64,000 bases of DNA from Candidatus Sumerlaeota bacterium. Lineage in GTDB: Bacteria; Sumerlaeota; Sumerlaeia; Sumerlaeales; Sumerlaeaceae. Made by a program: the position numbers and the translations under genes. Every line of letters begins with the position of its first letter. Within the stretch, counting starts at the first letter, position 1. Below the pieces are notes generated by a model that was given only the letters and a program-made list of their open reading frames with translations, made no database searches and was not told the DNA's origin. This document shows positions 1 through 64,000 of this stretch, in pieces. The stretch lies in assembly GCA_017161655.1 (NCBI GenBank), contig JADFCV010000001.1, forward strand, positions 1 to 64,000, read 5' to 3'.

Positions 1-154
1 ATCGGGAAATCGTAGAACCTTTTCCAAGGACGCGCGGGTGTAGAAAAAACATGGCCACTCGTCCGCGGTGCGGTTGAATTTCCTTCTGGGAAAACGCGGG
101 ATAGTAGGTCCTCACCTTCGCTTCCTCAGATGAATCCATAGCGGAGGTGTTTCC

Positions 155-979
155 ATGCGTGAGTGGCAAGGTGCTGCTTCCCGTGTTTCTGTTCAGGCTG
201 TCGTTCTTTCGTATGCTATCTTATTAACATGTTTTCCTCCAACTGTCTTGGCCCAAGCGAGTCTTCCATTCTCTGAAACATTTGATTACGCTACGGGCAA
301 TTTAGTCGGGCAAGGGAGTGGTCTCTCTGTTTGGACACGGACCGGTGCTCAAACAGCCGCTCCGATTCAAATCAGCGCAGGTTCCCTGAGCTATGCAGGG
401 TTGCCTGCGCCAGTGGGTGGCAAGGTCATGCTCGCCAACGGATCGAACTACGAAGACGCCGGTCTGGACCTAGAGTCGCAGACAACCGGCACGGTCTATG
501 CATCTTTCATTGTGAATGTTATCAATCCGGGGACGACCACAGGGGATGCGTTTTTTCACTTTTCAAGCGCTGGCACAGGGGCAACGGATTACCACGCTCT
601 TGTTTACGCCAAACGTGGAAGCACGGCCAGCAAGGTGCAATTAGGCATTCGCAACGCCGCCACAGATACCACTCAGTACGCGCCAGGTGAGTACGATGTT
701 GGTGTTCCTATCCTTCTTGTGGTTGGCTATACTTTCGGGCCGGGCGCCAACGACGACGTTGCTTCACTCTGGATCAATCCTGCAGTGGGTACACAGAACC
801 CTCCTGCACCTACTGTCCAGGCTGGGACAAACTCGGAGTTGTCGTCCGTGGGGCGTCTCTGCCTTCGACAGGGCCAATCAAGTACCAGCCTCAATCTGCA
901 ACTCGATGAAATTCGTGTTTCGAGGTTTTGGTCTGACGTGACCCTCCCTGTGGCTCTGACGAGCTGGGTGCTCGAATAA
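155..979 (+). CDS. secreted LamG-like/jelly-roll type protein of unknown function
   Basis: N-terminal hydrophobic signal peptide (VVLSYAILLTCFPPTVLAQA); clear full-length paralogue of the 1988..2812 product (GNLVGQG, GSLSY.GLP, GSNY.DAG, TTGD.FFHFSSAG, LWINP, LDEIRV). Confidence 0.75.
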   Translation: MREWQGAASRVSVQAVVLSYAILLTCFPPTVLAQASLPFSETFDYATGNLVGQGSGLSVWTRTGAQTAAPIQISAGSLSYAGLPAPVGGKVMLANGSNYEDAGLDLESQTTGTVYASFIVNVINPGTTTGDAFFHFSSAGTGATDYHALVYAKRGSTASKVQLGIRNAATDTTQYAPGEYDVGVPILLVVGYTFGPGANDDVASLWINPAVGTQNPPAPTVQAGTNSELSSVGRLCLRQGQSSTSLNLQLDEIRVSRFWSDVTLPVALTSWVLE

Positions 980-1100
980 TCAATGCAGAACACCGTTGGG
1001 CTGAGGCTATTCAGCGCTTGCCATTCATCGTTTCCTCTCATCTGTTTGTGGTCCTGCTTGCCCTTACTAGCGAGCGAACGACTTTCGCGAGATTGAGTTT

Positions 1101-1736
1101 TTGCGAGACTTGATGAACAATCCGGAAATGGATCGACACACAAAGATGACCGCCTCCACCGCTAAGGCAACATTCGAAGGTGTCGGAGAGGAAACTCTCT
1201 TCGCTGTGCTGGATGAACTGGAAAAACTAGGTGTCCGCGTCTGGGTTCACGGCGGATGGGCCATCGATGCCCTCACGGGGACGAGCCGGCCCCACAAGGA
1301 TATTGATCTTTTGGCTGATGAAAAAGACAGACCACGGCTGCGTGAAGCATTTGCCGCCAGCATCACGGACGAAACCTCCCATAAAGTGGAGTTTTCATTT
1401 CACGGAGTTCCAGTAGAGGTCACCTTTTTTCGCAAGCTATGGAATGGCTCGCTAATCACGGTGACGCCGCGCGTTGTGGTGTTGTGGAGCCACGACAGTT
1501 TCGGGGACAGACATGCCCCTCTCGGTAACCGCTCAATTCCTGTCGTCGGAGTGGGGACATTATATGCTGAGGTCGCAAATCGGACAAAAAAGAAAAAAGA
1601 GATGCTCGAAAAAAACTCTCGCGATCTTCAGCGTTTGCAACCCCTGTTGACCGAGAGCATCGAGAAGGCCGCGCAGAAGCACTTTCCCCGTCCTAACACT
1701 TTTTGGAATCGCCTGAGACTTTACCTTGGGATGTAG
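1101..1736 (+). CDS. nucleotidyltransferase, ANT(2'')/LinB-like aminoglycoside/lincosamide nucleotidyltransferase family
   Basis: VWVHGGWAIDALTGTSRPHKDIDLLADEKD matches the GGWAxD...R.H.DIDL motif of this family; the true start is probably one of the internal Met codons. Confidence 0.75.
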   Translation: MRDLMNNPEMDRHTKMTASTAKATFEGVGEETLFAVLDELEKLGVRVWVHGGWAIDALTGTSRPHKDIDLLADEKDRPRLREAFAASITDETSHKVEFSFHGVPVEVTFFRKLWNGSLITVTPRVVVLWSHDSFGDRHAPLGNRSIPVVGVGTLYAEVANRTKKKKEMLEKNSRDLQRLQPLLTESIEKAAQKHFPRPNTFWNRLRLYLGM

Positions 1737-1987
1737 AGTCCAAGGAACTTCTGCTGTTCGCCGATCAAATGTTCTTTCTTAATTCAATAAATGGTTAAGA
1801 TTTTCACCGATGGTCCGCCTCTGGTCCGAAATGGCACTGTTGGCGCGAAATAGGCTTGCGTGCATCTTCGCTCAGTTGCTAGGTGAGGTAGCAAGTATCG
1901 CCACTTTCTCATTAGGTAAGAAAACAAAGCAGAAGCTTCTGAGTTCTTTTATTTCCTACCTTATCGAGAAGCCGGCGGACAACATGT

Positions 1988-2812
1988 GTGAGAGGTGGCG
2001 TGATGGCGGCACTTACAACACGCAAGCGTGTGGGCCTTCTTGCAGTTTGTTTGTTCTCCGCTGGCCTTATGAGCAGTCTGGTTTTTGCTCAGCAAGCGTT
2101 GCCTTGGTACGAGCCGTTTGGTTACGTGCCGGGGAACCTTGTGGGGCAAGGTGGCTGGTCTCAAACGGGAACTGGCACAAGTGCGCCCATCCAGGTTCAA
2201 TCGGGTTCGCTTAGCTATAGCGGCCTGCCGGTTGGTTCTGGCGGCCGGATAACACTGGGTAACGGCAGCAATTATCAGGACGCCGGCTGCGACGTAGCTG
2301 GCCACGGTTCTGGAACTATCTATGCGTCCTTCATTCTCAATGTCCTAAACCCTGGCAATACGACGGGCGATTACTTTTTTCATTTCTCCAGTGCCGGAGC
2401 AGCGGCTCAGGACTTCCGCGCACGCATTTTTGTGCGGCAGGGGAGCAGCGGAGCTAAATTTCAACTCGGCCTCGCGAACCTCACGACTGACACTCCCCAG
2501 TGGCTTGCAACACAGTTCGACGTTGGAACCCCGCTCTTTGTTGCGGTGGCTTACGCTTTCAGTGGCGACGTGAACGATGATATGACGTATCTCTGGATCA
2601 ACCCGCCGCTTGGCCTCACAACTCCGCCCGTCCCCGATGTTTCGAAAGCCGCCCTGCAGGACCTCACGACGCTCGGGCGCGTTGGAGTCCGCCAGGGGTC
2701 CGGCGATACCTTGCTTGCTCTCGAAGTCGACGAGCTTCGTGTGGGAACGAGCTGGGCTGAAGTGACGCCGGCAGCATCCCCGTCTTCAGTTTGCGACTGG
2801 GCCCCCTACTAA
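1988..2812 (+). CDS. secreted LamG-like/jelly-roll type protein, paralogue of 155..979
   Basis: signal peptide (VGLLAVCLFSAGLMSSLVFAQQA) and end-to-end similarity to 155..979. Confidence 0.75.
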   Translation: MRGGVMAALTTRKRVGLLAVCLFSAGLMSSLVFAQQALPWYEPFGYVPGNLVGQGGWSQTGTGTSAPIQVQSGSLSYSGLPVGSGGRITLGNGSNYQDAGCDVAGHGSGTIYASFILNVLNPGNTTGDYFFHFSSAGAAAQDFRARIFVRQGSSGAKFQLGLANLTTDTPQWLATQFDVGTPLFVAVAYAFSGDVNDDMTYLWINPPLGLTTPPVPDVSKAALQDLTTLGRVGVRQGSGDTLLALEVDELRVGTSWAEVTPAASPSSVCDWAPY

Positions 2813-3001
2813 AAAACTCGAAACGTACCGTTTCCAACCCTTCCACCATGCGAGGTCGCGAGAAGACGGCGGTGGAGAAGGCAAGAACGCATTTGCCAGC
2901 TCTGAGTGAGGTTGGAGCTTGCAGGAGATTTTTCGGCCGCGTCACAGAGATTCTGCAGCTTCTCATAAGGCGCGAAGAGTGTGTAGTTCTGCCTGTCTTC
3001 A

Positions 3002-4252
3002 GTGTTCCCACAGGGTGAAGGGGGCTATTCAAAGTGTGTCGGCTTGAGAAAAACGTTGCCACCAGAGCTACGTCCTCTTACATGCGGCACGGAGCTGGAG
3101 TGGAAAACATTGTCTATTTCCATTGCGTTGGACATAAGTACTGTCACGCCACAGCGCACCGGCATTGGCACGGTCACGGCTGAGCTTGCTGCGCGGTTAC
3201 CATTTGTCTCACCAGAGCACGAGTTCCTCTACGTTTTTCACTCGTTTCGGCAGCCCCTCCCGCGTTTTCCCCTGCTGGCGCGCCGCAAGGTTACGATGCT
3301 TCGTCGCCGCATTCCCGGCCCCCTTCTGCTCTCCGGCTGGCATTGGGCCGATTTTCCCCCTGTGGAGATTCTCGCCCCGCGAGCAGCTCTGTGGCACGCG
3401 CCCGGCATGTTTATTCCGCCGTCCCGACATGTGCCAATTGTTGCAACAATTCACGATCTATTTTTTCTCGACGCTCCCCATGCAGCCGAGAAATCACGCT
3501 GGGGGGATAGTTATTTCTCGAAGACCTTGCCCCGGCGTCTTCGGCACGTCTCGCATATCATCGTGCCATCGTCGCTTTCGGCCCACCAGCTTCGCCGACA
3601 CTTCGGTCCATATCTCGCACATTTATCGGAACACGTGCACGTGATACCGTGGGGTGTTGGACCTCGCTATTTTCTCCGTCGTTTTGCATCCGATAGGATA
3701 GTGCTGCAAAGGTTTGGACTTGAGCCTCCCTACTTACTCACCATTGGGGGGAACGTACCACGAAAGAACATGGGGACCCTTCTCGAAGCGCATCGTCTTC
3801 TCGGCGCAGAGTACGGGCTGAATATGCCCCTTATTTGCGTGGGGGCAACGCCGCCACATCGGGCCGGCCTGCATTCCTCCGGTGCGTGTGTGTACAGGCT
3901 GCCCTACGTTTCTCGCCACGAGCTTGGAATAATCATGCGCAATGCCGCGGTTTATGTGTCAGCTTCGCTGATGGAAGGGTTTGGATTGCCTCAACTCGAA
4001 GCTATGGCCGCTGGCGTTCCTGTGGTGTCCACGGCCGAATGCGGCGTATTCGAGTTCACCGGGCAGGGGAGCGCTTGCTTGGTTTCCGACGTAAGTGCTT
4101 TGTCACTAGCAGCGGCTTTAGCGCGTGTGCTCACCGACGATGCCCTTCGCGTCCAATTCGCAACAAAAGGTCGTGAAGCAGCTGCCCGCTTGACTTGGCG
4201 CCGTACAGCCATGGAAACTCTTGCCGTCTATGAAAAGACGCTCAAAGACTGA
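3002..4252 (+). CDS. glycosyltransferase family 1/4 protein
   Basis: RTGIGTVTAEL near N-terminus, TIGGNVPRKNMGTLLEAHRLL, YVSASLMEGFGLPQLEAMAAGVPVVST; the first ~35 aa may not be coding (true start possibly near 3110). Confidence 0.85.
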   Translation: MFPQGEGGYSKCVGLRKTLPPELRPLTCGTELEWKTLSISIALDISTVTPQRTGIGTVTAELAARLPFVSPEHEFLYVFHSFRQPLPRFPLLARRKVTMLRRRIPGPLLLSGWHWADFPPVEILAPRAALWHAPGMFIPPSRHVPIVATIHDLFFLDAPHAAEKSRWGDSYFSKTLPRRLRHVSHIIVPSSLSAHQLRRHFGPYLAHLSEHVHVIPWGVGPRYFLRRFASDRIVLQRFGLEPPYLLTIGGNVPRKNMGTLLEAHRLLGAEYGLNMPLICVGATPPHRAGLHSSGACVYRLPYVSRHELGIIMRNAAVYVSASLMEGFGLPQLEAMAAGVPVVSTAECGVFEFTGQGSACLVSDVSALSLAAALARVLTDDALRVQFATKGREAAARLTWRRTAMETLAVYEKTLKD

Positions 4253-6107
4253 TAAAGTCTCGCGCGAGGTCTCGCCAGAGACCTCGTCAGAACGACAACC
4301 CCGTGCACCAACAGTGCGCAGTCTTGCTGACAGCTCAACGACCCAGCAGCTTAACCACAGGATGCTTCAGCTCCAGGCCCTCTACCGCGTGACTGTGGCA
4401 ATGACCTCCACGATGAAGCCGACAGAGATCATGCGGCTTGTTCTCGACGAAGTGGTGCGCTGGACCGCGGCGGATGGTGCTGTTCTTTACATTCTGGATT
4501 CAGCCACAAACGTGCTCGAGCCGAAATTGTGGCGCGGAACAACCCCTTCGCTCGAGCGCATCGATCTCCTGGAGAGCGACAACCTCTTGGTGGAGGTTGT
4601 ACGTACGGGGCAGCTGCGCCAGTGCCACGAAGGTGAGTCTAGTGGCTTAGAAGCTCGGGACAAGACGTCATGCCGACTTTCCATTCCCCTTGTGGCAGGG
4701 GACGAAACCCTCGGCGCTATTGATATTTTTGCCCGGCGGCAACAGTCGTTCGATCCCGACACGCGTGAGTTTCTTTCCACTCTCGCCTCGCTGGCAGCAC
4801 AGGTCCTCCGCAACGCTGTGACCCATGAGGAACTTGAGCAGCACTACCGCGAAATCTCGCTTCTTTACGAAATCCAGCAAGAAATGGCTTCCACGCTGGA
4901 TTATAATAGCGTCCTGAAGCTGATCGTCCATCGGACGAAGCAGATTTTTGACGCTGCAGAGTGCACCATTCGGCTGCTCGAGGAGCGAAATGGGCGCCTC
5001 TTCATTCGAGTTGTGGCGTCAAGCGGAGAGCAGTTCATTGGCCCCGAAGCCGTGCCATTCGAGGAGAGTCACGTGGACCACCCCGTGATCGGCGGGGAAA
5101 TGATCTACATGGAAGACGTGCGCGTGGATCCCCAGTTCCGTTGGCGCGATGAGGCCGCGCGTGCTGGGGTTGTCTCGATGATCTGTGCACCACTGGTGGC
5201 GCGCCGCCGTACCATCGGGACGATCCGACTCTACACTGCTGAACGTCGAGAGTTCGATCTTTCAGAGAGAAAGATTCTTCTAGCCATTGCCGGCATGGCA
5301 GCGCAGGCGATCGAAAATGCCCGCCTTTACAGGCAAATCGAGGAGCAAAACCGCCAGCTACTTGAATCTTATGATGCGCTGCGCCGCACACAAAAAGAAC
5401 TCCTGCGCAAGGAGCGCCTTGCTGCGCTGGGAGAAATGGCTGCGACGGTGGCCCATGAAATCCGCAATCCGTTGACGAGCGTCCGCGGATTCGCGCAACG
5501 CATCCAGCGCCGCGCCTCAGTGTTAGGTGATCCCAAGGTCGCAGAATACACTGCGATCATTATGGAGGAAGTCGATCGCCTCAACAAATTCATCAAGGAT
5601 GTTCTCGATTTCGCGCGGCACGCAAAACCCACGTTCGAGCTGGCGAATTTCAACGCAATTGTGGCCGAAGTGCTCACCATGGTTCGCGACGAATTCGAGC
5701 GCAAAGAAGTCACCCTTGTGCCCGATCTGGACATGGATTTGCCGCCGACCGTGTGCGACCGGATGCAAATGCGCCAAATGCTTCTTAATTTGTTACAGAA
5801 CGCACGTTCCGCGGTGCGACGCGGCGGAATGGTGGTGGTGCGGACCCAGAATACGGGAAGGTATATTCGCCTGCGTATCATTGACAACGGCCACGGAATC
5901 CCGCGCGACGTGCTCCCCAAAATCTGGTCTCCTTTTTTCACGACCAAGACTCATGGCACCGGGCTTGGTCTGGCACTTGTTCAACGCATCGTGGATGATC
6001 ACCGCGGTCGCATCTTTATCCGCAGTCGCGAAGGCTGTGGGACCATCGTGAACGTTCAGTTTCCTTTTGTTCAATCTGAAGAGGAGCTGTTGAGCTGGAG
6101 TGGCTGA
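4221..6107 (+). CDS. GAF-domain sensor histidine kinase
   Basis: two GAF-like regions, H-box ATVAHEIRNPLTSVRGFAQRI, N/G boxes (LLNLLQNARSAV, IDNGHGIP, GTGLGLALVQRIV); overlaps the end of the upstream glycosyltransferase; start at TTG 4221 or ATG 4230. Confidence 0.9.
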   Translation: MPSMKRRSKTDKVSREVSPETSSERQPRAPTVRSLADSSTTQQLNHRMLQLQALYRVTVAMTSTMKPTEIMRLVLDEVVRWTAADGAVLYILDSATNVLEPKLWRGTTPSLERIDLLESDNLLVEVVRTGQLRQCHEGESSGLEARDKTSCRLSIPLVAGDETLGAIDIFARRQQSFDPDTREFLSTLASLAAQVLRNAVTHEELEQHYREISLLYEIQQEMASTLDYNSVLKLIVHRTKQIFDAAECTIRLLEERNGRLFIRVVASSGEQFIGPEAVPFEESHVDHPVIGGEMIYMEDVRVDPQFRWRDEAARAGVVSMICAPLVARRRTIGTIRLYTAERREFDLSERKILLAIAGMAAQAIENARLYRQIEEQNRQLLESYDALRRTQKELLRKERLAALGEMAATVAHEIRNPLTSVRGFAQRIQRRASVLGDPKVAEYTAIIMEEVDRLNKFIKDVLDFARHAKPTFELANFNAIVAEVLTMVRDEFERKEVTLVPDLDMDLPPTVCDRMQMRQMLLNLLQNARSAVRRGGMVVVRTQNTGRYIRLRIIDNGHGIPRDVLPKIWSPFFTTKTHGTGLGLALVQRIVDDHRGRIFIRSREGCGTIVNVQFPFVQSEEELLSWSG

Positions 6108-6263
6108 TGGGAACGCTCCTTTGCCCCTCACAATCGGCTGCGAACAATTTTACCCACGTGTGGTATCTAGCGCCGGATTTGTGGCTCTGGCGGCTCTTGT
6201 AAACCGCCGGTCTTTTATGCTTCGCCACACGCAAAAAAGCAAAAACAGAGAAGGTGAACTGCC

Positions 6264-6539
6264 TTGCCAAACAAGAAATCTGCAAAGAAGCGCATGCGCC
6301 AAAACAAGAAGCGCGAAGCTCGCAATCGCGCCGCGAAATCCACGATGAAATCATTCATCAAGAAAAGCGTGGCGCTCATGGCTGCTGGGGAAACGGACGC
6401 TGCCACGAACATGGTGAGGGAAACTCAAAGCCTCATTGGTCGGCTCTGGAAACGGGGTATTGTCCACAAAAACAAGATGCGCCGCTTGCAGTCGAAGATC
6501 ATGAAAAAACTCAGCGCGGCGCAAAAAGCCTCCGCGTAA
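6264..6539 (+). CDS. rpsT: 30S ribosomal protein S20
   Basis: MPNKKSAKKRMRQNKKREARNRAAKSTMKSFIKK, typical S20. Confidence 0.95.
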   Translation: MPNKKSAKKRMRQNKKREARNRAAKSTMKSFIKKSVALMAAGETDAATNMVRETQSLIGRLWKRGIVHKNKMRRLQSKIMKKLSAAQKASA

Positions 6540-6580
6540 TTGCTCTTGCTTTTAGGACAGGAGCGCGCCTCAATATCAGC

Positions 6581-6874
6581 GTGTTGAACTCGCGAAAAAA
6601 AATCATTTTGTTAGGTACTGCCGCAACAATGTTTGCGGCTCTGCTTTTTTCTGGTTGCCTGTGGCGCCCCAAAATGCCCGTGGATCCGATGACCGTCGGT
6701 GCGGGTGATCGCTGTTACATCGAGAAGGAACAGCTTGTGCACGCCGATCAGCTCTACAGCCAGATGGGATCGTTGGACCTTGTGGCGCGCTATCTGCGTG
6801 AGCAAGACCAGTGGCGCCCATGCGAGGTCAACGAAGCAATCTACCGTCTGAGGAAGATTCACGATTTGCCATAA
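6581..6874 (+). CDS. small putative lipoprotein
   Basis: GTG start in frame with ORF 6254..6874; leader NSRKKIILLGTAATMFAALLFSGC has a lipobox-like FSGC; the longer ORF start would overlap rpsT. Confidence 0.65.
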   Translation: MLNSRKKIILLGTAATMFAALLFSGCLWRPKMPVDPMTVGAGDRCYIEKEQLVHADQLYSQMGSLDLVARYLREQDQWRPCEVNEAIYRLRKIHDLP

Positions 6875-6890
6875 GGGAGGCGGGGCTAAA

Positions 6891-7367
6891 ATGAGCGGAG
6901 AGCGAAGCCAGAAGCTTTTCATCATTCTCGTGCTATCATGTTGTGCGCTCAGCATCGGTGCTTGGGCTGGCGGCAGTTGGTTGGATCCATGCGTCCCGGA
7001 AGAAATGCACTGGGGGCCAAAACAGTGGCGCGACTATATCTGCAAAGGCCAGCAGGCAGTACACGATGCTTATGCCAAAGCCATGGAAGCTGAAAATCAG
7101 CGCCGGGAATCCGTATTGCGTCGCGTCAGTGTCATAAGACCACAGAAAGACGCCTTTGGCGATCCCATGTACGCTACCTATGGACCCCGCGCTTACGTAG
7201 GGACCCCAAACTACGTGGGGCCGCGCTACGCGAGCAGTTTTGAGCGGTCAGGTCGCAGCCTGCATTTTCAGACCTCTGCGCGCGTGAGTGATCCATCCGT
7301 GTATGTGCCAGGCGCGCCAGCCCGAAGTGATGTAGTTCTCAAGCCGACTGCAGCTCGGCCTTACTGA
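6891..7367 (+). CDS. secreted hypothetical protein
   Basis: signal peptide-like N-terminus (KLFIILVLSCCALSIGAWAGG), same strand and close behind the lipoprotein ORF. Confidence 0.6.
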   Translation: MSGERSQKLFIILVLSCCALSIGAWAGGSWLDPCVPEEMHWGPKQWRDYICKGQQAVHDAYAKAMEAENQRRESVLRRVSVIRPQKDAFGDPMYATYGPRAYVGTPNYVGPRYASSFERSGRSLHFQTSARVSDPSVYVPGAPARSDVVLKPTAARPY

Positions 7368-7615
7368 GCGGGGCAAACCTACAACCTTTATCGAACGAAG
7401 CCCGTCATAACTTTCCGGGTTCTGCAGTTTTGCAATGAGAATCGACTCCGGCGAATCACGCCTCTCATCTTACGCACACCCCGTTCTTCGTCCGAAAGAT
7501 CGGCTGACCCATGGTCGCAACCATAACCCCAAAACATATCAGGGCAGAAGTCGTGGGGGGATTGATTGACCAGCGAGGTGCGAAGTCTGCTCTACGGAGT
7601 CATTCTGAAAAGCAA

Positions 7616-7653
7616 ATCGCCGGTTGATGCTCTCATGCACATCAACCGGCGAT
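7616..7653 (-). terminator. rho-independent terminator of rplY
   Basis: perfect 14-bp inverted repeat ATCGCCGGTTGATG / CATCAACCGGCGAT with 10-nt loop, followed on the minus strand by TTGCTTTTC. Confidence 0.75.
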
Positions 7654-7677
7654 AAGACATCAGGAAAACGAGGATGA

Positions 7678-8337
7678 CTACTCTTCGCCCTCTTCTTCCT
7701 CCGCTTTCTTGCGACCGATGACTTCAGGTTGAGCCATTTCTTCTTCCGCGGCTGCCGGCGTGGGCTCAACGTAATCCTTTGGCGGCAGAATGCTGAAGAG
7801 CACTTCCTCGGGGTCCGTAATGAGTTTCAAGCCGGCAGGCAGTTTCAGGTCTCCAGCGTGGAAAGCGTGGTTGATCTTCAAATTTGTGAGATCCGCTTCA
7901 ATCGACTTCGGCAACATGTCGGGACGGCAACGCACCTCAACGATGTGCCGGTGCGTTTCAAGGATACCACCTTCGCGGACACCAATGGGCACGCCCACAT
8001 GGTGAACAGGCACTTCGAAGTCCGCTTCGATATCCAAACGAACCTGGTAGAGGTCCACATGCAGGATGCGACGGGTCACCGGGTCGCGCTGGATTTCACG
8101 AATGACGGCGAGCCGCTCTTCCGTGCTTTGGCCGTTGGTAGGCACGAGAGCAAACATGGCGCTCGTTCCAGCGCTTTGAAGGACGAGATTAAACTCATGC
8201 GCATCCAGGGCGACTTTTTCAGGCTCGATGCCAGGGCCATAGATGACAGCGGGGATCTTCCCATTCGCACGCAGCTTCCTGTTTGGTCCTTTACCTGTTG
8301 CCGCGCGCGGCTCAAACTTGATTGTTACGCGTTCCAT
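7678..8337 (-). CDS. rplY: 50S ribosomal protein L25/general stress protein Ctc
   Basis: MERVTIKFEPRAATGKGPNRKLRANGKIPAVIYGPG; L25/TL5 family with C-terminal beta domain and acidic tail. Confidence 0.9.
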   Translation of the reverse strand: MERVTIKFEPRAATGKGPNRKLRANGKIPAVIYGPGIEPEKVALDAHEFNLVLQSAGTSAMFALVPTNGQSTEERLAVIREIQRDPVTRRILHVDLYQVRLDIEADFEVPVHHVGVPIGVREGGILETHRHIVEVRCRPDMLPKSIEADLTNLKINHAFHAGDLKLPAGLKLITDPEEVLFSILPPKDYVEPTPAAAEEEMAQPEVIGRKKAEEEEGEE

Positions 8338-8868
8338 CTTAACGCCTCTCGTGAAAAGAGTACCTGTTGATTCAGCTGGCCGAGCTCTGCCCGCCCAAAG
8401 CTGAACGCAGGCCGTGGCCAAGTACGTTTCTTCGGCCCTGGTTATTCGTTTTTTCCCAGGTGCGGAAATCGTACCGCCTAGTAATGCCCTCTACGGAGTT
8501 CGGGTAGGCGTGACGCCCAAAAGCTTAGTGTGCCAAAACTGTATCACGCAGCACCAATAGCCCCGCTCAGTTCAAAAAGTCGTAGGGTCAGGTGCAGCTT
8601 TTTCTTGCTGCCGACTACGTCGTGATCAGTTGCAACGTGCCATCTGTGCGGCTTGCAACTGTTGTCGGGTATTCGGCGTGACGCACTAACACCGTACTTC
8701 CGCCCCCGAGTGTTTCATATGGGAACACATCAAAAACTCGGTTTCTATTCCCTGTTTTTCGAATGATTGATAAAATTGCACTTAAGACCATCTAAACGAA
8801 GCGGCATCCGCTTTGCATTCCTGCGTCTCAGAAACATTTAGCACATTTTGGTAAGGAGGTTCACTCAC

Positions 8869-9165
8869 ATGCCGGTTCGTCCGCTGCATGACCGTGTGCT
8901 AGTAAAGCGCGCGGAAGAAGTAGAGCAGAAATCAGCTGCGGGAATTATCATCCCAGATACGGCAAAAGAGAAGCCGCAGCGGGGAACAGTGGTCGCTGTC
9001 GGAGAAGGCAAAAAAGACGATAGCGGCAAACGGATCCCGCTGGATGTGAAGGTGGGTGACGAAGTTCTGTTCGGCAAATACGCCGGAACAGAGGTCAAGA
9101 TTGACGGTGAAGAATACCTCATCATGCACGAGAGCGACATTCTTGCCATTATTGAGAAAAAGTAA
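8869..9165 (+). CDS. groES: co-chaperonin GroES
   Basis: [54 protein letters not shown] Shine-Dalgarno upstream. Confidence 0.97.
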
Positions 9166-9206
9166 AGATCGCGTCTCGTGCTCAAGCTAACAATTTAAAA
9201 CCTTGA

Positions 9207-10847
<1,641 letters not shown>

Positions 10848-10894
10848 TCCCTCATTGTCGGCGCGTTACGCTCAGTTTTCGCACCGCAAAAGCG

Positions 10895-10934
10895 GAGCTC
10901 CAGTTCGAAGCCTCGAACTGGAGCTCTTTTCTTT
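10895..10934 (+). terminator. rho-independent terminator of groESL
   Basis: perfect 14-bp stem GAGCTCCAGTTCGA-AGCC-TCGAACTGGAGCTC followed by TTTTCTTTT. Confidence 0.85.
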
Positions 10935-11068
10935 TGCTTGGTTCTGCTTTCCATTGAAAGAGTCTTGACGGTTGCTTCGGAAAAAACGTCCTCCTGAAAA
11001 ACTCCTCCATGATTTTTTTGCGCAATTCATTATAGGAATAAATAAACTCTTACGCGGGAGGGTGCGCT

Positions 11069-13627
11069 TTGCGACCTCTGCCAGCATTCAAGCGTCCGAC
11101 GTTATCCACCCTAGCAGTGGGGAAGCAAAACTCACGCGGGTTCCAGCTTTTCGTCTTAATGGTGCTACTTATGACTGGAGTGACAAGCATGAGCCTGTCC
11201 GCGCAGCAACTCGCTTATGACATCGTCATTGTCGGAGGGTCATTCAGTGCACCGGCCGCAGCTTTGGCTGCATCGCGGACAAATCCCAATGCTCAGATTC
11301 TTTTAGTGGAGCCAACGGATTGGCTCGGCGGACAAGCTACGTCCCAGGGTGTTGCAGCCATAGATAATGCGTGGCATGATCCAGGCGCCACTCTGATGCG
11401 CACTCAGCCCACTCTCTATTATCCGGCAGACTACCTCGATTTTCTCAATCGCCTGAAGAATGTTCCTCCTGAAGCTCCAGGCGAGGGTTTCGCGCCCAAT
11501 GGTTCCTGCTGGGTCTCGCGCGAAGCCTTCGATCCCCGCACGGCCGTCTGGGTTCTCGACCAAATGCTGGCAGAAACAACAAACGTCACCGTCATGCGGA
11601 TGACAGTGGTGAAACGCGTACAAACGGCCCCTGTTTCGGATGATTTCGGGAATGCCCTGCGAATCACTAGTATGACCCTTATTCAGAGAACCCCAAAGCC
11701 AGGCTATCAGCCACACTCAAAGCTTCTCTCTCAGGAGATTACAGATTGGTATTCACCCAGTGAATCATCGGATTTTTCGAAATCACTGTACGACGTCATT
11801 CCTCGTGATCCGCAAAAGGGGTTTGTGGTCATTGATGCATCCGAAACAGGCGATGTGATCGTGCTTTCAGGGGCAGTTTATACAGTGGGGCGCGAACAGA
11901 CGACCGAAGAAATGGCGGAGGACGGAACACCCCCAGCCTGCAACGAAACTGGGAGCCAGGCAACGGTCTTTCCCTTCTGCATGACGGACAATCCAACAAC
12001 TCACTCAGAGGATGAACTAAAATCACCGTGGCCAGACTTTGACAGCTATTATGCCACCCAAAGCTCAACCTACTTCTCGTTCGGATCCTACACGTACAAC
12101 CGTATTTGGACCTATCGCCGCCTGAAAAACACAGGACCGCTTTGGAGCTTCGACAGCGTGAACCTCGGCGACGTCTCGATGCAAAACTGGTATCCCGGCA
12201 ACGACTATCCTTACGGATCAATCTACAAAACGAAGAGCCAATGCGCTGCGGAGGCCGCCAATTGGCAGGGCGGTTTAGACCTTACCCACGTTGCCCAGGC
12301 CGAAAAACACGCAGTGGCCTGGTACTTCTATATGAAAGAGCGCCGGACGACAACTTGGGATACACGCATGCCCCACGGCACAACGGATCCGCTCAACATG
12401 ATGGGGACAGGCCACGGACTCTCCAAGTTCCCCTATATTCGGTGCTGCCGCCGCATTATCGGTCTGGACAATTTCCGTCTCACAAGCCGGTACCTGGTGA
12501 ACACGGCTGCGGCAAATTACAACGGTGGCACGTCGTGGCGTTTCTACGATTCTGTCGGCATCGGTAACTATGCGGTCGATGTTCATCCGACAAAGAATAG
12601 CAGTGGAATTTCGCCCTCGTTCAGCAAGGCCGCTCCATTTTACATCCCTTATCGCGCTTTAGGTTCCACAAACGTGAGGAATTTGCTCGCGGGCGGTAAA
12701 GGCATTGCTACCACCTACATCACAAACGCATGTTATCGTCTGCATCCCATCGAGTGGGTCATCGGGAGCGCAGGCGGCACCGCAGCCGGTATGATGAGCG
12801 CGCAGGGGCTATCGAACCTTGATTTGCTCGACACGCCGACTCTGCGTCAGCTGCAAGCCAACGTCCGCACAAACTCGCCTATTCATTGGGCTGCATTCGA
12901 CTCCGATCCGTATCCTCGAAACAATGGCGATCTCATTGTGAACAACCTGAATCCTATTCAGGACGGAGTCCCATTCCGCGTGGAAGTTTATCATCATCGC
13001 GCCGTTCGGGCAAAAGTTTACATAGATGGTAATTTTGTTGGGGAGACGACAACAAAGGCGAATGGGCGCTTAGTTCTCAACAATGTGCTTGCACCGTCTT
13101 CTGCGGTTTCCTTCGTGGCTTATTGCTATGATGCCGCTGGAAATTTGCTCGACACCATCATCCTGGGGCCTGACTCCACTGATTTCTCAATCGTGGACGA
13201 CAGCGACCCGCAGCGCTTCAGCTTGTCGGGCTCATGGACAACGGGGACAGCCCAGCCAAATAAGTACGGAACCTCGTACCGCTACTCCTGGGGATACAAC
13301 CAGCCAAGTACCGCCACGTGGAAGCTTTACATTCCTATCCCCGGTATTTACGAACTGTACCTCTGGTACCCCGAGTCCTCGAACCGCGCTACGGACGCAC
13401 CTTTTACAGTCTACCATGCACAAGGCACGACAACGATACGTGTTAATCAGCAGATCAACGGCGGCCGGTGGGTTCTGCTTGGGCAATTCCGCTTCCGTGG
13501 GGACGGCACGGACAAAGTGGTCTTGAGTAACGCCATCAGCGATACATCAAAACTCGTCGTAGCAGATGCCGTGAAGACCGTATTTGTAGACGTGCCAGCG
13601 CGGGTAAGCCATTGGGAGCTTGAATAA
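11069..13627 (+). CDS. secreted FAD-dependent oxidoreductase with C-terminal golvesin/xanthan-lyase-type carbohydrate-binding-like domain
   Basis: YDIVIVGGSFSAPAAALAASRTNPNAQILLVEPTDWLGGQATSQG dinucleotide-binding region; C-terminal GSWTTG...YRYSWGYNQPSTATWKLYIPIPGIYELYLWYPESSNRATDAPFTV..VNQQINGGRWVLLGQFRF. Confidence 0.8.
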   Translation: MRPLPAFKRPTLSTLAVGKQNSRGFQLFVLMVLLMTGVTSMSLSAQQLAYDIVIVGGSFSAPAAALAASRTNPNAQILLVEPTDWLGGQATSQGVAAIDNAWHDPGATLMRTQPTLYYPADYLDFLNRLKNVPPEAPGEGFAPNGSCWVSREAFDPRTAVWVLDQMLAETTNVTVMRMTVVKRVQTAPVSDDFGNALRITSMTLIQRTPKPGYQPHSKLLSQEITDWYSPSESSDFSKSLYDVIPRDPQKGFVVIDASETGDVIVLSGAVYTVGREQTTEEMAEDGTPPACNETGSQATVFPFCMTDNPTTHSEDELKSPWPDFDSYYATQSSTYFSFGSYTYNRIWTYRRLKNTGPLWSFDSVNLGDVSMQNWYPGNDYPYGSIYKTKSQCAAEAANWQGGLDLTHVAQAEKHAVAWYFYMKERRTTTWDTRMPHGTTDPLNMMGTGHGLSKFPYIRCCRRIIGLDNFRLTSRYLVNTAAANYNGGTSWRFYDSVGIGNYAVDVHPTKNSSGISPSFSKAAPFYIPYRALGSTNVRNLLAGGKGIATTYITNACYRLHPIEWVIGSAGGTAAGMMSAQGLSNLDLLDTPTLRQLQANVRTNSPIHWAAFDSDPYPRNNGDLIVNNLNPIQDGVPFRVEVYHHRAVRAKVYIDGNFVGETTTKANGRLVLNNVLAPSSAVSFVAYCYDAAGNLLDTIILGPDSTDFSIVDDSDPQRFSLSGSWTTGTAQPNKYGTSYRYSWGYNQPSTATWKLYIPIPGIYELYLWYPESSNRATDAPFTVYHAQGTTTIRVNQQINGGRWVLLGQFRFRGDGTDKVVLSNAISDTSKLVVADAVKTVFVDVPARVSHWELE

Positions 13628-13784
13628 GGCTAGTTTAGTTATGTGCGAGCTCGTGCACACTGGCACTGGCTTTTGCTGTCTGATCGAAGGCAACTCAGTC
13701 ATGCTCAGGAAACAAGCAGGCAGTCTCCATTCCGCAAGAGCATGAAAGGTGGACTCTCTCAGTGACGACAGTCCCAGTTTTGTG

Positions 13785-14765
13785 CTATTCGACGTCGCCG
13801 ATGCACTTATCGTAGAACTCGACGATTTGATCGCGTTTTTCCCCGGCACGCCAAGCGATTGCGGCACGAGGATGTTGGTTGAACTGGCCAGTAATCATGT
13901 ATGGGGGAGACGGCCCCCAGTCGAGCTCCTTCGACAGCGGCACAAAGTACTTTTCCAAGAGTTGCCAAACCGGCCGAATCTTAAATTTTGGATTGCGGAG
14001 GAAGCCCAGCAATAATTCCATCGGGCAGTTTCCTGCGCCCCGCCCGAGACCTGCCATGGTGGCGTCAAGACGATTCGCGCCCGCAATGATGGCCTCGATC
14101 GTGTTCGCAAAAGCTAGCTGCTGATTATTGTGAGCGTGGATACCGACTTCTTTGCCTGTTCCTTCGAGTGCCTTGCGGTAACGATCAACAAGCATGCGCA
14201 CCTGTTCCGTATAAAGAGAGCCGTAGCTATCGACAACAACGACGGTTGAAACCGGTGTCTCTGCGAGAATTTCGAGAGCCTGGTCAATCTCTGCATCCTT
14301 CACGACGGAAATAGCCATGATGTTGCACGTTGTCTCGTAGCCTTTGTCGTGGGCGTCCTTGATCATGTCCACCGCTTCTGCAAGCTGATGCACGTAGCAG
14401 GCCACGCGGATCATGTCGAGTACGCTCTTCTCTTTTGGCAGAATATCCGTCTTATAGTCGGTCTTCCCGGCGTCAGCCATGGCGGCAAGTTTCAGAGGTG
14501 TGTTGTTCTCGCCGACGATTCGACGAATATCGTCCTCGTCACAATACTTCCAGGCCCCATAGCTATCTTGAGCAAAAATGCGTTTCGACGCCTTGTAGCC
14601 GATCTCCATGTAGTCGATCCCGGCTTCCACGCAGGTTTGATAAACTGCGCGCACCATCGCGTCGTCGAATTGGTGATTGTTCATGAGACCACCGTCGCGG
14701 ATCGTACAATCAAGCACCTTAATCTCCGGACGGTATGTAATCCAAGGGGCCTTTTCGTGTGACAT
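13785..14765 (-). CDS. HMGL-like/4-hydroxy-2-oxovalerate aldolase-type protein
   Basis: IKVLDCTIRDGGLMNNHQF, GIHAHNNQQLAFANTIEAIIAGANRLDATMAGLGRGAGNCPMELL. Confidence 0.85.
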   Translation of the reverse strand: MSHEKAPWITYRPEIKVLDCTIRDGGLMNNHQFDDAMVRAVYQTCVEAGIDYMEIGYKASKRIFAQDSYGAWKYCDEDDIRRIVGENNTPLKLAAMADAGKTDYKTDILPKEKSVLDMIRVACYVHQLAEAVDMIKDAHDKGYETTCNIMAISVVKDAEIDQALEILAETPVSTVVVVDSYGSLYTEQVRMLVDRYRKALEGTGKEVGIHAHNNQQLAFANTIEAIIAGANRLDATMAGLGRGAGNCPMELLLGFLRNPKFKIRPVWQLLEKYFVPLSKELDWGPSPPYMITGQFNQHPRAAIAWRAGEKRDQIVEFYDKCIGDVE

Positions 14766-14883
14766 AAGATTTTGCTCCGTTCTCGCCTTTGCTGCAAGGC
14801 ATCGGGTTTGAATGCAACAATATGAACGGCTGCGCATTTTATGCGCAATAGCCTTCTCCTGCGCTTAATCTATCCCGACGAAT

Positions 14884-16311
14884 TCATGTTCTCCAATAAA
14901 TCTTCAAGCGCGTGAACTGGGCAACGACCCACGCCAACAGCAAGGTGAGAAGAAAACCCCGAAGCGTACCGAGCCACGGACCTGGCGTGATTTTTTCCAA
15001 GACTGGCCCCACTCCAGTCAGATTGAGTACCGGCTCGATTAAGTTTCCCATTCCTACGTAGGCAATCATGGGATTCTGGCCATTCGCCACAAGCAGATGT
15101 GTGCCAAAGCGCACTTTCCATAGATCGAGCAGAATCGTGAATGTGACAACGAGGAAAAGGGCGAGCCCTGTCGTCACAAAGAAATAGCTCATCGTATTAG
15201 GGTCTTTCTTAATCCCACCTTCGTAAGGCTCAAAGGCCAGACCGAGAAGCAGCCAGTAGGTTCCCCATCGTATCAGGGTTCGCAAAAACCTTTCTGTCTC
15301 GCAACCCGGAGTGCGGACAATCCATAGAGCAGCAATCGTTAGCACCACACTTGCTACGACTGTTGCGCCAATCCACCGTCCTTTGAGTCCTACGAGCTCG
15401 ACGAGAGTCAGCAGAACGCCGATGCCTGCCAACAGAGCGTAACGGTTTCGGGACCAGGTCAGTTTCTCGTTTTCTCCCTTTTGCCGTAGCCACTCGAGCA
15501 TGAAATCCCCCGCGATACTTCCCGGGATGACAATAAAGAGATAATGGGTGTAATCTAGGTGCCAGACTTTCGGCACAGACACGAGATCGCTGATCCATTT
15601 GACCCACCCTTCAGATCCTCCCGCCAAACGGTGAGCCAGAACAAAACCCAGTATGCCAAGTCTCAACAAGTGGTTCGTCCGTGTGAAAATCCATGCAAGC
15701 GAACCGAAGACAGCCGACACCGTGAGAAGCATCAGAATGATGTTTGAGCGATAAAGGCTAAAACTCGCTGGTTCGCTTTTGTACTGAAAACGGCTCACGA
15801 GCCAGATGGCTGCGCCCCATCCAAACACGCGGATCGCCCAATGCCAGGCTTTTGGAAGAGATTCTGGCAGGCGCATCATCATCGGAAAGAGGAGGCCAAA
15901 GCCCACCAACGCGTACACCCATCGCAGCCAGTCCGGGTCCGTCTTGAGGTTGAACGGCGAGAAATGGGGCTGATAAATGGCAAAGACGAACAACAGAAAC
16001 CCGCGCTTGAAAACTATTCCCATAGCCTGAATCTGTGAGAGTCCTTTTTCCATCCGACGCTGAAGGGCAAAGGGGATTGCTGCACCGAGGCAGAAGAGGA
16101 AAAAAGGAAACACCAGATCCACCCACGTGATCCCTGGGATCGATGGGTCAAATTTGTGATTTGGCGGCGGAACCTGGCAGTGGTACATCCAGGATGGGAG
16201 GATGCCATACGGCACGGCCCCCGACAGAACCATTGTGAGGATTGCAAATCCGCGCAGGGCATCAAGTGCAGCGAAGCGCGCAACGGGTTTCGAGAGGGAT
16301 GGAGCTGTCAT
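14884..16311 (-). CDS. polytopic acyltransferase (DUF5009/heparan-alpha-glucosaminide N-acetyltransferase-like)
   Basis: RFAALDALRGFAILTMVLSGAVPYG...ITWVDLVFPFFLFCLGAAIPFAL plus multiple TM segments. Confidence 0.75.
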   Translation of the reverse strand: MTAPSLSKPVARFAALDALRGFAILTMVLSGAVPYGILPSWMYHCQVPPPNHKFDPSIPGITWVDLVFPFFLFCLGAAIPFALQRRMEKGLSQIQAMGIVFKRGFLLFVFAIYQPHFSPFNLKTDPDWLRWVYALVGFGLLFPMMMRLPESLPKAWHWAIRVFGWGAAIWLVSRFQYKSEPASFSLYRSNIILMLLTVSAVFGSLAWIFTRTNHLLRLGILGFVLAHRLAGGSEGWVKWISDLVSVPKVWHLDYTHYLFIVIPGSIAGDFMLEWLRQKGENEKLTWSRNRYALLAGIGVLLTLVELVGLKGRWIGATVVASVVLTIAALWIVRTPGCETERFLRTLIRWGTYWLLLGLAFEPYEGGIKKDPNTMSYFFVTTGLALFLVVTFTILLDLWKVRFGTHLLVANGQNPMIAYVGMGNLIEPVLNLTGVGPVLEKITPGPWLGTLRGFLLTLLLAWVVAQFTRLKIYWRT

Positions 16312-16574
16312 AACGAACCTAAATGGATCTACGACAACATTCTTGTTTCAAGCCCCAATTTTTCTTTGTAGAAACTGCTCCGCTTATCAACTTTCAGGTC
16401 TTCTTCCACCCATAATGCTGAACCGCTACCCCTCTGTTTCTTCCTGTCGCCTGGCGTCCAAGCTTTCGTCGGGATTGCGCGAAGTCCGCGTGCGAGTGCC
16501 CATGCTTTGTCTTGCTTTCGCCTTTTTGCCGTCTCCACCATGCCGACAAGATCAAGTTTGCAGAAGGTGACGCA

Positions 16575-17699
16575 ATGTCGGAGAGAAACTATCCTCTAGC
16601 TGATCGCGTGGCAAATCTCGATGCGAGCGGCATCCGTAAGGTGTTTGATCTCGCCGCGACCATGAAAGATCCGATAAACTTGTCGATTGGTCAGCCTGAT
16701 TTCGATGTTCCAGACCCAATCAAGGAAGCCGCTATTGAGGCTATCCGCCGGGGGCAAAACAAGTACACACAAACACAGGGCATCGCTGAGTTACGAGAAG
16801 CCATCGCCGCCGATTTACGCCGGGAATTTGGCTGGTCTGAGGTGCCCCCTATTCTCGTCACAAGCGGAGTATCTGGTGCTCTCATGCTTGCGTTCTTTGT
16901 CCTCGTCAATCCAGGCGATGAAGTGATCATCCTGGATCCCTATTTTGTCATGTATCTCCATCAGGTACGGCTTGCGGGTGGCGTGCCGATACTGATCGAC
17001 ACGTATCCAGATTTTCGGCCACCCCTTGACAAGATTGAAGCCGCGATCACACCGCGCACAAAACTTTTGGTGGTGAACAGTCCCGGGAATCCCAGCGGAG
17101 CAATCTATACGCGAGAAGAACTCGAGGCCATCGCAGACATCGCGCGCAGGCATAATCTTCTCGTGATTTCTGACGAGATTTACAATTTGTTCTGCTACGA
17201 CGCTCCTTTTGTGAGTCTTGCCGAACTTTATGAGAACACAATTCTCATGCGCGGTTTTTCGAAGAGCTACGCCATGACGGGATGGCGCATGGCTTATGTC
17301 ACCGGGCCTAAACCGATCATCGACAAGATGACCACCTTGCAACAGTACAGTTTCGTTTGTGCTCCAAGCATGGCCCAGGCCGCAGGACCGGTAGCTTTGC
17401 GCACCGATATGTCCGAACAGGTCGCTGCGTACAAACGTAAGCGCGACATGGTGTACGAAGCGCTGTGCGACACGTTTGGACTCGTCAAGCCTGCAGGAGC
17501 CTTCTATGCCTTCGTTCCTGCTCCAAAGGGAATGACAGCGACAGAGTTTGTAACCAAGGCCATCCAGAACAACGTTCTTGTCATTCCTGGGAATGTCTTC
17601 TCAGAGCGCGACACACATTTTCGAATCTCCTATGCCACAGCAGATGAAAAGCTCGCTCAAGGACTGGAGATCCTTAACAAGTTAGCGAAGTCGCTCTGA
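16575..17699 (+). CDS. PLP-dependent aminotransferase class I/II
   Basis: INLSIGQPDFDVPDPIKEAAIEAIRRGQNKYTQTQGIAELREAIA, NSPGNPSGAIYTREELEAIA, GFSKSYAMTGWRMAY. Confidence 0.92.
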   Translation: MSERNYPLADRVANLDASGIRKVFDLAATMKDPINLSIGQPDFDVPDPIKEAAIEAIRRGQNKYTQTQGIAELREAIAADLRREFGWSEVPPILVTSGVSGALMLAFFVLVNPGDEVIILDPYFVMYLHQVRLAGGVPILIDTYPDFRPPLDKIEAAITPRTKLLVVNSPGNPSGAIYTREELEAIADIARRHNLLVISDEIYNLFCYDAPFVSLAELYENTILMRGFSKSYAMTGWRMAYVTGPKPIIDKMTTLQQYSFVCAPSMAQAAGPVALRTDMSEQVAAYKRKRDMVYEALCDTFGLVKPAGAFYAFVPAPKGMTATEFVTKAIQNNVLVIPGNVFSERDTHFRISYATADEKLAQGLEILNKLAKSL

Positions 17700-17853
17700 G
17701 TGGTGAGTTTGACCGCCGTGGGGGCATCCACCGCTCAGGTTCTGGGGCCATCGACAACGATAGTTTTCTTTGCGGCACCGAGACTAGCAATCACGCATCT
17801 GCGGACTCATCACAACCTCGTTGGTGTTCGCAGCGCGGGAATGAAGTGTGCGA

Positions 17854-18300
17854 TTATGGCTCAGGCTCATCAGGTGGGGTCTGAGCCTTTTCAGCTCTCA
17901 CGGTTTCATCGCTTGTGTCTGTCTTGTTTAGCTTGGCCTTTGCGCGCTTGGCTCGCTTGAGCTTCTGACGTCGGATTCGTTCGATTTTCAGCTCGTGCTC
18001 GCTCTTCTTGCCCAGGAGCATGGCCTCAATTTTCTCAGCCAGAATGCGTCGAGCAAAGAAACGATTCAAAGCTTGAGAACGCTCTCGCTGACACTTGACC
18101 TCTATTCCCGTCGGCAAGTGGCGGAGATAAACGCAGGTGGCCGTCTTATTGACATTCTGTCCCCCGTGTCCTCCGGAGCGGACGAACTTCTCCAGAAGGT
18201 CCTCCTCGCGGATTCCTAGCTGTGTCATCTTCGCGCGCAAAGCATTCTCTTTTTCCTCGCTAACGCCAAACTGCCCCATTGTCTGTGGTCCCTCTCTCAT
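17854..18300 (-). CDS. peptide-chain release-factor-like protein (GGQ domain only)
   Basis: FVRSGGHGGQNVNKTATCVYLRHLPTGIEVKCQRERSQALNRFFARRILAEKIEAML; basic C-terminal tail; start reassigned to MREGPQTMG, avoiding overlap with the divergent gene. Confidence 0.75.
   Translation of the reverse strand: MREGPQTMGQFGVSEEKENALRAKMTQLGIREEDLLEKFVRSGGHGGQNVNKTATCVYLRHLPTGIEVKCQRERSQALNRFFARRILAEKIEAMLLGKKSEHELKIERIRRQKLKRAKRAKAKLNKTDTSDETVRAEKAQTPPDEPEP
17858..17892 (+). terminator. possible terminator of the aminotransferase gene
   Basis: GGCTCAG ... CTGAGCC followed by TTTTC; lies inside the 3' end of the convergent RF-like gene. Confidence 0.35.
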
Positions 18301-18369
18301 GACCAGCGATTGGAAATCACTTGCCGACACAGATTCAAAACGAGAAAAGGTTAGTTGGGGTGATCCAGA

Positions 18370-20016
18370 ATGTGCAAGCAGACGAAGATAACGATTGTCA
18401 GCTTCGTGGGGATCCTTTTGGCGGCCATCATGTTCGCACGTCCCGTTGCGGCTGACTCTCTGGCCGGGCATACACCGAGTTCTGTCTCAAACGGAGGCGT
18501 AAGGAAGCCAGCTGTCGCCGGGGCGTTTTATCCAGCCGAACGCGCCGAGCTAGCCGGGTTGGTTGACCAGTTGCTTGCTCATTCTCATGTCCAGACTACC
18601 ACATCGCGACTCAGAGCGCTCGTCGCACCGCATGCTGGTTACCCTTATTCTGGACCGGTGGCAGCAACTGCCTACGCAGCTATCACAACCACGCAGCCAA
18701 AGCGTGTGATGATCCTGGCACCGAGTCACTACGCCGAATTCGAGGGTGTCGCCGTGACACCGGCACACTATGAAACTCCTCTAGGCCAAGTGGAACTTGA
18801 TCCCTTGTGCGATAGATTAGCCGCCTCACCGCCATTTGCTTACCGTCCACGTGCCCGCGTTCATGTTCCGCATTGGCAGAAGAGCAGCACGAGAGACGAT
18901 CTTCGTCCCGACACTTTTGAGCACTCGATTGAGGTGCAGTTGCCTTTTCTCCAGCGCGTCCTGGGAAAGTTCACCCTTGTGCCCCTGCTCTGTGGAGAGG
19001 TGAATCCTGCGCTGGTTGCAGAGGCGTTGGCGCCGCACATTGATGACCAAACACTCGTCATAGCAAGCTCAGATTTGAGCCACTATTACCCTTATGAGGT
19101 CGCATGTCGCTTAGACTCCGAGTGCGTGGCAGCAATTTGCTCCCTCGACACGCGGCGTATGGAAAAACAGGAAGCTTGTGGCAAAGTCCCAATCATGGTG
19201 GTGATGGAACTCGCAAAGCGATTGGGATGGCAGCCCGTTCTCCTCGACTACCGCAACAGTGGCGACACAGCCGGCGACAAGGCACGAGTTGTTGGGTATG
19301 CAGCAATAGCCTTTTATGAGCAAATTGGCACACAAGCTGCAACACGGGCCAATGAGAAGGAACCGAAAGGAGGTGGCGAACATGGGGTAGCTCCAGAATT
19401 CGATCCAAAGCCAACAAGGGGTGAGCACTCAGAGACGTCAGGAGCACTGACGCAGGAAGAAGGGGCTTTTCTCGTGCGTCTGGCACGTGCAGCGCTCGAA
19501 GAAGCTGTCCGCAATCGCAAGCGTCTACGTGTGGACCCCACGACAGTTCCGGCTTCGCTCAGGGTTCCCAAGGGTTGTTTCGTCACACTCACGAAACACG
19601 GCGATTTGCGGGGCTGCATCGGCCACATCTTCCCTCAAGAACCTCTTTGTTTAGCGGTGATTGACAACGCGTGGTCCGCCGCGCTTGAGGATCCACGTTT
19701 TTCCCCTGTGGCTCCATACGAGCTGCCAAGCATTGAAGTGGAAGTGAGTGTGCTCACGGTTCCTAAACCGCTTCCTTTCACGTCACCTGAAGATCTCCTC
19801 GCGAAGTTGCGACCCTATCGCGACGGCGTCGTTTTAAAAATCGGCCCTGCTATGGCCACGTTTTTGCCTCAGGTGTGGGAGCAGCTTCCAGACAAGGTAT
19901 CTTTCCTCGCCCATCTTAGCAGAAAAGCCGGGTGTTTGCCTGATGCTTGGCGGGGACCCAATGTGTCGGTGATGACTTATGAAGTGCAAGCCTTCCACGA
20001 AGGCTCGCACAATTGA
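18370..20016 (+). CDS. AmmeMemoRadiSam system protein B-A fusion (MEMO1-like + AMMECR1) with N-terminal signal peptide
   Basis: signal KITIVSFVGILLAAIMFARPVAADS; MEMO1 motifs AGAFYPAERAEL, APHAGYPYSGPVA, LAPSHYAEFEGVA, EHSIEVQLPFLQ, ASSDLSHYYPYE; AMMECR1 motifs GCFVTLTKHGDLRGCIGHIFPQEPL, DPRFSPVAPYELPSIEVEVSVLTVPKPL. Confidence 0.9.
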   Translation: MCKQTKITIVSFVGILLAAIMFARPVAADSLAGHTPSSVSNGGVRKPAVAGAFYPAERAELAGLVDQLLAHSHVQTTTSRLRALVAPHAGYPYSGPVAATAYAAITTTQPKRVMILAPSHYAEFEGVAVTPAHYETPLGQVELDPLCDRLAASPPFAYRPRARVHVPHWQKSSTRDDLRPDTFEHSIEVQLPFLQRVLGKFTLVPLLCGEVNPALVAEALAPHIDDQTLVIASSDLSHYYPYEVACRLDSECVAAICSLDTRRMEKQEACGKVPIMVVMELAKRLGWQPVLLDYRNSGDTAGDKARVVGYAAIAFYEQIGTQAATRANEKEPKGGGEHGVAPEFDPKPTRGEHSETSGALTQEEGAFLVRLARAALEEAVRNRKRLRVDPTTVPASLRVPKGCFVTLTKHGDLRGCIGHIFPQEPLCLAVIDNAWSAALEDPRFSPVAPYELPSIEVEVSVLTVPKPLPFTSPEDLLAKLRPYRDGVVLKIGPAMATFLPQVWEQLPDKVSFLAHLSRKAGCLPDAWRGPNVSVMTYEVQAFHEGSHN

Positions 20017-20032
20017 CAAGAATTCACTGACC

Positions 20033-22240
20033 ATGGAGCGGCTGCCTTATCTGCTTGGCCAAAAGCAAAGCGGGGTTGCGCGTTTGCTGAGGCTGAGAAT
20101 TCTCGCTCTTGGGCTAACGGCTCCGTGTGTTCAATTTGCACTGCTACGTGAACTCATGGGGGCTTACGGGGGCAACGAGTATCTTGTTGGCCTTGCTCTG
20201 GCAAGTTGGCTTCTCTTTGGTGGCCTGGCGAGTTTGCTTGCACGGTGGCGTCCGCCAGGCGAGCTCATTCCCTCGCCGCTGGAACGGTGGTTGTGGGCGG
20301 CGATGGCATGGGCGCCCCTTCTTAGCATCCTTGCATTGCGGTGGGCTAGGCATCGCCTCTTTCTCACCGGCGCTGGTCTTGGCCTCTCAACGCAGCTTGC
20401 CGTAACGGCTTTTGCTCAGCTCCCGTTCTGTTCACTGAGTGCTTATCTTCTCGTACGCAACGCACAAAGACTCGCACTGGACAAAAAGGAATTTGGCATT
20501 GGCCAAAGCTACCTCTGGGATGCTATCGGGAGTTTAGCGGGAGGGGCGCTGTTTGCCCTGGTTCTTTCACCACTTTTGGGGCACTTGCAGATAGCCGGAG
20601 TTGTCGCTGCGGTGCTAACAGCTTTTGCGCTCCCTGTGCCATTCGAACGTTTCCCTGCAACTTTTCAAAGGCTTCTCGGGTGGGGTGCCCTTGGTGGTTT
20701 GTCTCTCATCGCAGGCTTGCTCGGCGAGCGCCTATCTTTAGGATGGCTGATTCCGGCTGGCCACCTTGTTTTTGAAGCTCGCTCGCCTTACGGACAAATC
20801 GTTGTCAGTGAACTTGGCGGGCAGCGCACGTATCTGCGTAACGGAGCCCCACTGTTTTCCACCGATACTCCAGAAATCGTTGAGCAGTTCGTTCACCTGC
20901 CAATGCTTTTGCACTCGTCGCCCAAGCAGGTCCTCGTGGTTGGAGCGCCACGCCGGGAAGTCTGGCAGGCAATCCAGCAGCACCACGTCATTGAGGTCAC
21001 ATTTGTCCAGCCGGATCCAGCGCTCGATAAGGCGCTTCGGGCGTGTGGAGATTTCGCGAGCGATCCCAACGTGCGCGTGATTTGCGACGATGCCCGTCGT
21101 TTTCTTTCAGTCAATCCGCCGCTTTACGATGTTGTCCTGGTGGACGAAGGACTGCCTACGACTCTTCTCGCTAATCGCTATTTTACCCGCGAGTTCGCTC
21201 GCCTTGCCCGGAGTGCTTTGAAACCTGGCGGACTCATTGCGCTCCCTCTTGGCGAGTACACCGATTATTTTGATCAACCGCGAGCTCAGCTCATTGCCTC
21301 AGTCTGCCGGGCCTTCGAATCGGAATTCCCCCACGTGCGCTTACTCGCTGCCGACTATGTGACGCTAGTGGCAGCTCAGCATTCTCTCGCGGCCGATCTG
21401 TCGAGCCAATTCGAACAAAGAGCTCCCCGCACAGCGTATGTGCGTCCCACCTACATCGCCGCGACGGTTGCTGCTCCCGACCGGATCGCTTCGCTCAACC
21501 GCGTGCGGTCCATGCCAGCACTGATGAACTCGGACTCGTTTCCCATAGCCAGTCGCTTTGTTTTGCAGAGATGGATGAATGAGTATGGTTCCCATGTCGG
21601 GGTTGTCGAAACGTGTCTGATTGTGGCTGTCCTCGTTTTTGTTTTGCGGATGAGACGAGTTCAATGGCCGGTCTTCATCGCCGGATTTAGTGCGTCCGGA
21701 CTGGAGTATGTTGCCCTCGCCATGGTTCAAACTTTTGCAGGCACTCTGTATTATCTATCCACCTTTTTCATCACCCTCTTTATGGCTGGTCTCGCGGTGG
21801 GAGTGATTTGGGCCCAACGGCTGCAAGCACGACCTAAGGTTATTGTACGCGCTATCCTGACGTTTGCATGCTTGGCCGCCGCACAGGGTCTTTTTATTCT
21901 CGAGGTGCCTGATCTGCCCCATGTTTTGAACCGCATAGCGCTGCCGATTCCAGGCATCCAGCTTTGGTTCATTGCGAGTGTCTTTGGTCTGTTGTTACTT
22001 GCGCAGGGAGCTCTCACCGCAATCGTCTTCGCGCTTTGCAGCAGAGTGGAAGAGATCGATCTAGCCCAGCGCACCTCGCGACTCTATGCAGCCGATTTTG
22101 TCGGAGGTGCGTTGGGGGCGGGGCTCTTCGCTATCTTTTTGGTCCCCACTCTTGGCATGGTGGTTCCATCTGTAGTCTGTGCTTTGTTCCTGCTGGTTGC
22201 CTCCTTAGGTCCCAGTTCCCGACGCGGCCGCCACGGCTAG
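20033..22240 (+). CDS. polytopic membrane protein with internal spermidine-synthase-like domain
   Basis: N- and C-terminal hydrophobic blocks around SPYGQIVVSELGGQRTYLRNGAPLFSTDTPEIVEQFVHLPMLLHSSPKQVLVVGA...DDARRFLSVNPPLYDVVLVDEGLPTTLLANRYFTREFARLARSALKPGGLIALPL. Confidence 0.8.
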   Translation: MERLPYLLGQKQSGVARLLRLRILALGLTAPCVQFALLRELMGAYGGNEYLVGLALASWLLFGGLASLLARWRPPGELIPSPLERWLWAAMAWAPLLSILALRWARHRLFLTGAGLGLSTQLAVTAFAQLPFCSLSAYLLVRNAQRLALDKKEFGIGQSYLWDAIGSLAGGALFALVLSPLLGHLQIAGVVAAVLTAFALPVPFERFPATFQRLLGWGALGGLSLIAGLLGERLSLGWLIPAGHLVFEARSPYGQIVVSELGGQRTYLRNGAPLFSTDTPEIVEQFVHLPMLLHSSPKQVLVVGAPRREVWQAIQQHHVIEVTFVQPDPALDKALRACGDFASDPNVRVICDDARRFLSVNPPLYDVVLVDEGLPTTLLANRYFTREFARLARSALKPGGLIALPLGEYTDYFDQPRAQLIASVCRAFESEFPHVRLLAADYVTLVAAQHSLAADLSSQFEQRAPRTAYVRPTYIAATVAAPDRIASLNRVRSMPALMNSDSFPIASRFVLQRWMNEYGSHVGVVETCLIVAVLVFVLRMRRVQWPVFIAGFSASGLEYVALAMVQTFAGTLYYLSTFFITLFMAGLAVGVIWAQRLQARPKVIVRAILTFACLAAAQGLFILEVPDLPHVLNRIALPIPGIQLWFIASVFGLLLLAQGALTAIVFALCSRVEEIDLAQRTSRLYAADFVGGALGAGLFAIFLVPTLGMVVPSVVCALFLLVASLGPSSRRGRHG

Positions 22241-22299
22241 GGGAAAACTGACGTGAAAAGTCATGCTGCTTTGTAAAATGACTTTGTGAGTGAGTTTCA

Positions 22300-23613
22300 A
22301 TGGACGAGCGGGAAAGCGACAAGCTTGAGGAAAGGTCTGATAACCTTCTCATATCGCGTCGCGACCTGCTGCGCCTGGGGCTCGCGGGCGGAGTCGCTTG
22401 TTTATCCGGCGCATGTTGGGCGTGGCTTTTTGGCTCAGAAGCGATCACCGATGCCACAAAAGACAATCCCGGTGTTTTCAAGAAAGGCGCGCCGGATGAC
22501 CGCACGTTCGAAGCCTGGAGGCAACGAGGCTGGGTGCGCGAGGGCATGCACTACCGCAAGGACGGGTCAACGGTGCAATGCTCGATTTGCCCTAATCGAT
22601 GCGTCCTTGAGCCTGGTGATCGCAGCCACTGTCGCACACGTATCAATCGCGATGGCACGCTTTTCACGCTCGCGTACAGCAATCCCTGCTCTTTCCACGT
22701 CGATCCTGTTGAGAAAAAACCTCTCTTTCATTTTCTTCCAGGAACACGCACCTTCTCACTCGCTATTGCAGGCTGCGTGTTGCGGTGCATGAACTGCCAG
22801 AATTGGGAGATCTCTCAGAAACGTCCCGAAGATACCAAAAAAGCAGAGGGTCCTGAGATTCGGATGCGCCCGGGCGCGCCACCACCGGCAAGCTTAGATG
22901 ACCTGGCGCGACTTACCATGACGCCAGAAGATGTGGTTGCGTTGGCAAAAGCAACCAGCTCTCCTTCTATTTCGTATACCTACTCCGAACCCATCGCCTG
23001 GTACGAATTCACCTACGACACGGCGAAGAAAGCACGGGAGGCCGGTCTCAAAAACATTCTTGTCACGAGTGGCTACATTCGCACTGAGCCACTTCGCGAG
23101 GTAGCGCGCTACATCGACGCCGCGCATGTGGATCTCAAAGGTTTTGACGAAGCGACCTACATGAAACTGAACGCCGGTCATCTTCAACCGGTGCTCGATG
23201 CAATTCGAACCTTGCGGGATCAGGGCGTATGGGTCGAAGTCATCAATCTCATCGTTCCCACTTATACGGACAACCTTCTCACAATCCGTCGAATGTGTGA
23301 GTGGCTTGCGCGAGAGGTGGATCCCAACGTCCCACTTCACTTTTCCCGTTTCCACCCAGCGCATCGGTTAACCCATCTCCCGCCGACCCCCATTGGCACC
23401 CTCGAACGCGCTCGCGGCGAAGCTCGCGCTGCCGGGTTACGCTTTGTTTACATCGGCAATGTGACGGGAATCTCAGATGCTGGGACGACTTTCTGCCCGA
23501 ACTGCCACAAAGCAGTCATTGAGCGTGACGTGTTCGCTGTGACGACAATGCGCCTGCGCGATGGTCGCTGCGAGTTTTGTCAGACACCGATCCCCGGCGT
23601 ATGGAAGGCGTAG
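22300..23613 (+). CDS. AmmeMemoRadiSam system radical SAM enzyme with Tat-like leader
   Basis: SRRDLLRLGLAGGVACLSGACWAW leader; CX3CX2C in FSLAIAGCVLRCMNCQNWEISQ; VQCSICPNRCVLEPGDRSHCRTR; DLKGFDEATYMKLNAGHLQPVLDAI. Confidence 0.9.
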   Translation: MDERESDKLEERSDNLLISRRDLLRLGLAGGVACLSGACWAWLFGSEAITDATKDNPGVFKKGAPDDRTFEAWRQRGWVREGMHYRKDGSTVQCSICPNRCVLEPGDRSHCRTRINRDGTLFTLAYSNPCSFHVDPVEKKPLFHFLPGTRTFSLAIAGCVLRCMNCQNWEISQKRPEDTKKAEGPEIRMRPGAPPPASLDDLARLTMTPEDVVALAKATSSPSISYTYSEPIAWYEFTYDTAKKAREAGLKNILVTSGYIRTEPLREVARYIDAAHVDLKGFDEATYMKLNAGHLQPVLDAIRTLRDQGVWVEVINLIVPTYTDNLLTIRRMCEWLAREVDPNVPLHFSRFHPAHRLTHLPPTPIGTLERARGEARAAGLRFVYIGNVTGISDAGTTFCPNCHKAVIERDVFAVTTMRLRDGRCEFCQTPIPGVWKA

Positions 23614-23748
23614 GCTCTCGCCAGTGTTTCTCTCTTCGTGAATGCGCCAACTTCTTGCTTGCCGCGTACTTTTGAAACATTAGCCTGCTCCACGGAATGT
23701 GCGAGGTCATGTTCCGATCCCGCACTCGATGCTTAGGAGAAATGCGTT

Positions 23749-24879
23749 ATGTTCAAACGCGTCTTGGTCACAGGAGGAGCTGGTTTTATCGGCTCCCACA
23801 TGGTAGATCTACTTATTGAACGTGGCTACAAAGTCCGTGTGTTTGATAACCTTGAGCCTCAAGTCCATGGTCAGCGAGAAACACCTCCCGATTACTTGAA
23901 CAAAGAAGCGGAGTTTGTTCGCGGCGACGTGCGCGATCGTGATGCCTTGAAGAAAGCGTTAGAAGGCGTGGATGCCGTCGTGCATGACGCAGCGATGGTG
24001 GGAGTGGGGCAATCGCAATACCAGATTTTGCGCTATACTGACGTCAACACGACGGGCACCGCTAACCTTCTCGATCTCATCATCAACGAATGTCGGCATG
24101 TCGAGCGGCTACTCGTTGCGAGTTCGATGAGCATCTATGGGGAAGGGGCGTACCGCCGCCCATCGGACGGCAAAATCGTCTACCCTGTGCTTCGTCCAGA
24201 GGAGCAACTCGAACGCCACGATTTCGATGTGCATGACCCTGAGACTCATGAAATCCTGGAGGCGGTGCCTACCCCCGAAACGAAACCGCTTTACTGCACC
24301 TCAGTGTACGCGCTTAACAAGAAAGATCAGGAGGAGTACACGATCGTTGTCGGCCGTGCTCATCGGCTGTCGGTGGTCGCATGCCGCTACTTCAATGTCT
24401 ATGGTCCACGTCAATCACTGTCTAATCCCTACACTGGTGCGGCTGCCATTTTCTTATCACGGATAAAGAACGGGAATCCGCCGCTCATTTATGAAGATGG
24501 AAAACAAGTTCGAGATTTTATCTGTGTGCGCGACATCGTCGAAGCCAAACTGTTCCTGCTGGAAAACCCAAAAGCGAATCTTGAGCCTTACAACATCTGT
24601 ACGGGGCAGCCGACGTCCATCCTTGACCTTGCCCGCCTTCTCGCGAAATTGAACGGCCGGGAAGACCTTGAACCATTGGTCACCAGAAGATTCCGCGCCG
24701 GCGACATTCGCCATTGTTATGGTGATCCGAGCAAAATCAATGCGCTGGGCTGGAAAGCTCGGATCTCGCTCGAAGAGGGACTGCAAGACCTCGTGGCGTG
24801 GTCTGCAAGCGTCGAAGCTGTGGACAAGGTTGAGGAGGCGCATCGCGAATTAGAGCAGCGTGGTCTTGTACGCGGGTAA
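23749..24879 (+). CDS. NAD-dependent epimerase/dehydratase (extended SDR)
   Basis: RVLVTGGAGFIGSHMVDLLIERGYKVRVFDNL, YALNKKDQEEY, RYFNVYGPRQSLSNPYTG. Confidence 0.9.
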   Translation: MFKRVLVTGGAGFIGSHMVDLLIERGYKVRVFDNLEPQVHGQRETPPDYLNKEAEFVRGDVRDRDALKKALEGVDAVVHDAAMVGVGQSQYQILRYTDVNTTGTANLLDLIINECRHVERLLVASSMSIYGEGAYRRPSDGKIVYPVLRPEEQLERHDFDVHDPETHEILEAVPTPETKPLYCTSVYALNKKDQEEYTIVVGRAHRLSVVACRYFNVYGPRQSLSNPYTGAAAIFLSRIKNGNPPLIYEDGKQVRDFICVRDIVEAKLFLLENPKANLEPYNICTGQPTSILDLARLLAKLNGREDLEPLVTRRFRAGDIRHCYGDPSKINALGWKARISLEEGLQDLVAWSASVEAVDKVEEAHRELEQRGLVRG

Positions 24880-24965
24880 AGCTCGGCTGTTCTGGTCCCG
24901 TAGGGAACAGCGATGCAGCTAGTCAATCGATTGCACTCTGGAGAAATGGAATAAGAGGCACGAGA

Positions 24966-26177
24966 ATGGGCACGCCTTTAGTGACAGAACACACAAGTCC
25001 CGCAATGGATTTAGCCGTGGCAGTGCAGCAGTTCCTGGGCACACCCCACACTCTTTTCTCCATCCGAGTTTGGCCCGGAATGCAAATTCCCGATGCTGTG
25101 GCTGCAGCGATTGCCATCCTGATCGGTTTTGCAGTGGTGCTCGCCTTTGTGAGTCTCTCGGTCATGATTCTCGTTTACCTCGAGCGCAAGGTGGCGGGGC
25201 ATATTCAAAGCCGCCTCGGTCCCATGCGGGTTGGCTGGCACGGGATTCTGCAGAGCGTCGCCGATGGACTAAAACTCTTTGTAAAGGAAGACATTGTTCC
25301 GGCGCAGGCTCATAAACTTCTTTTTTCGCTTGCCCCCACTCTCGTGCTGCTTGGCGCAATCGTTCCCTTTGTAGCGTTGCCATTTGCGGACAAGCTTGTC
25401 GTGGCAAACATGGATCTCGCAGTCTTCTTTGTGTTGGCTTTTACTTCTGTGGAAGTCATCGGAGTGGTCATGGCGGGTTGGGCGCCGAACTCTAAGTGGT
25501 CCCTCTACGGAGGAATGCGCCTTGCCGCCCAAATGATGAGTTACGAGATCCCGCTCGGCATCAGTGCCCTCGTCGTAGTCACTTTAGCCGGTTCTCTGAA
25601 CTTTGGAGACATTGCGCAGCAGCAACGCGCTCTTCCGTTTGCGCTGGTATCGCCATGGGGATTTTTCGCCTTCTTTATTTTCTACATAGCTGGACTTGCC
25701 AGTGCCAAGCGTGCTCCTTTTGATCTCCCCGAAGCCGAAAGCGAACTCGTGAGCGGCTTCCATACCGAGTACAGCGGTATGCGTTTCGCGTTTTTCTTCC
25801 TTGCTGAGTATGCCGTGATGGTGCTTCTCAGTGCCACGGCTTCGATCCTTTTTCTCGGTGGGTGGAATTTCCCTCTCGATGCGACGGGACGGCCGTTTCT
25901 GGGCGCAGCACAGCTTCTAGCCAAGGTTTCCGTTCTTCTGTTTGTCATGCTATGGCTTCGCTGGACGTTGCCGCGTGTCCGCATTGATCAGGTCATGTTT
26001 GCTTGCTTGAAGGTTCTACTTCCGTTCTCCCTTGTGTGCTTACTCGGCGCCACCGTCGAGGTTCTTTTGCGCAACCACCTTGCGATGTGGACGCTGTTTG
26101 CGGTGCTTGTCAGCGTCTCCTACGTGCTTGCTCGTGGCTCAGAAAGTTTTAACGGCAAGAGAGTAAGTCGCGCGTAA
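24966..26177 (+). CDS. nuoH: NADH-quinone oxidoreductase subunit H
   Basis: YLERKVAGHIQSRLGPMRVGWHGILQSVADGLKLFVKEDIVPAQAHK; APFDLPEAESELVSGFHTEYSGMRFAFFFLAEY. Confidence 0.95.
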   Translation: MGTPLVTEHTSPAMDLAVAVQQFLGTPHTLFSIRVWPGMQIPDAVAAAIAILIGFAVVLAFVSLSVMILVYLERKVAGHIQSRLGPMRVGWHGILQSVADGLKLFVKEDIVPAQAHKLLFSLAPTLVLLGAIVPFVALPFADKLVVANMDLAVFFVLAFTSVEVIGVVMAGWAPNSKWSLYGGMRLAAQMMSYEIPLGISALVVVTLAGSLNFGDIAQQQRALPFALVSPWGFFAFFIFYIAGLASAKRAPFDLPEAESELVSGFHTEYSGMRFAFFFLAEYAVMVLLSATASILFLGGWNFPLDATGRPFLGAAQLLAKVSVLLFVMLWLRWTLPRVRIDQVMFACLKVLLPFSLVCLLGATVEVLLRNHLAMWTLFAVLVSVSYVLARGSESFNGKRVSRA

Positions 26178-26280
26178 CATTCCCGCTTCTTGCGGATCTT
26201 CTGTCTCACTTGTCCTCTTGCAGAAAAGGCACGGGGGTGTGGTAAATTATTCTTAGAAAGCAACGTGAGCGCAGGGAGGT

Positions 26281-27126
26281 GTGCGTATGTTGACAACGGA
26301 CGTTCGTCCTGCAGTCAACGCGGGCCGTTATGGTTTTTATCCCTCCGACCCCGTGGAATTGCGCCAGCTGCTCGAGCGTTTCTTTGCCAGAGCAGTGGTG
26401 CCAACTGAGATCGCCCCAATCGCCTTGGTTTCGCCTCATGCGGGGTACATTTATAGTGGTCCAACGGCTGCGCACGCGTATAAGCTTCTCGTAGGAAGAA
26501 CGATTGAGCGAGCTATTGTTTTAGCTCCGAGTCATTACGCTGCCTTCCCTGGCGCTAGCATTTTCCCGGGCCGGGCCTTTGCTACACCGCTTGGCGACGT
26601 TCCCCTGGACCGGAAATTCATCGAGGAGCTCCTGGGAAACCATGGTCACTTTGATTTTTATCCTGATGCGGAGCGCCGAGAGCATTCTCTGGAGGTTCAA
26701 CTCCCTTTTCTCCAGTACGTCTTGAAACAGTTTGAGTTAGTCCCCATCGTGATGTATGATCGCTCGCTTTCGAATTGTAAGCGAATTGCTAACAGCTTAA
26801 TTGAGACCATGGCGAAATACCCAAAAGCGACGATCATTGTCGCGAGTTCGGATTTATATCATGGGCCAGGAGCTGAGCGAGCTTATCGTGAGAGCGAGAA
26901 TACCGCACGTGCGATCGCCAGCTTGGATCCAGTGGATTTTGCAACAGGAATTGAGAGCGGAGAATATATGGCTTGTGGCGCTGGCCCCATCACCACCGCA
27001 ATGCTTCTTGCCCGAGCCCTCGGCGCGGAAAAAGGCACGGTGCTTTCCCTTTCCACGAGCTACGACGCCCATCCCATGAGCGAGGACTACGTGGTGGGGT
27101 ACACAGCGGTGGCCTATTACCGTTGA
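26281..27126 (+). CDS. AmmeMemoRadiSam system protein B (MEMO1 family), second copy, no signal peptide
   Basis: NAGRYGFYPSDPVEL, SPHAGYIYSGPTAAHAY, LAPSHYAAFPGASI, EHSLEVQLPFLQYVL, ASSDLYHG, MACGAGPITTAM. Confidence 0.9.
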   Translation: MRMLTTDVRPAVNAGRYGFYPSDPVELRQLLERFFARAVVPTEIAPIALVSPHAGYIYSGPTAAHAYKLLVGRTIERAIVLAPSHYAAFPGASIFPGRAFATPLGDVPLDRKFIEELLGNHGHFDFYPDAERREHSLEVQLPFLQYVLKQFELVPIVMYDRSLSNCKRIANSLIETMAKYPKATIIVASSDLYHGPGAERAYRESENTARAIASLDPVDFATGIESGEYMACGAGPITTAMLLARALGAEKGTVLSLSTSYDAHPMSEDYVVGYTAVAYYR

Positions 27127-27335
27127 TTTGCCAGCGCACGTGCAATTTTTTGTGGACACACACTTGCACTTGAAGCGGTGTAAGTAGAACGGAAAAAACA
27201 GTCGCTCAACGTGCGTCTCACGATAGCTTCGGGGTTGACGCCACGAGAGTGTGGAGTATGTTTTTGTACAAGTGCCTGAAACATGAAAGGGCCGCCTTCC
27301 GCGGGTAAACACCGACGATTAAGGAGAGTGGGACA

Positions 27336-30053
27336 TTGAAGCCGCTGATTCGAGCAATAATGCTGGGGACCGTTGTTTCACTTGCTTTTATTCTGATGGC
27401 TGCCAAGAGCCCCGACGAAATTCCTGGTGGCGGAGCTGGCGAGGTAAAGGTGCGCGTGGCGTCTAACCTGAAGGAGAAAGATGCAACGCAGCTTCAGCGC
27501 TACCTTCAGGCCGATGGCTATGGCTCAGGAACTTCCATCGAATTAGCAGTCGACGCCCTGGGCAACTACAGCGTGCTTATTGGGCCACTGGAAAGCGAAG
27601 CCCAGGCCAATGCTCTCATAAAAGATCTCCAGGAGTCCGGTTATCAGCCGGAAGGTATTGTTCAGGCTGAAGGTGTTTCCGAAAAAGTCGTGAGTCGTGC
27701 CGAGGCAGGGCGAGTGTTCCGAGTGGCGGTAGGTGAGTTTCCTGATCGCCGCCAAGCCGAAGGACTGCAGCAAACTCTCATGGCAGATGATTATGCCGGT
27801 GTGGACATTATCGAGGAAGGGGGCACGTTCAAAGTCGTCATTGGCGCATTTCCCACAGAGCGTGATGCCGAGAAATTACTGAACCAGCTGCGCAATGATG
27901 GTTACTCGTTTGCGAAGACCATTGAGACCCGCGAGACAGCTCCAGCTCGACGGGCAGCCATAGAGGAACGAGAGGTGGCTTTGCCGGCGGAAGCCCAAAA
28001 GCTCAGTCCCGAGGAACAGGAGAAAGCCAAGGAGCTGATTCGTATGCGTGAGCGGGCCAGCGCTGGGCTTGCTTCAGCTGACGAAATTGTTCAGTTGCGC
28101 GAAGACTTGAAGAGGCTGCGCAGCGAAGTGGCGCAGGTCGTCAAGCTTGTGACAACGAACGAGCAAGCGAATCGTGAGCGTCAGCGCAAAATACGTCCAA
28201 TCCAGGAAAAGTTTAATAACGCATTGCTCGCTAAGAACTTGCAGGCTGCAGAAGCCGCGTTGGAAGAACTCCGTGCTATTGACCCGAACGATCCCTCCTT
28301 GGCATTTTACATTGCCCAATTGAACACCCTCCGAGCTGGACCGTCGGCAGAGGGACAGAAAACCGAAGAACAAAAGCGCATTCAGCAATTGCTCAACGAG
28401 GCCAAAGCTTCTATCGCGGCAAATCGCCTCGAAGATGCGCGAGTTGCACTTATCTCCATTAAGACGATCGATCCTGCCCATCCTGAAGCGCAGAAGCTCT
28501 TACGCGAGGTTAATGAAAAGCTTCAGAAGGCCGCGCCCGTGGCTGCGGGGGGGACTTCAGCGGCGGGAAAACAAATGCTTATCTTTTACGCTGGTGGTGC
28601 CGTACTCCTTGTGCTGGTTGTTGGCTTAGGTGGGTACGTGTTTGTCACGAGTCGCCGCGAAAAAAGAATTTTAGAAGAAGTGCAACATCTTGCTGCCAGC
28701 GGTTCTCGGCCTGAGGCGGAAGTTGCTAAAGCTGACAAAGTGGAAGGGAAAAAGGCACCTGCGGAGAAACCCAAAAGAGGAGCGGAACGGAAAGTCGAGC
28801 CACCTGCTGCTCCAGCACTGGGGAGTGTACCCAGCGCCTTGTCTGGAGCGGGGGCACTTGGAACCTCTATTCTCCAACAGGTGGCAACAGCTCAGCCGGA
28901 ACCAGAAGAAGAGCCTGTCACGACATCTGCACCGGAGATCTTCAAACCAGAGGTCGCAGAAGGTGAAGTTATTCAGGAGGCACGTCCAGCCGGTGAGGCC
29001 GATGTGCTTGTGCTAGGTGATTTAGTGGGAGAAGGGGCGCCTTCCTCAGCCACGGCGGCTGCCTCTGAGGCGCAAGGCGAGCTTAAATTGCCGGACCTCG
29101 ATATTCCTCTCCCGGGCCTCGAAGAGACGCAAACCGCTGTCCCTGCAAGTGAGAGTGAGCCGTCACCGCTCAACCTTGATGCGATATCCAGCGTGAATCT
29201 GGAAGAGCTAATCAGCGGAGCACCGAAAGAGGCAACACCCCCACCCTTGGCCACACCTAGCGTAACCCCGATGATGTCAACGGTCTCCGTGAATGACGAG
29301 ACAACCGTTGGTCCCAGTGAATCAGGAAGCTCATCAGTAACCGAGAAACCAACCGCTGAGGTCTCTGCGGCACCACCGCAGGCTGCAGCGAGCGAGGCTC
29401 TTGCTGGCGCGCCAGGGCTGGAGCCTACAACAAAGCTCCCCGCGGTGGAAGCCTCCGCGTCCCCACGGACAGGTGACGACGGGAAAAAGATCATTTTCGA
29501 ACAAACTTTCGATGACGAGGAGCCTGGCACCCAGCCGCGTGGTTGGCAGGGTGAGTATGACTATGCCACACTTGTTGTGGACAATAGCTCTCCAGCCCCG
29601 GGCTCCAAGGCATGTCTCAAATTTGAGAAGCGAACAGGTTCAGGAAGCGCTCATTACGTCTGTCATTTCCCGAAGGCCACAGGGCTAATTGTGGTGGAGT
29701 TTGATATTCGCTGCGACGAGAAGAACAAGTATCTGCTCGGCTTCTATATCGAAAAGGACGAAGACTTCAAGCAATCAGTCCACACAATCATCCATCGGCT
29801 CGATTCGCGCTCACAACCGACTTTGCGCGTGCAAGGCGAACCGGTGCCTTACGACCTCGGCACGTGGCGCCACGTCAAGTACGAGCTCAATCTCTTGGCC
29901 GGCACCACAACCGCTTACGTTGACGGGCAGGAAGTGATTCGCGACGCAAAGTTGGCTTCCAACTACGGCTATGTCAACACGCTTTCCATCCGTGACAATT
30001 TGGCGACAACTGGTGTGCTTTATCTTGATAACATCAAGATCTACCAGGCCTGA
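27336..30053 (+). CDS. SPOR-repeat/TPR membrane protein with C-terminal jelly-roll (LamG/DUF1080-like) domain
   Basis: N-terminal hydrophobic leader, SPOR-like repeats (YSVLIGPLESEAQANALIKDLQESGY; FRVAVGEFPDRRQAEGLQQTL; FKVVIGAFPTERDAEKLLNQLRNDGY), internal TM MLIFYAGGAVLLVLVVGLGGYVFV, C-terminal IIFEQTFDDEEPG...LDNIKIYQA. Confidence 0.75.
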   Translation: MKPLIRAIMLGTVVSLAFILMAAKSPDEIPGGGAGEVKVRVASNLKEKDATQLQRYLQADGYGSGTSIELAVDALGNYSVLIGPLESEAQANALIKDLQESGYQPEGIVQAEGVSEKVVSRAEAGRVFRVAVGEFPDRRQAEGLQQTLMADDYAGVDIIEEGGTFKVVIGAFPTERDAEKLLNQLRNDGYSFAKTIETRETAPARRAAIEEREVALPAEAQKLSPEEQEKAKELIRMRERASAGLASADEIVQLREDLKRLRSEVAQVVKLVTTNEQANRERQRKIRPIQEKFNNALLAKNLQAAEAALEELRAIDPNDPSLAFYIAQLNTLRAGPSAEGQKTEEQKRIQQLLNEAKASIAANRLEDARVALISIKTIDPAHPEAQKLLREVNEKLQKAAPVAAGGTSAAGKQMLIFYAGGAVLLVLVVGLGGYVFVTSRREKRILEEVQHLAASGSRPEAEVAKADKVEGKKAPAEKPKRGAERKVEPPAAPALGSVPSALSGAGALGTSILQQVATAQPEPEEEPVTTSAPEIFKPEVAEGEVIQEARPAGEADVLVLGDLVGEGAPSSATAAASEAQGELKLPDLDIPLPGLEETQTAVPASESEPSPLNLDAISSVNLEELISGAPKEATPPPLATPSVTPMMSTVSVNDETTVGPSESGSSSVTEKPTAEVSAAPPQAAASEALAGAPGLEPTTKLPAVEASASPRTGDDGKKIIFEQTFDDEEPGTQPRGWQGEYDYATLVVDNSSPAPGSKACLKFEKRTGSGSAHYVCHFPKATGLIVVEFDIRCDEKNKYLLGFYIEKDEDFKQSVHTIIHRLDSRSQPTLRVQGEPVPYDLGTWRHVKYELNLLAGTTTAYVDGQEVIRDAKLASNYGYVNTLSIRDNLATTGVLYLDNIKIYQA

Positions 30054-30138
30054 GAATCATCGGCAGATGAAAAGCGTGAGGACGTGTCCCGCTTTTTCTG
30101 GTGTGAATAGCTATGTTTCTCGATAAAAGAAGGAGCCT

Positions 30139-33100
30139 ATGGACGTTCAAGCAGCGACAGGTCTCATCGAGCAAGTGAATGAACAGATAGACCCGGTCGC
30201 TTTGCTGGAGCGAATAGGATATGCTACCGACAAGATTCAGGCTGTCGGGGCAACAGTGAAAGCGTTTTGTCCTATCCATAAGGACACTCGCTTTCGCTCC
30301 CTTCTCATTGATGCAAAGAAAAAAACGTTCAAGTGCACAACCAAGACGTGTGCGGGCTACAATGGCGGCTCGCTCGTCGAACTCTATGCCCACGTTCGCG
30401 ACATTCCACCACTGGCGGCTGCCACGGAACTTGTTCGGTTGTTCCAACTTGAGATCGATACTTCTCAACTCGATCAGGTGGCTTTGTCTTTTCTCGACGA
30501 GGCCGAACGGGCCTTCGTGGACCACGATCATGAGAGAGCAGAGAAGGCAGCGCGTCAGGCACTTCAGTTCCGCTCCGATCTTATGGAGGCTCGCCTGCTC
30601 CTTGCCAATATTCTTGCAGCAAAGGGCGAGTCGGCTCAGGCGTGCGACGAGTTTATTGCTGTTGCCGAGAACTATCTCAGCCAGGGACAGTACGAGGACG
30701 CGGATCGTGTCCTTGAGCGTGCCTCGATGGATTTTCCAGAAAACGAGGACCTTTTGCTTCTCAAGGTCCACAGTGCGGAACTACAGGGCAATCTCGATCG
30801 TGCAGAGAAGCTCCTACTCGATTTGGCAGCGCGTCGCGAGTCTGCCGGCCGTGCCGCAGAAAACGTCGGCGTTCTCGAAAAACTTGTCGCTCTTTTTCCT
30901 GATAAGTTAGAATATCTCGAAAAGCTTGCTGAAACCCTCTTGGCACGCCGAGAGTTCGACCGGGCGATCACCACACTCAACAATCTCGTCTTCCGTTACT
31001 CAAAGAATGGACAACACGGAGACGTCCTGCGGGTCGTAGAAAAAGCTGCAGAGATTAGGCGCCCCGAAGCTGGTGTGCAGTCCGTCTATGTGGATTCGCT
31101 CGTCGCTCTTGGAGAGTATGAAAAAGCTCGCTCCGCCCTCCATGAGCTTGTCCTCCTTTACATCGAGAACACGATGTTTTTTGAGGCAATGCAGGCAGCG
31201 CGACGTTGGCTGGAGGTTGAACCAGATTCGCCTGAAGTTCACGAATGGTTAGGTCTGATCTGGCAGGAGCAATCCAATGGCCCCGAGGCAGCCCGAGAGT
31301 TCCGGGAAGCTGCTCAGGCAGCTCGCCAACGAGGTGAACTGGAACGAGCCATTGAACTCCTGGGACAAGCCCGCTTCAATGATCCCGAAAACGTCGAGTT
31401 GCGCTGGGACCTCGTTTCGCTCCTTCGTGAACTCGGACAAAGCGATCAGGCTTTTGAAGAACTTTGTAGCCTTGCCGATTTCTTATTTGCACTGGGCGAC
31501 AAGGCCGGCGGCGAGCGCGCCGTCCTTCAAGCGCTGGAAATTCGCCCTCTGACTGCGACACGGTTGGAGTTGGCACCGCTCCTTGCGAAGCATGGTTGTG
31601 CGGATTCTGCGGCTCGGCTTTATCTTGAGGCAGCTCAAGAATGCGAGGACATCGACGATATTCCCGGTGCCGTCGCCTGCTACCAAAGCTATCTCGAACT
31701 TGTCCCGACAGACACCCAGGCAAAACTACGCTATGCTGAGCTTCTTTGGGAGTCGGATTTAATTCGGCTTGCTACCCAGGTGTCGTTAGAGGTGCTAAAC
31801 GAAGCAGAGAACGAGGAGCGCAACAAAATCGCAAAGCGGCTTCTCCCGCGCATCGTCGAGCATCCACCAACGGATCCCCTTGTCCTTCGACGCTTCACCG
31901 AGATCGCTTTGGCGGTGCAAGCCATGGATCTCTTGCCGGGCCTGGCAAAGGTCTTGTCAGGAGTTTGGCCCGAGGATGATCCAGCCTCTCTCGCGGAGTT
32001 TTTCTCTCAGCTTGTCGCTTCTGTGCCAGATGACATCGAACTGATTGAAGAATCAGCGGTATGGCACCAAAAAGCAGGAAATCAGGCAGAGGCCGTGGCA
32101 GCGAATTTGCGTATCGCTGACTTGGCTGAGCAAAAAGGCGATTTACGCAAAGCCCTCACCCATCTGGCCGTTGCGCTCGAGGTCGAACCAGATCGCGAAG
32201 ACCTCGTTAAACGTCGCGCTGATATTCTTGAACGCTTAGACGACCCCGAGCTTGCTCGAGCCGCTCACCGCGATTATTTGGCCCTGCTCGAAAAACGTGG
32301 AAATGCTTCTGAGCTGATCAATGAGTTTCGGCGCTATTTGGACAAATGGCCGGATGATTTGGCAATTCGTCACAAGCTCGCTGATGCGCTCGAACAATCA
32401 GGGAACATTGCCGATGCCGTTTCAGAGCTGAAACAGATCTTACTGGTGAAGCGGCAGCAAGCCGAGTTCGAAGAGCAGCGGTCACTTCTCGAACATTTGT
32501 GCCGGCTGGCACCAGAGCAGTCAGAACTGCGCCTGGAACTAGGAGACGTTCTATCCTTACTCGACGAAAAAGAGCAGGCCCTCCGCGTTTACGAAGAGGT
32601 GGCCGACCATGCTTTGAAGACCAGCGACCTTGATCTGGCGGAACAATCCTTGCGGAAAGCTATGGAGCTCGCTCCGGGCGAAGAACGTCTGCTTCGTTTG
32701 GGTGTGGAGATTGCGCATCGCCGCGGAGATTCCGCTAGGGTGGAGCAGCTTGCAAACCAGCTGGCTGAACTTGGAGCGCCGGACCTCCTCGTGTCCCATT
32801 TCCGGGATCAGGCTAAGGCAGCTTTAGCAGAAAAAGCTTACGAGGTAGCTGGCAAGTATGTCGAGAAGTGGCTCTCCGTGGAGCCTGAGTCTATCGAGGC
32901 ATTGGAGATTGCCGCGGAGATTGCTGAGCAAAAAAAAGATATTTCCTCAGCTGCTCAGCACTTACTGAGATTGTCAGGGCTATTGGCGGCCAAGCACGAC
33001 TTGGATTCCGCCATTGAAAGGTTGCGCCGGGCCGAGCACCTCGTTCCGCAAGACGCGCCGGTGAAGGAAAAACTACTCGATCTTCTCATCACCTCAGGCA

Positions 33101-36100
33101 GAAATGATGAAGCAGCCGAGGTCGCTCGGAGACTCGTTGAGTTGGCGCGCGCCAATGATGACGAAGTTCAAGTAGTTCGCTGGCTTGACCAGCTCACGCA
33201 GTTGCAACCAGAGGATCCGGCCGTCCTCTGGGAAAAGGCCAAGGCACTTTACAAAGCCGAGGGAGCCGAGGCTGCCCTACCCGTCTATCTGCAAGCATTG
33301 GAAAACTTCGAGCGCCGCGGAGATTTCGATGCGTCGGTAAGCCTTCTTAGGGAACTGATTGATTTCTATCCAGCAGAGATCGCTCTGCGAGAGAAGTTCG
33401 CGGACCTCCTTGAAAAAGCTGGGCACCGAGCTGAAGCCAAGCAGGCACTCATAGAGCTAGCGCATAGTTATCGCGATGAGCAGCTTGACCCACTCCGAGC
33501 CATTCTCTTTTTCGGTCGAGCAACAGCACTGATTCCGTCGCCTAACGATGCCCCGGTGTTCGAGGAGTTAGCGGGACTCTACCTCGCAACAAAACAGGAG
33601 GATTTTGCCGCGGGGGCACTGCGTGAGGCCGCTCAGCTTTATGAGGCCGCTGGCGATTTGAATCGTGCCCTAGCAGCTCAGAAGCGACTGTGCGAACTTC
33701 CTGGAGCAGGAGTGCCTGACTGGAAAAAGCTGGCCGAGCTGTACGAGAGCACAAATCAAATTGGGAATGCTCTGGCATCGTACAAGCATGCGTACGAATT
33801 GGCTGAGCACGCATCCGCCATCACGCGTGATGAACGGGTATATCTTTGCGAGCGGATTCTCACACACGACCCACAAAACATCGAGTTCTTGATTGGTTTG
33901 TTAGAACTACTACCGCCTGAAACTGCCGCTAAGCGCTCGCTAGAATGGTTAGCTGTCCACGGCGGATCAGTCGAGTCGGCCACAAGAGTTAAGATACTCG
34001 AGACAACCAAACGGCTTGCCCCAAAGAATCTTGAAGTGCGGTTGGCGCTAGCGGCAGCCTGGCGTGAGCAAGGGGATGATGAAAAGCTTGCGGAGGAGCT
34101 GATAGGGATCTGTGAAACAGCCTCTGGCAAGGAGGCGAGTCGAGTACGCAAGGACGCCCTTGAGGAGCTCAAGAAGCTTCCGCGCACGCCTCAGCTTAGC
34201 CTGAAGCTTGCGTCCCTCATGGCGGACACTGGGGACACTGAGTACGCCGTCGGGTGCTACACGCAAGTGGCTGAAGAGCTCATCGCCGCAGGGGAGTGGA
34301 AAACGGCGCTTCAAGCTCTCGAAAATGCGATGGCACTTGATCCTGCCGCCCTGGCAGCGCCGCTCATCGCGAAGCTCTATCGAGCTTCAGGGGGAGATGC
34401 AACGGTCCGTGCTCTCGCTGATCGCGCGTTCGATGCAGCCCTTCTGGCCCGAAGCCGAACGCGCGCACTCGTCCTCGGCTCGGCTCTTCTCGAGTTTGCC
34501 CCTCTAGAGACTGCTTTTAGCCTGCTTGAACGAGTCAATCAAAAATCGGGGGCAGCTTTTCTCACGGCTTTGTCAGGTTCTTATCTTGATTGGCTTATCG
34601 AGCAGAAACGCCAGCAAGATGCTGAGGCTGTGCTTGAGAAAATTCTCTCACTTGCAGGCAACGCCCCCGACACCTGGTACCTAGCAGCTCAAGTTTATCG
34701 CAAGCTCGGCCAGAGTGAAAAAGCGGCTCAGGCATCCTTGCAAGCCGCTCGCTTATTTGCTCAGGCTGGTGCGGTTACAGAGGAAGAGAATTGCTATCGC
34801 GAGGTTCTCGAGGTAATCCCCGACGACATTCCTACCCTGGAAACGCTGGTCGGATTCTATGAACGCGAACGTCGCAAACCAGATGTCATCGACCTCGTCA
34901 AGCGGCTGGTCGAATTGACACTTGCGAAGAACGATCCTGTAGCAGCCGCAAAATGGATCAAGAAATACCTCGAGTACGATCCAGGAAACATCGAGTTTCG
35001 CGAGAAGCTTCCCGAGCAACTGATTAAAGCCGGCAGGGGAGAAGAGGCGCTCGAAGCGTTCTTTGAGCTGGCTAGAATGCTGGATTCGCTCAGGTTTACA
35101 GACCGAGCCATTGCAGTGTACGAGCGCATTCTTATGCTCGATCCGGAAAACGAGCGAGCTCTGAGTGCGTTGGTTGAGCTCGACGAAAAAACAAACAATC
35201 TGGAACGCGCTCTGAAATATGTCAGGCAGCTAGCCCAGCAAAGAATGCGACAGAATCAGCTCCAGGGTGCTGCTGAGACTCTGAAATCATTTGCCGACCG
35301 CCATCCGGATTTTCTCCCCGCCTATGATGCACTGTTATCATACGCGCAAGAAGCAGGGGATGAGCGTCTGGAGGTGCATGCCCTCCGGACCCTTGGTTAT
35401 CAGGCCGCGAAAAACTCTGATTTTGCGCGTGCAGTGGAAATCTTCGAAAGGCTTGTGACACTACGTCCTGCAGACAAAGAAGCCCTCCAAATGCTTCTCG
35501 ACTGTTGTGCAAGCGCCAAGCTCACCAAGAAGGCTGCGGATGCGGCACAACGCCTGTTTGATCTCGCAGTTGAGGAGGGTAATCCAGCTCGAATTCGCGA
35601 GGCTGCGCTCACGGTTCTCGCTTTCGACGATAAGCGTGCTGCTGTGCGCAAGCGTCTGGCAGCGACGCTGGCGGAATTAGGGCAGGTCGAAGAAGCCACA
35701 CGACAGTGGTGGTTAGCTTCCGATGTCTTTCTGGGAGAAAAGAATTACCCCGAGGCCATCTCGTGTGTCGAGGCCATCACCCAAGTTTCTCCTCAGCATA
35801 CTGAGGCGTGGAAGCGGCTAGCCGAACTCTCGTCCTTAATTGGCGACGAGGATGCGGCACGCGATGCGCTTGTCCATCTCGCCAACGCTCTTATTGATAA
35901 GGGAGAGAGTGAAGAGGCATGCCGTGTTCTTGACAGGATTCTCGAGCACGGCGAACCCGATCCAGTGATCCGCGAGCGCGCTCTTGAGGTTTATCGTCGG
36001 TGCGGCATCCGAGCTGAAATCCTTCCTGAAATTGTCTGGTTAGCTCACTATTACCTCAACCGTCGGAACTTGCCAAAAGCAGAAGAACTTGTTCGGGAGG

Positions 36101-37950
36101 GACTCGAGATCGATCCTGACGATCTCACTCTCCTCGAGTGCCGAGCTGAAATTGCGCGTCGCCTCGGCAAAAGAGAAGAGGTGTTGTTCCGTCTGCGCGA
36201 TCTTGCGGAACGTTATATTCAACTGGGGGACAAGCACAAAGCTACGGCCATGCTCTCTGAGCTCGTTGCCGAAGATCCTACACTTTGGGATGTGCGTGTG
36301 AAGCTGGCCAATCTTTACGAAGAGCTCGACCAACTACCGCGCGCACAAGAAGAATACCTGGAAATTGTTCGCACGAAACTCGAACAGCAGGAGATTGAGG
36401 AAGCGCGTGAAATTGCCGAACAGGCACTTAGTGGACACTGTGCAGGGACAGAGTTTCGAGCTCGACTTGCTGAATTGTTTGCCTCCTACCGAGCATTTGA
36501 AATAGCTAGTCGTTATCTCATCCAATGTGCTAAGGAAGCCGAAGCCCATGAGCATGACGAGCGGGCTATCCACTTCTTGCAGCGGGCCGTAGAAATCCGT
36601 CCAAAGTGGATTGACGCTTATGAAGCTCTTGCAGATGTTTGCACAAGAGCCAACCGTCCTGTCGAGGCTCTGGCTGCGCTCGAGCGACTGTCTGATCTTT
36701 TGTTCGATCAAAAGCGATTGCGCGAGGCTGTGGATGTGCTCAAGCGCAGAATCCAATTGGCTCCCAAAGAGACTGAGCCGCGACGCCAATTGATCGACCT
36801 TCTCGAAGTTCTGGGTGAACGAGAGGCTCGAATCCAGCAGCTCCAGGAGTTCGCGGATCTGCTCATTACCCGCGGAGAAATCGAAGAAGCTGTCGAGGTT
36901 TATAAACAACTCACTCTTCTTGAACCAGATGAGCCCGTACTTTTGAACCGTTATCTCGAGCTTTTTGCCCAAATAGGGAACGAACTCGAAGTGCTGCCAG
37001 ACTACCAACGTTTGGCGGATCTTTATATTAAGAAAGGGCTCTTCCAGGAAGCCACGCGCACTTTCGAACGGATCCTCTCCATTGACCGCCGACAACGAGA
37101 TGTCCGCGAAAAGTTTATCCAGTTTCTTCAGAGTGCAGGACAGCGCAGTCGTGCCATCGCAGAAATGGTCAAGCTGGCCGATTTGTGCATGAGCACCGGA
37201 CATTATACCGATGCCGTACGCTGGCTGGCGAATGCTAATGCTCTCAATCCGTCAGATTTGAACGTCCTCGAATCACTCGCAGAAGCGTATGCTCGCGCCG
37301 GCAACGCCAATGCGGCCGCAGAACACTTTTATAAGTTGGCCCGAGCTTGCCGTGAGACAGATCCATGGCGTGCTGTGGCTGCCTGTCGCCGAACAGTTGA
37401 GTTGGTCCCAGATCATCGTCCAACGCGCGAAATCTATAGCGAACTTTTGATGAAGGTAGGGGAGCGAGCTGAAGCCGCAGCCAACGCTCTTGCACTGGCC
37501 GATCTCTATCGTAGCGCCGGGGAAATAGAGCTGGCTAATGAGCAGGAGAGGCTAGCCAAGCAATACGAGCCAGAGACAATCGAGTCCCTTACGAAAAAGG
37601 TTGAGCAGGAAAACCTCGAGCCGGCACAGCGCTACGAGTATGTGGTCAGGCTTGGCGATTTACTGTATCAGGCTGGTGATGTTGATCGGGCTATCGACTG
37701 TTATCGCAAGGCGCGAGAAATTGACAATTCTAACCCAGAGCTTATTCGCAAGTACGTTAACGCACTGCTTCAGATCGCACCCGAACACGAGGCCATCGCT
37801 GACCTCATCGAGTTGGCTCGTTCTTACGAAGGCCGCGGTGCTGCGCTCCGCGCCCTCGAAACGTATGAGATGATTCTGAAGATAGATGCTAAAAATCCCG
37901 TCGCCAAAGCGGGGCGGACTCGGATGCGGAAAATAACAAACACGGAGTGA
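30139..37950 (+). CDS. giant TPR-repeat protein (2603 aa) with N-terminal CHC2/primase-like zinc finger
   Basis: IDPVALLERIGY...VKAFCPIHKDTRFRSLLIDAKKKTFKCTTKTCAGYNGGSLVELYAHV resembles a DnaG CHC2 finger; the remainder is near-continuous ~34-residue helical repeats (e.g. ALEIAAEIAEQKKDISSAAQHLLRLSGLLAA). Confidence 0.8.
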   Translation: MDVQAATGLIEQVNEQIDPVALLERIGYATDKIQAVGATVKAFCPIHKDTRFRSLLIDAKKKTFKCTTKTCAGYNGGSLVELYAHVRDIPPLAAATELVRLFQLEIDTSQLDQVALSFLDEAERAFVDHDHERAEKAARQALQFRSDLMEARLLLANILAAKGESAQACDEFIAVAENYLSQGQYEDADRVLERASMDFPENEDLLLLKVHSAELQGNLDRAEKLLLDLAARRESAGRAAENVGVLEKLVALFPDKLEYLEKLAETLLARREFDRAITTLNNLVFRYSKNGQHGDVLRVVEKAAEIRRPEAGVQSVYVDSLVALGEYEKARSALHELVLLYIENTMFFEAMQAARRWLEVEPDSPEVHEWLGLIWQEQSNGPEAAREFREAAQAARQRGELERAIELLGQARFNDPENVELRWDLVSLLRELGQSDQAFEELCSLADFLFALGDKAGGERAVLQALEIRPLTATRLELAPLLAKHGCADSAARLYLEAAQECEDIDDIPGAVACYQSYLELVPTDTQAKLRYAELLWESDLIRLATQVSLEVLNEAENEERNKIAKRLLPRIVEHPPTDPLVLRRFTEIALAVQAMDLLPGLAKVLSGVWPEDDPASLAEFFSQLVASVPDDIELIEESAVWHQKAGNQAEAVAANLRIADLAEQKGDLRKALTHLAVALEVEPDREDLVKRRADILERLDDPELARAAHRDYLALLEKRGNASELINEFRRYLDKWPDDLAIRHKLADALEQSGNIADAVSELKQILLVKRQQAEFEEQRSLLEHLCRLAPEQSELRLELGDVLSLLDEKEQALRVYEEVADHALKTSDLDLAEQSLRKAMELAPGEERLLRLGVEIAHRRGDSARVEQLANQLAELGAPDLLVSHFRDQAKAALAEKAYEVAGKYVEKWLSVEPESIEALEIAAEIAEQKKDISSAAQHLLRLSGLLAAKHDLDSAIERLRRAEHLVPQDAPVKEKLLDLLITSGRNDEAAEVARRLVELARANDDEVQVVRWLDQLTQLQPEDPAVLWEKAKALYKAEGAEAALPVYLQALENFERRGDFDASVSLLRELIDFYPAEIALREKFADLLEKAGHRAEAKQALIELAHSYRDEQLDPLRAILFFGRATALIPSPNDAPVFEELAGLYLATKQEDFAAGALREAAQLYEAAGDLNRALAAQKRLCELPGAGVPDWKKLAELYESTNQIGNALASYKHAYELAEHASAITRDERVYLCERILTHDPQNIEFLIGLLELLPPETAAKRSLEWLAVHGGSVESATRVKILETTKRLAPKNLEVRLALAAAWREQGDDEKLAEELIGICETASGKEASRVRKDALEELKKLPRTPQLSLKLASLMADTGDTEYAVGCYTQVAEELIAAGEWKTALQALENAMALDPAALAAPLIAKLYRASGGDATVRALADRAFDAALLARSRTRALVLGSALLEFAPLETAFSLLERVNQKSGAAFLTALSGSYLDWLIEQKRQQDAEAVLEKILSLAGNAPDTWYLAAQVYRKLGQSEKAAQASLQAARLFAQAGAVTEEENCYREVLEVIPDDIPTLETLVGFYERERRKPDVIDLVKRLVELTLAKNDPVAAAKWIKKYLEYDPGNIEFREKLPEQLIKAGRGEEALEAFFELARMLDSLRFTDRAIAVYERILMLDPENERALSALVELDEKTNNLERALKYVRQLAQQRMRQNQLQGAAETLKSFADRHPDFLPAYDALLSYAQEAGDERLEVHALRTLGYQAAKNSDFARAVEIFERLVTLRPADKEALQMLLDCCASAKLTKKAADAAQRLFDLAVEEGNPARIREAALTVLAFDDKRAAVRKRLAATLAELGQVEEATRQWWLASDVFLGEKNYPEAISCVEAITQVSPQHTEAWKRLAELSSLIGDEDAARDALVHLANALIDKGESEEACRVLDRILEHGEPDPVIRERALEVYRRCGIRAEILPEIVWLAHYYLNRRNLPKAEELVREGLEIDPDDLTLLECRAEIARRLGKREEVLFRLRDLAERYIQLGDKHKATAMLSELVAEDPTLWDVRVKLANLYEELDQLPRAQEEYLEIVRTKLEQQEIEEAREIAEQALSGHCAGTEFRARLAELFASYRAFEIASRYLIQCAKEAEAHEHDERAIHFLQRAVEIRPKWIDAYEALADVCTRANRPVEALAALERLSDLLFDQKRLREAVDVLKRRIQLAPKETEPRRQLIDLLEVLGEREARIQQLQEFADLLITRGEIEEAVEVYKQLTLLEPDEPVLLNRYLELFAQIGNELEVLPDYQRLADLYIKKGLFQEATRTFERILSIDRRQRDVREKFIQFLQSAGQRSRAIAEMVKLADLCMSTGHYTDAVRWLANANALNPSDLNVLESLAEAYARAGNANAAAEHFYKLARACRETDPWRAVAACRRTVELVPDHRPTREIYSELLMKVGERAEAAANALALADLYRSAGEIELANEQERLAKQYEPETIESLTKKVEQENLEPAQRYEYVVRLGDLLYQAGDVDRAIDCYRKAREIDNSNPELIRKYVNALLQIAPEHEAIADLIELARSYEGRGAALRALETYEMILKIDAKNPVAKAGRTRMRKITNTE

Positions 37951-37973
37951 GCGTTTTTCGGCTCACTCCGTGT
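37940..37973 (-). terminator. terminator of the alpha operon, overlapping the 3' end of the giant TPR gene
   Basis: perfect 13-bp inverted repeat ACACGGAGTGAGC-gtttttcg-GCTCACTCCGTGT; minus-strand continuation TTTGTTATTTT is T-rich. Confidence 0.7.
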
Positions 37974-38009
37974 GAATGCAGACTCGGGAAATTCCGGGGA
38001 ACGCCCCTG

Positions 38010-38483
38010 CTACGCTTCTGCAGTAGGCTGGGCTTTTTCCCGTGAACGTTTGCGGCTTGTACGTCCTTTTTTCGGCTCATCAACTTCGGGGATGATCACA
38101 GGCCGATCCACAAACTCAATGTAGGCCATCGGCGCTCCATCGCCCATGCGTCGTCCACACTTCACCACACGGGTGTAACCTCCAGCGCGTTCCATACAGC
38201 GCGGAGCAATGGTGTCGAACAGCCGCTTTGTGGCTTCTTTATCCTGCAAGTAGGAAAATGCAAGGCGGCGCTTCGCAAGGGTTATTCCTGCAGGATCAGC
38301 CGCTTTGATTCCGTCCTTTGCGATGGTCACCAACCGCTCAACAAATTGGCGGAGTTGCTTTGCTTTGGCTTCGGTCGTTTTAATGATTTCATGTTGAATG
38401 AGAGCAATGGCAAGGTTGCGCATAAGGGCCTTGCGGTGCTCCGTCGTACGGTTCAATCTCGAACGATGACGTCTGTGTCGCAT
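38010..38483 (-). CDS. rplQ: 50S ribosomal protein L17
   Basis: MRHRRHRSRLNRTTEHRKALMRNLAIALIQHEIIKTTEAKAKQLRQFVERLVTIAK. Confidence 0.96.
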   Translation of the reverse strand: MRHRRHRSRLNRTTEHRKALMRNLAIALIQHEIIKTTEAKAKQLRQFVERLVTIAKDGIKAADPAGITLAKRRLAFSYLQDKEATKRLFDTIAPRCMERAGGYTRVVKCGRRMGDGAPMAYIEFVDRPVIIPEVDEPKKGRTSRKRSREKAQPTAEA

Positions 38484-38505
38484 GGCAGTCTTTCCCTAAC
38501 TCCAC

Positions 38506-39570
38506 TTATTTCTTCAAGGCTTCGAGCTTCTCAGGCGGGAAAATCCCCACTGGCAGCCCCGTCTCTGGATCAATTTCCATATTGAAGCGCAATCCCATTT
38601 CTTTGAGAATGCTCTTGATCTCGTTCAGCGACTTCCGACCGAAGTTCCGGTACTTCAGCATTTCGCTTTCGGTCTTTTGAATGAGGTCGCGAATCGTCTT
38701 GATTCCAGCATGTTCGAGGCAATTGTAACTCCGAACGCTGAGCTCAAGTTCCTCAATCGACTTGTCGAGCTTTTCTTGGAGTTCTCGGATTGCTTCCTCG
38801 ATTTCTTTCTCCTCTTCCTCCGCAGCTCGCTCGGCGGCCTCATCCTCGGAGGAAATGAAGTAAGACATGTGGTCCTTGAGAAGCTTTGCTGCACAACTCA
38901 AGGCATCCTCGGGTTTTACGGTTCCGTTGGTAGTGATCTCTAGGATCAGACGATCATAGTCGGTCCGACGCGCATAACGCGTAGCTTCCACCACATAGCG
39001 CACGTTGATGATTGGCGAGAAAGCCGCGTCCAAGACAATCGTTCCGAATTTTGCGAGTTCCGGATACTCCTGTTTCAGCTCTTGCGAACCCACATAGCCA
39101 CGCCCGACTCGTACGTAGCACTCCATTTGCAACTGAGCGTTTTTGCTCAGAGTGGCGATGGGCTGTTCGGGATTGACAATTTCGACGTCAGCATTGGGTT
39201 CAAAATCACCCGCCGTCACAATCTTGGGCCCAGAACTTTCGCTGCGCGGTCCGCTTACGTCCAAACGGAGAACGGCTTCTCCCTTGGAGCGCAGTGTCTT
39301 CAGACGAATGTTTTTCAAGTTGAGAAGGATATCCAGAATATCCTCCTTCACGCCCTCGATGACATCGAACTCATGCGGTTTCCCAGGGATGTTCACCGCC
39401 ACAATTGCAGCTCCTGGTATGGAGCTCAAAAGAATTCGCCGCAAAGAGTTCCCTATCGTGGTTCCAAAACCGCGCTCGAAGGGGCCAGCGATAAACCGAC
39501 CAAACGTCGGAGACAAAGACTCTTCGTCAACCTTTACCTCGCAACCCTTGATCAGAGGTTTGAATTCCAT
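38506..39570 (-). CDS. rpoA: DNA-directed RNA polymerase subunit alpha
   Basis: TFGRFIAGPFERGFGTTIGNSLRRILLSSIPGAAI; alpha-CTD ELSVRSYNCLEHAGIKTIRDLIQKTESEMLKYRNFGRKSLNEIK; start taken at MEFKPL. Confidence 0.97.
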   Translation of the reverse strand: MEFKPLIKGCEVKVDEESLSPTFGRFIAGPFERGFGTTIGNSLRRILLSSIPGAAIVAVNIPGKPHEFDVIEGVKEDILDILLNLKNIRLKTLRSKGEAVLRLDVSGPRSESSGPKIVTAGDFEPNADVEIVNPEQPIATLSKNAQLQMECYVRVGRGYVGSQELKQEYPELAKFGTIVLDAAFSPIINVRYVVEATRYARRTDYDRLILEITTNGTVKPEDALSCAAKLLKDHMSYFISSEDEAAERAAEEEEKEIEEAIRELQEKLDKSIEELELSVRSYNCLEHAGIKTIRDLIQKTESEMLKYRNFGRKSLNEIKSILKEMGLRFNMEIDPETGLPVGIFPPEKLEALKK

Positions 39571-39672
39571 AGCACCGTTTCTCCTATTTTGCGCCACTCA
39601 CTTCGATCGTTAATTCCGTCTTCGCAAAACCACACTCTTGCAAGTTGTGGCATGCTATTCAGCACAGCTCAA

Positions 39673-40302
39673 TTACTTAGAGTAGAGTTCGACGATGCGC
39701 TGCTCGTTGATCGGCGTCGGAATATCTTCTCGCGATGGAACAGCCAACAACCGCCCTGTCAGTCGCTCGGGATTCCATTCAAGCCACGGCAGTAAACCAC
39801 CACGCTGTTGAGCCGCTTCCACATTGTCGCGCATGATTTTGAACTCGCGAGCTTGCTCAGCAATAGAAATCTCTTGGCCGGGTTTCACAAGGTAAGAAGG
39901 AATGTTTACTCGCCGTCCGTCTACGAGGATGTGACCGTGGCGCACAAATTGCCGGGCCTGCGAGCGGGAGCTGGCAATGCCCAGCCGATAAACGAGATTA
40001 TCAAGCCGGCGCTCGAGCAATTGGAGAAGAACGGTACCGGTCACGCCGCGCATCCGTTCAGCCATGGCAAAGTAGCGCCGGAACTGACGCTCAAGCACCC
40101 CGTAGATTCGCTTGGCCTTTTGTTTTTCGCGCAGCTGGAGCCCGTAGGTGGAGAGCTTTGCCCGGTTTTGCCCGTGCTGACCAGGCGCATAATTGCGCCG
40201 CTCGATCGCGCACTTCGATGTGACGCAACGTTCCCCCTTCAGGAAGAGCTTCGTCCCCTCACGCCGGCACAACCGGCATCGTGCATCGAGATAACGTCCC
40301 AC
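39673..40302 (-). CDS. rpsD: 30S ribosomal protein S4 (zinc-ligand-containing form)
   Basis: [47 protein letters not shown] start. Confidence 0.97.
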
Positions 40303-40366
40303 TTCGCCTTCTATCCTTTCCTCTTCAGTTTTTTAGATGTTCTCACAGAAGATTGAAGGTCGGTTT

Positions 40367-40398
40367 ACGATGCCGCAGTACGTGGGGCACTGCGTCGT
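40367..40398 (-). promoter_or_regulatory. hairpin in the rpsD leader
   Basis: ACGA-tgc-CGCAGT-acgtggggc-ACTGCG-TCGT inverted repeat in the gap between the small membrane ORF and rpsD. Confidence 0.3.
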
Positions 40399-40430
40399 GC
40401 AAGGAAGGCACATCTTCTTCCCGACCCCAA

Positions 40431-40706
40431 TCAGCTTTTATTCGACGATTTCTGGTCGAATCGCCGTAAAAAAAGCAAACTTGCTATCAAAACAAAGGCA
40501 CCGAAACCGAGCATACACCACGGAGCGATGCCAAATTCATTCGTTCTCACGCACCATGTCGCCATCAAGAGAAGGGCTACGGTGACAAGGGTTGTTCGTT
40601 GCCATTGACGAAGCCGATGTTGGCGGAAGTAAAGACGAGCGATGATGGTAACCATGATGAGAATGATAACCGGCCACACACCACCTTCGGCTCCCGCACT
40701 ATCCAT
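40431..40706 (-). CDS. small (91 aa) membrane protein inserted between rpsK and rpsD
   Basis: three hydrophobic segments (VWPVIILIMVTIIARLYF; TTLVTVALLLMATWCV; IAPWCMLGFGAFVLIASLLFL); AGGA Shine-Dalgarno-like element upstream of ATG on the minus strand. Confidence 0.6.
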   Translation of the reverse strand: MDSAGAEGGVWPVIILIMVTIIARLYFRQHRLRQWQRTTLVTVALLLMATWCVRTNEFGIAPWCMLGFGAFVLIASLLFLRRFDQKSSNKS

Positions 40707-40755
40707 CGACTCTGTTTCCTAAATCTCTCATCAGCCCTGTCACCGCTGGTGGCCG

Positions 40756-41166
40756 TCACACGCGGCGACGTTTCGGTGGGCGACAACCGTTGTGCGGAAT
40801 TGGGGTGACATCCTTAATGAGGGTAATGGTCAATCCCACTGCTTGCAGGCTCCGAATAGCAGCATCACGCCCGCTACCTGGTCCTTTCACGTAAACCTTC
40901 ACTGTCCGCACGCCATGCTCCATGGCCTTACGTGCCGCTTGCTCAGCAGCGAGCTGGGCCGCAAATGGTGTACTCTTGCGCGAGCCTTTGAAACCAGACG
41001 TTCCACTCGATGCCCACGCAATCGTGTTCCCAGCCTCATCGCTAATGTTAACAATGGTGTTGTTAAAAGTGGCCAGGATATGTGCGACAGCGTTCGCAAT
41101 ATTCTTGCGAGCTTTTTTCTTAACCTTTGTTGCGGCGCTTGCCGCTTTCGTTTTTTTCTCAGCCAT
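40756..41166 (-). CDS. rpsK: 30S ribosomal protein S11
   Basis: [52 protein letters not shown]. Confidence 0.97.
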
Positions 41167-41172
41167 AGTGCC

Positions 41173-41550
41173 TTACTTCGATTCTTTCTTTCTCACACCT
41201 ACTGTTTTCCGTGGTCCTTTGCGGGTACGTGCATTGGTTCGTGTGCGCTGCCCACGCACCGGCAAACCTTTACGGTGACGGAGGCCCCGATAACATCCGA
41301 TATCCATCAAACGCTTGATGTTCAGCGTAATCTCGCGGCGAAGGTCACCTTCCACTTTGTAATTGTTTGTAATGATGGCATTGAGCTTGCTGACCTCTGC
41401 TTCGGTCAGATCGCGCACGCGAGTGTCGGGGTTGACATTTGCCTGCGCGAGAACCTCACGTGCCGTCGTCAGGCCAATGCCAAAAATGTAAGTCAGCGCA
41501 ATCTCTACGCGCTTATCTCTCGGAATATCTACTCCGGCGATTCGTGCCAT
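41173..41550 (-). CDS. rpsM: 30S ribosomal protein S13
   Basis: [53 protein letters not shown]. Confidence 0.97.
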
Positions 41551-41693
41551 ATCCTATTGCCTCTCGTGCCTCGCCCATTTTTTTGAGCGATGGCTTTTGT
41601 TTTACTCCTCGGCTTAATCTCTGGGGACTGCTCCCCTCAACTTTCAACTATGCCGTACGAACGCGCATGGCGTAAGAAGAGTACGCCGAAACG

Positions 41694-41807
41694 TTAGCCC
41701 TGTCGCTGCTTATGCTTGGGATTTTCGCAAATAACGCGCAAGACCCCTTTGCGACGAATCATTTTGCACTTCTTGCAAATCAATTTTACCGATGGTCTGA
41801 CCTTCAT
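41694..41807 (-). CDS. rpmJ: 50S ribosomal protein L36 (37 aa; absent from the supplied ORF track)
   Basis: reverse-complement translation [37 protein letters not shown]. Confidence 0.95.
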
Positions 41808-41860
41808 GGCAATTCTTCCAACCTAGAAAATAGGAGTCTGGCACAGCTTAAGTGCCGCAA

Positions 41861-42076
41861 TTACTTGAATCGATAAATAATGCGACCCCTGTTGAGGTCA
41901 TACGGCGACAATTCCACAGTCACCTTATCACCAGGCAAAATCCGGATATAATGCATACGCATTTTCCCCGAGATATGGGCTAAAATTTTCATCCCGTTTT
42001 CGAGCTCAACTCGAAACATGCAGTTCGGCAAAGGCTCGATCACCGTACCCTGTAATTCGATTCCTTTTTCGCCCAT
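41861..42076 (-). CDS. infA: translation initiation factor IF-1
   Basis: [71 protein letters not shown]. Confidence 0.95.
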
Positions 42077-42193
42077 ACTTTGCGCTGGTCGTTCTTGACG
42101 ATTTTTTTTCTTAACTGGTCTTGGTTTATTTTGTCTCACAAGTGTATAAAACCCGCGCAAGTCTACACGGACCTTCGGAAATCATTCATTCAC

Positions 42194-42916
42194 TCAAAAT
42201 TCCCAGCTAAACTTTCCTTTTTCCTCCACGTGGCGGATTTGATCCTCGAGCGCTTCGATTGTGAAACGGACCTTCTCATTATTGGTCGGGTAGTAGCCTT
42301 TCAAGATCAGAATCTGGCGCTCGAGGAGCTTTTTTCGTAACTCACGAGCCTTTTCATCGTTCACGCTGCGCATGCGCTCCGAGAATCTGATGTGCTCTGC
42401 AAGAGCCCGTTGCTGATTGAGAAAAATCTCCCGCTGCTTTTCAAGGCGCTCCTCAAGCGGCAGCGACAAATCCGCCACTTCATCCTTGGCCGTCTCAACC
42501 TGTGGTGCCGGTGTGCCTGTGGGGATAGGTGTCGGTGTGGGAAGGACCACAACACGCGGAGGTGGCGGCACGTAACGGTGCCACTCCAGGCGTTTCATGA
42601 TCGCCCGAGCCTCTTCTTTACCGACGACAGTTTCCGTCGTCACAATATCAGCGAGCCAAAACAGCGATGTTCCCTCAGATTCCGCGCGAACAATCTGGTG
42701 GCGATCGTAGTCATATTCAAAACTGCCGCTGCGCCATCGAACCCGCAATGGCCGACTCCACGTTGTCGCCGTCTGTTCCACAGAAACATTGAAAAGTGCA
42801 GTACCATCTTGCGTGAGCGCATGATCAGCGTACGCGACCGGCCGCCCACCCACGTTTATCAGAAAGACCAGCAGCCCCACGCTTTTACTCAAAATTCTCG
42901 ATGCTTGCCTACTCAT
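42194..42916 (-). CDS. secreted hypothetical protein with proline-rich linker and C-terminal coiled coil
   Basis: start at MSRQASRILSKSVGLLVFLINVGGRPVAYA; PPPPRVVVLPTPTPIPTGTPAP linker; charged helical C-terminus. Confidence 0.6.
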   Translation of the reverse strand: MSRQASRILSKSVGLLVFLINVGGRPVAYADHALTQDGTALFNVSVEQTATTWSRPLRVRWRSGSFEYDYDRHQIVRAESEGTSLFWLADIVTTETVVGKEEARAIMKRLEWHRYVPPPPRVVVLPTPTPIPTGTPAPQVETAKDEVADLSLPLEERLEKQREIFLNQQRALAEHIRFSERMRSVNDEKARELRKKLLERQILILKGYYPTNNEKVRFTIEALEDQIRHVEEKGKFSWEF

Positions 42917-43048
42917 TTTGGGGGTTAACTCCTCAATGCTCCACCCATGGCACCTCTCATACATTTCCACGCTTGCGAAAAACTCTTTTTCTGCGGATCC
43001 CTATGGGCTATAAATTCTCTCGCATCTCGTCACCGGCTACCATAAACA

Positions 43049-44998
43049 ATGCTTTCTATGTTAAAGCTACGCCATTATGTGGTCGCGCTGCTTCTGTTTG
43101 TAATGGCATTTGTCCTGCGTGTCTATAATTTCCGCAACGCTGAACTTCCTGGGTTTCCAGAAATCATCGCCACGCTCGATGCCTTGTTGCCGTTCAGTGA
43201 ATATGTGCGCACAGACCAGATCGATCTTTGTCCGCCTGTCTACTACGCACTTCTCAAACCCATAACCTTGGCAGGGACTCCTCTTTGGCTGATGCGCCTG
43301 CCCTCGCTTCTTATGGGCGCACTTTCATCACCAATCTTGTATATACTTTTTCGCCATTTCGCAGGGGGGAGTGCTTCGTTTTTGGCGGGCCTTTTGCTCG
43401 CTCTGTCCCCCCTTCACGTCTTTTATTCCCAGCAAGCAGAACCGCTAGTCATTGCTGCTCTTGTTATCTTGATAACGTTTTTTGTTTTTCTTCGAATGCG
43501 TGAAGAGTACACACTTCGTCTCTGGCTGATTTATGATGCTCTCTTGCTAATTCTCATGCACCTGCACCGCGAGGCGGCATTTGTTGCTTTCGCGTTTTTG
43601 GTTTTGCACGTCGTACGCCTTTGGTGGCTTCGGGCCACCTTGTCTCGCTTACGCTGGCACCACTTACCCCCTTTGGCTATAGTGTTTTTCCATCACTTTC
43701 TTGTCGCAGTGATTTCTCTTCCTTGGCTGGCAATCATGCCAACAAAGGCTGCGTGGTATGAACCGCGGCCGCAATGGTCAGAGCTCGTGAGTGTCTTTAC
43801 GCGGACACTCATGCTGGGTCTCAGCATACCGTTGCAGACTTCCTGGTTGGTCATTTTTGCCATCTTTTACTTAGCGCTGATCCCCGCGATCGTCCACGTT
43901 TTGCGCCGTCCCAGCGGATCAGTCAAAAGCGCCCTTCTCGCTACCGCTATGATCGTGGTTTTGCCTTTTCTGTGGAGTCAAACTGGGCGCACGCGTTTCG
44001 CGCCACTCTCGACTCCAGTACTAGCCCTGCCCCTGGCATATCTTGCCCTGGGAAGCTTACTGGTCCACAGCCGCCTCCTGGTGCGCTTGCCGGCGATTGG
44101 CATCATCTCAGGAACCATGCTGATGGGGATTGTGGCACAGAATCGCGAGCCGAATACGCCGCCCTATGCAAAAGTTGCCGAAGCGATAGAACGCGACGCA
44201 CCGCCCCGAGCACTCGTTGTGACATGGCCAGATTTTGCGGACCGCATGAGCCGTTATTTTCTCGGCGACCGCTATCAGATCGTCACCGCTAGTGAGTTCT
44301 ACGAAAAATGGGCGGAAGTGCCACAAGATCAGGTCATCTATTTTGCAAACTATCAGTTCCCGTGGCGTGAGGCGCAGCCCTACACAGTCTGGGGGGCTCT
44401 CACCCAGTTTGCCGAGGCAAGACTGCTATTCCGCGACCGTCTCAATCTCGCGGCTGCAGCCCGCCACCTCGACATGGTGAGTATGCGTCTCTGGTATGAT
44501 GACCCTGAAACGTTGAACATTGTGGATAGGCCAACCACCAATACGCTCTTTCTTTTTGTGCCTCATGATCGCATCTTCCGAAGACCAGAGTTCGAGACAG
44601 ATTTGCCTGCGCTCCAGTATGAAACGAATGGTCGCCGATGCGTGTGGTTGACTCGCTCGCAAGTCTCTCTTGTATTGCCAGTCTCTTTGGAACCAGGTCG
44701 GTATGTGATAAGGTTGCACGCTTCTCCCGATTTCCTATGCCCAGATTCTGGCGAGGCGATGGATCGCCGGGTCAATGTTGTGATGCGGGTGGGAGACCAA
44801 CAGCGCCAGACACTCATCGAAGACGAAAGTTTTCTGGATCTGCCGCTTGAGGTCGAAGAAGAAATCAAAGCAGTGAATCTTGTGCTAGGAGTTGACCGGA
44901 CCGATACGGTCAAGTGTCCAGCTCAGCTCGTGATAGCGCTGAAGATCTATTCCATTGCCGTTGAAATGGTCTCCGATCGTTCTTCTGGGGAGAACTGA
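43049..44998 (+). CDS. polytopic glycosyltransferase, family 39/ArnT-like (GT-C)
   Basis: many TM helices; N-terminal NAELPGFPEIIATLDALLPFSEYVRTDQIDLCPPVYYALLKPITLAG, LYILFRHFAGGSASFLAGLLLALSPLHVFYSQQAEP. Confidence 0.75.
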   Translation: MLSMLKLRHYVVALLLFVMAFVLRVYNFRNAELPGFPEIIATLDALLPFSEYVRTDQIDLCPPVYYALLKPITLAGTPLWLMRLPSLLMGALSSPILYILFRHFAGGSASFLAGLLLALSPLHVFYSQQAEPLVIAALVILITFFVFLRMREEYTLRLWLIYDALLLILMHLHREAAFVAFAFLVLHVVRLWWLRATLSRLRWHHLPPLAIVFFHHFLVAVISLPWLAIMPTKAAWYEPRPQWSELVSVFTRTLMLGLSIPLQTSWLVIFAIFYLALIPAIVHVLRRPSGSVKSALLATAMIVVLPFLWSQTGRTRFAPLSTPVLALPLAYLALGSLLVHSRLLVRLPAIGIISGTMLMGIVAQNREPNTPPYAKVAEAIERDAPPRALVVTWPDFADRMSRYFLGDRYQIVTASEFYEKWAEVPQDQVIYFANYQFPWREAQPYTVWGALTQFAEARLLFRDRLNLAAAARHLDMVSMRLWYDDPETLNIVDRPTTNTLFLFVPHDRIFRRPEFETDLPALQYETNGRRCVWLTRSQVSLVLPVSLEPGRYVIRLHASPDFLCPDSGEAMDRRVNVVMRVGDQQRQTLIEDESFLDLPLEVEEEIKAVNLVLGVDRTDTVKCPAQLVIALKIYSIAVEMVSDRSSGEN

Positions 44999-45048
44999 GT
45001 CTTCTCTGGCAAAGGCGAGTCACGCTCCCAGCAAAGCGCCAGACTCGT

Positions 45049-46773
45049 TTATCGAGTCTTCGGAGTATCGCTACTCTTTGTGACGTTATCATCGAGATCG
45101 AATGCTATCTCTTTTGCTGGCGGGGGAAGCGCGATAGTGAACGTTGTCCCTTGGCCCTCGATGGATTCCACGCTTATTGTGCCCCCCATGTCCTCAATGT
45201 ACTTCTTCGTCATGGCTAATCCAAGGCCGGTGCCTTTGGACCCTTTGGTGGTAAAGAAAGGCTGGAAGATACGCGGAAGCTTGTCAGGTGGGATGCCTTT
45301 TCCGTTATCTTTCACGCGCAGGTAAACCACATCCTTTTCGCAAGACGTACTAATGACAATCTTGCCACCTGTACCTTCGAAAGCATCTACCGCATTTGTC
45401 AGCAGATTGAGCAGGCTTTTGCAGAGTCCGTTGGGATCGATCCGTCGGAGGGGCAGATCTTTTGCAAGTTGTAACTCGATTTCTACCCCCGACTCCACTG
45501 CATCTTTTTCAAATGAGCGAACAGTGTCCAATACGACCTCGTTCACCGAGGTTTCCACCAACTCTGGTTTCGTCTGACGGGAAAAATCGAGCATCTCTTG
45601 CGTGAGCTGCTGCATGCGCTCGATCCCGCGTTTCACAATAGGCCAGAAGGTTTCTATATCCTCCATGCTACGCTTTGACACCGCAAGATCGAGAAGCTCA
45701 ATGCCGCCTCGCGCAAGCTGAAGGATGTTCTTAATATTGTGAGCCAGCCCGGCAATTGTTTGTCCCACTGCTGCCAGGCGCTCGTTCTTGATGCTTTCTT
45801 GTAACAAATTAGCATTTTCGATAGATATGGCAAGATCATTTGCCAATGATGCAAGGAACGCCAGATCGTCTTCCGTAAACGTGTGAACTTGCTCACGACT
45901 GTCCACGAAAATAATGCCATGCACGTTCTTTTTTGAAACCATTGGCACACACATCGTGGAGCGAATGTCGTGCGCGATGATGGATTCGCTTCCAGAGAAT
46001 CTCGAATCTATACTTGCGTCGCGGCTCAGGATAGCAACTTGCTCCCGCATAGCCTTGTCGACGATTGTCTTGCTGATTGCCAGCTCACTGGACGAGCTCG
46101 GGTTTCGGAAGCGAACGACCTGCGGCTGGAGTGGTGCGCCCGGCGCATCAATCGTAAGGATCACACCGCGGTCGGCTGGGAGGCATTCAAAGATTAAGTC
46201 CATCGCGCGCTCGAGCATTTCCAACGTGCTCGTACTTGTACGAATGATTTCGTTTAGTTCGTACAAAGCTAACAGCCGCTCGTTTGCACGTCTTAGGGCC
46301 GCAAGATCCACGCCCACTTCCGGCAGAAAGTGTGTCGGCAGGGGCGTGGCTTCCACGCTTAGCTGAGCCGAAAGGATTGTGCTTGAGCTGTCTTCGTCAG
46401 CCAGCAGGTTAATCCCACTCGACGAAAGCGGGGTCGGCGTCGTGCCCTCTTTCGCCTGACGCTCGCGGTCTTCCGGGGAAAGATAAGAGAAGACAAAATC
46501 AGCTCTTCCAAGTGTCAGAACATCACCTTCGGCGAGGGGCCTTGGCGCCGCAATACGCTCGCCATTCACAAAGGTTCCATTGCTCGAGTTCAGGTCGGTG
46601 ACAACCCACCGCGTGCCGATGAGTTCTAATTTTGCGTGAAAGCGCGATACCGACTCCAGTAAGAGAGAAATATCATTGTTCGGGTGCCGGCCAATCGTAA
46701 CGACGCGGCCCTGCAATTCGAAGGGCTTATCTCCCAGGTTCAGTTCTTTGCTCGGATATAGATACGCAGCCAT
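45049..46773 (-). CDS. FHA-GAF sensor histidine kinase
   Basis: FHA: VVTIGRHPNNDISLLLESVSRFHAKLELIGTRWVVTDLNSSNGTFVNG; GAF region; H-box QTIAGLAHNIKNILQL; ATPase VKDNGKGIPPDKLPRIFQPFFTTKGSKGTGLGLAMTKKYIED. Confidence 0.9.
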   Translation of the reverse strand: MAAYLYPSKELNLGDKPFELQGRVVTIGRHPNNDISLLLESVSRFHAKLELIGTRWVVTDLNSSNGTFVNGERIAAPRPLAEGDVLTLGRADFVFSYLSPEDRERQAKEGTTPTPLSSSGINLLADEDSSSTILSAQLSVEATPLPTHFLPEVGVDLAALRRANERLLALYELNEIIRTSTSTLEMLERAMDLIFECLPADRGVILTIDAPGAPLQPQVVRFRNPSSSSELAISKTIVDKAMREQVAILSRDASIDSRFSGSESIIAHDIRSTMCVPMVSKKNVHGIIFVDSREQVHTFTEDDLAFLASLANDLAISIENANLLQESIKNERLAAVGQTIAGLAHNIKNILQLARGGIELLDLAVSKRSMEDIETFWPIVKRGIERMQQLTQEMLDFSRQTKPELVETSVNEVVLDTVRSFEKDAVESGVEIELQLAKDLPLRRIDPNGLCKSLLNLLTNAVDAFEGTGGKIVISTSCEKDVVYLRVKDNGKGIPPDKLPRIFQPFFTTKGSKGTGLGLAMTKKYIEDMGGTISVESIEGQGTTFTIALPPPAKEIAFDLDDNVTKSSDTPKTR

Positions 46774-46927
46774 CCGTCAACTTTCTGCTCTGATTGCTAC
46801 GATGCGAAGCGCGATCATGGCAACATCATAATTGATGCATGATCCAGGATGTCTCAATCGGGGTGAGGAGATAACCAAAGGAGCGTTGAAAGGGTCCTCC
46901 CTGTTTCTCAGGCTCCCAAAAGCGAAT

Positions 46928-47003
46928 TGGCAGGCGAGCTAGGATTCGAACCTAGAACCCTCTGATCCAGAGTCAGATGCGCTGCCAATTGCGCCACTCG
47001 CCT
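46928..47003 (-). tRNA. tRNA-Gln (anticodon CTG), CCA encoded
   Basis: cloverleaf read by eye: acceptor AGGCGAG/CTCGCCT, D-arm GCGC-AATTGGCA-GCGC, anticodon stem TCTGA-CTCTGGA-TCAGA, T-arm CTAGG-TTCGAAT-CCTAG, 3' GCCA. Confidence 0.93.
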
Positions 47004-47073
47004 GCGCTCGTCGCCTAGTCTGCGACTCCATTTTTTATACTCTTCTTCGCGTTTCCCTATTCGCGGCAGGTCC

Positions 47074-48330
47074 CTAGCTTCGGCTCCGCATTTGCGGCTG
47101 AACTTCGATTTGTGCCGGCTCCCATTTGAGCTCTGCCCTTGTGCAGTAGGCCCTTCCAGAAAAACGCGGATTGGGATTTTTCACCGCAAAGGTGTACATG
47201 TGCACGAGAGCGTCGTGGATTGTTACCTTTGCAACAGTACGCACCCCGAAGGTAAGGTAGTACGTTCCGTCGTAGAGGAGAAGCTCAGGGAATGTGATGC
47301 GAATAAGATGTCGTCCCCGGCTGAGTTTAAACGGGCCGTAGCGGTGATGTGTTGATGCTTTCACCACCGTGCGATTTGGCAGGTCGAACTGAAAGACGAT
47401 ACACAAATCGTCCATGTCTTTACTGGCCTCCACGACACATTCGAGAACCGCTGTGTCTCCAGTCGCGAACAAATGTCGCGTCCGGCCCTCCGCATCGGTC
47501 AACCTTACTTCGCGGATAACGGCATCGCCTGTGCCGAAACGCAAACTTGGTACAAGAGCTACCAGATCAAGAGGGAGGTTCAAAGGCGCATCGCCTGCAA
47601 GTCGGCGCACTACAAAATCCGCATATTGCTTACTCACTTCGGCGGCTTCGCCTGCCGCCTGAATCTTCCCATCATGAATCCAGAGAGCGTGTCGACACAC
47701 AGATTCTGCTTGAGCCGGTACATGAGAAACAAAAAGCAATGTCTTTCCAGCGCGTTTAAACTCCTCTATCCGTTCGAGACATTTCCACTGAAAGTAGCCA
47801 TCACCCACCGCCAGCGCTTCATCCACCACGAGAATGTCTAGATCGGCATGGACAGCGATGGAAAAGCCGAGCCGCAGCATCATTCCCCACGAGTAATGCT
47901 TCACAGGCGTATGGATAAATTCTCCTAACTCTGCAAAGTCGAGAATTGCATCCAAGCGCCTGTGGATTTCTTTGCGCGACAGCCCAAGCAATGTTCCATT
48001 GAGGAAGACGTTCTCCAAGCCGGTCAACTCCTCGTGAAAGCCGGATGTCAGCTCGATGAGTCCTCCTGCACGTCCTTTGACAATGATGTTTCCTGAGGTA
48101 GGACGGGTGACACCGCAGACCAACCTGAGCAGCGTTGTTTTGCCACAGCCATTCACGCCAAGCAACGCCCACGACTCGCCGTCCGCGATTTCAAAAGAAA
48201 TGTCGCGTAGAACTTCGTGGTAACGGGGGGTCACGATTGCCCCGACACGCTTCAGCAACCTCTTCAAGCCGCTGGCAGAGTCCGACGGCTCTATGCGGAA
48301 GGCTTTTGAAACTCTTTCGAACCTTATCAT
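47074..48330 (-). CDS. ABC transporter ATP-binding protein, polysaccharide/O-antigen export (Wzt-like, with C-terminal binding domain)
   Basis: LLGVNGCGKTTLLRLVCGVTRPTSG Walker A, LDILVVDEALAVGDGYFQWKC Walker B, C-terminal Wzt-like beta domain. Confidence 0.88.
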   Translation of the reverse strand: MIRFERVSKAFRIEPSDSASGLKRLLKRVGAIVTPRYHEVLRDISFEIADGESWALLGVNGCGKTTLLRLVCGVTRPTSGNIIVKGRAGGLIELTSGFHEELTGLENVFLNGTLLGLSRKEIHRRLDAILDFAELGEFIHTPVKHYSWGMMLRLGFSIAVHADLDILVVDEALAVGDGYFQWKCLERIEEFKRAGKTLLFVSHVPAQAESVCRHALWIHDGKIQAAGEAAEVSKQYADFVVRRLAGDAPLNLPLDLVALVPSLRFGTGDAVIREVRLTDAEGRTRHLFATGDTAVLECVVEASKDMDDLCIVFQFDLPNRTVVKASTHHRYGPFKLSRGRHLIRITFPELLLYDGTYYLTFGVRTVAKVTIHDALVHMYTFAVKNPNPRFSGRAYCTRAELKWEPAQIEVQPQMRSRS

Positions 48331-48534
48331 TGCTCTCCTGAGACACAAGGGCTTGAACATAGTGCAGAGACAAGAGCGGAATCGTGGGCTGATGGTCTAT
48401 TTTCCTTGTGGCCCATATTGCGAAGTACGTGTTCAAAGCACGAAGAGATCGGTTTTCCTCACAAACGAGGGCGAGCTCCTCTTGTCAGTGCTTTCAGCTT
48501 GCGGCAGCATCTTGCACAAACGATTGCTAAAAAC

Positions 48535-49536
48535 ATGCTGATTTATGAAAGGCCAAAATGGGAGCTTGAGCATCCTTCTGTGGTGGCTGTCGGTGTTTTC
48601 GATGGACTCCACCGTGGACACCAAGCTCTTCTCTCGCGAGTTATCGAGATTGCGCATCAGCGCCAGCTTCAGTCAGGAATTCTCACTTTTAGCGAACATC
48701 CGTTAACGGTGCTTGCTCCACCTTTCGCACCGAAGCGCCTCCTGTATCCTGATCGCAAACGCCAACTATTAAGGCGTTCGGGGCTCGATGCTCTGGTTTG
48801 TCTCACGTTTACTCGTGAGTTTTCCCAGCTGTCACCGGAGCAATTTGTCGAAGAGATGCTCGTTCGGCGAGCCCGTATCAGAGCCATCGTTTGTGGCGAA
48901 GATTTTTGCTTCGGAGCAGAGGGCAAGGGAACCGTAGCAACTCTTCAGTCCATGGGGCAGCGTTTTGGCTTTGACGTCGAGGTGATTCCACCTGTGGTCC
49001 ACAAGAACATGTTCGTGCGCTCGACGATGATACGCGATCTTCTGTACACAGGCGACGTTATGACCGCAGCCGATCTGCTCACCCGTCCCCACGAACTACG
49101 AGGAATTGTCATCCGAGGGGCAGGTCGAGGTCGCACCCTTGGTTTCCCTACTGCCAATCTCGAAGTGAATCCCGCTTATGCTGTGCCAGCTCGCGGTGTA
49201 TATCTGTGTGTTGGCTACCTTCCCGCCACAGACAATATCCTCCCTGCCCTTGTGAACATCGGGTTCAATCCTACCTTTGGGAGCGAACGCCTTTCGCTTG
49301 AAGCTCATCTTGTTGACTTCGAAGGGAACATCGTTGGCGCAGATCTCTATCTCTTTTTCCTTCTTCGCCTCCGCGACGAAATCCGGTTCTCAAGTGTTGA
49401 AGCGCTCATCCAGCAAATCCGCCGAGACAAAGAAACAGGGCTCGCGTACTATCAGTCGGAAGAACTTGCACCGTACGTCGAAATCGTGTCGTCACTAGTG
49501 AGCGATCGCGATATGAGCAGGGATATCACCCTCTAG
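48535..49536 (+). CDS. ribF: bifunctional riboflavin kinase/FAD synthetase
   Basis: VVAVGVFDGLHRGHQALL, GEDFCFGAEGKG, GRGRTLGFPTANLEVNP, LVNIGFNPTFGSERLSLEAHLVDFEGNIVG. Confidence 0.93.
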   Translation: MLIYERPKWELEHPSVVAVGVFDGLHRGHQALLSRVIEIAHQRQLQSGILTFSEHPLTVLAPPFAPKRLLYPDRKRQLLRRSGLDALVCLTFTREFSQLSPEQFVEEMLVRRARIRAIVCGEDFCFGAEGKGTVATLQSMGQRFGFDVEVIPPVVHKNMFVRSTMIRDLLYTGDVMTAADLLTRPHELRGIVIRGAGRGRTLGFPTANLEVNPAYAVPARGVYLCVGYLPATDNILPALVNIGFNPTFGSERLSLEAHLVDFEGNIVGADLYLFFLLRLRDEIRFSSVEALIQQIRRDKETGLAYYQSEELAPYVEIVSSLVSDRDMSRDITL

Positions 49537-50630
49537 TGCCGCCGACGCACTGGCGTACTCTTCTTCCCGCCAGACTGCTTGCGCGAAGCTTTTGATTCTT
49601 TGGCAGAGGGATGTTTGTTTCTTTCCGCAGCGTCTCCGAGATCTTCCCCTTCGCTCTTTATCGCTGCATCATCGGGTTTGCGCGAAATGTCCGTGTCCAG
49701 AACCAGCGTGGCTGGACCGTCGACAGCGTTTTCCACGGTGCCTTTATAGAGTACCTCCCCTTCGCTGTTAGCCGGTGCTGTTTCTTCTTTCGATGAACGT
49801 CGGCGGATCGTAAAATCTCCCTTTTCTCCCCATGAGAGCACGACATTGGTTTTGTCTGCTGATAACCTTGTCACGACCTCTGGCGGCAGTGGTAAGAAAC
49901 GTGCTGTCCTGAGGATGTTTTGCGGGGAATCCGCACGCAGAGAGAAATAAACGAGCGCGAGCTTCTCGTCATGCGAACACAGGGCGAGACCTCCGGTTCC
50001 CTCGCGGATGGCCGGCTGTCCGATCACGTCGAAGGTTTGCCACTTTTTCTCCTGCATCCAGCTTCTGAAAGCGTCCACGGCAGCCGTGAAACGTTGGCAA
50101 AACTCGACGCGGAAGTATTCTTCTTCGCGATTGGGCACTGGTCCCAAGACAATGGGAAAGAGGCATGTGCGTCCAATTGAAGCGTTGCTCACAGAGAAAG
50201 AAGAGTCGCGGTCGCTATAACTTACGTCGAATTCCCAGCTTCCCTGGCCTTTCACAGAATAGATTTCCAGAAGGTATCCGCGTAAGGATTGGGCATCCAC
50301 GTAGAAAAAACCGCTTGCTCGTTCTCCCATGAAGGACTCGCACATAACCCAGCGATTGTCGAGCCACGTGAGGTCTGCGGGTTCCGGACGTACCTGGGGG
50401 ACTTCGACTTTCCCCACTGAGCGCGCCGATGCGTCAAAAATCTTCATGCGGAGAACCCCGACCTGCCCCAGCGTTTCCCATTCCACATTCGCCGCGAGCT
50501 TGCCGTCAGGGCATGGTTCCATCTTGGGGAGAAGTTGATCCACTGCATGCCCCTCGGTAGGCACCAGCCCCAGTAACACCGTGGTTGCAGCTAGCTTGAC
50601 AAACGACAGCATCTGCTTGCTGGGCCGCAT
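49533..50630 (-). CDS. secreted hypothetical protein
   Basis: signal peptide MLSFVKLAATTVLLGLVPTEGHA; tryptophan-rich repeats and a low-complexity basic tail. Confidence 0.6.
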   Translation of the reverse strand: MRPSKQMLSFVKLAATTVLLGLVPTEGHAVDQLLPKMEPCPDGKLAANVEWETLGQVGVLRMKIFDASARSVGKVEVPQVRPEPADLTWLDNRWVMCESFMGERASGFFYVDAQSLRGYLLEIYSVKGQGSWEFDVSYSDRDSSFSVSNASIGRTCLFPIVLGPVPNREEEYFRVEFCQRFTAAVDAFRSWMQEKKWQTFDVIGQPAIREGTGGLALCSHDEKLALVYFSLRADSPQNILRTARFLPLPPEVVTRLSADKTNVVLSWGEKGDFTIRRRSSKEETAPANSEGEVLYKGTVENAVDGPATLVLDTDISRKPDDAAIKSEGEDLGDAAERNKHPSAKESKASRKQSGGKKSTPVRRRH

Positions 50631-50778
50631 TGTTGTGCCCTCACAATGGACTGGTCACTTGTTGCGCTTGGGACGTCGTGGCTTTCCCCGCGAAGGTAAC
50701 CCATGAACGCCTTCCCGCCTCCCCCCAATCCTGCGGCGGCGTGGCGTCAAGCCAAGAGCTCAAGTTCCTACGTCTGTG

Positions 50779-51651
50779 CTACTCTTGGCCTGCGGGCAAT
50801 TTCACTGTAACTTTGTGCTCGATAGGAACCCCCTCAAACTCAAACGCTGTGTTTTCCAGGGTCGGCGTAGTGATGGGAGCATCCTCTTTTGGCGCCAGTC
50901 TCACACCGATTGCAAACACATCGTAGCGTTGCGGTTCCAGATCGCAAAACACAAAGCGCCCGGGGGAATTTAGAGTTGGTGTGTGGGGCTCATAAATGTC
51001 GCCGTTTTTCCCACGCAGTTTCAACATGACGGGGAAATCCACTATTTCACCGTTCTCTTTGACAGCGATCACGGTGGCTGATTGGTCCACCCCAAGCGGC
51101 ATGTCTCCAAAATCCACAGCCGGCGGCCGCACAAAGCGATTCTCGATGATATAGGCGTCTCCAATACGGCCATTTTGGATCGGTAGCCCTTTCGCGGCAT
51201 TCTCCCGAATAACGTCGATCAAGGCCTTCACTTGTTCTGGAGTGCGCTTGCGCAGCTTTTCCATACTTTCGGGTCCGGGGTTGGCCATTTCTGGCCTAAA
51301 TTTCGCGGTAGGATCATAAACCAGAGCAAAATTCCCTGGCTTCATCTCCAGGTAAAATCTGCCCTCTTCATCCACCTCAGCCGCTGTTTCAGCCATCGCG
51401 CGAACTTTCTCCATCGTGTTCTCGTGAGGCAGCTCTTTCAGGCGTTCTTGAAAGATAAAATACACCACACCGCCACCGATGGTGGTGTAGTCATCGCGGA
51501 CAAATCTTCCACCGACAATCGTCAGCTCCGGCGCTTTTTTAACCTCCTCAGTCTTTGAGGTCTCTTTCTGTGCCTGCGATGACTCTTGTGCCATTCCAAA
51601 GCAACTGAACGCACAGAGTGTTAGTACGAGGAAAACTCTCGAGTGAAACAT
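50779..51651 (-). CDS. secreted hypothetical protein
   Basis: signal peptide MFHSRVFLVLTLCAFSCFGMAQ; long uninterrupted ORF. Confidence 0.6.
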   Translation of the reverse strand: MFHSRVFLVLTLCAFSCFGMAQESSQAQKETSKTEEVKKAPELTIVGGRFVRDDYTTIGGGVVYFIFQERLKELPHENTMEKVRAMAETAAEVDEEGRFYLEMKPGNFALVYDPTAKFRPEMANPGPESMEKLRKRTPEQVKALIDVIRENAAKGLPIQNGRIGDAYIIENRFVRPPAVDFGDMPLGVDQSATVIAVKENGEIVDFPVMLKLRGKNGDIYEPHTPTLNSPGRFVFCDLEPQRYDVFAIGVRLAPKEDAPITTPTLENTAFEFEGVPIEHKVTVKLPAGQE

Positions 51652-51914
51652 CGTCGTGTCGCTCCCTTCCTGTCTAATTTGGGAACATTGTGATAAACTC
51701 GGTAGCGCATGTTACTGCAGAGCAAAGCGCATGCCGTTCGATCCTTGTCGTGCGCCATCCAAAGATACGATGGACAGAACTTGGCAACAATGCAAGCGCA
51801 TAGTTCCGGAAACCAGGAGTCGGGCTATGGGCAGTTGAGTTTTTCAGAATATGCCAGGGATGCCGCATTCCCGCCCGGCGCTCTCTCGAACGCATTCGAA
51901 TTGAACAGTTTGTC

Positions 51915-52610
51915 TTACCTGAGGTTTCGCAGCCGGTAATCGCCTGGAGGAAAGTCGATACGGAGGCACATCTCCGAAATGCGCGACACGATACGTGGCC
52001 CGATTTGCGCGCGTAGTTCTTCAAGGGAGCGATTTGTGGTGATAATCGTAGGAAGATCATTCTCATAACGCCCGTTAATGAGGACGTACAGCCGGTCCAT
52101 CACGTACTCGCTGACTTTTTCCGCGCCTAGATCGTCGAGCACAAGCAGATCTGTTTCCACGGCCTCGTCAATGATAGCAGCCTCGTCCACATCTGTAGGT
52201 GCGTTCATTGTGCGCCGCAGCTCCAAAAATAGCTCGGGAACGTTCCAATACAGGCCGCGATGGCCTTTGGCGATAATGTCCTTCAAAATCGCCACCGCAA
52301 TGTGCGTTTTCCCCGTGCCCTCCTTTCCATAAAGCAAAAGGCCTTTCGTAGGCTGATTGGGGGCTTTGACTCGAAAAGTTCGCACAAAGTTCTTCGCAAA
52401 CTCGACGATTTCCTTGTGGCGCGGATCAATGGCGCGAAATTCATCGAGGGTCTTCGTGAAAAAGCGATGAGGAATTTGCGCTGCGCGGTACGCTTCTTCA
52501 AGACGAGCCTGGGCCTGGCACTCGCACGCTATGGCGCCTTTGTCCGTGAGAATGTAACCCCATCCCTCACACTTCGGGCAAACAGTCTGTTTCTTCTCCC
52601 TTTTTTTCAT
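51915..52610 (-). CDS. DnaC/IstB-like AAA+ ATPase (putative helicase loader)
   Basis: zinc-binding-like N-terminus CPKCEGWGYILTDKGAIACECQAQ; GLLLYGKEGTGKTHIAVAILKDIIAKGHRGLY; LLVLDDLGAEKVSEYVMDRLYVLINGRYENDLPTIITTN. Confidence 0.88.
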   Translation of the reverse strand: MKKREKKQTVCPKCEGWGYILTDKGAIACECQAQARLEEAYRAAQIPHRFFTKTLDEFRAIDPRHKEIVEFAKNFVRTFRVKAPNQPTKGLLLYGKEGTGKTHIAVAILKDIIAKGHRGLYWNVPELFLELRRTMNAPTDVDEAAIIDEAVETDLLVLDDLGAEKVSEYVMDRLYVLINGRYENDLPTIITTNRSLEELRAQIGPRIVSRISEMCLRIDFPPGDYRLRNLR

Positions 52611-53241
52611 CCAGTTTCCTCTTCTGGCGGATGAGTTCTCGCATGATCCACGCTAACGAGTGAATCTCGTTTTTTGCAGCGCGCCGAAACGTCTGTCGTA
52701 TCATTTCTATGGGGAAACGTTGGCGAATCAAACGCAGCTCGTCCAGTACGAAGGTGTTCATTTTCATTCCGATAGTGTTAAGGTAAAGGTCGACAACCTC
52801 TTTGAGCAACATGTCGTCGGAGTCGTCTTTTTCTTCTTCATCTTCTGAATGTGCGTAACGGAAGTAGTGACCTTCAGAAGCAAAGAGCTCTGGATGAAGG
52901 GCGCGAACTTCGTCGGGCGAGCGCGGCGTGGAAAGAGGGGTTTTGATTTTGAAAAACGCTTCTTCCTCGTCAGTTTCCGGCAGAAAACACGCAAGAATGC
53001 CCAGCTTCTGCAGAACCTTCGCTAACTTGCGGGCAAGGACCGGGGTGAGACCACATCTTTCTGCAAGGTCTACCAGCGAGATTTGAACGATTCCCGGCAC
53101 AGGGTTTAACGCACAATCGAGCTCGACGATTTTCTTAAAGATGCTCCAGGTGCCTGGATTTCTCCCTTTTTCTGCGAGAAATTGCGGCATACCGCTGAAT
53201 TCAAGCCATAAGGGTGACCACGCCTTCACCTCATGTCGCAT
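52567..53241 (-). CDS. DnaD-like replication-initiation protein (weak match)
   Basis: winged-helix-like N-terminus (ISLVDLAERCGLTPVLARKLAKVLQKLGIL); C-terminal DLYLNTIGMKMNTFVLDELRLIRQRFPIEMIRQTFRRAAKNEIHSLAWIMRELI resembles DnaD/DnaB_2; overlaps the DnaC-like gene. Confidence 0.55.
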   Translation of the reverse strand: MRHEVKAWSPLWLEFSGMPQFLAEKGRNPGTWSIFKKIVELDCALNPVPGIVQISLVDLAERCGLTPVLARKLAKVLQKLGILACFLPETDEEEAFFKIKTPLSTPRSPDEVRALHPELFASEGHYFRYAHSEDEEEKDDSDDMLLKEVVDLYLNTIGMKMNTFVLDELRLIRQRFPIEMIRQTFRRAAKNEIHSLAWIMRELIRQKRKLDEKKGEETDCLPEV

Positions 53242-53297
53242 GGCAATTTCCGCCCGCCCTCACTTGGTTTCACGTTTCTGAATGCTCCAGGTCACGT

Positions 53298-54407
53298 TCA
53301 GATGGCTGTTTGTTCGATGGTCTTCAGATCACGTATTTTCACGTCGCGCGGATAACTACCCATCACGCGCAAATACGTGGCCAGCCCCTTAAGTTCCTGG
53401 AGTGCTTCGTGAACGGGTTCATCTTTCACATGACCTTCAAGGTCCACAAAGAAGAAGTAGTCCCACGCTTTTTTGCGCGACGGACGGCTCTCGATAGTAG
53501 AGAGGTTAATGTTTCGTTTCTTGAATGGATAAAGAAGATCGAACAGAGCGCCGGGTCTGTCCTTGATCGAGAACATTATACTCGTCTTATCGCGCCCCGT
53601 TGGTGCCGCCTCTTGTTTGCCGATTACAAGAAAGCGCGTCATATTATCCTTCATGTCTTCGATATTCGCAGCAACGATGGGGAGATTGTATTTCCGGGCT
53701 GCGATCTCGCTTCCGATAGCTGCAGCGTAGTCCCGATCTTTTGCCATCTCGACGCCCTTAACCGTAGAGCTAACCTCGATCAACTGGACGCCGGGTAAGT
53801 TTTCTTTTAGCCACACCGAGCATTGCTGGAACGGCTCAGCTTTGGAGTAAATGGTTTTGATGCGCTCCAGAGGATTTCGCGAGATCAGGTTGTGATGGAT
53901 GTGGAGATAGATCTCGGAGCAGATGAGGAGTTCGTAGTCGAGAAAGAGATCGAGCGTCGTGTGAATCACTCCGCCTGTCGAGTTTTCGATCGGCACTACG
54001 CCGTAATCCACCCAATCGCGGTCCACTGCAAAAAAGATATCCTCAACCGAGGCGTACGGTTGGTAGGCCACGGAGTTGCCGAACTCTGTCAAAGCGGCGA
54101 GATGCGAGTAGGTTGCCTCTGGGCCCAGATAAGCAACCGTGGGCGGTTTCTCCGCCGCGAGGCAGCCGGACATAATCTCGACGAAAACCTTGCGAAGCGC
54201 GTCCTGTGGGAAATCGTTCTTACTTGCAGCAAGCACGTTCTCGAGGACCCGCTTCTGACGTGCTGGATCGAAAAACTTCTGCTGACCGTGTTCGAGCTTA
54301 GCCCTTCCGATTTCACGTGCCAACCTCGCTCGTTTGTCGAGGAGCTCCACGAGTTCGCGGTCTAGCGAATCAATCTCGTTGCGAATTTGCTCGATTGTTT
54401 TGTTCAT
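53298..54407 (-). CDS. pheA: bifunctional chorismate mutase/prephenate dehydratase
   Basis: EQIRNEIDSLDRELVELLDKRARLAREIGRAK; VAYLGPEATYSHLAALTEFG; GVVPIENSTGGVIHTTLDL; ACT domain IMFSIKDRPGALFDLLYPFKKRNINLSTIESRPSRKKAWDYFFFVDLEGH. Confidence 0.95.
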   Translation of the reverse strand: MNKTIEQIRNEIDSLDRELVELLDKRARLAREIGRAKLEHGQQKFFDPARQKRVLENVLAASKNDFPQDALRKVFVEIMSGCLAAEKPPTVAYLGPEATYSHLAALTEFGNSVAYQPYASVEDIFFAVDRDWVDYGVVPIENSTGGVIHTTLDLFLDYELLICSEIYLHIHHNLISRNPLERIKTIYSKAEPFQQCSVWLKENLPGVQLIEVSSTVKGVEMAKDRDYAAAIGSEIAARKYNLPIVAANIEDMKDNMTRFLVIGKQEAAPTGRDKTSIMFSIKDRPGALFDLLYPFKKRNINLSTIESRPSRKKAWDYFFFVDLEGHVKDEPVHEALQELKGLATYLRVMGSYPRDVKIRDLKTIEQTAI

Positions 54408-54429
54408 AGCCGTTCACACCTGGCTTGGG

Positions 54430-54897
54430 TTAGCCATCTTTTCTCGACCAGTCATAGGGAATCGCGTCACCATGCGGCGGCAGGCGATACTCATCGGGAT
54501 TCGCGTGATTGTAGGGCTCTGTGACCGTATTGACAACAATGGCCTCATGCTCTGAGATGCATTTGAAACCATGATAAACGCCGGGAGGAATCTGAATCAA
54601 CATGGGATTGAAGTCCCCGATAAAGAACTCGTTGATGAGTCCTTTCGTCGGTGAGTTTTCCCGCGCGTCGTAAAGCACGACCTTCATCATTCCGCGCACG
54701 CACACGAAGTGATCTGTCTGCAGCTTGTGATAATGCCACGCTTTCACCACTCCGGGGTAAGCCGTGGTCATGTAAACCTGCCCAAATTTTAGGAAAATCT
54801 CGTCGTCCACTCGCAGCATTTCCATCACCCGCCCGCGCTCATCCGCATGAATCCGCAATGGCTTGAGCCGAACTCCTTCGATCAACGTTTGAGGCAT
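54430..54897 (-). CDS. dTDP-4-dehydrorhamnose 3,5-epimerase-like cupin
   Basis: RGRVMEMLRVDDEIFLKFGQVYMTTAYPGVVKAWHYHKLQTDHFVCVRGMMKVVLYDAR, PGVYHGFKCIS. Confidence 0.82.
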   Translation of the reverse strand: MPQTLIEGVRLKPLRIHADERGRVMEMLRVDDEIFLKFGQVYMTTAYPGVVKAWHYHKLQTDHFVCVRGMMKVVLYDARENSPTKGLINEFFIGDFNPMLIQIPPGVYHGFKCISEHEAIVVNTVTEPYNHANPDEYRLPPHGDAIPYDWSRKDG

Positions 54898-55029
54898 TTG
54901 TGTTCCTTTTTGGATGCTAAAATTCTCTCAACGCGCATTGGCTTTCTGTAACAACAACTTTTCCGTTGTCTTTCGCAAAGGTGCAAAAGCAACTAAACAA
55001 GTATTCTTTACCCACGAGGAGAGCAAAGT

Positions 55030-56082
55030 ATGGCCCGCAACGAAAACGCTGATAAGATGGATCAATCGCGTGCAAAAGCGCTCGAAATGGCCCTCTCGCA
55101 GATCGAGCGTAGCTACGGCAAGGGCGCCATCATGCGCATGGGAGAGCACAGCGTGGAGCAAGGAATCCAGGTAATCCCGACTGGCTCCATTAGCCTCGAT
55201 TGTGCATTGGGAATTTGGGGCGTTCCTCGCGGTCGCATCGTTGAAATCTTTGGGCCTGAAAGCTCCGGAAAAACCACGCTGGCTCTTCACGTGGTGGCAA
55301 ATGCGCAAAAAATGGGAGGAGTGGCGGCCTACATTGATGCCGAGCATGCTATGGACCCCGTGTATTGCCGCAAACTTGGTGTCAACGTCGACGAGCTGCT
55401 CATCTCCCAGCCAGATACGGGGGAACAGGCGCTGGATATTGTTGAAACACTTGTTCGTTCGAATGCCGTAGACGTCATCGTCGTCGATTCTGTGGCGGCA
55501 CTTGTGCCCAAAGCGGAAATCGATGGGGAGATGGGGGATAGCTTCGTTGGGCTTCAAGCGCGCCTCATGTCTCAGGCGCTTCGAAAGCTTACCGCAGCTA
55601 TCAGTAAGAGTAAGACGTGCGTTATTTTCATCAATCAGATCCGCGAAAAAATCGGTGTCATGTTTGGAAACCCCGAAACCACGACGGGTGGACGCGCGTT
55701 GAAGTTCTACGCTTCCATTCGGATTGATATCCGCCGTATCGGGGCAATTAAGGAAGGACCAGAGAACGTCGGGAACCGTTGCCGAGCAAAGGTCGTCAAG
55801 AACAAGCTCGCGCCGCCATTCAAAGAGGCAGAGTTCGACATCATGTTCGGCGAAGGAATCTCGCGCGAGGGCGATCTGATCGATCTCGGTGTAAGTGCCA
55901 AACTCGTGGAAAAAAGTGGGGCATGGTTCTCTTTCGAGGGCGAACGCATCGGCCAGGGCAGGGAGAATGCCAAACAGTTCCTGAAGGAGCATCCCGACGT
56001 CGCCGAGCGCCTCGAACGAGCGATCAAGGAACGCATTAATCCAGAGATGCTTCCATCAGCCGCCGATACAGCAGCCGAGTAA
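55030..56082 (+). CDS. recA: recombinase RecA
   Basis: [64 protein letters not shown]. Confidence 0.98.
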
Positions 56083-56146
56083 ATTGGCAACTAGCTCCTC
56101 ACTTCGGCGTTTTCGTCTGACATGCTCTCGAGCGCGCACGAGCGTC

Positions 56147-56184
56147 AATTGGGATGAAAAGGAGCCCATCACGTTGTCCCAATT
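56147..56184. repeat. inverted repeat downstream of recA
   Basis: AATTGGGA ... TCCCAATT, perfect 8-bp arms, 22-nt loop; no strong T-tract. Confidence 0.4.
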
Positions 56185-56431
56185 CTAACCTTGCCGTTCG
56201 GCGGTGATGCTTTCTCTCAGCGTAGGGTGCCTGAAGGCCATTCTCCGATAAGGCGAAAGCTCTCACCAAAGATCAAAGGCTTCTTGCCTTAGAAGGCTTG
56301 GCAGTGTGTCGCAAGCTCTCGCAAATGGAAGCGCGACGCTTCACTGAGTGTAGCTTACGTAAAGACCGAGTGTTCCTCTCGCGTTGCTGCTCGATGAGAA
56401 ACAGGTTGGTAAGCTCCGGCGTCCAGAAAGC

Positions 56432-56944
56432 TCAGTAGGAAATGAGCGCGTGAAATGGCACGCCGTTCAACTTCTCACGACCGTTCAAGAATGTTAGCTC
56501 AATAATTGTGACGGCTTCGTGAATTGTTCCGCCTGAGCTCCGCACAAGCCGACAGGCTGCTGCAAGAGTTCCGCCGGTGGCTATGACATCGTCGAGAACG
56601 ACAACCTTATCGTCCGACGTGATCGCATCCTGGTGGATCTCAACGCTATCTGTGCCGTATTCCAGTTCATACGTTTCGCGAAAAGTTGCGGCGGGCAGCT
56701 TTCCCACTTTGCGGACCGGCACAATCCCAGCTCCAATTGCGTAAGCCAGTGCCGCCCCAAAGATGAAACCGCGCGATTCAATGGCCACCACTTGCGTGAT
56801 GCCTTGATTTTTGTAGCGAGCGGCGAGTTCATCAATTGCCGCACGGAATGCTTCAGGAGATTTCAAGAGGGGCGTGATGTCTTTGAAAATAATCCCAGGC
56901 TTGGGGAAATCAGGGATGTCTCGAATGTAAGCTTTCAGATCCAT
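56432..56944 (-). CDS. apt: adenine phosphoribosyltransferase
   Basis: MDLKAYIRDIPDFPKPGIIFKDITPLL; VVVLDDVIATGGTLAAACRLVRSSGG. Confidence 0.94.
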   Translation of the reverse strand: MDLKAYIRDIPDFPKPGIIFKDITPLLKSPEAFRAAIDELAARYKNQGITQVVAIESRGFIFGAALAYAIGAGIVPVRKVGKLPAATFRETYELEYGTDSVEIHQDAITSDDKVVVLDDVIATGGTLAAACRLVRSSGGTIHEAVTIIELTFLNGREKLNGVPFHALISY

Positions 56945-57058
56945 GATCGAGTCGTTGTCCATATCTCTAGAAATCGCTATCAAAGAGTCCAACCGTCCAT
57001 GCACCACAGCGGGAGCCACACCCGGATGTCAACCTTTGAACAGCGGTCGGCGGTGGGG

Positions 57059-58105
57059 CTAGCAGACGGTAGTGTTCGTCACAAGGACGATTTTGCCAAA
57101 ATTCTCTCGGTTCTCCATACGCGCCTGAGCGTCCCGAGCTTTTTCGAGCAAGAATGTCGAATCAATGACAGGTGTGATCTTTTTGGCTCCAGCGAGCCGG
57201 ATGACAGTGTCCAGCTCCTCTCGAAAACCCATGTACGAACCAATGAGCGCGATCTGTTTCGCATAGAGCGACCGCACACTCACTTGGGCCTCCATGCCCG
57301 TGGTGGCAGCGCAGTTCAAAAGGCGGCCCCCTCGCCTTAAAACCGCAATACTCTTTTCCCACACGCCCGGCCCAACCGGATCTATAACCAGATCTACGCC
57401 CTGACCATTGGTGAGGTGCTGAACATGCTCCACAAGGTCGTCGCGATCATAATTGATCGTGCCATCAACTCCCAGCTCCCGACGAGCGCGTTGCAGCTTG
57501 TGGTCGCTGGCTGAGGTCGTAATAACAAATGCTCCCGCTAACTTTGCCAACTGGATCGCTGCCATTCCAACACCGCTGCCGCACGCATGGATCAAAACTG
57601 TTTGCCCAGGTTTCAACTTCCCACAGGAAAAAAGCATGTGGTGAGCTGTCAGAAATACCAGGGGAAGAGCTGCCCACTGTTCGTAATCAAGGGTCCGCGG
57701 AACGGGGATGACGTGACGTGCGGCCGCGACCGTAAATTCGGCGTAACCGCCCTGGACTTGAAAGCCAAAAATCTTGTATTCCGGGCAATAGGAGTCGCGC
57801 CCGGCCAGACACTGGGGGCATCGGCCACAACCCTGCCCAGGGGCAATGATGACTCTATCCCCCACGCGCAATCCCTCAACGTCCGGCCCCAGTTCCGCCA
57901 CAATTCCGCAAACGTCGCATCCAGATATGTGAGGCATTGGGATCGGGACGTTAAATGCTCCCCGTCGTGCCCAAATGTCGAGATGGTTCAAGGCGCACGC
58001 TTTCACCTGGACAAGAACCTCGCCCAGCCCAGGCACTGGGCAGGGCAAATCTTTGACAACAAGCTTGTCAACCCCGCCGGTTTCCTCAAAAACAACAGCC
58101 TTCAT
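57059..58105 (-). CDS. zinc-dependent medium-chain alcohol dehydrogenase/quinone-oxidoreductase-like
   Basis: ALNHLDIWARRGAFNVPIPMPHISGCDVCGIVAELGPDV; GCGRCPQCLAGRDSYCPEYKIFG structural zinc site. Confidence 0.9.
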   Translation of the reverse strand: MKAVVFEETGGVDKLVVKDLPCPVPGLGEVLVQVKACALNHLDIWARRGAFNVPIPMPHISGCDVCGIVAELGPDVEGLRVGDRVIIAPGQGCGRCPQCLAGRDSYCPEYKIFGFQVQGGYAEFTVAAARHVIPVPRTLDYEQWAALPLVFLTAHHMLFSCGKLKPGQTVLIHACGSGVGMAAIQLAKLAGAFVITTSASDHKLQRARRELGVDGTINYDRDDLVEHVQHLTNGQGVDLVIDPVGPGVWEKSIAVLRRGGRLLNCAATTGMEAQVSVRSLYAKQIALIGSYMGFREELDTVIRLAGAKKITPVIDSTFLLEKARDAQARMENRENFGKIVLVTNTTVC

Positions 58106-58129
58106 GCGTATCCCCTTTCAGATGAGATG

Positions 58130-58528
58130 TTACAGTGGTCGCCTGCCAGCATATCCTTCGTCAAGTCCGTGGTAAAACTGCACCTCGTAACCATCATCCA
58201 GTTCGTAGCAAAGATAAACCTCTTCGCCATTGTGCAGCGCCGGGAAATCCACCAGTCCGCGTCTCAAATCACGAACAACAATACCCCTGCTTTCTATTTC
58301 GCGGATGAGGTTGCCAATCATATCCTCGGCCTCGCGACGCGATAGCTGGGCGGCAAATTGTCCGAACTCCCATCCCTTCCCGTTACCATTGCCCCCTGCT
58401 TTTTTCCAACCTGGGTAATTGTAGCCTAGCAACGCATGAATTTTCCGGAAGTTCTCCCGGAGCCACGGAATCAACGAATTAGCTTCTTCGGTGCTGAAAT
58501 GTTTTTCAAAGTGCCACATCGCTGACAT
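58130..58528 (-). CDS. DUF2203-family protein
   Basis: FSTEEANSLIPWLRENFRKI; IESRGIVVRDLRRGLVDFPALHNGEEVYLCYELDD. Confidence 0.8.
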   Translation of the reverse strand: MSAMWHFEKHFSTEEANSLIPWLRENFRKIHALLGYNYPGWKKAGGNGNGKGWEFGQFAAQLSRREAEDMIGNLIREIESRGIVVRDLRRGLVDFPALHNGEEVYLCYELDDGYEVQFYHGLDEGYAGRRPL

Positions 58529-58618
58529 GGACCTTACACCTACCTGCTAGCAGTAACCCTTGGCAAAGAAAATTCATAAAGATTGACACAGGGCGCTGCC
58601 TGGAGAGCAAAATGCTAC

Positions 58619-58909
58619 ATGAGCCGTAAATGTTCCAACTGTGGGGCTGAAGTCCACCCCAATGCCCAACTCTATGTTTTGCGGATCGAACTTTACGCCA
58701 AGGCCGAACCGCTTGAGTTGACCATCGACGATCTTCTCGCGGACCACACAGCTCAGATTGAAAAACTCATCGAAGAAATGGAGGTACTTGACGCCGAAGA
58801 AGCTACGGACGAGGTTTACGAAGCCTACGCCTTTGAGCTTTGCGCAAAGTGCCGACGTCGGATCCACCGGATGTTGAAACAACGAGCACGAGCGCACAAG
58901 GTCGAATGA
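58619..58909 (+). CDS. small zinc-ribbon protein of unknown function
   Basis: MSRKCSNCGAEVHPNAQLYVLRIELYAKAEPLEL...LCAKCRRRIH, two CxxC pairs. Confidence 0.7.
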   Translation: MSRKCSNCGAEVHPNAQLYVLRIELYAKAEPLELTIDDLLADHTAQIEKLIEEMEVLDAEEATDEVYEAYAFELCAKCRRRIHRMLKQRARAHKVE

Positions 58910-58999
58910 CGAGGCGTATAACAATCACGCTTGACGCGCGAGTGTGCCGCTGGCGCTCTAGCAAAGTCAGCTTACAAATTCTGCCGATTTGGATACCGA

Positions 59000-59971
59000 A
59001 TGCCTAAGATTCGCGTCGGGGTTGTGGGTGTGGGCCATTTGGGCCAGCACCATGCCCGGGTTTACGCGGAATTAGAAAATTGCGAATTGGTGGGCGTTGC
59101 CGATGTCGACGCCCGGGCAGCTCAGAAGATCGCCAAGCAGTACAAGACGTCTGCTTTCACCGACTATCGCGATCTGCTCGGACGCGTTGATGCGTGCAGT
59201 ATTGTTGTGCCCACCGTGCTTCACTATGAGATCGCGCGAGACTTTCTCGAGCACGGGGTTCATGTTCTAGTCGAAAAACCGATTACATCCAGTGTGGAGC
59301 AAGCACAGGACCTCATCAATATCGCGCGTGACAAACAGCGCATTCTGCAGGTCGGGCACATAGAACGCTTCAATACCGCCATCATGCGGCTGAAGCAAAT
59401 TGTCCGCAACCCAGCTTTTATCGAAGCCCATCGGCTCGGCCCCTACGATCCGCGCGTGAAAGATGTCGGGGTCGTTCTCGATCTTATGATTCATGACCTC
59501 GATATCATTCTCCAGCTAGTCAATGCTCCTGCCACCTACATTGAGGCGGCTGGCGTTGGGATTTACGGCACGCAAGAGGATATTGCCAATGCCCGGATCC
59601 ATTTTGAGAACGGCTGTATAGCGAACTTGACGGCTAGCCGCGTAACTCCTGTTCGCAAGCGCAAGATTCGCGTCTTTCAACGCAATGCCTATATTTCGAT
59701 CGACTATATTGAGCAAGACGTAGAAATCTACCGCCGCATTTATAACCCTGATGCTCCCCCTGGAGTGCCAAAAGTCACCATTGTTCGTACCAAGGAAACG
59801 CTCAAAAAGCAAGAACCTCTCAAGCTAGAGCTCCAGCATTTCCTGGAATGTGTAGAACGTGGCACGGAACCGATGGTAAAGGGGGAGCATGCGCGCGATG
59901 CACTTGGTCTTGCTGTTGAAATTACAAGACTTGTTCACGAGCGCTTGGGAAAATACTTTAGCGATTACTGA
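59000..59971 (+). CDS. Gfo/Idh/MocA family oxidoreductase (candidate GnnA-like)
   Basis: KIRVGVVGVGHLGQHHARVYAELENCELVGVADVD; VHVLVEKPITSSVEQAQDLINIA; HIERFNTAI; immediately upstream of lpxB. Confidence 0.88.
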   Translation: MPKIRVGVVGVGHLGQHHARVYAELENCELVGVADVDARAAQKIAKQYKTSAFTDYRDLLGRVDACSIVVPTVLHYEIARDFLEHGVHVLVEKPITSSVEQAQDLINIARDKQRILQVGHIERFNTAIMRLKQIVRNPAFIEAHRLGPYDPRVKDVGVVLDLMIHDLDIILQLVNAPATYIEAAGVGIYGTQEDIANARIHFENGCIANLTASRVTPVRKRKIRVFQRNAYISIDYIEQDVEIYRRIYNPDAPPGVPKVTIVRTKETLKKQEPLKLELQHFLECVERGTEPMVKGEHARDALGLAVEITRLVHERLGKYFSDY

Positions 59972-59989
59972 GCACGAGCGCGCATTCCC

Positions 59990-61162
59990 ATGCCTAAGCT
60001 GAATCCCAGACCGCCAAAACTTATGTTTGTCGCCGGGGAAAACTCAGGCGATCAACATGCTTCACGCTTGATCTCAGCTCTGAAGACTCAAGTGCCATAC
60101 TTGGAATGCTTAGGCTATGGCGGTAAGGCAATGGAGGCAGCGGGAATGCGTCTCGATTTCGATCTGGCCACCGGGCTGCCCATCATCGGTATCACCCAGG
60201 CGCTCTACCATTATCCGCAGCTCAAGAATCTGTTCCGGCGAGCCTGTGACCTGCTTGTTTCCGAGCGACCAGATGCCCTCGTGTTGGTGGATTACCCTGG
60301 CTTCAACCTTCGTCTGGCGCAAGAGGCTGCAAAACGCGAAATTCCAGTTATCTACTACATAGCTCCTCAAGTGTGGGCGTGGCATCGCTCTCGCATCCAC
60401 CTGATCAAACGAGCGGTTTCTTTGTTGCTTGTTATTTTCCCCTTTGAAGAACGGTTGTTTCGAGCAGAAGGCATCGAAACATACTACGTAGGGCATCCCT
60501 TGCTGGATGCTCCTCCGCCTTCTCGTCAGCGTTCAGAAATTTGTGAGATTCTAGGTTTTTCGCCAGATCATTTCCTCATTGGTCTCCTGCCTGGTAGCCG
60601 AAAATCGGAGCTCGCGTATCACCTGGAGCCTATGCTGGAGGCAGCCGAAAGGATTTCAAAAGAGGTTCCCAACGCAGCGTTTGTCATTCCCCGAGCGCAC
60701 ACCGTAGACGATCAAATACTGCAGCAGGCTGTCAGAACTCATCCCACGCTCCCTTTAGCAGTTGCTACACAAGACCATGTTTCTGTCCGGGCTGCCATGG
60801 ACTTCGCGATATGCAAAAGCGGGACGTCGACGCTGGAATTAGCCCTGGCGGGTGTGCCTCAGGTGGTGATTTATCGTGTCTCCACCCCCACTTATTGGTT
60901 TGCACGTGCGGTTGTCCGAACTCGCTGGATTAGCCTTGTGAACATTGTCGCGCAAAAAGAGGTGGTTCCGGAACTTCTGCAGCATCATGTGAATGGTCCT
61001 GAGATTGCCTCGTGCGTGGTCCACTTGCTGAAATCTCCTGAACACCTCGCCAGAATGCGAACTGAGTATGGGATAATCAGAGAGTCCTTTGGGGAACCGG
61101 GGTGTGCCCAGCGTGCTGCGAGTCGGGTCCTGGAGTTCCTCGAAGCGCGAAGGAACGCGTAG
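59990..61162 (+). CDS. lpxB: lipid-A-disaccharide synthase
   Basis: LMFVAGENSGDQHASRLISALK, LVDYPGFNLRLAQEAAKREIPVIYYIAPQVWAWHRSRIHLIKR, LPGSRKSELAYHL, KSGTSTLELALAGVPQVVIYR. Confidence 0.94.
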   Translation: MPKLNPRPPKLMFVAGENSGDQHASRLISALKTQVPYLECLGYGGKAMEAAGMRLDFDLATGLPIIGITQALYHYPQLKNLFRRACDLLVSERPDALVLVDYPGFNLRLAQEAAKREIPVIYYIAPQVWAWHRSRIHLIKRAVSLLLVIFPFEERLFRAEGIETYYVGHPLLDAPPPSRQRSEICEILGFSPDHFLIGLLPGSRKSELAYHLEPMLEAAERISKEVPNAAFVIPRAHTVDDQILQQAVRTHPTLPLAVATQDHVSVRAAMDFAICKSGTSTLELALAGVPQVVIYRVSTPTYWFARAVVRTRWISLVNIVAQKEVVPELLQHHVNGPEIASCVVHLLKSPEHLARMRTEYGIIRESFGEPGCAQRAASRVLEFLEARRNA

Positions 61163-61181
61163 TCGCATTGGGTGCATAAGC

Positions 61182-61307
61182 TGGGACAGCCTAAACCCGG
61201 CACGCCTCCGGACACACGACCAGACGTCCTTATGGCTGCTCCCGTCAGGGCCTGACCAGGTTCGGACCGAACCGTCGTCCGAGGCGCACCGGGATTACGC
61301 TGTCCCC
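61182..61307 (-). ncRNA. ffs: signal recognition particle RNA (4.5S/SRP RNA, bacterial small type)
   Basis: minus-strand core CCTGGTCAGGCCCTGACGGGAGCAGCCATAAGG matches SRP domain IV (GGTCAGG...AGCAGCC); terminal stem GGGACAGC/GCTGTCCC and further CCCGG/CCGGG pairing. Confidence 0.88.
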
Positions 61308-61465
61308 GCGTTCATCAATTACTTGGCCAATTTAGCCCTATTCAGGCGTGGGCGTCTGTCGCCCATTGTTTCTGCCCCGCCGGGGTGGAATCATTTCTTG
61401 AGGTCTGGCTCTTCGACAGCCGTTGACACCCGCAAAAGCTACCCGTTGCGGCCACTGCCGTGTTT

Positions 61466-62929
61466 CTAGTGTTCTTCGACGTCGCAGGGCTTACTAGCCT
61501 CCAACCGCACGACTAAGACATTGTCCTGAGCTAGCTCCAGGAAAAGGTGAATCCCCATAATCTTGCATAGGGCTTGGGTCACTGTCAGGCCAAGTCCGCT
61601 GTGCTGACGGTCGGAACGGGCGGGGTCCTTCCGCCAAAATGGTTGGCACATATTTTCAAGATCCTCTGCCGTCAGATCCGGCGCTTGATTACGGACTTCG
61701 ATCCAGATTTTCTGATTTTCTGCTTCGAAAATCTTTAGCTGGATCTCTGTTTCTTCTGGGGCGTATTCGACAGCATTGCTGAGAATATTGCGGATGATCC
61801 CTCGAAAGAGGTCTTTGTTGGCGAGAATCTTAAATTGGTCGCTGGGGCAATCGTCCAGCCACGAGAATTTGATTCCCCGCACTTCTGCCACCTTGGCAAG
61901 TTTTCTGAGCTCTTCGTCGATAATCTTCCGGCAATTTACGGGATGAACAGGTGGGGGAGTCGCAGCGTCTCCCTTTCGTGCAAGTTCGAGCAGAGTGTCC
62001 ACGAGGGCTTGAGCCTCACCAACAGAGCCTAGTGCTTGTTCGAGAGAAGTTTTCACGAGTGCCAAATCTTCAGGCCAGCATGCCGCTACTTCCAGTGTGG
62101 TCCGGAGCTCTGCCAGAGGGGTGCGAAGCTCGTGCGCAACATCGCTCGTGTAACGGCGTTCGCGCTCGATTGCCGAACGCAATCGCGCGAAAAGCTGCTC
62201 CAGCCGTTCCGCGATCGGTACCAGCTCCCTTGGTAATGTTGGCGTAGTGAGCTGGTAGTCGAGGTCATCCGGCCCTAGCTTTTCCATTTTCTGGGCTAGG
62301 GCCAAGAGAGGAGCAAGTCCGAGCCGAACGACAAGCATGAGTGCGGCAGCGCCGCCAACAGCGACGAGGAGGCTCCCGAAGGCCAGTGAGGCTGCAATCA
62401 TCGCAAGGGCTTGGTCGAGAGTCTCGCGTTCTCGAGCCACTACAACGCAAACTCTCCCTGCGGCGGTGCCCGACGTTGGCCGCCCATCTGTTTCATCTTC
62501 GTCCAATGTGGGCCACCCGCATATTCTCACAGCTCGGCCACGTCGCCCGTCTGGCAACCGAATGTCTTTCACTGCATAATTGCGGTGTTTGTGCTTTGGC
62601 TTCGTCACAAGCTCGCGTAAGCCAAGCGACTTGGATTTTTCCACAAGCTGGCCCGCGGAATCTCGAATTTCGAAGTACTCCGCGTGGGGCGAAGGAAGAA
62701 ATTCGGGCATACTCTCATCGGAGTATTCGAGTTCAAGTCTCCCGTCAGCCTCTATTCGAACTGCGGACAGCAGGGTGCGTGCTTTCGTTCGCAGACCGAG
62801 GTCAAAAGTACGCGTCAGATTCTGGCGGACTACCCGATAGGTCACATAGCCACTCGTGATGCCTAACACAAGCAGGACGCCGCACGCCAACACAACCAGT
62901 CGCCGTTGGATGGACGGGCGTTTATTCAT
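61466..62929 (-). CDS. sensor histidine kinase (two-TM, HAMP-like, HisKA/HATPase)
   Basis: TSDVAHELRTPLAELRTTLEVAACW; RNILSNAVEYAPEE; HSGLGLTVTQALCKIMG. Confidence 0.9.
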   Translation of the reverse strand: MNKRPSIQRRLVVLACGVLLVLGITSGYVTYRVVRQNLTRTFDLGLRTKARTLLSAVRIEADGRLELEYSDESMPEFLPSPHAEYFEIRDSAGQLVEKSKSLGLRELVTKPKHKHRNYAVKDIRLPDGRRGRAVRICGWPTLDEDETDGRPTSGTAAGRVCVVVARERETLDQALAMIAASLAFGSLLVAVGGAAALMLVVRLGLAPLLALAQKMEKLGPDDLDYQLTTPTLPRELVPIAERLEQLFARLRSAIERERRYTSDVAHELRTPLAELRTTLEVAACWPEDLALVKTSLEQALGSVGEAQALVDTLLELARKGDAATPPPVHPVNCRKIIDEELRKLAKVAEVRGIKFSWLDDCPSDQFKILANKDLFRGIIRNILSNAVEYAPEETEIQLKIFEAENQKIWIEVRNQAPDLTAEDLENMCQPFWRKDPARSDRQHSGLGLTVTQALCKIMGIHLFLELAQDNVLVVRLEASKPCDVEEH

Positions 62930-63624
62930 TCCTGCGTGTCTCCAAACATTTCGGCTGCCTCTGTGAGGATGTAGCCTAATCCACGCCGCGTTTGGATAAG
63001 CGAGGGGCGCCCCGGACGGTCAATCTTCTTGCGCAGCAAACAAATAGCCGATTCTACGGCATTGCTAGCCAGCGCAAAACGATCTTCGTAGAGCGCTTCT
63101 TCGAGTTGCGCTCGCGAAACCACACGGTCTCTGTGAAAAGCAAGATATTCCAGGATGGCGAACTCACGTGCGGTGAGGTTCGCAGGTTCGCCGTCCACAT
63201 ACGCCACACGCCCGGCGGTGTCCACCGTGAGTGGCCCAACGACAATTCTTGGAGAGCGAGTTCCGAATCTGCGACGTGTGAGCGCCTGGAGGCGAGCCAC
63301 TAGCTCTTCAAATGAAAACGGCTTGACCAGATAATCGTCGGCTCCGCTCCGTAGCCCCTCTATCCTTTGCTCCACCGTGTCCCGTGCACTCAGAATCAAC
63401 ACATTTGTGTCACATTTTTCTGCTCGAAGCCGTCGCAGCACGGACAGCCCGTCAAGTTTCGGCAACATTAAATCGAGGATAATAATATCGAAAGATTGGG
63501 TCGAGGCCAAGCGGTAACCTTCTTCTCCATCGGCGGCAGTCACCAACGTATAGCCAAGCCGCCGCAAGCCGTGCCCTAAAGCTTCTCGAAGTCTTCGTGA
63601 ATCTTCAATAAGCAGAATCTTCAT
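62926..63624 (-). CDS. OmpR/PhoB-family response regulator
   Basis: MKILLIEDSRRLREALGHGLRRLGYTLVTAADGEEGYRLA...DIIILDLMLPKLDGLSVLRRLR; winged-helix LTAREFAILEYLAFHRDRVVSRAQLEEALY. Confidence 0.94.
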   Translation of the reverse strand: MKILLIEDSRRLREALGHGLRRLGYTLVTAADGEEGYRLASTQSFDIIILDLMLPKLDGLSVLRRLRAEKCDTNVLILSARDTVEQRIEGLRSGADDYLVKPFSFEELVARLQALTRRRFGTRSPRIVVGPLTVDTAGRVAYVDGEPANLTAREFAILEYLAFHRDRVVSRAQLEEALYEDRFALASNAVESAICLLRKKIDRPGRPSLIQTRRGLGYILTEAAEMFGDTQE

Positions 63625-63989
63625 TCTTCACCTGAAGCATCGAGGGCAGGAACATACCCCTCATCTTTAGCCCTGGGGGGTCCCTTTTTGGCCTTTTTCA
63701 GCCCGCGATCATAGTCCAGAAGTTTACGCAAAATGGGATAGCGTTCGAATTTGGCTTCCCAATACTGTGCTTGGTAGGACGTGTCCCGGAATAATGAGCC
63801 GGAGCCAAATCCGTCCTCAATGGGGCGTACCCAGAAAAAGTACCAACTGAAGAGCAACCAGCACGACAATGCTATTCCCAGGATGGCAGGCTTCGGCTTT
63901 CCTTTCCAGAGAAACCACAGCGTCACGACAGTTGCTCCAACAAGCAAGAGTGCCCCTACGCTTGCGAGCACGAGCGAGTCAAAAATCAT
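63621..63989 (-). CDS. small membrane protein co-transcribed with the two-component system
   Basis: two N-terminal TM segments; its 3' end overlaps the response-regulator start by 4 nt. Confidence 0.6.
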   Translation of the reverse strand: MIFDSLVLASVGALLLVGATVVTLWFLWKGKPKPAILGIALSCWLLFSWYFFWVRPIEDGFGSGSLFRDTSYQAQYWEAKFERYPILRKLLDYDRGLKKAKKGPPRAKDEGYVPALDASGEE

Positions 63990-64000
63990 GAAAGTTCCGA

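Follow-up and report, generated by a model that had tools for sequence, protein, structure and literature searches.

Bacterial primase (DnaG) begins with a CHC2-type zinc domain (PF01807; structures 2au3 and 1d0q), in which a Cys-x2-His pair is followed by a CX2C pair, and which is accompanied by RNA-polymerase/TOPRIM and helicase-binding domains. The zinc domain of B. subtilis DnaG by itself does not bind ssDNA (PMC5429622). In the initiator DnaA (E. coli numbering), D269 is sensor 1, R281 belongs to box VII, R285 is the arginine finger and R334 is sensor 2 (PMC5742627). Canonical TPR solenoids, such as those of OGT, CTR9 and SKI3 or the CTPR designs, are made of two-helix repeats of 34 aa, and SgmX is a large cytoplasmic TPR hub of the Myxococcus type IV pilus (PMC7519303). 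Type IV pilus genes have been reported for all Sumerlaeota MAGs studied (PMC8092238). The landmark protein FimV/HubP, in an excerpt of its description (PMC12918733), combines a periplasmic peptidoglycan-binding LysM domain with a transmembrane (TM) segment and a long acidic cytoplasmic stretch. SPOR domains, according to an excerpt of another source (PMC6895207), bind peptidoglycan stripped of peptides, which is enriched at the septum.

The window analysed here is a 64,000-nt stretch (bases 1–64000 of contig C9) of a Sumerlaeota genome (G000; 3.1 Mb, 17 contigs, 93.5% complete). It holds an intact open reading frame, translated without a stop, for a 2,603-aa protein in which a primase-type zinc ribbon is joined to a giant solenoid; we refer to this protein and its counterparts as class A (Table 1). 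A preliminary description had called the architecture unusual and had suggested a scaffold, for the nucleoid or for replication, or else a hub for protein assembly. Unusual it is, and we found no paper on a primase-type ribbon on a giant solenoid together with a DnaA paralogue (open-access literature; weak evidence). Each piece was already known; the combination that none of the papers searched describes is the primase-type ribbon on a giant three-helix scaffold, accompanied by a phylum-wide DnaA-ATPase paralogue.

Table 1. Coordinates of the class A gene, its upstream neighbour F1 and two class B genes. Positions are those of the window unless a genome and contig are given.
Feature	Position	Strand	Evidence
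F1, 905 aa, directly upstream of class A	27336..30053	+	Pfam SPOR, TM scan, conserved order
Best SPOR match of F1, residues 126-190	27711..27905	+	Pfam SPOR, E 2.9e-19
Second hydrophobic segment of F1, residues 414-432, then basic stretch	28575..28631	+	
F1 C-terminal domain, phylum-conserved part	29484..30050	+	LamG-like by very weak Pfam match
AAGGAG, ribosome-binding-site-like, precedes ATG 30139	30130..30135	+	
Class A gene, DnaG-type zinc ribbon and 54-aa-repeat alpha-solenoid, 2,603 aa	30139..37950	+	
Zinc-ribbon domain, residues 1-108	30139..30462	+	PF01807, PDB profile, AF2, Foldseek
First ligand pair, C44-x2-H47 (CPIH)	30268..30279	+	Invariance in class A
Second ligand pair, C66-x4-C71 (CTTKTC)	30334..30351	+	Ligand conservation
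Solenoid, residues 149-2603, ~45 periods of 54 aa	30583..37947	+	Autocorrelation, AF2, PSSM
Likely terminator, 13-bp inverted repeat with T-rich tail on - strand	37940..37973	-	Class A / convergent gene boundary
Class B gene (L083)	G000:C14:97071-103700		
Class B gene (L047)	G035:C1:2399960-2406355		

The N-terminal zinc ribbon

Searched as a single sequence, the class A protein matched PF01807 at residues 9–109 (E 1.2e-4, 22.3 bits), under the curated cut-off of 24.9 bits, so a profile test was needed. Some relatives score above this cut-off; PF01807 was the sole family matched among 60 relatives and was matched by 43 of them (best E 3.2e-7). In the PDB, a profile of the 60 relatives matched nothing but DnaG chains (2au3, E 1.2e-4; 1d0q, E 0.004). 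The genome has a separate DnaG at G000:C13 (recognised at E 6.3e-37), and hhalign with it gave a probability of 96.3%. The AlphaFold model of the finger (pLDDT 94.9) has the predicted order helix, helix, four strands, two helices, and Foldseek matched it to 2au3 and 1d0q, both DnaG, at a probability of 1.00, with no other good match. Judged by profile and predicted fold, residues 1–108 are a true homologue of the DnaG (CHC2) zinc ribbon, as the preliminary description had proposed for the N-terminus. A chance match on an ordinary TPR giant is extremely improbable, as the profile, the structure prediction, the fold search and the ligands all argue against it, and its sole point is the single-sequence Pfam score.

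Likeness to DnaG extends over the fold, the order of Cys-x2-His and then Cys...Cys, a GG-x-L/I motif past the last ligand and the N-terminal position. The class A finger differs in having CX4C for CX2C in the second ligand pair, and in being fused to a solenoid in place of RNA-polymerase/TOPRIM or helicase-binding domains; no TOPRIM or polymerase domain was among the best Pfam matches of the class A protein, as had been noticed at the outset.

C44, H47, C66 and C71 are invariant in 16/16 aligned class A proteins. The CHCC pattern (C-x2-H-x18-C-x4-C) occurs in 83 of 91 distinct family members (94 distinct rows scored minus three DnaG rows identified by tree; fetched sequences only, a subset of all matches), and CX4C, first remarked on in the single protein, is therefore the family rule. 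This is the unbiased count, since alignment A1 has 60 rows of which 57 had been preselected by the C-x4-C pattern. Neither of the outcomes that the preliminary description had named as contrary, the lack of a profile match to CHC2 and cysteines that are not conserved, was what we found. The finger probably binds zinc.

The members without CHCC are one from G002 (CCCC) and seven others, all of them class B proteins of family f13 (L069, L134, L136, L138, L139, L140, L142). In these, C66 is replaced by S, C71 by G or M and H47 by C or S (patterns C-C-S-G, C-C-S-M and C-S-S-M), and the second cysteine pair is thus lost; the domain is still recognisable.

By sequence identity, the finger is the slower-evolving part of class A: it is 80% identical to its counterpart in a genome of the same genus, vs 67% for the solenoid, and 68% vs 48% in the comparison with G035. 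Identities alone were used, as synonymous sites were saturated and dN/dS was discarded.

A solenoid with a 54-residue repeat

Autocorrelation gave peaks at 54, 108, 162 and 216 residues for both class A and class B; class C peaked at 54 and 108. In the AlphaFold model of residues 1–600 (16 sequences, pLDDT 91.2), predicted helices of ~13, 17 and 14 residues follow one another in this fixed order from residue 149 onward, and a 54-aa PSSM found 36 full-length repeats in the class A protein, vs 0–1 in shuffles. Between residue 149 and the end of the protein there is room for ~45 periods, with irregular stretches at about 1190–1350 and 1405–1510. The matrix trained on class A also found 30 and 18 repeats in two class B proteins and four each in two class C proteins, again with 54 spacing. 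As a control, 14 further TPR proteins encoded by this genome were compared, of which none peaks at 54 and nine peak at 34, 35 or 68. Because classes A, B and C have the finger and the 54-aa repeat in common, and those 14 proteins do not have this repeat, we consider them one inherited architecture.

TPR-like helical hairpins are present (TPR_19 matches the solenoid at E 2.6e-80, and many TPR Pfam models match), and the Foldseek matches of the solenoid are adaptor TPRs (OGT, SKI3, CTR9, APC/C). The difference from canonical TPR lies in the three-helix 54-aa period throughout, rather than a two-helix 34-aa one. The simple 34-aa TPR model was rejected: a designed-consensus hidden Markov model found one unit in the solenoid, and a 34-aa matrix gave 41 units with spacings of 54, 34 and 74, which exposed the 54-aa period. 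The preliminary estimate of ~70 TPR-sized units is right as to a helical giant, whose ~136 helices fit ~70 hairpins, but the repeat itself is a three-helix unit of 54 aa in ~45 periods.

F1 and the gene neighbourhood

The class A protein has no hydrophobic segment and is therefore probably cytoplasmic. The gene directly upstream, F1, is separated from it by 85 nt, and no terminator-like site was found in this gap. The F1 layout runs from an N-terminal signal/TM segment through SPOR domains, a second TM segment, a basic stretch and an acidic linker (present in most F1 members) to a C-terminal domain. As SPOR domains bind denuded glycans, F1 probably marks the septum or the young pole. A periplasmic peptidoglycan-binding domain, a TM segment and a long acidic cytoplasmic stretch are also what the excerpt on FimV/HubP describes; F1 differs in having SPOR for LysM and a LamG-like C-terminus for the FimV TPR domain. 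Neither LysM nor the C-terminal FimV TPR domain was found in F1, where SPOR and LamG-like matches were the only ones. The LamG-like match itself is at E 0.095, and the TM layout places this domain in the cytoplasm, which is odd for such a fold.

Identified by its C-terminal domain, F1 occurs exactly once in 38 of the 40 genomes. In 22 genomes from nine families it lies next to class A and in the same orientation; nine genomes have both genes in non-adjacent places (five in f12, two in f8, one in f7, one in f13). F1 is also kept where class A was not found. The linkage is therefore not obligate. One such case is G034 (same family, 92% complete), which has F1 (L174) without class A; no finger-solenoid paralogue was found there, and the finger profile was answered by its DnaG only.

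The genes downstream of class A we take, by eye, to be L17, RpoA and S4; Memo and NuoH lie upstream. The conservation of these genes is limited to the family, and we read them as housekeeping genes; besides F1, the neighbourhood consists of such genes alone, without a functional pattern.

The paralogue family

Searching 40 Sumerlaeota genomes for the finger gave matches in 37, and a profile to which DnaG responds as well gave 38, MAG completeness bearing on any absence in these counts. The preliminary description had suggested looking for the architecture in sister genomes; nearly the whole phylum keeps class A or one of its sister proteins. A tree of the finger (103 columns only; moderate support) separates four classes. 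Class A is the giant, finger and solenoid. Class B has the finger, a 54-aa-repeat solenoid and a C-terminal DnaA domain III without domain IV, class C the finger and a short solenoid (about 440–580 aa), and class D the finger alone (136–183 aa). Beyond these genomes, a plasmid search for relatives gave no match, a phage search gave weak primase-like matches only, and a search of genome contigs gave one locus, itself Sumerlaeota. Over the range that these searches covered (40 Sumerlaeota genomes, and other phyla barely), class A is specific to Sumerlaeota.

The class B protein of G035 matches DnaA at its C-terminus with E 4.4e-66, and others with 1.7e-64 and 7.3e-61. A canonical DnaA and a class B protein, one of each, are present in most genomes. 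Equivalents of K178, T179, D235, D236, D269, R281, R285 and R334 (E. coli numbering) are kept in 24/24 class B domains, which share 42% identity with domain III of E. coli DnaA. Walker A mostly departs from the canonical motif at its first two residues, with SD in place of GG. Compared with DnaA domain III or Hda, the ATPase, sensor, box VII and arginine-finger residues are complete, and class B differs in that domain IV is missing and a primase-type finger and solenoid come first. No domain IV DNA-binding helix-turn-helix was found in class B, which ends about 20–40 aa past the lid, and Bac_DnaA_C was not among the class B matches listed. Two class B genes, those of G000 and G039 (outlying family f15), are broken off by a contig end or a run of N; in G000 it is the latter that interrupts the gene.

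The DnaA-bearing paralogue and the SPOR/TM partner are new evidence which, at the level of sequence, bears on both the scaffold and the assembly-hub suggestions. A nearly phylum-wide finger-solenoid family with a DnaA-ATPase sister makes an uncharacterised family, partly built from replication domains, testable, and with it an example of how modules of DnaG and DnaA can be put to use away from the enzymes they come from. It may offer a concrete handle on how replication, division or polarity is organised in an uncultured phylum.

Possible roles

The observations that any account has to accommodate are the domains present, the conserved ligands and motifs, the order of the genes and their retention across the phylum. 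We tentatively favour, as a possible reading, that class A is a cytoplasmic hub at a FimV/HubP-like F1, with the finger as a docking cap and possible coupling to replication through the family. The DnaG-type ribbon, a conserved element, would cap one end of the very long alpha-solenoid and would act as a specific dock rather than a stand-alone DNA binder, and the solenoid grooves would collect several partners or clients. Class A would be made together with F1 and probably held at the envelope by it: the SPOR domains, outside the inner membrane, would bind stripped septal or polar peptidoglycan, and the cytoplasmic tail and C-terminal domain of F1, by analogy with FimV/HubP, would reach the class A solenoid. 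Since class B keeps the DnaA ATPase and inter-subunit residues and is without the DNA-binding domain, the family may couple the replication machinery (DnaA, or the partner of a primase-type finger) to the pole or division site. Against the hub stand the nine genomes with F1 and class A apart, the instances of F1 without class A, the lack of a DnaA domain in class A itself, the neighbourhood without a pattern and the cysteine loss in f13.

A replication scaffold would have the finger contact template or primer DNA or the replisome, class A organise an initiation or primase complex, and class B act in an Hda-like manner on DnaA oligomers. The DnaG-type finger, the retained Walker, sensor, box VII and arginine-finger residues of class B, and the single copy of it that most genomes have in addition to a canonical DnaA are consistent with this. 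We nevertheless consider it unlikely, as the isolated zinc domain of DnaG fails to bind ssDNA, the fingers have no net positive charge (mean of −0.8 over 60 fingers), the neighbourhood of class A is non-replicative, the DnaA domain sits in class B and is absent from the class A protein itself, and class B of f13 is without the second ligand pair. The preliminary description's "nucleic-acid-type" finger stands as a primase-type ribbon, and the binding of nucleic acid that the term implies is put in doubt by the ssDNA result, the charge and the f13 loss. Replicative clients of the hub are a related matter: the kinship of the finger with DnaG and the DnaA domain of class B point that way, against the same ssDNA result, the same charge and the same lack of a DnaA domain in class A.

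We also doubt that class A serves type IV pili or motility as a polar hub, akin to SgmX and the FimV landmark. SgmX and PilW, both of the type IV pilus, are among its best NCBIfam matches, the F1 layout is FimV-like, and pilus genes have been reported for every Sumerlaeota MAG studied, as noted above. The NCBIfam matches are all below cut-off, however, and TPR models cross-match widely; the match to the SgmX model NF052243, though colinear and to another large cytoplasmic TPR hub, reaches 95.4 bits, far under the cut-off of 1800. No pilus gene was recognised beside class A, the excerpt on SgmX mentions no zinc finger, and this reading accounts neither for the finger of class A nor for the paralogue with DnaA.

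If class A were a generic TPR-like chaperone or adaptor, serving large complexes of translation, secretion or the envelope, and its finger no more than a structural cap, this would fit the adaptor TPRs matched by the solenoid fold and the dispensability of the zinc ligands in one class B lineage. The invariance of the ligands in the 16 aligned class A proteins, where the finger is the best-conserved part, exceeds what a passive cap needs, and we rate this reading as rather improbable.

The most ambitious extension of the favoured hub would be a dedicated Sumerlaeota system, in which primase-type fingers and a DnaA ATPase on 54-aa scaffolds link replication initiation, or else the replisome, to a polar or septal landmark of the envelope; we regard this as quite improbable.

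Additional observations

Class D loci occur in families f12 and f13 (L052, L061, L077-L081). G016 encodes a 798-aa finger and TPR protein (L135:1244-3637, minus strand) with a long, beta-rich-looking C-terminal region, which by eye we take to be PilZ-like and for which there was no Pfam match. Finally, a 245-aa frame at 51975-52367 (minus strand) of the window has a weak Bac_DnaA match (33.2 bits) and is possibly an Hda-like or DnaC/IstB-like ATPase; similar frames of ~240 aa occur in many relatives.
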